DNA from: a virus
Virus record (IMG/VR): IMGVR_UViG_3300030119_000573
Span: 1 to 25,607 of that record
Direction: 5' to 3' (one strand)
DNA length: 25,607 bases
The number at the start of each line of letters is the position of its first letter. The stretch's first letter is position 1. Positions 1-25,607 of the stretch are shown here, one piece after another. A program made the translations under genes and the position numbers. The notes below the pieces were generated by a model. It saw nothing but the letters and a program-made list of their open reading frames with translations, was not told the origin of the DNA and did not search any database.

Positions 1-1169
1 CCGCCGCTCACGGTCTGCGAGCCTGCACCGCCGGTCCCGCCCCCGCCGCCGCCGCGCAGGATGCCCCCGCTATCGACGGTCACGCCAGCAAGCGCGACAC
101 GCTGATAGATCGCATCACCGCCCGCGCCGCCCTTGGTCCCAGCGCGGCCCGATCCGCCGCGGCCGCCCGCGCCGCCGCCGCCATTAACCACGCCGCCGTT
201 CATCACCTGAACGCTCAAGGCAATCGTGTAGCTCGATGTCGGCCAGGTGCCCGTGTCTATTGCTATGCCGCCATTCGGCGCGCCGTTGATGGTCACAGAC
301 GCAGGAACGCGGAACGTGATCGTCGCATCGCTATGCCCGGTGTACCCCGCCGCATCTGCCAGCGCGCGAAGGTTGGCGCCCGTAGACGAATTGGTCAGGT
401 CAATCGTAGCCGTGAACGCGCTCGGCGGTGTGGCCGGGTTCCCGTCAGCCCCGGGCGCAGCGATCACGTCCCAATAGGAGTTGGCCTGCGCAGTTCCCGT
501 CGGCGCGTTGCCGGTCGAGCTTCCCACGATCAGGATATAGGTTCCGCCCTCGTGAAGCGCCTGCATGCCGCCGTAATAGGTGATTGTCGGGTCGTAGGCT
601 GTTGGGGGCGGAAATACGCTGATGCGCTCCCAATCCTCCCAAGCGCTCGCCAGCGTGTCGTCGGCATTGATGAGCGCGCTCGTTTGCCACAGGGGGGGCA
701 CACCCGAAGGACGCGTGGTGCTCGTGCCTGCTGGCGTGCGCCCAACGGCCGGGTCGGGTTCAGGAAACGAGCGGATATAGCGAATTTCCACCCGCACCCC
801 GTCGAGTCCGTCGGAGCCCGGCAAACCGTCGCCGCCCGGCTCGCCGTCCTCGCCATCAGCGCCGCGAATGCGCACCCAGGTATAATCCTCGGCGAACGCG
901 CTCGGCGTTTCACTCGTGCTGTTCGTCTCGAGGCCCATGTAGGCCCGCGCGCCTTGCGAACCGGTCGTGAAATTGGCCGTGCCATCTGCGCTATCGGCGA
1001 AAGCGATATGGATATACCGCGGCGTTCCCTCGCTCCCTATCGGGATGGTTGCCGGTTCCGGCAGTTTGGCGAACGCCTGCTTGATCTTCTCGAGCTCGCG
1101 GTTGACGTCGGCCGCCCGGGCAAGAGCGCTCGCTACGAGATTGTTCGGATTATAGTATGGGTTGGGCAC
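1..1169 (-). CDS. Glycine-rich tail fibre/tip protein, 3' end outside window
   Basis: The reading frame is open from a GTG start at 1169 to the window edge, so at least 389 residues are visible and the C-terminus is missing. A strong GGAGGT ribosome site lies just before the GTG, only 3 nt after the nozzle stop codon, so the two are translationally coupled. The N-terminal ~40 residues are helical and charged, as expected for a virion-anchoring segment. Positions 792-863 encode about eight collagen-like Gly-X-Y triplets. The last visible ~75 residues (nt 1-220) are dominated by runs of Gly with Ala, Ser and Val, resembling polyglycine adhesin tips or tail-tip glycine-rich domains. Position after the nozzle gene fits a receptor-binding or tail-tip role. 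This is inference; no specific family is recognised. Confidence 0.72.
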   Translation of the reverse strand, partial: MPNPYYNPNNLVASALARAADVNRELEKIKQAFAKLPEPATIPIGSEGTPRYIHIAFADSADGTANFTTGSQGARAYMGLETNSTSETPSAFAEDYTWVRIRGADGEDGEPGGDGLPGSDGLDGVRVEIRYIRSFPEPDPAVGRTPAGTSTTRPSGVPPLWQTSALINADDTLASAWEDWERISVFPPPTAYDPTITYYGGMQALHEGGTYILIVGSSTGNAPTGTAQANSYWDVIAAPGADGNPATPPSAFTATIDLTNSSTGANLRALADAAGYTGHSDATITFRVPASVTINGAPNGGIAIDTGTWPTSSYTIALSVQVMNGGVVNGGGGAGGRGGSGRAGTKGGAGGDAIYQRVALAGVTVDSGGILRGGGGGGTGGAGSQTVSG

Positions 1170-1172
1170 GCT

Positions 1173-3281
1173 CTACCTCCGCATGCGGCGCGGTGAATGA
1201 TCGACGATGTAGGCTTGCAGCGTGTGCGGATCCTCGTCGGTCTGCGCCTCGGTGGCGAAGATGAAGCTCGCGTTGCGGCCAATGCCGTCGATGTAGGATT
1301 CCGCCCGCGCCTCGACCGGCGCCGACCAGTAGAAATTATCCCAATAGGCGCTGTCCCAGATGCCGCCGCCGCCTGCGACGAGGAAATCGGACGCGCCGCC
1401 CATGACGGTGAAGTCCTTTTCTCCCGACATGGGCTGGTAGCCGTCGCCATAGTCGTACTGCACAGCGATACCGATGCGGGCGACTGCCGGCGCCTCGAGC
1501 TCGAGCGTCACCTTGAAAAACTTGTCGTCGCGCTGCGGATTGCCGAAGTTGTTGAACGGGGTCATCGCAAACCCCTTGATGCGGTCCCCGTCGAAGCTGT
1601 TGCCGGAATCGAGCCGGTAGACGTACCCGTCTTCCCCGCCTGCAAAGAGCGCTTCGCTCTCGCCGTATTCGCCGCCGCCGAAGCAGTAGGGCGTCATGTC
1701 GCCGAGGCTGAAAGGGATGGCCGAGGGCTTCTTGCCGCCCATGTAGATCGCCAGGCCGGTGCCGTCGTCCCACACGAGCCGGTAGTGCGTCTTGAGCTTG
1801 GAGACGTAGCTCCCGATCGGCTGCGCGCCCGCCTTGTATTTCACGCGGAAATAGCGCGCGAACTGACCCGATAGCGTGCCGGTCTTGAAATTGCCGAACG
1901 CTTGTGTCGCCTCGAGGCTGCGCAGGCCCCGCCGGTCGATGTAAACCGTGCGGCCGATACGCTGCGCAGTGTCGGGCTCTGCGCCTGCTTCTTCGGTAAG
2001 CGTGTCGAGCGCGAAGCTGTCCGCATCGCTGCCATTGAGCACGGCAATCTTGCTCATGCCGAAGATTGCCACGGCCGTTTCGTTCGCCTGCACCACATCG
2101 GTAATGTCGGTGCCGAAGCCGATTTCGCCCGCGCCAAGGATGGGATCGAAGATGTTGGGCTCGCCCGTGCCCGAGAACTGCAGCGAGCCGCCCGGGAACG
2201 TCAGCCCCAAGTGGTTGCCTATCTCGAAGATGCGTTCGGGCGTGTCGGGCTCCATCCCGGTGCTAATGAGCGCCGCGCCATACCCAGGGATGAGCTCGAA
2301 GGCTTTGCCCTGCGCATCAACCGTCCCGTAGAGGCGGTAGCGGTCGCTCGCGCCGTAGAAGTTGTGGCTGATCGTGCGGACGCGGCCGCCCGGCGCGATG
2401 CGGTGGATCGTGCGCGCGGTAGCCCGGCCGATGAATGTGCCGCCCGAAGTGAGCTCGAGCACTTCCGTCTGGAACGGCCCGCTCGCTTCGCTCACAATAT
2501 CGATGAAACCGGCCGCGCTGGCGTCGTTCCAGCCGCCGCTTTCCAGCACCACTTGCACAACCGTACCCGTGGCAAGCGAGGTGCGGCCTTTGATCGAAGC
2601 GCCGATTGCGGGCTCGAGCTCGCCCCCCTCGAATGCGAGGCGCAGCACGACGTCCATTTCCTCCCAACCGGTCGCGGTCGCCCGGTACGTCTGGCAATAT
2701 GCGCCGCCGGTCTTGTCGCGCCATGCGTAGACCTCGCCGTCATGCACGGCCACGCCGCGCACCGGACCTTGGCCGGGCACCTTGCCGATTTGCGTGCGGT
2801 GCCATTCGATCGCGGCGCGCTGATAAGTGCGGCGCAGATCCTCGCTTGCGGCCACGTTCTCGCTCTCGGTGCCATTGGCAGTCCCGATCACTGTACCGCC
2901 GCTTTCCAGCGTCTCGCCGTCCTCGAACTCGCCCGTCAGCGCGACGAGCAGCATGGTCCCCGTGAAGGTGCCGGCATCCCAGCTGCCTGCGGTATCGACA
3001 AGCTCGTCGAGCAGGATGGCGGCCGCGCCGCTGGTCTGGCCGGTAATGTCGGCGCCGGGGGCCGGGGGCGATTCCCCATCGGCAAGCTCGAGCGCCCAGA
3101 ACACCGCTTCGCTCGGCGCGGTCTGCCCATCGAAGCGCTCGTACCCCTGAATGCGCGCATAGCCCTCGGCCAGCGGCTCGTAATTCATGCCTGAAATCAG
3201 CGCGCCCGGCGGAACTGCCAGCGCTGCCGAGTTGGTATCGAGCCCCCCGTCGAAGGCAAACACGGAGGCGGTGCGGTTCAT
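1173..3281 (-). CDS. Tail nozzle-like structural protein (702 aa)
   Basis: A 702-residue protein directly downstream of the adaptor, overlapping its stop by 4 bp (ATGA). The N-terminus has the 'GGLDTNSAALAVPPGALISG...NYEP...GY.RI.GYERFDG' pattern that I associate with large podoviral nozzle or tail-tube proteins of the SU10/N4-like type, which cap the adaptor ring. The remainder is beta-rich, with many Gly, Asp and aromatic residues and no signal peptide or membrane segment. Size and gene order (adaptor, then nozzle, then fibre) match that role. The assignment rests on order and the N-terminal pattern rather than a catalytic motif. A different tail-hub protein is the main alternative. Confidence 0.72.
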   Translation of the reverse strand: MNRTASVFAFDGGLDTNSAALAVPPGALISGMNYEPLAEGYARIQGYERFDGQTAPSEAVFWALELADGESPPAPGADITGQTSGAAAILLDELVDTAGSWDAGTFTGTMLLVALTGEFEDGETLESGGTVIGTANGTESENVAASEDLRRTYQRAAIEWHRTQIGKVPGQGPVRGVAVHDGEVYAWRDKTGGAYCQTYRATATGWEEMDVVLRLAFEGGELEPAIGASIKGRTSLATGTVVQVVLESGGWNDASAAGFIDIVSEASGPFQTEVLELTSGGTFIGRATARTIHRIAPGGRVRTISHNFYGASDRYRLYGTVDAQGKAFELIPGYGAALISTGMEPDTPERIFEIGNHLGLTFPGGSLQFSGTGEPNIFDPILGAGEIGFGTDITDVVQANETAVAIFGMSKIAVLNGSDADSFALDTLTEEAGAEPDTAQRIGRTVYIDRRGLRSLEATQAFGNFKTGTLSGQFARYFRVKYKAGAQPIGSYVSKLKTHYRLVWDDGTGLAIYMGGKKPSAIPFSLGDMTPYCFGGGEYGESEALFAGGEDGYVYRLDSGNSFDGDRIKGFAMTPFNNFGNPQRDDKFFKVTLELEAPAVARIGIAVQYDYGDGYQPMSGEKDFTVMGGASDFLVAGGGGIWDSAYWDNFYWSAPVEARAESYIDGIGRNASFIFATEAQTDEDPHTLQAYIVDHSPRRMRR

Positions 3282-3961
3282 CCCAGCACCACCGGATCGG
3301 TGTAATCGCGCACCATGGCGCGGTAAATCTGCTCGAACTGCGCGCCCGAGCTTGCGACCTCGTAAGGCGCCTCGTCGTCGTCGCCCAGGAGCATCAGCGC
3401 GCGCCAGACGATCGCCTGGTGATACTGCTCGTCCACGAACGGCTCGTCAGCATCGGCGGTGAGCGTCTGCACCCCGCGCCGGTAGAAGCCGCGGATCTTG
3501 TACGCCTTGTCGGGCGGGCCACCGATGTAGAGCATGCGGCCGCCGACGGCGTAGACCGCGGGGCGGATATTGTCGGGCAGGCCGATCAGGAAGCGCTGCG
3601 CGAAATCGCGGAAGCTGGTGGCATCAAGCGGCGTCTCGTCCGCGCGGCCGATCGCGCTATCGTAGATGGTCGGGGCGCCCAGGCTATCCCCCGGGGGGAG
3701 CCAGCGCCCGAAATTGGTAATACCGAGGTCGGTGACAGGATCGTACTCGGTCTGGCCGGTGACGAGCTCGGACGCGAACTGCGTGCGCGTGAAGGTCCAA
3801 TCGTTGCGCGAACGCTGAATGATTTCCCACGCCTGCCGCGTCCAGCCGACAATCTTGCGAAGGCGGCCGGTTGCTCCGGTGACAGTCGTAAGCTCTTGGC
3901 TTTCGGACACGGTGCCGCTCTCGCGGGCCACGTCGTTCACCAATTCGAGGAATGTCGCCAT
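3278..3961 (-). CDS. Head-tail adaptor (SU10/tail tubular A-like), 227 aa
   Basis: A 227-residue protein with the hallmarks of the podoviral adaptor ring that sits under the portal. The helical N-terminus (MATFLELVNDVARESG) is followed by a region with 'TVTGATGRLRKIVGWTRQAWEIIQ...NDW', then a beta section and a C-terminal segment with 'DEQYHQAIVWRALMLLG'. This pattern is typical of the SU10-adaptor/gp11-like family. It is encoded between a virion gene and the nozzle gene, and its stop overlaps the nozzle start. Length is normal for the family. I see no frameshift. Confidence 0.82.
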   Translation of the reverse strand: MATFLELVNDVARESGTVSESQELTTVTGATGRLRKIVGWTRQAWEIIQRSRNDWTFTRTQFASELVTGQTEYDPVTDLGITNFGRWLPPGDSLGAPTIYDSAIGRADETPLDATSFRDFAQRFLIGLPDNIRPAVYAVGGRMLYIGGPPDKAYKIRGFYRRGVQTLTADADEPFVDEQYHQAIVWRALMLLGDDDEAPYEVASSGAQFEQIYRAMVRDYTDPVVLG

Positions 3962-3979
3962 TACAACCGGCCGCCTGTC

Positions 3980-4603
3980 TTATGCTGCTTTCTGGAAGCC
4001 TTCGGAGGTGCGCTCGCGCCACTGCGCGACTTCCTCGTCCGACGGCATGCGGTGGACGTTGTAGGGGTAGGACAGGACTTCCTGCCACGCCTTGAACGGC
4101 TCGCCAGTGATCGGATTGATTTCATCCGTCTCGACCGCCTGCATTTCCTTGGCGTGCTCGAGTGCCTCGAACACTCGGTAGGGCACCGCCACGCGTTCAC
4201 CGCGCTGGATGCGCCAGACAACGCCGTTGACCATGACGTCGGCAATCTTCGCCCGGGTCTTGTCTGCCGTCGCAGGAATGGTGAGCTCGACCTTCGGGTC
4301 GTTGTTCGGGTGCATCGGATCCTGATGCGCCCGCGGCGCGGGCTGCGCCGTGCTGGTCGCCTGGGCGCTTGTGGTAGAGCGCACGGGCGCAACCTGCACG
4401 ACGTCGCCGGGCTGCGGGGCCTGCTCGTCGCCCTCGACGACGGGGATTTCCTCGATCGCCGAGTTGGCCTTGCGGATCTTGGCTTTTAGCTGGTTGCCGT
4501 TGGTGCCGGTCTTGACCTCGAGGCCAAGGTTCACCTCGGCATAGTGCTTGAGCGATGCGAAATCCGCTTCATCGAGCGGGATCATCTTGGGAGTGTCGGA
4601 CAC
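3980..4603 (-). CDS. Virion-region protein of unknown function, GTG start (207 aa)
   Basis: The chosen start is the GTG at 4603, 4 nt after the preceding stop and preceded by GGAGGG; upstream in-frame ATGs would overlap the previous gene deeply. The N-terminal part (about residues 1-50) is acidic and helical. A Pro/Ala/Thr/Gln-rich linker follows (about 60-100). The C-terminal half contains 'DPKVELTIPA' and 'VNGVVWRIQRGERVAVPYRVFEAL', a short motif I associate with small conserved phage structural proteins near the capsid gene. No enzyme motif is visible. It may be a head-completion or minor virion protein; this comes from position only. Confidence 0.72.
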   Translation of the reverse strand: MSDTPKMIPLDEADFASLKHYAEVNLGLEVKTGTNGNQLKAKIRKANSAIEEIPVVEGDEQAPQPGDVVQVAPVRSTTSAQATSTAQPAPRAHQDPMHPNNDPKVELTIPATADKTRAKIADVMVNGVVWRIQRGERVAVPYRVFEALEHAKEMQAVETDEINPITGEPFKAWQEVLSYPYNVHRMPSDEEVAQWRERTSEGFQKAA

Positions 4604-4607
4604 TGGA

Positions 4608-5231
4608 TTAGCCCTCCGTTGCCTGAGTGAGTTCGGCGCGGCGTGCCTCGACGGCATCCTTCACGCCCTGGCGGCCATCCTTGCCGTCGTTCGCGGCATC
4701 CTCGGCCTTGAGGATCGCATCGAGGTGGTCGATGTTGTCGACCTTGGAAATGCGCGCTTCCACGCCGTCGTCGCCCGACAATTTGCCTTTTACGACGCTG
4801 GCGGCGTCGAAGTCGTCGACCTTGGCAATGTCGGTGGTCGATCCGTCGGGCGCGTCGTCGTTCTGCACCGTCTCGGCCGCGTCATCGGCGGTGTCTGCGG
4901 CAGGCTCGACGCCTTCGGCAGGCTGAATGTCAGTCGTGGTGCGATCGGGCGCATCCTCGTTCTGAACGGTATCGGCGCCGCCAGCGGCAGAACCCCCCGG
5001 CTGCGCGGCGGCGCCGTCACCTTCGCCGCTGTCCTCGGCGGGTGAACTGTTCTTGTCGATGCGGCGAACCACGAAACGGTCGGTCTGCTCGGCGGCTTCG
5101 ACGACGCCCTTATCGAGCTCCTGCTCGACGCCGTATTCAAGGTTGACCGCGCGGCCGTTGACGATGAGGTCGGGCTTGTGCGCGAGGGCCGCGCTATCGA
5201 CCGGGACGATTACACATTTGATCTTGGACAT
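4608..5231 (-). CDS. Acidic virion-region protein with an internal duplication (207 aa)
   Basis: Starts at the ATG at 5231 with an AAGGAAA ribosome site. The first ~55 residues form a basic/hydrophobic domain (MSKIKCVIVPVDSAALAHKPDLI...). A very acidic, Ala/Asp/Glu/Gly-rich middle follows, and then a helical C-terminus (HLDAILKAEDAAN...VEARRAEL). The acidic middle contains two imperfect copies of TVQN-[ED/DD]-APDxxTTDI, about 35 residues apart, which indicates a recent internal duplication. No known family is recognised. Location between the decoration-like protein and the adaptor suggests a head-associated or assembly role. Confidence 0.7.
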   Translation of the reverse strand: MSKIKCVIVPVDSAALAHKPDLIVNGRAVNLEYGVEQELDKGVVEAAEQTDRFVVRRIDKNSSPAEDSGEGDGAAAQPGGSAAGGADTVQNEDAPDRTTTDIQPAEGVEPAADTADDAAETVQNDDAPDGSTTDIAKVDDFDAASVVKGKLSGDDGVEARISKVDNIDHLDAILKAEDAANDGKDGRQGVKDAVEARRAELTQATEG

Positions 5232-5253
5232 GGGGAGTTTCCTTGCTGCTGGT

Positions 5254-5290
5254 AAAAGGGTGGCGCCCCGCCCGGTGAGGGGCGAGGCGC
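5254..5290 (-). terminator. GC-rich hairpin with T-run after the decoration-like gene
   Basis: On the minus strand an 11-bp stem (GCGCCTCGCCC with GGGCGGGGCGC, one G-U pair, 6-nt loop; 5263-5290) is followed, after a few bases, by TTTT at 5257-5254. It lies 10 bp downstream of the stop of the small gene ending at 5300 and before the next ribosome site. It looks like a rho-independent terminator or attenuator. The T-run is short and offset, so it may be leaky. Confidence 0.55.
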
Positions 5291-5299
5291 GCGTGACGA

Positions 5300-5614
5300 T
5301 CAATATTCGCCGTTGCGGGTGGCGACGTATCGGAAGGTCTTGGTGTCTTCCGAGAGCGCGGTGCCGACCGTGAAGCCGGGCGCGTTCGAATTGTCGCCCT
5401 CGTAGGCGCTGACGCCGTTCGAGGTGATCTTCGAGTTGTCGCCGGTCGCGTTCGAGGTGAGCGCGTGACCGTCGGTCATTCCCGAGAACCATTCCCACGT
5501 CGCATCGCCGTCGGTTTCGTTGACGATGTGGACGTGATCGGGGACGAACCCGAGGATGACATTCTGCGCAGCGCCGTCTCCGGTGTAGCTGCCGATCTTG
5601 GTTTCGCTGGCCAT
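5300..5614 (-). CDS. Decoration-like small capsid-region protein (104 aa)
   Basis: A 104-residue, beta-rich, acidic protein beginning MASETKIGSYTGDGAAQN, immediately downstream of the major capsid gene and flanked by hairpins on both sides. Proteins with this beginning and the 'GF.PD.V.IVN.TDGDA..EW..GMT.GHA' and 'AP.GFTVG.ALSE..KTFRY.A.RNG' patterns occur next to capsid genes in many phages. A head decoration or stabilising role is an inference from that context. The ribosome site is AAAGGAA about 10 nt before the ATG. Confidence 0.72.
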   Translation of the reverse strand: MASETKIGSYTGDGAAQNVILGFVPDHVHIVNETDGDATWEWFSGMTDGHALTSNATGDNSKITSNGVSAYEGDNSNAPGFTVGTALSEDTKTFRYVATRNGEY

Positions 5615-5643
5615 GGTGTGTGTTCCTTTCGCTGACCGTTGAT

Positions 5644-5670
5644 GGAAAGGGCGAGCCGCTAGGCCCGCCC
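5644..5670 (-). terminator. Hairpin terminator/attenuator after the major capsid gene
   Basis: A 9-bp stem (GGGCGGGCC with GGCTCGCCC, tetraloop TAGC, one G-U pair; 5649-5670) lies 7 bp after the capsid stop codon. On the minus strand it is followed by TTTCC. A leaky terminator just after the capsid gene is a familiar way to raise capsid mRNA relative to downstream tail genes (as in T7). The T-run here is only three bases, so attenuation is more likely than full stop. Confidence 0.55.
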
Positions 5671-5677
5671 CATCCGA

Positions 5678-6694
5678 TTACAGAGCGGAGGCCGCGAACT
5701 CGCCGCGCACCATCCAGGTTTCGTTGAGCCGAACGGCGGCGAACCATGCCTTCCAGCCGACATAACCGCGCTGGCCCAGCACGTCGGACGCGCTCGGGGT
5801 GTTCGGGTTGATGACGATCGGAGTGACGGCCAGGTTGTTGCCCTTGCCGACCTTCTGATTCTTGAGCGGCGTGATGCCGAAAGCATCCTGCCCCAGATAG
5901 AGAACCGGATAGACGTCAGCTGCCGAACCGCTGGTCGAGAGGACCGAGCCGCCCGGTGCGCCGCCGGCATCTTCGAACGGCTCGAGATCCGGCGAGAGAA
6001 TGTAACGCACATTCTCGACGCTGCCGATTTCCTCGGCGCACAGCGGCTTCATCTGGCCGTACTTCGACACAGGAACGAAACCGTTCATGTTGCGAATATC
6101 GGGCTCGAGGTCGGTGTGGGCGATAGCGACATAGGCCGCTTCAACCGCCGTGGTGCTGATGTTCGGCGACGGGTTGAGCACATTGGTGATCTTGCGCGCC
6201 TTGTTGCGGGTCAGCGTGCGAACGATCGCGCGCTGCTTGTTCAGGCTGATCGCAGTGTTCACCGCGGCGCGCGAGGCGCCGTTGCCGTAGTAGACCGAGG
6301 TGCCGCCCTTGAGGACGTTGTAGAGCACCTGCTCGGTCGTCGCCCCGGCCTGTTCGCCGGTCAGCTGCATCATGGTTTCGAGAACCGGGTCTTCGTGCGT
6401 GTCGGCGATAACGTCGGTCAGGCCGTGCACATCGCCCCACTGCTGCAGGTTGGTCGTGACGTCCTCGAACGAGGTGCCCTTGACCGAAGGCGTGACGCCT
6501 TCCTGCAGCGGCGAGGTTACAGCCGGGTACGGCAGCGCGCGGCGGAACTTGACCGTCGTGCTCTTGTTCTTCGGGATGGCCTTCACCTGGCCGAACTTCG
6601 CCAGCACGAGCGTCGGCTCGACGTGGCGCAGGAAGCGGCTGTAGGCATAGGCGGCGGTACGCGGCGAAATATCGCCAAAGGTAGTGATGGACAT
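5678..6694 (-). CDS. Major capsid protein, N4-gp56 family (338 aa)
   Basis: The 338-residue protein begins MSITTFGDISPRTAAYAYSRFLRHVEP and continues with 'LAKFGQVKAIPKNKSTTVKFRRALPY', 'LQEGVTPS', 'VLYNVLKGGTSVYYGNG' and 'YVGWKAWFAAVRLNETWMVRGE'. This is the recognisable pattern of N4-gp56-family HK97-fold major capsid proteins, including the extended N-arm and the late 'KAWFAA.RLNE.W' strand. Length is in the family range. It follows the scaffold-like gene and precedes a decoration-like gene, the standard head-gene order. The ribosome site is a purine-rich GGGGGG stretch about 12 nt before the ATG. Confidence 0.93.
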   Translation of the reverse strand: MSITTFGDISPRTAAYAYSRFLRHVEPTLVLAKFGQVKAIPKNKSTTVKFRRALPYPAVTSPLQEGVTPSVKGTSFEDVTTNLQQWGDVHGLTDVIADTHEDPVLETMMQLTGEQAGATTEQVLYNVLKGGTSVYYGNGASRAAVNTAISLNKQRAIVRTLTRNKARKITNVLNPSPNISTTAVEAAYVAIAHTDLEPDIRNMNGFVPVSKYGQMKPLCAEEIGSVENVRYILSPDLEPFEDAGGAPGGSVLSTSGSAADVYPVLYLGQDAFGITPLKNQKVGKGNNLAVTPIVINPNTPSASDVLGQRGYVGWKAWFAAVRLNETWMVRGEFAASAL

Positions 6695-6712
6695 GGGACT
6701 TGCCCCCCTGTT

Positions 6713-6734
6713 CGCCGCCTATGTCGAGGCGGCG
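6713..6734 (-). other. Intergenic hairpin between scaffold and capsid genes
   Basis: A perfect 8-bp inverted repeat (CGCCGCCT and AGGCGGCG, 6-nt loop) fills most of the gap between the scaffold stop (6737) and the capsid start (6694). There is no T-run on the minus strand, so it is not a typical terminator. It could protect or define the 5' end of a processed capsid mRNA. Role is inferred only. Confidence 0.4.
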
Positions 6735-6736
6735 GA

Positions 6737-7723
6737 TTAGTCGTCTAGGAACGCGGCAACCGCGCCGTCGAAGTCGTCCTTTGCGATCCCGGTCTTGCTC
6801 GAGGGGCCCGTCCGTCCCGTGTCGCGCCCGCCTTGAAGCTGACGCTCGCGCTTCGGATCCGTGGAAGGCTGCGGGTTCGGGTCGGTCTGTGCCGTCTTGC
6901 CCACGCTTTCCTTGAACCGCCCGATGACCAAGGCCGCATCGGCCCCGTCCACGATCTTCTCGAAATTGCGGGCCATCGCGTCCTGGATGCTCTTGGGCTG
7001 GGTTTCTATCCAGCCGGCAAAGCGATCATCGGCCGCCACTTCCTGCCAGTCAGGGTGTTCCTGCGTGAGCAGGCTTTCCTGTTCGGCAATCGCCGCGCTT
7101 TCTCGGGTCTGCTCGAATGCTCCGACGCCTTGCGACAACCGCTGGATCGTCTGGCCCTGCTTCTCGAGCATGTCGATGAGCGGGCCCGCCAGATCGGGGT
7201 AGTCTTCGCGCAGCTGGGAAAGAGCATCGTCGGAGAGCTTGCCGCCGGTCTTGCCGTCGTCATCGCCCCCGCCTTCGCCGTCGCCTTGCTGCGTGGCTTC
7301 GGGATTCTGCCCGCCTTTCCGCGCTTCTTCCAGTTGCCGGGTCAGCTCTTGGACTTTGCGATCGAGGGCCGAAACGCGTCCATTGGAGGAACGCAGCCTT
7401 AGATCGTAGTCCCGCTTTTCCGTCTCGTGACGTTCGCGCAGGTCGGCCGGTGCATTGGCCCAGGGATCGTTTTCGGATTGGTCGCTTCCAGGGGCATCGG
7501 CCGCCGGTTGCTCGGGTGCCGCCGCATCGTCGGATGCAGGGGCGGTGTCGTCCTCGGCGCCATCGTCGTCTTCGTCGGCCTTCGGATCTACCGCCGCCTT
7601 GTCGGCAGGGGTGTCGTCATTACCGTCGAGCTCTGCGAAAGCGGCGTCGAACTCGTCTTCAACAGAAGGCTCCGCGGGGGCAGCGTCCTGCTGGGTCACA
7701 TTATCCTGCGTTTCGATGTGCAT
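6737..7723 (-). CDS. Capsid scaffolding-like protein (328 aa)
   Basis: The first ~95 residues are extremely Asp/Glu/Ala-rich. A coiled-coil-like helix follows (about 105-135, 'RLRSSNGRVSALDRKVQELTRQLEEARK'), then a low-complexity Gly/Asp stretch, a helical 'LREDYPDLAGPLIDMLEKQGQTIQRL' region, and a basic-acidic C-terminal tail ending AFLDD. This acidic, helical, low-complexity architecture encoded directly upstream of the capsid gene is typical of scaffolding proteins, which template procapsid assembly and then leave. A strong AGGAAGGA ribosome site precedes the ATG. No protease motif is seen. Confidence 0.8.
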   Translation of the reverse strand: MHIETQDNVTQQDAAPAEPSVEDEFDAAFAELDGNDDTPADKAAVDPKADEDDDGAEDDTAPASDDAAAPEQPAADAPGSDQSENDPWANAPADLRERHETEKRDYDLRLRSSNGRVSALDRKVQELTRQLEEARKGGQNPEATQQGDGEGGGDDDGKTGGKLSDDALSQLREDYPDLAGPLIDMLEKQGQTIQRLSQGVGAFEQTRESAAIAEQESLLTQEHPDWQEVAADDRFAGWIETQPKSIQDAMARNFEKIVDGADAALVIGRFKESVGKTAQTDPNPQPSTDPKRERQLQGGRDTGRTGPSSKTGIAKDDFDGAVAAFLDD

Positions 7724-7746
7724 TGCAAGTGTCCTTCCTGTGGGGG

Positions 7747-7944
7747 TTAATATCCGCCGGGGTTCGAGATTTTCCGAGCGTCGGGGTCACCTTCCTCGAA
7801 CCATGTCGAGAGGTCGGTAAGCGCAGCCACGCGGGCCTGCAGGCGAAGCAGATCCTCGGGCTCGCAGGTAACGAGCAGCGCCTTCGTGCTCTCGATTTCA
7901 GCCTGCACCTTGGGCTTGACGGTGAACCATGAGGGCGTGCTCAT
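7747..7944 (-). CDS. Small conserved-type phage protein after portal (65 aa)
   Basis: A 65-residue helical protein (MSTPSWFTVKPKVQAEIESTKALLV...) whose ATG overlaps the portal stop codon (ATGA), so translation is coupled. It contains a single Cys, a central amphipathic helix and an acidic stretch (WFEEGDPDARK). No family is recognised. Position between portal and scaffold suggests a minor head assembly factor. Confidence 0.65.
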   Translation of the reverse strand: MSTPSWFTVKPKVQAEIESTKALLVTCEPEDLLRLQARVAALTDLSTWFEEGDPDARKISNPGGY

Positions 7945-10376
7945 TTCTCGGCCCCCATGCTGATCGTGCCGCCGCTACCCGTGGGCTGCATGCCTGCCTG
8001 CCGCGCCTCGCGGGCGTTCTCGCGCTCGACACCGATTTCCGCGGCGAGCTTGCGCTCCGCGCTGGCGGCCTTCGTGTTCTCGGCAGCGATCTTGACCTGG
8101 GCGTCGAGCTCCTTGGTCTTGAACATGGCCTGGATTTCTTCGAGCTTGATTTCCCGGTTCTGCGCCAGCTGCATCATTTCGCCGCGCATGCGCATCTGCG
8201 CGATCAGCATGTCGTTGTCCGACACGCGCAGCTTCGCATCGTTGTCCATCTGCGCCACCTGCAGCGCGGTCTGCGAGCGCAATTCTTCGGGGCTGGCCGA
8301 TTCCTCGCCCTCGCTCTCGGCCATCTGGCCCAGCTTCTCGAGATATTCCTCCTTCTCGAGCAGGACGTCGGCCGGGTTGATGTTCATGGCCTGCAGCACG
8401 AGGCGCATGGCCTCGTATGCTTTGAGCGCCACGCCAAGGATCGGGTGCGTCGAGAACTTCTCGACGATCGCAAGCATCTGCTCGGCCTGCATTTCGCGCA
8501 CGAGCAGTACGCTCGTCCCGCGCGCCTCGATCGTCATGTCGCCTTTGATCGCGTCCTTCTCGGAGAACTGCATGTTGAAGTCGTAGGCGCGGCGAATGGT
8601 CGGCTCGGTAATGTCGTCGTCCCAATTCTTGACCACGCGGCGGAAGACCACGTTCGCCGAATTGAACAGCATCGACATACCGCCGGCCGTCTTGGTGACA
8701 TGCGCGCCCTGCTCGCCCTGGGCGATGAGCGGCATCGACACAGCTTCATCCACGAACCGCAGCGCAAGCTGGATGATCGCGGCCAACTGCTCCTGATTGA
8801 TCGGGATATTGAAGGTCTGGAACGGCGCCTCTTTGCGCCCGGTCGCGTTCTTGACCCACTGCCACACCTTGCGCGGCATGAGCTTCCAGTTGCCGTCTTC
8901 GGGCTCCACCTGCGTCTTGTCGATCACGACTTGCGGCCCGACCGATAGCCCGGCGTTGTCCATCATCATGCGGACGGCCGAATTGAGCATGTCCTGTTCG
9001 TGGCGAATGAGGTGCGGCACGCCGACGGCGCCGAGAATGGAGGCTTCCGCCTTCTCGAACGGGAACACCGAATAGATGAAATCCCCGCGATCGAGCAGGT
9101 AATCTTCCTCGAGTTTGAGCAGGCGATTGCCGCAGAAGAAACAGCGGATCATGCGCGCGTCCAACGGGTCTTCGCCGTCAACACGATCGGCATCGTCGTA
9201 CCGGCCCAGCGCGCGCAGCATGCGGGCAACGCTCTCGTTCTCGAGCGTGCCGTAGTATTCCCAGATGAGGTAGCGCCCCTTGGCGGCCTGGCCGGTGTCG
9301 CCTGTGTCGCCGTCGTTCTCGAGCCCGCGAAGCTCGGTGAGGAAGTTGAGGTCGCTGCTGCCGCCCGTGTTGTTCTGATCGGGGCCTTCCTCGAGCAGGA
9401 TCTTCACCGCGTCCTTGTCGAAGCCCAGCGTGCGGGTGAGCTCGCGCAGCTTCTTCTTGTTCGGCAAGTGCCGCTCGAAGATGTAGCTCGCCTCGTGGAC
9501 CTCGGCCGCATCGGGGTCGGGGAAGAAATGCCACGGATCCACGCGCCGGAAGGTCGGCACGTTGTCGTTGCCCGCCTCGAGCGCGAAGGTACTCGCCTGC
9601 TGACCCTGCGCCCCGGCCTTCACCCAGCGCTTGCGGCCCGACGAGGTGATGACGGGCCCCTTGAAGATCCCCGAGCCCAGCTTGACCGCATCCATGATGA
9701 CGTCGCGGCACATCGCGGGATAGCGTGCCTCGGTCAGCTGGTCGTCGATTTCCCGCTCCATGGCGGCCGCGCGCTTGCGCGCTTCTTCCAGCACCTTCTG
9801 GCTTTGGTCGTAATGGTCGCGCAGCCGCTTGGCGCTGGCCGCTGCCTGCCCGGCAATCTGCGCGTGGATGGGGTCGGGTTCCTCGCCTGCATCGACCGCC
9901 GAATTGTGCTCGCCGATCGCAGTTTCGGCGCGCTCGTCCATCGCCTCGGCTTCCTTGACCGCGGCCTGCGCGTCTTCGGTGAGCTCGGGCACGGGCGTGG
10001 GGTCGATTCCCCAATTGCGCTCATCATTCGGGAACAGCATGTCGCCCAGCCGGGCCGCCCAGGCGTTCGTCTTGGGGCGCGTGATGTTGAGAAATATCTT
10101 GGAGCGATGCTCGTCGCTCTGCAGGATGGCGCTGGTCTTGCCGTCGTAATTGCCGTGGAACTGGCGCAGATCGTCCAGCCAGCGTTCTTCGGTAAGCTTG
10201 CGCCGCTGCACCGCCTCGGCGGCGAGGGACTGCAATTCTTTCAGGAGCGGCTGCGCAGCCTCCTGCATTTCCTTGCGCTCACTCAAGGTATAGCGGCGTC
10301 CCTTGGTCGGGTTTACCCCGTCCTCCTTGGCGAAGTCGGTCTTCGGCATTTCGGCAGTGCCGGGTGCATAGCTCAT
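7941..10376 (-). CDS. Portal protein (811 aa)
   Basis: The chosen start is the ATG at 10376 (MSYAPGTAEMPKTD...), 2 nt after the terminase stop; the frame stays open upstream but there overlaps the terminase gene. The protein has 'RSKIFLNITRPKTNAWAARLGDMLFPNDERNWGIDPTP', typical of large podoviral portals. The wing/stem part includes 'VVFRRVVKNWDDDITEPTIRRAYDFNMQF'. The last ~150 residues form a long charged, Met/Gln/Glu-rich helix like the barrel of long portals. A helical insertion at about residues 110-190 is rich in Glu and Ala. The 12-mer portal docks the terminase and forms the DNA channel. Placement between terminase and scaffold agrees. Confidence 0.92.
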   Translation of the reverse strand: MSYAPGTAEMPKTDFAKEDGVNPTKGRRYTLSERKEMQEAAQPLLKELQSLAAEAVQRRKLTEERWLDDLRQFHGNYDGKTSAILQSDEHRSKIFLNITRPKTNAWAARLGDMLFPNDERNWGIDPTPVPELTEDAQAAVKEAEAMDERAETAIGEHNSAVDAGEEPDPIHAQIAGQAAASAKRLRDHYDQSQKVLEEARKRAAAMEREIDDQLTEARYPAMCRDVIMDAVKLGSGIFKGPVITSSGRKRWVKAGAQGQQASTFALEAGNDNVPTFRRVDPWHFFPDPDAAEVHEASYIFERHLPNKKKLRELTRTLGFDKDAVKILLEEGPDQNNTGGSSDLNFLTELRGLENDGDTGDTGQAAKGRYLIWEYYGTLENESVARMLRALGRYDDADRVDGEDPLDARMIRCFFCGNRLLKLEEDYLLDRGDFIYSVFPFEKAEASILGAVGVPHLIRHEQDMLNSAVRMMMDNAGLSVGPQVVIDKTQVEPEDGNWKLMPRKVWQWVKNATGRKEAPFQTFNIPINQEQLAAIIQLALRFVDEAVSMPLIAQGEQGAHVTKTAGGMSMLFNSANVVFRRVVKNWDDDITEPTIRRAYDFNMQFSEKDAIKGDMTIEARGTSVLLVREMQAEQMLAIVEKFSTHPILGVALKAYEAMRLVLQAMNINPADVLLEKEEYLEKLGQMAESEGEESASPEELRSQTALQVAQMDNDAKLRVSDNDMLIAQMRMRGEMMQLAQNREIKLEEIQAMFKTKELDAQVKIAAENTKAASAERKLAAEIGVERENAREARQAGMQPTGSGGTISMGAEK

Positions 10377-10378
10377 CG

Positions 10379-11125
10379 TCAGTACCCCCCTCGGGAATTG
10401 GCAATCTGAAACCCGCCGCTGGTGTTGCGCTTCTTGGCGGGAGGCATGGAAAAGACCTTGTGCCGCATGCGGACGAGGTAGCGGGTGGCGTCCATCAGGT
10501 GATCGTGCGCCTTGATGATCGCGCCCTTCTCGTCGCGGCGGTAAAGCCGGTGTTCGGACAGCCAGTTGACGCAGGAGGTGAAGACCTTGAGCCGACCGGT
10601 CGAAAGCATCTGGAACACTTCGACGAGCCCGGCCTCGACCGTGTTGTCGGCCATGATGAGAGATAGGCCGAGCTCGGTGTACGCATCGAGCAGCGCCTCG
10701 CCGTCCTTCTGGTTGCGGCCGCGCGATGCCGGGTCGATCGTGCCCTGCAGCCATTCGCCCCGGGCCTTGATCGCATCGGCATGCACCGAGGGCTCGGCCA
10801 TGCCGCGGTAATGCTCGGCGTAGATGTAGAGCACGTCTGCATCGCGGTCCCACGCGCCGAACGGCGCCGCGGTCTTTTTCCAGCCGACGTCGAGCCCGTA
10901 GGCTTTCCACCAATGCGAGGGGATGGCGAAGGGGGCGACGGTGAACTCGCTCTGCGCGATCGGGTAGATTGCACCCGCGCCCAGGCTAGGAGTGCCCTTC
11001 GAGCGCGCGTCCCGCAGGTGGACGGGCGTGTTCTCGAGCATTTCCTCTGTGGTCTTTTGGTCGAGGTGGGCCACGTCATCCCACCCCGCTTGGACCATGT
11101 ACTTCGAGGAATTGACGGCGGGCAC
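10379..11125 (-). CDS. terL: Large terminase, C-terminal nuclease part (separate ORF, 248 aa)
   Basis: This ORF carries only the nuclease half of a large terminase. It runs from a conserved linker 'NSSKYMVQAGWDDVAHLD' through 'GLDVGWKKTAA' (Asp79), 'TIDPASRGR' (Asp131) and 'DHLMDATRYL' (Asp212). These are the three acidic positions expected for the RNase H-like, metal-binding nuclease. The only start near the beginning is a GTG at 11125, with no good ribosome site and an in-frame TGA two codons upstream. The ATPase half lies upstream, beyond an insert encoding a DUF2829 protein. Either two subunits assemble, or the halves are joined at RNA or protein level. The sequence alone does not decide this. 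Confidence 0.88.
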   Translation of the reverse strand: MPAVNSSKYMVQAGWDDVAHLDQKTTEEMLENTPVHLRDARSKGTPSLGAGAIYPIAQSEFTVAPFAIPSHWWKAYGLDVGWKKTAAPFGAWDRDADVLYIYAEHYRGMAEPSVHADAIKARGEWLQGTIDPASRGRNQKDGEALLDAYTELGLSLIMADNTVEAGLVEVFQMLSTGRLKVFTSCVNWLSEHRLYRRDEKGAIIKAHDHLMDATRYLVRMRHKVFSMPPAKKRNTSGGFQIANSRGGY

Positions 11126-11204
11126 GGATCACGGCTGACCTGTGTGGTCGTTTCGGTGAGCTAGATTGCTCCCGTGTCTATGGTGCCCGCCCCCCAGCAT
11201 CGGC

Positions 11205-11711
11205 TTAGTCGAGGATGCACCAATCCTCGGCGAGCGCGTCGGACTGCGAGCAGACCCACGGCACCACGTCGTTCTGCGCAGTCTTCATGGCGATGTAATC
11301 GCGGTACGGGACCATATCGTCGGGGAAGATGCCCTGCATCGTGCCGAGCGTGTTGCGACCGGCCGGGTAGCTGGCGGCCGGGACGTAGTAGAGGAACATG
11401 CCCTTGCCGTTCCATCCGGTGCGCGTGACGCGCTTGCCGTCCTTGAGCGCCATGATCGTATCGCCGAACGTCATGGATCCGCTGGCGCGGTAGGAACGTT
11501 CGAACACGGCGCGAGGCGACCACGAGATATAGCCCTTGTGATCGGGATGATTGCTTTCGCCGCCGTCGATATACTCGACGAGATAGCCATCGTCGGCCCC
11601 ATCTTCGTCGGCGGGAAGCTCCCAGCCGCGATAGTCGTTGTAATCCTGCCGGGACATGGGCGTGGCGAGGATCGCCTTGTGCCCGATGTAGAAAGCTGGC
11701 TCGCTGCGCAT
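11205..11711 (-). CDS. DUF2829 / Tad2-like anti-Thoeris protein with an N-terminal extra domain (168 aa)
   Basis: The chosen start is the ATG at 11711, preceded by GGAGG at ideal spacing; the longer in-frame start would place an operator inside the gene. Residues ~80-168 match the DUF2829 pattern: 'MTFGDTIMALKDGKRVTRTGWNGKGMFL...', then 'YIAMKTAQNDVVPWVCSQSDALAEDWCIL'. DUF2829 is the Tad2 family, which binds and sequesters the signalling molecule made by Thoeris TIR proteins. Residues 1-75 form a second small domain (YIGHK...NDYRGWELPADE...GYLVEYIDGG...YISWSP) that I have seen fused to DUF2829 in phage proteins. The gene sits between the two halves of the large terminase and has its own operator-bearing promoter region. 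Binding activity in this protein is inferred from family. Confidence 0.85.
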   Translation of the reverse strand: MRSEPAFYIGHKAILATPMSRQDYNDYRGWELPADEDGADDGYLVEYIDGGESNHPDHKGYISWSPRAVFERSYRASGSMTFGDTIMALKDGKRVTRTGWNGKGMFLYYVPAASYPAGRNTLGTMQGIFPDDMVPYRDYIAMKTAQNDVVPWVCSQSDALAEDWCILD

Positions 11712-11745
11712 GCAATCCTCCGCATCAATGGGGGTGTGTCGAGCC

Positions 11746-11792
11746 GTCCATATACGACATATCGCGCATTTCACCAACTGTCACATATGGAC
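11746..11792 (-). promoter_or_regulatory. Putative promoter region of the DUF2829 gene with two repressor-like operators
   Basis: Two 13-bp sites, GTCCATATACGAC (11746-11758) and GTCACATATGGAC (11780-11792), each differ at a few positions from the immunity-region consensus GTCCANNNTGGAC. Their starts are 34 bp apart, as for the operator pair next to the repressor. On the minus strand a GTGACA (-35-like) and a weak TATGTC (-10-like), 17 bp apart, lie within or between the sites. A bound repressor would therefore block transcription of the DUF2829 gene. Confidence 0.55.
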
Positions 11793-11832
11793 AATCGCAC
11801 ACGGGTGCGCTAACCCGTCGTCAGCGACCCGG

Positions 11833-11869
11833 AAGGCCCGTCCCTCTCTCCATTGGGGGCGGGCCTTTT
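11833..11869 (+). terminator. Strong GC hairpin abutting the terminase ATPase-half stop
   Basis: An 8-bp perfect stem AAGGCCCG/CGGGCCTT, extendable inward by about 4-5 pairs (TCCC with GGGG), lies directly next to the stop codon at 11869. On the plus strand it ends in TTTTC, so its terminator polarity is rightward. On the minus strand, the direction of the surrounding genes, there is no T-run after the stem. Over about 36 bp it may block antisense transcription or mark one end of the inserted segment. Confidence 0.5.
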
Positions 11870-13719
11870 CATTCCCCGGGGCGCATGTCCTGTGGCAGGA
11901 ATTGCAGCACGTTTTCCGACAATCCCTTGAGCGGCGTGAACGTCGTCATCACGATGCCGCGCGTCGTCGCGGTACGGATCAGGCATTCGGAATAGACGTC
12001 GAGCGGGCATTCCTCGTCGAGCCAGATCAATTCCTTGGCCGTCCCCTGGAAACTGCGGCGCCCTTGGTCGAACGACTTGAACGCGAGCGATGACCATTGC
12101 CCCGATGTGTGCTGGATCGGCACGGTGTCGGCGAGATCCTGCACGCCCGCCTTCCACTTGGGCTGGCCGATGCACTCGCGCGGGATCAGGCCCGAGCCAT
12201 CGAACGCCTTGCGCCCGTCCTTGCCGGTGGTCACCTCGCCCAGCAATTCCAGCTGGATAATGTCGCGCGTCGTTTCGTTGGTGTCGCCCGCCACCCATGC
12301 GCGTATGCGCTTGTTGAAGCGCGCGCCCTCCCACCAGTGGGGATATTTGCCGGTTAGGTGCGCGGTTGTCTCGTAAGCGCCGGCCACGGTGTTGTGCGTG
12401 ACGATGAAATCGCGGGTCAGATAGAGGCTGTCCTGTGCTTCGACCTTGATGCAGGTGCATTCGGCCTGTCCCGCGGGCTCGATCGCTTCGATCATCACCC
12501 CGCGCATCCGCCTGCCCGCGAAACGCTGGTGTTTCGCCTTGCGCTCCAGGCGGAAAATGTTGTGCGCTGATGCCGCTAGATGCACGCGCCAAGAGCAATG
12601 CAACTCGCCGCGATACCTGCCGTTCTTCGGGAGAACCCGCGCGTTCATACCAAGGCTGCGCGCAAGGCTTGCTACGTCCTCGCATAGATCGCGGTTCACC
12701 GAGTAGAATTGCCGGGCGCCGGTTGCCTTACTGCACGACCCGTCAGTGTCCATCAGCCCTTGTAGCACCGCGAGCCGGTCCGCTTCCGAGGCCAGCATGT
12801 ATTCGGCCGGCACTCGCTTATTGTGCGACGTCTTGCCAGCCATGCCGAGCCCGTCGAGAACTTGGCGCAGGAAGTTGTGATGGTGGCCGCCCACTTTCAC
12901 GGTCGTTGCGAAATGCCATGTGCAGTCCCCGACGCGGCGCAGATCGCAAGCGAACGCAGCGGCCTGTTGGCGAAGGTACGATTCCTGTTCGGCGAAATCA
13001 TCATCCTGCATCGAAAGCAGCACGCGGTCGGTGGACAAGCCGCCATCGCCCAGCAACACGCCAATCAAGTACGGGTCGGCGGGCAATTCAGGGCGGTCAG
13101 CATAGGTGACGCTCGGCCGTTGCGGAAGCATCCACCGTTCACCCTTGAGGATTCGCGCCATCAACTCACGCGCGGTCAGGGTTTGCTCGGGCGCCGTGCG
13201 CCCACCGGACACGGGGCGCGCGGTCCATAGATGATCGAGGTCGCAGCGCGTGGTTGATCCATCAGACATTCGCACGGTGACAATCTCGCGCGCGCCTTGC
13301 GGGAATACACCTGCCACGCGGGTAGGCTTGCCATCGGCGCCGATCACCTCGTCGCCCAGGCGCAGCGTGCCCATGGGGGCGAATCCGTGCGGGGTCAGAA
13401 CGGGCTCGTCGTTCGGTTGAGCCTTCCCGACGCGGTTCGCAGCCATGAAGCAGCGTTCGCGGTACTCCTTGCCGACGCGGAAGAACTCGAGGTGCTTGGG
13501 GTAGAGCTCGCGGCGCAGCGGGCCGGTGTCGGGGAAGAGGTCGTTGAACTTGTTGAACCGGGCGCGATCCTCGTCGCGCAGGATGGGCAGGAGCATTGCC
13601 TCGATCGTGTCGTCGTCGAGCTCGCGCACGAGCGCATCGGGGTCGAGGTCAGCCAGGGCAATCCCGCGCTGCTTGGCGATCGGCTCGAGCAGCGCGCGTA
13701 GGTCGTCGATCGCGGCCAT
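11869..13719 (-). CDS. terL: Large terminase ATPase part containing an in-frame intein (616 aa precursor)
   Basis: Starts at the ATG at 13719, sharing one base with the small-terminase stop (TGATG). Residues 1-99 are the N-extein, ending in the Walker A half 'MAANRVGK'. Residues 100-443 are an intein. Residues 444-616 resume with 'TVAGAYETTAHLTGKYPHWWEG', so the rejoined P-loop reads NRVGKT. They include the Walker B-like segment 'ELIWLDEE' and a 'TTFTPLKGLSE' motif typical of this terminase family. The ORF stops at the ATPase/nuclease boundary (...MRPGE), and the nuclease half is encoded at 10379-11125. Splicing is needed to restore the nucleotide-binding lysine-threonine step, so packaging activity should depend on it. 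Spliced ATPase half would be about 272 aa. Confidence 0.92.
   Translation of the reverse strand: MAAIDDLRALLEPIAKQRGIALADLDPDALVRELDDDTIEAMLLPILRDEDRARFNKFNDLFPDTGPLRRELYPKHLEFFRVGKEYRERCFMAANRVGKAQPNDEPVLTPHGFAPMGTLRLGDEVIGADGKPTRVAGVFPQGAREIVTVRMSDGSTTRCDLDHLWTARPVSGGRTAPEQTLTARELMARILKGERWMLPQRPSVTYADRPELPADPYLIGVLLGDGGLSTDRVLLSMQDDDFAEQESYLRQQAAAFACDLRRVGDCTWHFATTVKVGGHHHNFLRQVLDGLGMAGKTSHNKRVPAEYMLASEADRLAVLQGLMDTDGSCSKATGARQFYSVNRDLCEDVASLARSLGMNARVLPKNGRYRGELHCSWRVHLAASAHNIFRLERKAKHQRFAGRRMRGVMIEAIEPAGQAECTCIKVEAQDSLYLTRDFIVTHNTVAGAYETTAHLTGKYPHWWEGARFNKRIRAWVAGDTNETTRDIIQLELLGEVTTGKDGRKAFDGSGLIPRECIGQPKWKAGVQDLADTVPIQHTSGQWSSLAFKSFDQGRRSFQGTAKELIWLDEECPLDVYSECLIRTATTRGIVMTTFTPLKGLSENVLQFLPQDMRPGE
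12391..13422 (-). mobile_element. Class 3-type intein with LAGLIDADG endonuclease, in Walker A of large terminase
   Basis: A 344-residue intein lies exactly between the Lys and Thr of the terminase P-loop. It starts with Ala, not Cys or Ser. It contains block B 'TTRCDLDHLW', with His followed two residues later by Trp. Block F is 'ECTCIKVEA', with Cys at the fourth position. Block G is 'FIVTHN', with Thr before the His-Asn pair, and the +1 extein residue is Thr. The Trp (block B), Cys (block F) and Thr (block G) triplet plus the non-nucleophilic first residue define class 3 inteins, which branch first through the block F Cys. Two dodecapeptide endonuclease motifs are intact in appearance: 'LIGVLLGDGG' and 'VLQGLMDTDG'. 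Homing activity is therefore plausible. Confidence 0.88.
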
Positions 13720-14297
13720 CAATGCTTCGTCGCTTGGTTCCCGAGGCCACGGCCGAGCACTTGCCCCAGCCGGTCGGCGAGCATGTTGCGCTTTTCGTCG
13801 AGGTCGAACCCGTCGAGGCTGGCGCTATCCACCGGCACGGCGACGGCGAGCGCAGCGGTGTTGGCCTTGGTGTAGACGTCGCCCATTTCCTTCGCGGCCT
13901 GCTCGAGCGCCATGCGCGCTTCCTTGAGGTCGCGGGCTTTCAGCGCCTTGCTGTGCAGGAGGGCGAGACGGCGAATCCGGTACGCCTTGTTGGCGATCGG
14001 CTCGGAGCTCACCTCCTTGAGGAAGGCGGCGCGGGTTTCCTCGAACAGGATCCGGCGCTTCTGATAGCTGCCGGCGCTTGTCGGGTCGTACTTCGTGATG
14101 GCCTGGCGGGAGAGCAGCGGCTCGTTATTGGGTCCAAGCATGTCCTCGGCAATCTCGGTCGGCGTGTCGAACATGGCGAGGCGCATGGTGATTTCATCCT
14201 TCTGCGCATCGGTGAGCACGTCGGCCTTGGCGCGCGACTTGGTCCGCGGCTTGGCGGGAGGGGGCTTCTTTGCCTTGGGTTTGGGGGTGCGAGCCAT
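13719..14297 (-). CDS. terS: Small terminase, DUF2280-like (192 aa)
   Basis: Contains 'LTDAQKDEITMRLAMFDTPTEIAED', 'LSRQAITKYDPTSAG', 'FEETRAAFLKEVSSEPIANKAYRIRRL' and 'LEQAAKEMGDVYT', the layout of DUF2280 proteins, which act as small terminase subunits recognising the packaging site. The first ~25 residues are strongly basic and Pro-rich (ARTPKPKAKKPPPAKPRTKSRAK), suiting DNA binding. The start at 14297 follows the previous stop by 7 nt; an alternative ATG at 14324 would add nine residues and overlap the upstream gene by 20 bp. It is immediately upstream of, and coupled to, the large terminase. Confidence 0.85.
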   Translation of the reverse strand: MARTPKPKAKKPPPAKPRTKSRAKADVLTDAQKDEITMRLAMFDTPTEIAEDMLGPNNEPLLSRQAITKYDPTSAGSYQKRRILFEETRAAFLKEVSSEPIANKAYRIRRLALLHSKALKARDLKEARMALEQAAKEMGDVYTKANTAALAVAVPVDSASLDGFDLDEKRNMLADRLGQVLGRGLGNQATKH

Positions 14298-14304
14298 GCG
14301 CGAA

Positions 14305-14880
14305 TTATCCGCTTTCTCGTCCATTTTGGCAAGTTGAAGCGAAGTATTCGGCCATTTCGTCAGCGCGCCTGCATGCGCGCCAATCAGCATTGCGCAGCTT
14401 GAGGACGGCGGTGAACCGCTTGCCTTCAAGGTGGCGCTCGTCGAACGCGACAAAAAACTGGTAGCGTTTGCCGTCCCGGGTGATCTTCCCTGTTGTCTTG
14501 CTCTCGAACACGGCCCCGAGCTCGCGCAGATCCACGCGCACTTGGTTCATGTTGCGCGCGATCACGGCCAGGCTTTCGATCTTCTCGGGCTCGGGCTGGA
14601 ACTCTTTAAGCGGAATGTGCTGCTCGCCCAGCATGGCGCCGGTTCCGTGGGCCAGCGCATCAATCGCGGTCCGCGCCTTGGCATGCATGGCGGCCATGTC
14701 CTCCATCAACGCCAGCGTATGCGGCTGGCCGATCACGTCCAGCACCCAAGGCGCGCGCGGCCTGCTCGCCTCGATCGCGGTCAGCTGCTCGATGATCGGC
14801 GCAGCTTCTTCGTCGGCGCGGCGGCGTATCTCGGCCAGTTGCTCGCGCAGTTGGGTTTCGAGGTCGGGTGTGTCGCTCAT
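14305..14880 (-). CDS. Unknown protein upstream of terminase (191 aa)
   Basis: The ATG at 14880 overlaps the preceding stop (ATGA). The N-terminal 45 residues are a charged helix (LETQLREQLAEIRRRADEEAAPIIEQL), followed by a helical middle section. A C-terminal part, 'FESKTTGKITRDGKRYQFFVAFDERHLEGKRFTAVLKLRNADWRACRRADEMAEYF', is basic and aromatic. No family is recognised. It sits in the coupled block between the lysis-like cassette and the terminases, so a role in packaging or nucleic acid binding is possible but unproven. Confidence 0.7.
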   Translation of the reverse strand: MSDTPDLETQLREQLAEIRRRADEEAAPIIEQLTAIEASRPRAPWVLDVIGQPHTLALMEDMAAMHAKARTAIDALAHGTGAMLGEQHIPLKEFQPEPEKIESLAVIARNMNQVRVDLRELGAVFESKTTGKITRDGKRYQFFVAFDERHLEGKRFTAVLKLRNADWRACRRADEMAEYFASTCQNGRESG

Positions 14881-15110
14881 CGGTTCTTCCTCCATTCCTT
14901 CCACGCTTTCGCGTGCTCGTGGCACAGATCCTTGCCCGGCGCGGGCGAGATTGCGCACCCTTCGCAGATCGGCTTGTCGCAGGTGCCGCCTTCCACCTTC
15001 CAATCGCAGAGCAGGCGCGCTTCGCGTCCGCATTTGCACTTGTGCTTGGTCGGCCGGTAGCAGACGAACCCGCGTGCGCCGTTGTCGAGCTCGATCGGCT
15101 TACAGACCAT
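14877..15110 (-). CDS. Cys-rich zinc-finger-like small protein (77 aa)
   Basis: A 77-residue protein with a possible zinc-binding pattern: 'HKCKCGREARLLCDW...GGTCDKPICEGCAISP...DLCHEH'. Nine Cys and several His are arranged in CxC, CxxxxC/CxxC and CxxH spacings, followed by a basic C-terminus (KAWKEWRKNR). The start (ATGGTCTGTA) overlaps the upstream lipoprotein gene by 11 bp. Likely structural zinc binding, perhaps DNA or protein binding. No specific family is recognised. Confidence 0.7.
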   Translation of the reverse strand: MVCKPIELDNGARGFVCYRPTKHKCKCGREARLLCDWKVEGGTCDKPICEGCAISPAPGKDLCHEHAKAWKEWRKNR

Positions 15111-15315
15111 CGGCTTCCTCCCGTCCTTCGGGATATTCCCAGCGCACGCAAACGCGCTGAACAGGCTGGATTATCGGCACGAGGACATTGCCCGACATAA
15201 CGTAGACCGGCGGGGGCTGGTACAGATCAGTTTCCAAGCATGTTCCGCGGTCCTTATCGCCGCATCCTGCGATAACGAAGCAGGCGAGCCCCGCGATGAA
15301 CAACCTACAGACCAT
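15100..15315 (-). CDS. Small lipoprotein, candidate outer-membrane spanin (71 aa)
   Basis: The N-terminus MVCRLFIAGLACFVIAGC is a lipoprotein signal peptide with an IAGC lipobox at residues 15-18, leaving a mature chain of about 54 residues. The mature part contains 'YQPPPVYV' and ends with charged residues. A short lipoprotein next to a holin-like gene suggests an Rz1-type outer-membrane spanin that helps disrupt the outer membrane at lysis. No clear inner-membrane Rz partner is adjacent, so another periplasmic or exclusion lipoprotein is possible. The start overlaps the upstream gene by 11 bp. Confidence 0.72.
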   Translation of the reverse strand: MVCRLFIAGLACFVIAGCGDKDRGTCLETDLYQPPPVYVMSGNVLVPIIQPVQRVCVRWEYPEGREEADGL

Positions 15316-15526
15316 CGGGCTTGTCCTCGTCGCCGTAGACGTGATCGTGGATTGCCTTCTCGGTGCCCTCGCGCGCGGCCTGCTTCACCGCCTCGAGCAC
15401 GACGACGAACAGCGTGATAGCGAAGACGCCAGCCACGAGCGGCACGTCGAGCGCGGCGAGCAAGGCTCCTGCCACGACCGGCGGGGTGTACTTGTGGCCC
15501 AGCGCGCGTTTGATTGTCTCAAGCAT
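15305..15526 (-). CDS. Holin-like membrane protein (73 aa)
   Basis: The start ATG at 15526 follows the preceding stop by one base (TAAGATG) with GAGGAAA as ribosome site. A basic N-terminus (MLETIKRALGHKY) is followed by two closely spaced hydrophobic segments, 'PPVVAGALLAALDVPLVAGV' and 'FAITLFVVVLEAV'. A charged tail rich in Glu, Lys and Asp ends the protein. Size and topology fit a small holin that permeabilises the inner membrane. The assignment comes from topology and neighbours; no family motif is visible. Confidence 0.68.
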   Translation of the reverse strand: MLETIKRALGHKYTPPVVAGALLAALDVPLVAGVFAITLFVVVLEAVKQAAREGTEKAIHDHVYGDEDKPDGL

Positions 15527-15527
15527 C

Positions 15528-15797
15528 TTAGGTTTCCTCATTGCGGGTGACGGTGAGGGTGAAGCTTTCATCCCCGACGCTGAATTGCCGGTAGGCTGTC
15601 CAAGTCCCGACGTCGGTGCCGGTGTACTTCTCGTTCTCGCGGATCTTGAGCACGCACGAGAACACGAGCGCATCGAGCACGCTCGGTGTCGGCGCGGGCG
15701 GTGCCTTCGCCAATTGCCGCTGGCGCCAGAGGATCGCGGCCCACCATGCAGCGAGGCAGGCGTAGACCAGCCCGGCGACTTTCTCGGCGGCGGTCAT
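15528..15797 (-). CDS. Membrane-anchored small protein in the lysis-like cassette (89 aa)
   Basis: One N-terminal hydrophobic segment (VAGLVYACLAAWWAAILW) is followed by a basic patch, a Pro-rich hinge (KAPPAPTPS) and a beta-rich domain with 'FSVGDESFTLTVTRNEE'. Its ATG overlaps the methyltransferase stop (ATGA). It lacks the coiled coil expected of an Rz-type inner spanin. Function unknown; a lysis or superinfection role is suggested only by neighbours. Confidence 0.68.
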   Translation of the reverse strand: MTAAEKVAGLVYACLAAWWAAILWRQRQLAKAPPAPTPSVLDALVFSCVLKIRENEKYTGTDVGTWTAYRQFSVGDESFTLTVTRNEET

Positions 15798-16627
15798 GCT
15801 GCCAATCCGTCGAACAAAGGACCATTCCCCTGCGCGGCAGCAGCAGAGGGGTTAATCCAGAGAACTTCTGTGCGAGCGCGTGCTCCGTCCGCCAACGCCT
15901 TTCGCTCCACGCGAAGCCAGCCAGATAGGGCGTCATCGTAGAGGGGGCTGGGGTATCCAGAGAGGACCACCATGCCGGTTAGCCCGCGCAAGAAGTCCAG
16001 CAGTTCCGCATGGTCTTCGTCGCTCATTTCGTGAGCATAATCTGCGCCGTTGTCCGAGCGAGTGTCGAACACATAGGGCGGGTCGACATAATGGAGCGTT
16101 TGCGCGCTATCGTGTTGCGCCATGACCGCCCGCGCGTCCTTGTTCTCGAGGGTAACGCCTTGAAGGCGCTCGACGACGACCGCGAGGGAATCGGGATAGT
16201 TCACCCAATCGTGCGAAGGCGTCGTTCCGCTCCGGTTCGAGTTGGCGCGAAACCCAGTCAGCTTGTTGTGACCGTTGCTCCCGAAGCCCATAAAGCTGCG
16301 GATGATAAGGCGGCGGGCCGCTTCAACCGGGTCGTTGGTTGGTTGATATGCTTCCGCGAATTCATCCCGCGCGAAAGGCGTGAGACGCAGCGCATTTACC
16401 AATTCGCTTGCCCGGTTAGAGCGGAGTACGCGAAACAGTCCGACGACCGCTTGGTCGAGATCGTTGTAAATTTCGGCGTAGGAGCGCTTCTTGCGGAGAA
16501 GAACACTCGCCGCACCACCGAACGGCTCGACGTACACTTGGTGCGCCGGGAAGTGCGCAGTGATCCACGGGGCGAGGAGCCACTTGCCACCATGCCAGCG
16601 TAGGACGGGGCGAGTTGGTTCGCTCAC
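15794..16627 (-). CDS. D12-class adenine-N6 DNA methyltransferase (277 aa)
   Basis: The GTG start at 16627 overlaps the upstream stop (GTGA). The N-terminal 'LRWHGGKWLLAPWI' is the SAM-proximal motif X of Dam/MboIIM-type (D12) enzymes. 'EPFGGAASVLL' (about residue 34) is motif I, and 'YVDPPYVF' (DPPY at 182-185) is the catalytic motif IV. Length is typical. It should methylate adenine in a short target, protecting phage DNA from restriction or tuning expression or packaging. No restriction partner is nearby, so it is a solitary phage methylase. Target sequence cannot be read from the protein. Confidence 0.92.
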   Translation of the reverse strand: MSEPTRPVLRWHGGKWLLAPWITAHFPAHQVYVEPFGGAASVLLRKKRSYAEIYNDLDQAVVGLFRVLRSNRASELVNALRLTPFARDEFAEAYQPTNDPVEAARRLIIRSFMGFGSNGHNKLTGFRANSNRSGTTPSHDWVNYPDSLAVVVERLQGVTLENKDARAVMAQHDSAQTLHYVDPPYVFDTRSDNGADYAHEMSDEDHAELLDFLRGLTGMVVLSGYPSPLYDDALSGWLRVERKALADGARARTEVLWINPSAAAAQGNGPLFDGLAA

Positions 16628-17217
16628 GCCTCCCCTCCCTGAGCAACGCGCTCGCAACCATCCCGTTCGCTCGGATGATCGGCGGCGAGTTTCTTCATCA
16701 GCGCGGCGACTTCCTCGGGGGAAGCCATGTCTTCCTCGCGCAGGGGCGGTTTCCACTTCGCTTCGTGGTCGCGGATCAGCTGGCGGGCGCGGAAGTGGGC
16801 GAACTCGCGGCGCGCGGCGTATTTGTTCGCGGCTTTCAGCACCTCGGCGGGCGTGGGCATGAACGTCATCGAGCGCAGGAGGTCATCGGTGCCGCGGGCG
16901 AGGTCGGCCTTGGCCACACCCTTGAGCGCGCGGGCGTAGAGGTCGAGGCGTGCGCCTGCTTCGAGCTTGGTGGTGCCGGGGCGTTCCTTGAGGACGAGCG
17001 AGAGCGCGGTGACGTGTTCGTCTACGTCGTCAGTCGTAGCCATCGCCGGTTCCGGTTGAGCGGTCAGCCAGTTGCGGAGCTCTGTGGCCGTCTTCGGGCC
17101 AATGATCGGGTTGTCCTGGCTCTTGAGCAGCGCGGCGAGCTTTTCGCTCAAGCGTGGCCGCGACATAGGGGTTCCCGGGGTGTTGGGCGGATTGCTGGGG
17201 GTGACTTCTGTTGCCAT
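16624..17217 (-). CDS. Unknown protein of the replication-type block (197 aa)
   Basis: A Pro/Thr-rich start (MATEVTPSNPPNTPGTPM) is followed by helices 'LSEKLAALLKSQDNPI' and 'ATELRNWLTAQPEP'. A C-terminal half follows with 'LDLYARALKGVAKADLARGTDDLLRSMTFMPTPAEVLKAANKYAARREFAHFRARQLIRDHEAKWKPP'. I associate that last pattern with proteins encoded beside phage replication initiators in alphaproteobacterial prophages, but no biochemical role is established to me. Its first ~188 nt overlap the end of the upstream HTH gene in another frame. Codon third-position GC favours this frame within the overlap. Confidence 0.72.
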   Translation of the reverse strand: MATEVTPSNPPNTPGTPMSRPRLSEKLAALLKSQDNPIIGPKTATELRNWLTAQPEPAMATTDDVDEHVTALSLVLKERPGTTKLEAGARLDLYARALKGVAKADLARGTDDLLRSMTFMPTPAEVLKAANKYAARREFAHFRARQLIRDHEAKWKPPLREEDMASPEEVAALMKKLAADHPSERDGCERVAQGGEA

Positions 17218-17920
17218 GGCTTGTTCTCATTTCCTCTGCTTTGATGATCCAGTTGCGGAAGGCCGCATTCCAATCTCGGGATCTTCGGTCCTTGTCGGCG
17301 GCATGATTGCGGAAGCGCTCGAGTTGCCTCTCGAACATGCCGGGCGGCCAACGGTCGACGATCTGGCGAGAGCGATCGGAAAGGCGGGGCTCCCAATCAC
17401 CATTCAAAGGCGTTTCGGGGGAGCGTCGGCGCGCAGTAGAACCGCTAGGTTCTACTGCTATTGTTCCCTTGTTCCCTTGTTCCCTTGTTCTTATTTGTCC
17501 CGCTGTTGTCCCGCTGTTGTCCCGCTGTTGTCCCGCGGGCTGTCCCACTGGCGCCTCTGCGCTCGATTGCGGGTCTTGATATTTCCCATAGTTACAGATG
17601 CTTATGATGCTCTGGCCCTGCCCCTTGGCTGTCCCGCTACCTGTCCCGATTTTTGAACGCGTCTCGATCATGCCTTCATCACGCAATTCGGCTAGAAATC
17701 GGTCCACGCGGCTCTTGCTCCAGCCCCAAGCGTCGGCGAGATAGCGCACGGAATAGGTCATTTCGCCGCGCTCGAGCGTCACGACGCTGCCCTTGATGCG
17801 GGTGCGGGTCGGCTTCCAAACCGCATTGGCGACGAGCCAGAACCACGCACGGAACCGGTCGCCCTCGCCTATGACGGGGTGGTCGAGCGCTTCACGCTGC
17901 ATGGCGATAAAACCGGTCAT
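17030..17920 (-). CDS. HTH replication-type protein (296 aa as read)
   Basis: Starts at the ATG at 17920 (MTGFIAMQREALDHP...), overlapping the upstream stop (ATGA). Residues ~1-95 contain 'RFRAWFWLVANAVWKP', 'LERGEMTYSVRYLADAWGWSKSRVDRFLAELRDEGMIETRS', a helix-turn-helix/winged-helix typical of phage replication initiator-like proteins. A Gln/Gly/Thr-rich hinge follows, encoded by short DNA repeats. The C-terminal helical part has 'RDWNAAFRNWIIKAEE', common in DnaA-N/primosome-like phage proteins. The final ~60 residues overlap the next gene in a different frame, an unusually long overlap. The true end may be correct, or a frameshift may hide an earlier stop. Confidence 0.75.
   Translation of the reverse strand: MTGFIAMQREALDHPVIGEGDRFRAWFWLVANAVWKPTRTRIKGSVVTLERGEMTYSVRYLADAWGWSKSRVDRFLAELRDEGMIETRSKIGTGSGTAKGQGQSIISICNYGKYQDPQSSAEAPVGQPAGQQRDNSGTTAGQIRTREQGNKGTIAVEPSGSTARRRSPETPLNGDWEPRLSDRSRQIVDRWPPGMFERQLERFRNHAADKDRRSRDWNAAFRNWIIKAEEMRTSHGNRSHPQQSAQHPGNPYVAATLERKARRAAQEPGQPDHWPEDGHRAPQLADRSTGTGDGYD
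17461..17536. repeat. Short tandem repeats (8-nt and 11-nt units) inside the HTH gene
   Basis: On the plus strand, TTGTTCCC is repeated three times plus a partial copy (17461-17492). It is followed by GTCCCGCTGTT repeated three times plus a partial copy (17497-17536). Neither unit is a multiple of three, so gain or loss of one unit shifts the reading frame of the HTH protein. The encoded hinge is rich in Gln, Gly, Thr, Asn and Arg. Confidence 0.85.
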
Positions 17921-18291
17921 GCGGGCTCGCGGTGCCTCGGGCAGTCGCAGACGTCCGAGCGCATGCCCGTGCGGAAGCAGGTATCGCGGCTCGTGCGCTC
18001 GGGCTTCTTCTTCGCCTCGGCGATCACGTCGGCGGGCGGCATGCCTGTGCGCTTGCCGGTGGCGCAGATCGTGATGACGCGGTGCGGGCCGAAGCGCTCC
18101 ATGCTGATGAAGCCCTTGTTGGACATGGACAGCAGCGCGCTGGTGATGGTGCCCCCGGCCATGGCAGGATAGAACCTGCGGCCGATCGTGACGTCGTTGG
18201 GCAGCAATGTGCCCTTCTCGGCGTATTTCTCGAGCTCGATGAAGATTTCCGCCTGCATCGGCGAAAGCTCGCTGTGCGACCATTGGTTCAT
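17917..18291 (-). CDS. Small winged-helix-like protein (124 aa)
   Basis: The ATG at 18291 shares a base with the upstream stop (TGATG). 'LSPMQAEIFIELEKYAEKGTLLPNDVTIGRRF...GGTITSALLSMSNKGFISMERFGPHRVITICATGK' reads as a winged helix, with a recognition helix near residues 45-60 and a wing after it. The C-terminus is basic and Cys-containing (DTCFRTGMRSDVCDCPRHRE), possibly binding zinc. Likely a DNA-binding accessory protein of the early operon. No specific family is recognised. Confidence 0.7.
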   Translation of the reverse strand: MNQWSHSELSPMQAEIFIELEKYAEKGTLLPNDVTIGRRFYPAMAGGTITSALLSMSNKGFISMERFGPHRVITICATGKRTGMPPADVIAEAKKKPERTSRDTCFRTGMRSDVCDCPRHREPA

Positions 18292-18626
18292 CAGTCAGCC
18301 TCCCCGAGCAAGTGCCGGCGCACTTCGATGCCGAACGCGGAGAGCGTGCGGCCGTCGGACTTCACGAGGCCGCCAGCGCGCAGGAAGCGCGTCAGGAAAC
18401 CGTATCTGTGGTGGACCTGATAGGTGGCGCGCATCTGGCCGGGCTGACCGAACGCGGCTTCGCGCAGGGCCTCGGCGCATCTGGGCTCGCCCGTTTCGAG
18501 CGTGAGAGCGGCGACCTCGGGCGGGTGGCTGGCGATCGTGCGCATCGCATCGCGTGCGCCCTCGTCGTAGAGGAAGAAGGCGGCGCGGGATTGATCGACC
18601 GCGCGCAGGTGGTTTTCATAGGTCAT
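18291..18626 (-). CDS. Unknown early protein (111 aa)
   Basis: The chosen start is the ATG at 18626, overlapping the methyltransferase-like gene's stop (ATGA). The protein has an N-terminal helix (YENHLRAVDQSRAAFFLYDEGARDAM), a helical middle, and a C-terminal stretch 'YGFLTRFLRAGGLVKSDGRTLSAFGIEVRRHLLG' that could be part of a small winged helix. Function unknown. Confidence 0.66.
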   Translation of the reverse strand: MTYENHLRAVDQSRAAFFLYDEGARDAMRTIASHPPEVAALTLETGEPRCAEALREAAFGQPGQMRATYQVHHRYGFLTRFLRAGGLVKSDGRTLSAFGIEVRRHLLGEAD

Positions 18627-19243
18627 AGGAACTTCTCTTGCGCGGGCTCGCGCTGCAGGATGCGGAACTCGGTCGGGCCCGCGTGCCGCGCGTCCCATAC
18701 GGTCCAGATGCAATCCATGGTGGGAGCGCCCTTGTTCAGGAAGTCAGGGCGCCAATTGAGCGCGTAGATGCGCGCTGGCGGGTGCGCTGCGAACAGCGCC
18801 GTGCGGTTCTCGGCGTGCCAGTATTGGGACTTGAGGACCGACGCGAAATAGGTGAGCTCGAGCTTGCCGAGCATGTGCAGGATGATTTCGGCGCTTATGC
18901 CGAAGGGCAGGTTCGTGATCGCGCGCGGCGAACGTCTCTCGCACGTCGTCGCATCGGCAATTTCCACCCCATTGTCGGGGTCCGCAACAATGTCCGTACC
19001 GATCGCATCGAACCCGGCGGCGCGGATCTCGCGCAGCATCGCACCTCCCCGGGCGCAAGGTTCCCAGATCGGCGTGTTCTCGAGCGCAAGGGTCGCCATT
19101 TCCTCGCGCAGGAAAGCGCGCGTCACGGCGGCAGGCGTGGGGTAGAAATCGTTCGCCTGACGGTTCTCCTTGGCACCGCCGCCAGCGAGGGCGCGTCCCA
19201 TCCCTTTTTGAACGGCGGGCGCAAGGAGAGGTTCGTCGAACAT
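18623..19243 (-). CDS. SAM-dependent methyltransferase-like protein with NLPF motif (206 aa)
   Basis: Starts at the ATG at 19243, coupled to the upstream stop (TGATG). 'NDFYPTPAAVTRAFL' and 'IWEPCARGGAMLREIRAAGFDAIGTDIV' read as the target-side and SAM-binding motif I of phage adenine methylases. The expected catalytic (N/D)PP(Y/F) position reads NLPF (residues 111-114, 'ITNLPFGISAEIILHML'). Some phage methylases carry NLPF, so it may still be active, but reduced or different activity is possible. It is the second methyltransferase in the window. Substrate unknown. Confidence 0.75.
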   Translation of the reverse strand: MFDEPLLAPAVQKGMGRALAGGGAKENRQANDFYPTPAAVTRAFLREEMATLALENTPIWEPCARGGAMLREIRAAGFDAIGTDIVADPDNGVEIADATTCERRSPRAITNLPFGISAEIILHMLGKLELTYFASVLKSQYWHAENRTALFAAHPPARIYALNWRPDFLNKGAPTMDCIWTVWDARHAGPTEFRILQREPAQEKFL

Positions 19244-19530
19244 CAGCCGAGCGTCCACACGATTGCATCGCGTCCCGTCTCGGGGTCGGTCTTGCGCTGG
19301 CCGCTGTCCTTGATGCGGCCGAGACGGCGAAGCTCGGAGGTGCGCGGCTGCAGCGATCGGTACGAAACGCCCGATCTGGCGGCTATCTCGAAAGTGGCGA
19401 GGTCGCCGTGTTCGTCGAGCGCGTCGAGCACTTTTTGCTGCAGGGGCGCGGTCACCGGGCCGATTGCCAGCGCGGCGGCTTGCGAGGTGTCGACGGCGCG
19501 GGCGCCGGGAGCGTGGGGATAGGCGGTCAT
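19243..19530 (-). CDS. Winged-helix DNA-binding protein (95 aa)
   Basis: Starts at the ATG at 19530, overlapping the upstream 41-aa gene's stop (ATGA). 'LQQKVLDALDEHGDLATFEIAARSGVSYRSLQPRTSELRRLGRIKDSGQRKTDPETGRDAIVWTL' is a clear winged helix-turn-helix of the small phage regulator type. Its recognition helix lies at about residues 58-70, and the C-terminal wing ends in VW. Likely a transcription or replication accessory factor of the early block. Confidence 0.75.
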   Translation of the reverse strand: MTAYPHAPGARAVDTSQAAALAIGPVTAPLQQKVLDALDEHGDLATFEIAARSGVSYRSLQPRTSELRRLGRIKDSGQRKTDPETGRDAIVWTLG

Positions 19531-19652
19531 AGGAACGCTACCCCCAATGCTGCCCAGAACAGGGCCGAGAGAGCGAACGCGAGCGCGAAGCCTGCGCCGT
19601 GAGGCCAACGCTTCTCGCTGGCCATGTCGAGCGGGGTGATGGGATCGCGCAT
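19527..19652 (-). CDS. Mini membrane protein (41 aa)
   Basis: A 41-residue frame starting [19 protein letters not shown] and ending in a single hydrophobic helix (AGFALAFALSALFWAALGVAFL). The ATG at 19652 shares a base with the upstream GapR-like stop (TGATG), and the stop overlaps the next start (ATGA). This tight coupling on both sides, plus sensible topology, supports it as a real gene. Function unknown. Confidence 0.66.
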   Translation of the reverse strand: MRDPITPLDMASEKRWPHGAGFALAFALSALFWAALGVAFL

Positions 19653-19888
19653 CACCCCATCCCCAGCGCGGCGAGGTACGTGTCGAGGATGGTTTCCTGT
19701 TCGCTGCGCTCGTCGGGCTTCATCTTCCGCAAGCGGATGATCTGGCGCATGATCTTGGTGTCGTACCCGACGGCCTTGGCCTCGGCGTAGACGTCACGAA
19801 TATCGTCGCTGATGCCCTTCTTTTCTTCCTCGAGGCGCTCGATACGCTCGATCAGCAGGCGCAATCTATCATCGGTGGCTTCGGCCAT
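19652..19888 (-). CDS. GapR-like (DUF2312) nucleoid-associated protein (78 aa)
   Basis: The chosen start is the ATG at 19888 ([30 protein letters not shown]). The protein has the DUF2312/GapR layout: '[12 protein letters not shown]...[46 protein letters not shown]'. This is a long N-terminal helix, a basic middle and an acidic end. GapR is an alphaproteobacterial protein that clamps overtwisted DNA ahead of replication and transcription forks. A phage copy may assist phage replication or modulate host chromatin. Length is near the family norm. Confidence 0.88.
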
Positions 19889-19899
19889 GGGTCTTCCTT

Positions 19900-20109
19900 T
19901 CAGACTTGGAGCTCGTGTTGAGCGGGGGGATTGGCCTCGAGCCATTGCTGGCGGTCGAGGTTGGTGCGGGCGACGTCGGCCGCGGCTTCTTGGTGTTCGC
20001 GCTGGGCGCGTTCGAGGCGTTGCTGGGCTCGCTCATGGCGCCGGTCGGCGCAGGCGATCAGCGTTTCGAGGCGCACGAGCTCGGCAGGCTTTTCCGTTTC
20101 CTCGGTCAT
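19900..20109 (-). CDS. Small coiled-coil protein (69 aa)
   Basis: Starts at the ATG at 20109 with AGGAG about 10 nt upstream. The chain is almost entirely helical and charged ([44 protein letters not shown]), with a heptad-like pattern and a Pro-containing tail. Probably dimeric. Function unknown. It precedes the GapR-like gene by 11 bp and is likely co-transcribed. Confidence 0.66.
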
Positions 20110-20216
20110 GCTGCCCGGGCTCCTGTCGCATTTGTACAATTTGCACGGAAAAACAGACGCTTCCCTTTTTGAAACATCGTGGTTTCACCGGTTCCAAAGT
20201 GAAACTTAACTGTCAT
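20106..20216 (-). CDS. Possible leader peptide or small basic protein (36 aa)
   Basis: A 36-residue frame (MTVKFHFGTGETTMFQ...) has a good GGAGAG ribosome site 4 nt before its ATG at 20216 and ends with an ATGA overlap onto the next gene. It is basic and unrelated to any family I know. A longer start at 20228 exists. The same DNA contains inverted repeats, so it may instead be an untranslated regulatory stretch. Moderate to low confidence. Confidence 0.42.
   Translation of the reverse strand: MTVKFHFGTGETTMFQKGKRLFFRANCTNATGARAA
20171..20205. promoter_or_regulatory. Clustered GAAAC/GTTTC inverted repeats
   Basis: GTTTCAC (20182-20188) and GTGAAAC (20199-20205) form a 7-bp inverted repeat, with a further GAAAC at 20171-20175. 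They lie between the Cro-like gene and the early minus-strand genes. They could be binding sites for a regulator such as the Cro-like protein, or an RNA hairpin in the early transcript. They overlap the possible 36-residue gene. Confidence 0.4.
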
Positions 20217-20257
20217 AAATCTCTCCATGAGCGCCGATAGAAGCGCGGAAAGGGAGG

Positions 20258-20515
20258 TCAGGCCGGGACGGTGCCCGGTCTTGCGGGAGGGGATTTGCTG
20301 CGGCGCCTGCGCTCCCATGCGCGGCGCACTTCCAGCAGGTCCGAGGCGGTGACTTCGCCGCCGGTAAGGTTCTCGATCGTGTGGAGCGCGTCGGGCCGCG
20401 GGTATCGCTCGCCAGTCTCGTACCGGCGCCAGACGGTGCCGTTTGCGAAGCCTGCGAACTTGGCCGCACTCTCGAGAGTCCAGCCCTTCTTCTGCCGATA
20501 TGATCTAAGGTCCAT
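20258..20515 (-). CDS. Cro-like helix-turn-helix regulator (85 aa)
   Basis: The chosen start is the ATG at 20515 (MDLRSYRQKKGWTLESAAKF); the longer frame would run over the operator and promoter. 'WTLESAAKFAGFANGTVWRRYETGERYPRPDALHTIENLTGGEV' is an XRE-family helix-turn-helix with recognition helix around residues 23-35. It is divergent from the S24 repressor and first in the leftward block, the standard place for Cro. The predicted transcription start falls at or next to the ATG, so the message may be leaderless. The C-terminus is basic and Pro-rich. Confidence 0.83.
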   Translation of the reverse strand: MDLRSYRQKKGWTLESAAKFAGFANGTVWRRYETGERYPRPDALHTIENLTGGEVTASDLLEVRRAWERRRRSKSPPARPGTVPA

Positions 20516-20522
20516 GACGTCT

Positions 20523-20591
20523 ATTGTCCAAAATGGACGGGACACGTCAAGGGCTTTCTGTCAGTAGTGGACGGGCAATGCTTGATATGAT
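20523..20591. promoter_or_regulatory. Immunity intergenic region: two operators and divergent promoters
   Basis: Operators are GTCCAAAATGGAC (20526-20538, perfect palindrome) and GTCAGTAGTGGAC (20560-20572), with starts 34 bp apart. The leftward promoter is TTGACG (20550-20545) and GACAAT (20528-20523), spacer 16 bp, with the first operator over the -10. The rightward promoter has a good -10, TATGAT (20586-20591), but no recognisable -35; the second operator lies about where the -35 should be. That fits autoregulation of the repressor gene. Confidence 0.7.
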
Positions 20592-20607
20592 CGTTACAAA
20601 AGGACGC

Positions 20608-21204
20608 ATGGACAATGCAGACACACCGAATCGCATACGGGAATTGCGAAAGAGCGCCGGCCTCTCGCAGGAGGAGCTTGGCGGGCGGATGCGATCGGAT
20701 CTCACGAGCTCTACGGTCGCCAAGCTCGAGAAGGGCCGGCTGCGGCTATCGCTCGAATATGCGCAGGAAATCGCCGACGTGCTCGGCGTCTCCTTCCTCG
20801 AAGTCCTCGGCATGGATGAAGTCGGCGTACGCGTCGTCCCCCTCGTCGGCGAAATCGCCGCTGGCAATTGGAGGGAAGCGGTGCATCTGACGGAGGAAAG
20901 CCAGGTAATTCCCGCCGATCTGCGGGGCAAGGATCTGTTCGCGCTGCGCCCCCGGGGAGATTCGATGGATCGGGTCGTGCAATGCGGCGGGTTCATCGTC
21001 GTGGACCCGGGCCAGACAGAGCTTGTCGATGGCAAATACTATGCCGTGATGAACGACGAGGGCGAGACGACGTTCAAGCAATTCAGCCAGAACCCGCTTG
21101 AGCTTCGGCCATGCTCCACGAACCCCGCCTATCAGCCCATTCCGGTAGGCTCCCAGGCGTTCACGGTGATCGGCCGAGTGGTCTACGCAGGGCAGGAAAT
21201 GTAA
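20608..21204 (+). CDS. S24/LexA-type self-cleaving phage repressor (198 aa)
   Basis: The chosen start is the ATG at 20608 with AAAGGA just upstream; the frame is open further up but would cross the operators. Residues ~8-65 are an XRE helix-turn-helix ('IRELRKSAGLSQEELGGRM...SSTVAKLEKGRLRLSLEYAQEIADVLG'). The C-terminal peptidase has the cleavage site Ala85-Gly86 ('VPLVGEIAAGNW'), nucleophile Ser119 ('PRGDSM') and general base Lys157 ('GETTFKQF'). RecA-stimulated self-cleavage on DNA damage should inactivate it, so the phage is likely SOS-inducible. It is the master lysogeny repressor and should bind the GTCCANNNTGGAC operators. Confidence 0.93.
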   Translation: MDNADTPNRIRELRKSAGLSQEELGGRMRSDLTSSTVAKLEKGRLRLSLEYAQEIADVLGVSFLEVLGMDEVGVRVVPLVGEIAAGNWREAVHLTEESQVIPADLRGKDLFALRPRGDSMDRVVQCGGFIVVDPGQTELVDGKYYAVMNDEGETTFKQFSQNPLELRPCSTNPAYQPIPVGSQAFTVIGRVVYAGQEM

Positions 21205-21222
21205 CGGCGAAACAATGCTTTC

Positions 21223-21273
21223 GTCTTTTTTGGACGACACGCCTTGACACATGCCGTCCATTATGGACATATA
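21223..21273 (+). promoter_or_regulatory. Rightward early promoter with two repressor operators
   Basis: A consensus -35 TTGACA (21244-21249) is followed 17-18 bp later by a weak -10 (ACATAT or CATATA, about 21267-21273). Operator GTCCATTATGGAC (21256-21268, perfect palindrome) fills the spacer, and a degenerate one, GTCTTTTTTGGAC (21223-21235), lies 33 bp upstream. Repressor binding would directly block polymerase on the 21302-onward genes. Confidence 0.72.
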
Positions 21274-21307
21274 GCCTCCGATGCTTCGGAGAAGACGCTA
21301 TATGTCC
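21265..21307 (+). promoter_or_regulatory. Long inverted repeat covering ribosome site and start codon
   Basis: GGACATATAGC (21265-21275) is a perfect 11-bp inverted repeat of GCTATATGTCC (21297-21307). Inside it, CTCCGA (21276-21281) pairs with TCGGAG (21286-21291). The structure would bury the GGAG ribosome site and the ATG (21302). It forms only in RNA started upstream of the promoter at 21244, for example readthrough from the repressor gene. Confidence 0.65.
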
Positions 21308-21709
21308 GACAATTCCTCCCCTGCCGTCGCTGCTGACAGCGCCGCCGCCCCCTTTGGTGCGCGCTTCCCGGTAACCCCCACCACCACGGCCGATGCAGCG
21401 GGCCGTGGTGGCAACGCCCTTCCCCCCTGGGCGGCACGCGTTGAAGGCGTGTCGCCCTACCGCGGGTTCTCGCTCGTTTGGTACGGGCAGGAGCGCGCCG
21501 ATGTGCGCGGCTACGACCACCTTGCCGTTCTCGACCCGTGGGGCTCGACGATCGACCTCGACGTCGCGCGCAATGACTTCTGGCCGACCAACGAACGGTT
21601 CCGCTGGCTGGTCGATGCCGGGTTCCCGACGCGCACCGCTTTCGGCCTGATCGGGCCTATCACCGAAACGCTGATCGACGCGCAGATCGCGCAGCAGGTG
21701 GCGGCATGA
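21302..21709 (+). CDS. Unknown first gene of the rightward early operon (135 aa)
   Basis: The chosen start is the ATG at 21302 with GGAG about 10 nt upstream. The N-terminal ~50 residues are Ala/Pro/Thr-rich and probably flexible. The rest has aromatic-rich patches ('SPYRGFSLVWYGQERADVRGYDHLAVLDPWGSTIDLDVARNDFWPTNERFRWLVDAGFPTRTAFGL'). As the first gene after the repressor-controlled promoter it may be an early regulator or host-takeover factor. No family is recognised. Confidence 0.7.
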   Translation: MSDNSSPAVAADSAAAPFGARFPVTPTTTADAAGRGGNALPPWAARVEGVSPYRGFSLVWYGQERADVRGYDHLAVLDPWGSTIDLDVARNDFWPTNERFRWLVDAGFPTRTAFGLIGPITETLIDAQIAQQVAA

Positions 21710-22038
21710 GCACGCCCCTCGCCCACTGCGCCGAATGCAACCTCTGGCTCGCGCCGAACCAAACCTGCTTGCACATGGGGCGCGGCGAAGGATGGGCGCG
21801 CGACTATCAGGTCGGCGATACCGTCATGTGGCCCGACGGCAGCGAGAGCCGCATCGTCTCGATCAATTACGAAGACGACGCGATCATGGACGGCTTCGGT
21901 ACATGGCACCCTGCCTACGACGTCGAGGAATCGGGCCAGCAGCGCGCCTATGGCGCCGCCGCGCTTTCGGCGCTGGTCGTCTCGCTCATCTGCATCGTGG
22001 CCGACCGCATGGTCTATGGCCTGATGGTGCAGCCATGA
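21706..22038 (+). CDS. Unknown protein with Cys-rich start and C-terminal membrane segment (110 aa)
   Basis: The ATG at 21706 overlaps the previous stop (ATGA). The N-terminus has 'HCAECNLWLAPNQTCLHMGRG', a possible zinc site. The middle has a short beta domain ('YQVGDTVMWPDGSESRIVSI'). Residues ~83-103 form a hydrophobic helix (AAALSALVVSLICIVADRMVY). Probably a small inner-membrane protein with its N-terminus cytoplasmic. Function unknown. Confidence 0.68.
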   Translation: MSTPLAHCAECNLWLAPNQTCLHMGRGEGWARDYQVGDTVMWPDGSESRIVSINYEDDAIMDGFGTWHPAYDVEESGQQRAYGAAALSALVVSLICIVADRMVYGLMVQP

Positions 22039-22250
22039 GCGCGGCCAAGCAGACCTATCGCCGCTGGTTGATCGAAATGAACTGGCTTGGGCAATGGGAA
22101 GCGACCCACCCCGATTACGACGCGTCCTATGAGGGCCCCGAAGATGGCTGGGTAGCAAATCCGAACATGTCGGCCAGCGCGCGCACCCTGCCCGAGCTCT
22201 ACGAGGAAATCGGCGAGTGCGAGCGCGCGCTTGCGGAGCAGGCAGCATGA
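22035..22250 (+). CDS. Unknown small protein (71 aa)
   Basis: The chosen start is the ATG at 22035, overlapping the previous stop (ATGA); the frame is open upstream but would overlap that gene. The sequence 'QTYRRWLIEMNWLGQWEATHPDYDASYEGPEDGW' is Trp-rich and acidic, followed by a helix (ELYEEIGECERALAEQAA). No family is recognised. Confidence 0.68.
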   Translation: MSAAKQTYRRWLIEMNWLGQWEATHPDYDASYEGPEDGWVANPNMSASARTLPELYEEIGECERALAEQAA

Positions 22251-22639
22251 GCCGCGAGCTTCGCGTCTACGGCGAGCGCGGCGCACATCGGCGCTTCGAA
22301 GGGCTCGACGTCTCCACCCCGACCGAAGGCTACTATCGCTATCGGCTGCGCTCTGGCGCGGTCTACGGCGGCGTGCGCATTTGGCACGGCCCGCCGCTGG
22401 ATCCGGTGACCGGCGAGGAACTCGACCGAGGCTGGCGCTGGCAGGCCACATTCAACGGCGAATACATCGACCTCGATCGCGTCTGGCCCGCTTGCGGGCG
22501 CATGCCGATCGACAAAGCCGAGCATGATCGCCTCGCCCGGCAATCGTCCTGGGCGCGCGATGCCGCGCCGGGCAGCGCCTTTGCCAATTCAACCCGCAAG
22601 ATCGACCGGCTTTCGCTCGATGAACCACTCCCCTTTTAA
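22247..22639 (+). CDS. Unknown protein (130 aa)
   Basis: The chosen start is the ATG at 22247, again an ATGA overlap. The protein contains 'GYYRYRLRSGAVYGGVRIWHGPPLDPVTGEELDRGWRWQATFNGEYIDLDRVWPACGRMPIDKAEHDRL', a beta-rich, Trp/Tyr-rich pattern I have seen annotated as hypothetical in alphaproteobacterial phages. A Ser/Arg-rich tail follows. No enzyme motif. Fourth gene of the coupled rightward early run. Confidence 0.68.
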   Translation: MSRELRVYGERGAHRRFEGLDVSTPTEGYYRYRLRSGAVYGGVRIWHGPPLDPVTGEELDRGWRWQATFNGEYIDLDRVWPACGRMPIDKAEHDRLARQSSWARDAAPGSAFANSTRKIDRLSLDEPLPF

Positions 22640-22655
22640 TCAGGAGAATACCCCC

Positions 22656-23435
22656 ATGAATACGCACTTTCCCGACGTCGATGATTGGAGCGCAGAGAAA
22701 GGCGCCCCGCCCATCGGCCACAACAAGCCTCCGGTCGATGAAATGGCCCGCGAAGACTTCGACGCAGAGCTCGTCCGCGACAAGCCGCAATTCCTCGAGA
22801 AGCTGGCCGACCTCGAAGGCTCGGCCGATCGCGTCGATATTACCGACGATGTGACGCTCGGCCGCGCTGGCGACCTCATCAACTCGCTGCGCGACTGCCA
22901 GAAGCACGTCGATGCCACGCATAAGACGGTGAAGGCGCCGTATCTCGCCGCCGGGCGCGCAGTGGACGAGAAGAAGAACGGTCTTTCCGAGCGCATCAAC
23001 ACTGCGCGCGGCAAGGTGCAGCGCCTCGGTGACGCGTTCGTCGCCAAGCGTGATGCGGCCGCACGCGCCGAGCGCGAGCGCATCGCCGCCGAGGAACGCC
23101 GGCAGGCCGCGGAAGCCGCCGCCGCCCAGGCATTGCGCGACGAGGCCGCGGCCAAGAACGATGCCGAAAGCATGGTCGAGGTGCCCGTGGTCGCAGCGCC
23201 GCCGCCAGCGCCCAGCAAGCCCGAGCCGGTGCGCTCGGATTCGGGATCGACCGTCTCGGGCAAGAAGGTCTGGAAATCGGAAGTGACCGATTACGCAGCC
23301 GCCTTCGCCGAGGTCGCCGACAATCCCAAGGTGCAGGCCGCGATCGACACCGCCGTCGCCGCGATGGTGCGCGCGGGCAAGCGCAAGATGAACGGCGTCC
23401 GCATCTGGGAAACCGCCCAGATGAGCGCGCGCTGA
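22656..23435 (+). CDS. Coiled-coil protein beside RecT (259 aa)
   Basis: Starts at the ATG at 22656 with a strong CAGGAGA site. The N-terminus has an 'APPIGHNKPP' motif (GHNxPP), often seen in alphaproteobacterial phage proteins. Residues ~100-175 form a long charged Ala/Arg/Glu coiled coil ('ERERIAAEERRQAAEAAAAQALRDEAAAKND'). A Pro/Ala linker follows, then a C-terminal domain 'KKVWKSEVTDYAAAFAEVADNPKVQAAIDTAVAAMVRAGKRKMNGVRIWE'. Adjacency to recT suggests a recombination or DNA-processing helper. No exonuclease motif is visible, so it is not obviously the RecT nuclease partner. Confidence 0.74.
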   Translation: MNTHFPDVDDWSAEKGAPPIGHNKPPVDEMAREDFDAELVRDKPQFLEKLADLEGSADRVDITDDVTLGRAGDLINSLRDCQKHVDATHKTVKAPYLAAGRAVDEKKNGLSERINTARGKVQRLGDAFVAKRDAAARAERERIAAEERRQAAEAAAAQALRDEAAAKNDAESMVEVPVVAAPPPAPSKPEPVRSDSGSTVSGKKVWKSEVTDYAAAFAEVADNPKVQAAIDTAVAAMVRAGKRKMNGVRIWETAQMSAR

Positions 23436-23461
23436 CCCCCTCTTTCAGGAGAACCCAACAC

Positions 23462-24655
23462 ATGAACGATCAGTCCAACATGCCTGCCACGCGCCGCGAG
23501 CCTTCGCCGCTTGCCGTCCTGAACAAGGAGCTCGAGCAGCGGCAGGAACAGTACCGCATGGCGCTCCCTTCGCATATCAAGCCCGAGGATCTGCAGCGCA
23601 CCGTCGTCATGGCCGCGCAGCAGAACCCCAAACTGCTCGAGGCCGATCGGCGCACGCTCATGCTCTCGTGCATGAAGGCTGCGCAGGACGGGTTGCTGCC
23701 CGACGGCCGGGAGGCGGCGCTCGTGCCGTTCTCGGTGCGCAAGAAGGATCCGCAAGGCAAATGGATTTCGGTCGTCGAAGTCCAGTATATGCCGATGGTC
23801 TACGGCCTGCGGAAGAAGATCATGCAGTCTGACGAAATCGCGTCGATGCAGGTCGGCGTGGTCTATCTGGCCGAGTACGAAAGCGGCCGATTCCTGTTCG
23901 AGGTCGGGCTCGAACCCCCCATTCGCTACAAGCCCGACCTCACCCTTCCCATGGAAGAAACCACCGACGAGAAGATCGTCGCCGCGTGGTCGCTGGTGAA
24001 GTTCAAGGATGGCTCGTGGTCGGGCGAAGTGATGCGTCGCGCCGAAATCGACAAGATCCAGAACCTTTCGCAGACGGGATCGAAGGTCGATTACAGGGGC
24101 AACTCGCGTGAACCGAAGGGCCCGTGGGCCGATCACTTTGGCGAAATGGCCAAGAAGACCGTGATGCGCCGGCACTCCAAGGTGCTGCCCATGAGCGGCG
24201 ACATTTTCCGCGACGTCGAGGGTGACGACGTGGAGCGCTCGATCCGCTCGGCAACGAACGTCCTCGATAGCGTGGACGAGGCGGCACCGGTCGCCCTGCC
24301 CTCGCAGGACGAGCCAATCGACGAGGAAACCGGCGAAGTCGTCGAGCAGGGCCAGGAAAGAGAAGCCGCTGATCCTGCCACGGGAATGACCGAGGTGGAC
24401 GAGGAAACGGCGCGTAAGCTCGATGCGGGCGAGGACGTCGAGCAGGAAGCCGAGGAATCGGACGCGGCGGGCGAACCCGACCCCAAGATGCAAAAGCTCG
24501 AGGCGATCAAGCGCAACGTGCGCGAGACGATGACGCTGCAGACGCTCAAGAATTGGGACGGCGAATGGCAGAAGATCACCGCCTTCTACGATGACAAGAC
24601 TGTGGCTGAGGTGGACGCGCTGTTCACCGAACGGCGCCGGGAGCTTTCCGAGTGA
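23462..24655 (+). CDS. recT: RecT-family single-strand annealing protein (397 aa)
   Basis: Residues ~15-270 carry RecT hallmarks: 'RTVVMAAQQNPKLLEADRRTLMLSCMKAAQDGLLPDGREAALVPF', 'VQYMPMVYGLRKKI', 'GSWSGEVMRRAEIDKIQ' and 'GPWADHFGEMAKKTVMRRHSKVLPMS'. It anneals complementary single strands in phage recombination. The C-terminal ~120 residues are a very acidic, low-complexity linker followed by a helical end (NVRETMTLQTLKNWDGEWQKITAFY). That makes the protein longer than a minimal RecT and may bind SSB or another partner. AGGAGA precedes the ATG. No RecE- or YqaJ-like nuclease gene is adjacent. Confidence 0.92.
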   Translation: MNDQSNMPATRREPSPLAVLNKELEQRQEQYRMALPSHIKPEDLQRTVVMAAQQNPKLLEADRRTLMLSCMKAAQDGLLPDGREAALVPFSVRKKDPQGKWISVVEVQYMPMVYGLRKKIMQSDEIASMQVGVVYLAEYESGRFLFEVGLEPPIRYKPDLTLPMEETTDEKIVAAWSLVKFKDGSWSGEVMRRAEIDKIQNLSQTGSKVDYRGNSREPKGPWADHFGEMAKKTVMRRHSKVLPMSGDIFRDVEGDDVERSIRSATNVLDSVDEAAPVALPSQDEPIDEETGEVVEQGQEREAADPATGMTEVDEETARKLDAGEDVEQEAEESDAAGEPDPKMQKLEAIKRNVRETMTLQTLKNWDGEWQKITAFYDDKTVAEVDALFTERRRELSE

Positions 24656-24843
24656 CCCGGCATTCGGCCGGCCGAGACGATTGGGCGGTGCCTCGCGCGC
24701 CGTCCGATCCCAGCCTGCGCACGAGGATGCACGGCCGGATCCTGCCCATGCCCGAACCCCGCGCGCGTTCGAAGTGGGTTGGCGCAATCCTTGTCACCGC
24801 CGTCGCGCTTGCCGCCACGGCATTCTCTGGAGCCCTCCTATGA
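24652..24843 (+). CDS. Mini membrane protein, GTG start (63 aa)
   Basis: The GTG start at 24652 overlaps the recT stop (GTGA), and the stop overlaps the next ATG (ATGA). The N-terminal ~40 residues are Arg/Pro-rich. The C-terminal ~22 residues form one hydrophobic helix (WVGAILVTAVALAATAFSGALL). Double coupling supports translation. Function unknown. Confidence 0.62.
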   Translation: MTRHSAGRDDWAVPRAPSDPSLRTRMHGRILPMPEPRARSKWVGAILVTAVALAATAFSGALL

Positions 24844-25034
24844 CCCGCGCCAGATACCTTCGCATTGCCGACGTGCTCGAGAAGACCGGCCTGTCCCGGC
24901 GCACGATCTACCGGAAGATGGACAACGGCACTTTCCCCAAGAGCGTCAAGCTCTCGGACAGCGCCGTGGGCTGGCCCGAGGAACAGGTGAACGCCTGGCT
25001 CGAGAGCCCCGAGGATTGGAAGGAAGCAGCATGA
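24840..25034 (+). CDS. AlpA-family small DNA-binding regulator/excisionase (64 aa)
   Basis: Starts at the ATG at 24840. 'YLRIADVLEKTGLSRRTIYRKMDNGTFPKSVKLSDSAVGWPEEQVNAWLES' is the classic AlpA/MerR-like small winged helix, with the recognition helix at 'SRRTIYRKM'. Family members act as transcription activators or recombination directionality factors. No integrase is visible in this window, so which role applies here is open. Confidence 0.88.
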   Translation: MTRARYLRIADVLEKTGLSRRTIYRKMDNGTFPKSVKLSDSAVGWPEEQVNAWLESPEDWKEAA

Positions 25035-25087
25035 TCGAGCCTGACCGCTTTGTTACGCCGCGTGTGGTCCCGGTGGGGGTGGTCTGA
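25031..25087 (+). CDS. Possible 18-residue coupled ORF
   Basis: A very short frame (MIEPDRFVTPRVVPVGVV) whose ATG overlaps the AlpA stop and whose stop (TGATG) overlaps the next ATG. It could be a real micro-peptide or simply a translational bridge that keeps ribosomes moving into the next gene. Evidence is only the double overlap. Confidence 0.35.
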   Translation: MIEPDRFVTPRVVPVGVV

Positions 25088-25356
25088 TGGGTTACCTAAA
25101 CGACGTAACTCCGCACAGTCTTGGAATGGCCGATGTCGGTGAGCGTGTGCGGTTCCTCAATCGCAACGGATATGATGGCGAGCTCAATCTTGCCCGAGAG
25201 CATTTCAATGACGGCGATGAGGCAACCGTGGCCCGAGTGAGCATTGGCGGTTGGTCCAGCTCCTACCTTTTTGAAGAGCGCGGGCGGCAGTGGTTCAACA
25301 CTGTGATGTTTGAGCCGGTCACCCCCGCCACCCCCAAGGAGACAGATCATGGATAA
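25087..25356 (+). CDS. Unknown small protein (89 aa)
   Basis: An 89-residue protein (MGYLNDVTPHSLGMADVGERVRFLNRNGYDGELNLAREHFNDGDEATVARVSIGGWSSSYLFEE...) that reads as a small beta-rich domain. Its start shares a base with the preceding stop. Base composition is less GC-rich than the rest of the window. No family is recognised. Confidence 0.62.
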   Translation: MGYLNDVTPHSLGMADVGERVRFLNRNGYDGELNLAREHFNDGDEATVARVSIGGWSSSYLFEERGRQWFNTVMFEPVTPATPKETDHG

Positions 25357-25607
25357 TGAGAAGGTGCCCGCAGCCATGCAGGATAATGTGACGCAGGGCG
25401 ACGTAACTGAAGCAGACAAGGCCGCAGTGACCGCGTTCCACAATAAGCAGGCCGCGCGCATACTGGCAGGCGACAAAACGCTAGGCGACAACCGGGATTG
25501 CATTGAGCAAGCCTTCGCCGCCCACCGCCTCGCCTCCACAGCACAGCCAGAAGTCAAGGCGCTGGTCGAGGCGTTGGAGGCTATCAAGGAGCAGACCAGT
25601 GCAGAAG
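25349..25607 (+). CDS. Unknown protein, truncated by window end
   Basis: The ATG at 25349 has AAGGAGA upstream and overlaps the previous gene's end by 8 bp. At least 86 residues are visible, helical and charged ('VTEADKAAVTAFHNKQAARILAG', 'EVKALVEALEAIKEQ'). The C-terminus lies beyond the window. Composition is less GC-biased than the left part of the window. Function unknown. Confidence 0.66.
   Translation, partial: MDNEKVPAAMQDNVTQGDVTEADKAAVTAFHNKQAARILAGDKTLGDNRDCIEQAFAAHRLASTAQPEVKALVEALEAIKEQTSAE

Follow-up and report, generated by a model that had tools for sequence, protein, structure and literature searches.

Class 3 inteins have no nucleophile at position 1 and are defined by a Trp at B:12, a Cys at F:4 and a Thr at G:5 (PMC5222942, PMC5050341); a DxxH motif in block B has also been described for them (PMC6195587). 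M. smegmatis DnaBi1 (6bs8) and M. chimaera DnaB1 (6rix) combine this Trp-Cys-Thr triplet with a non-nucleophilic first residue and a HINT fold, and DnaBi1, for which a P-loop insertion is stated, is a mini-intein without an endonuclease that resides in a helicase. In large terminases (TerL), the position between Lys and Thr of the P-loop has already been named a classic P-loop insertion, TerL1-a, and the mycobacteriophage hosts of these inteins are terminase_1 type large subunits with ATPase and nuclease domains (PMC5050341). The TerL of cyanophage Mic1 contains two inteins and is described as a single protein with both domains (PMC7156551). Canonical TerL proteins, such as those of phages P74-26 and D6E, also hold both domains in one chain. 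When T4 gp17 was split at the linker between them, both enzyme activities were kept and translocation was lost completely (PMC3012670).

The locus described here lies in a virus sequence of 25.6 kb, probably a fragment, all 25,607 nucleotides of which are referred to as the window. We read it as a mobile class 3 intein that interrupts the P-loop of a terminase split by nature into two parts, which assemble in trans, and we give this reading a probability of roughly 0.8. The precursor ORF (11869..13722, minus strand; 617 codons from a TTG at 13722, or 616 from an ATG at 13719) encodes the ATPase part of TerL together with the intein, as indicated by its translation and by matches to Pfam Terminase_6N (1.7e-11) and PHROG phrog_31467 (3.5e-85). 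Its N-extein (13423..13719, minus strand) ends with the first part of Walker A, ..MAANRVGK. The 344-aa intein, with a LAGLIDADG homing endonuclease domain inside it, occupies 12391..13422 (minus strand), and the C-extein (11869..12390, minus strand) supplies the remainder of Walker A, Walker B (LIWLDEE), the coupling motif (TFTPLKG) and the stop codon. The second TerL gene (10379..11125, minus strand) has its own GTG start and encodes the last ATPase strand, the lid and the RNase H nuclease; its assignment is based on Pfam Terminase_6C (3e-13), alignment to the P22 and D6E TerL proteins and the register of its start. Between both TerL genes lies a gene for a Tad2-like (Thoeris anti-defence 2) protein (11205..11711, minus strand), preceded by two operator-like palindromes (11745-11759 and 11779-11793, on neither strand in particular).

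The initial annotation placed the intein exactly between the Lys and Thr of the P-loop and called for a comparison with intein-free alleles. The placement holds: on the minus strand, the 344 codons of the intein (13422 to 12391) read AQPNDE...FIVTHN and are flanked by ..MAANRVGK and TVAGAYE.., and the borders are exact, because relatives without the intein present an empty site with an uninterrupted AANRVGKT. The intein matched intein-bearing phage proteins in tblastn with E values down to 2e-53, and those PHROG and NCBIfam profiles that bear inteins also matched it far beyond chance. From this geometry it follows that the P-loop would be rebuilt solely through splicing. The spliced product is predicted to be small, about 30 kDa, as had been anticipated; judged by its sequence, it is just the main part of the ATPase domain, with Walker A, Walker B and the coupling motif, and the rest is encoded by the second gene.

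The triplet that had been proposed for this intein aligned in register with 6rix, a solved class 3 intein, as W66, C324 and T342, with HLW paired to HQW, the second Cys of CTC to the block F Cys and THN to THN. The first residue is Ala, in agreement with the earlier description, and no Cys, Ser or Thr nucleophile is found there. On the minus strand, block B His64-Leu-Trp66 (DxxHxW; Trp B:12) is encoded at 13225..13233, the predicted initiating nucleophile Cys324 (F:4) at 12451..12453, and block G Thr342-His343-Asn344 at 12391..12399, followed by the P-loop Thr as the +1 residue (12388-12390). The DxxH of block B is present as D61-L-D-H64 and is thus common to the window intein and the DnaB class 3 inteins. 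For comparison, a set of 71 inteins was assembled from the window intein and 70 homologues from viral contigs. His64, Cys324 and Thr342 were conserved in 71/71 of them and Trp66 in 70/71, and the +1 residue was Thr or Ser in 70/70. The terminal His-Asn was found in 71/71 by construction, given that the extraction pattern required x-His-Asn; the count for Thr342 is free of this pattern. The second Cys of CTC was taken as the nucleophile because the first, Cys322, varies, being Cys in 14/71 inteins.

Structural comparison pointed in the same direction. The predicted structure of the full-length intein had a mean pLDDT of 93.8, and the splicing domain of the model superimposed on the HINT fold of 6bs8 with a Z score of 20.6 and an rmsd of 1.4 A over 123/125 residues; the intein model matched 6riy with a Z score of 20.3. 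By every sequence and structure test applied, the insert is a class 3 intein, and it is predicted to splice. If it follows the chemistry of its family, Cys324 would attack the Lys-Ala junction, the acyl group would pass to the P-loop Thr at +1, and Asn344 would cyclise, so that the intein leaves and NRVGK is joined to TVAGAY.

The window intein differs from DnaBi1 in that it keeps a LAGLIDADG domain and resides in a terminase. Both LAGLIDADG motifs, initially noted as intact, were found as GVLLGDGG and QGLMDTDG with their acidic residues. Motif 1 (block C, YLIGVLLGDG) is encoded at 13042..13071 and motif 2 (block E, VLQGLMDTDG) at 12739..12768, both on the minus strand, and the endonuclease domain was identified by Pfam LAGLIDADG_3 (6.6e-07) and by a match of the whole-length intein model to PI-SceI (Z 27). 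The same intein family occurs at GK^T of many different P-loop proteins, as judged from the sequence adjacent to the inserts, and in a quick tree the terminase copies did not form one clade but fell in at least three places. This distribution looks like repeated homing into P-loops by ordinary homing elements. The LAGLIDADG domain would cut intein-free GKT alleles and thereby spread the element, and the intein itself would be a selfish passenger. The host gene differs from those of TerL1-a inteins, being a terminase_6-like ATPase gene without the nuclease part, although the intein enters at the same point, after the P-loop Lys and before the Thr.

Class 1-looking inteins were also seen in the nuclease active site (NDH/C...HN/CMDA) of three related loci, L001 (317 aa), L231 (321 aa) and L090 (133 aa). 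The split TerL of L001 bears the P-loop class 3 intein as well. L001 resembles the Mic1 TerL in that its ATPase and nuclease parts each contain an intein; the Mic1 protein is described as a single chain, whereas the window TerL is split (PMC7156551).

Since the motor needs its ATP-binding loop, the intein would have to splice. The initial annotation suggested that it could gate DNA packaging by timing or by a condition. In such a gate, oxidation or another condition would slow splicing, and packaging would wait until conditions become permissive. There is a precedent in the class 3 P-loop intein of M. smegmatis DnaB, which H2O2 inhibits via the catalytic Cys (PMC6195587), and the window intein carries further cysteines, namely Cys60 (Cys in 47/71 inteins) and Cys322, two residues ahead of Cys324. 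However, its sequence reveals no condition-dependence, and Cys322 is one of the varying positions. No intein is present in the closest split relatives, which keep the split gene order all the same, so this lineage needs no gate. A role of TerL inteins in the control of packaging had already been published for Mic1, where, in the accessible part of the report, the proposal came without a test (PMC7156551); the idea itself is therefore not new, and for the window intein we regard it as improbable. Still less credible is a dead splicing domain in an intein that no longer splices. The class 3-related intein Arsp-FB24 Arth_1007 has been reported as a pseudogene (PMC3196547), but every catalytic residue is present here, the structure model is confident over the full length, and the extein is under purifying selection, with a dN/dS for the C-extein of about 0.18-0.26 between the window and its nearest relatives.

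The intein is a new member of a documented family, inteins at K^T of terminases having been published before, and adds just this one member to it; the split terminase that it interrupts matters more. Besides the endonuclease domain, Terminase_6N was the sole Pfam domain in the precursor ORF, which stops 22 residues past the start of TPLKG. Terminase_6N and an alignment of relatives show that the motifs of the ATPase (Walker A, Walker B and the coupling motif) are all present, while the RNase H nuclease is found in the separate ORF at 11125..10379 with its own start; this TerL is not encoded as a single chain, and splicing alone therefore yields no complete motor protein. The active-site motifs in the TerL parts are intact. 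With a dN/dS of 0.24-0.39 for the nuclease part against the nearest relatives, both TerL parts are under purifying selection (about 0.2-0.4). The two ORFs are homologous to TerL, and from their sequences we infer that they function as two chains.

The folds of the two window parts are like those of the P74-26 and D6E TerL proteins and of the P22 nuclease domain, whereas the canonical single chain is here distributed over two genes. A profile search of PDB sequences with the ATPase part returned no terminase. The closest counterpart by annotation was MW202785 (ct2G2228), in which a split TerL is encoded by two CDS about 130 bp apart, both annotated as 'large terminase protein'; unlike the window, it has no intein, and no Tad2-like gene lies in its gap, and it is known by annotation alone. 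In the open-access literature searched, we found no description of a split TerL broken inside the ATPase fold, and the phrase 'split terminase' was absent; those papers examined that describe genes divided in two dealt with genes other than TerL.

To locate the break, a contiguous homologue (L156) was modelled and used as a reference for its position. In this model, the match to the P74-26 ATPase domain covered residues 26-290 (Z about 20-21), and that to the P22 nuclease domain covered residues 283-466 (Z 25.7). Split points were mapped by motif anchoring, which replaced a noisy fragment alignment. In L156 numbering, the first chain ends at a median position of 235 (quartiles 234-237). The start of the second, at 237 or 242, precedes a modelled strand (244-249) that is followed by two helices. 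The break is thus placed inside the ATPase fold, and the nuclease chain therefore carries some 45-50 residues that belong to the ATPase domain. The T4 gp17 cut was made in the laboratory at the linker, whereas these phages have a natural break within the ATPase fold. As splitting gp17 at the linker abolished translocation, a natural two-piece motor is unexpected, and a two-chain motor must differ from that of T4 or use partners. We infer that the two chains form a working motor, in which both polypeptides would assemble in trans as one subunit and the second chain would complete the ATPase fold.

The split is not peculiar to the window. Among 204 related loci, TerL was encoded by separate ORFs in 121 and by a single ORF in 83. 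The ratios of split to contiguous loci were 89/53 in IMG/VR, 21/26 in bacterial genomes and 1/4 in phage records; these counts are not frequencies, because the loci were drawn by similarity to the window. Removal of repeats and of the window left 111 distinct split loci, in which the gap between the parts ranged from -22 to 3870 bp: the ORFs overlapped or abutted in 35, and gaps were shorter than 60 bp in 12, 60-300 bp in 20, 300-1000 bp in 28 and longer than 1 kb in 16. Of the split loci, 87/101 had a start codon for the second ORF 14 or 9 codons ahead of a conserved Trp; the corresponding count for contiguous loci was 2/58. An overlap of the ATGA type was present in 16 split loci, and Shine-Dalgarno sequences before the second ORF were weakly enriched (31/87, where shuffling gave 20 on average and 30 at most). 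In a quick tree built from 166 nuclease parts, the split state required 21 changes, of either direction, and at least five of these were forced by well supported branches. Sequencing error is excluded as the cause, since the split recurs in many contigs and in isolate genomes. A split intein joining both parts was also rejected; there is no room for its pieces, because no more than about 30 residues separate the coupling motif from the end of the first ORF, and the Trp comes just 9 or 14 codons after the start of the second.

A single TerL chain could still arise if the two genes were joined after transcription or in translation, by an intron, bypassing or frameshifting. Both parts derive from one ancestral gene and are collinear with it, and phages are known to have gene-splitting introns. 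However, Rfam matched no intron in the window at the gathering threshold, nor in the gap (11000-12000) at a threshold relaxed to E = 1. The gaps also vary from an overlap to 3870 bp, with an antisense tRNA in that of one locus (L081), and only in split loci do the start codons occupy their two fixed registers; joining is accordingly very doubtful. Least likely of all is that insertion of the Tad2-like gene broke TerL and left it a decaying pseudogene. The Tad2-like gene does stand between the parts with its own upstream palindromes, after a first ORF followed by a hairpin that is itself weak (z -1.5), but relatives without Tad2 have the stop codon at the same place, some with a gap of as little as 80 bp, and both parts are under purifying selection with their active-site motifs intact.

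Beyond the window, we lean, with less assurance than for the locus itself, towards a broader form of the trans-assembly reading. A widespread group of phages and prophages would have a two-chain TerL in which the nuclease chain completes the ATPase fold in trans, and the junction would have been opened repeatedly, offering accessory and anti-defence genes a place to land, while an intein may additionally break the P-loop. Evolution appears to have cut TerL repeatedly, within the ATPase fold and not at the linker, with purifying selection on both parts. If the parts do assemble in trans, they would offer a natural system for studying communication between ATPase and nuclease in the packaging motor. 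There is also a consequence for annotation, as the ATPase part is of 'unknown function' in PHROGs, and phages of this kind may be overlooked when a full-length TerL is searched for. The family concerned, phrog_31467 (261 aa), corresponds to the split terminase's ATPase part and could be renamed.

The gene junction is a settling place for accessory genes, occupied here by the Tad2-like gene. Its product contains a PF11195 domain (about 2e-24), from which an anti-Thoeris role is predicted; PADLOC returned no match for this protein. In tblastn, it matched sequences in the gaps of two other loci, L102 and L250, the latter an Azospirillum agricola prophage. Among 66 gap proteins scanned, few had Pfam matches, and these included Tad2-like proteins (in the window and one other locus), HNH endonucleases, AP2, HipA, DUF1643, SET and MotA/ExbB. 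Since some of the gaps contain HNH genes, these may point to one route to splitting. The antisense tRNA gene of L081, a tRNA-Gly, is located at L081:4609-5000.

The palindrome TGTCCATWATGGACA occurs three times in the window with up to three mismatches (11779-11793, 20525-20539 and 21255-21269), with 0.17 occurrences expected. Two of the sites are around a CI-like repressor gene (20524-21204; HTH and S24 peptidase) and its Cro-like neighbour and the third is upstream of the Tad2-like gene, an arrangement which suggests that this gene is under repressor control. A near-palindrome, TTGTCGTATACGGACA, was seen just upstream of the start of the nuclease part in loci L081-L083 (L081:4961-4975, L083:4960-4974), and the window palindrome at 11745-11759, upstream of Tad2, is similar to it. 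In the palindrome search, the L083 and L081 records each yielded a single site, and no operator family is therefore shown in them. A terminator scan found none.

Directly upstream of the terminase gene, a DUF2280 protein is encoded at 13719-14453 (minus strand), and its position makes it a possible small terminase. A gene for a D12-class adenine DNA methyltransferase follows at 15794-16756 (minus strand), and the plus strand encodes a RecT-like annealing protein (23462-24655) and an AlpA-type regulator (24591-25034).
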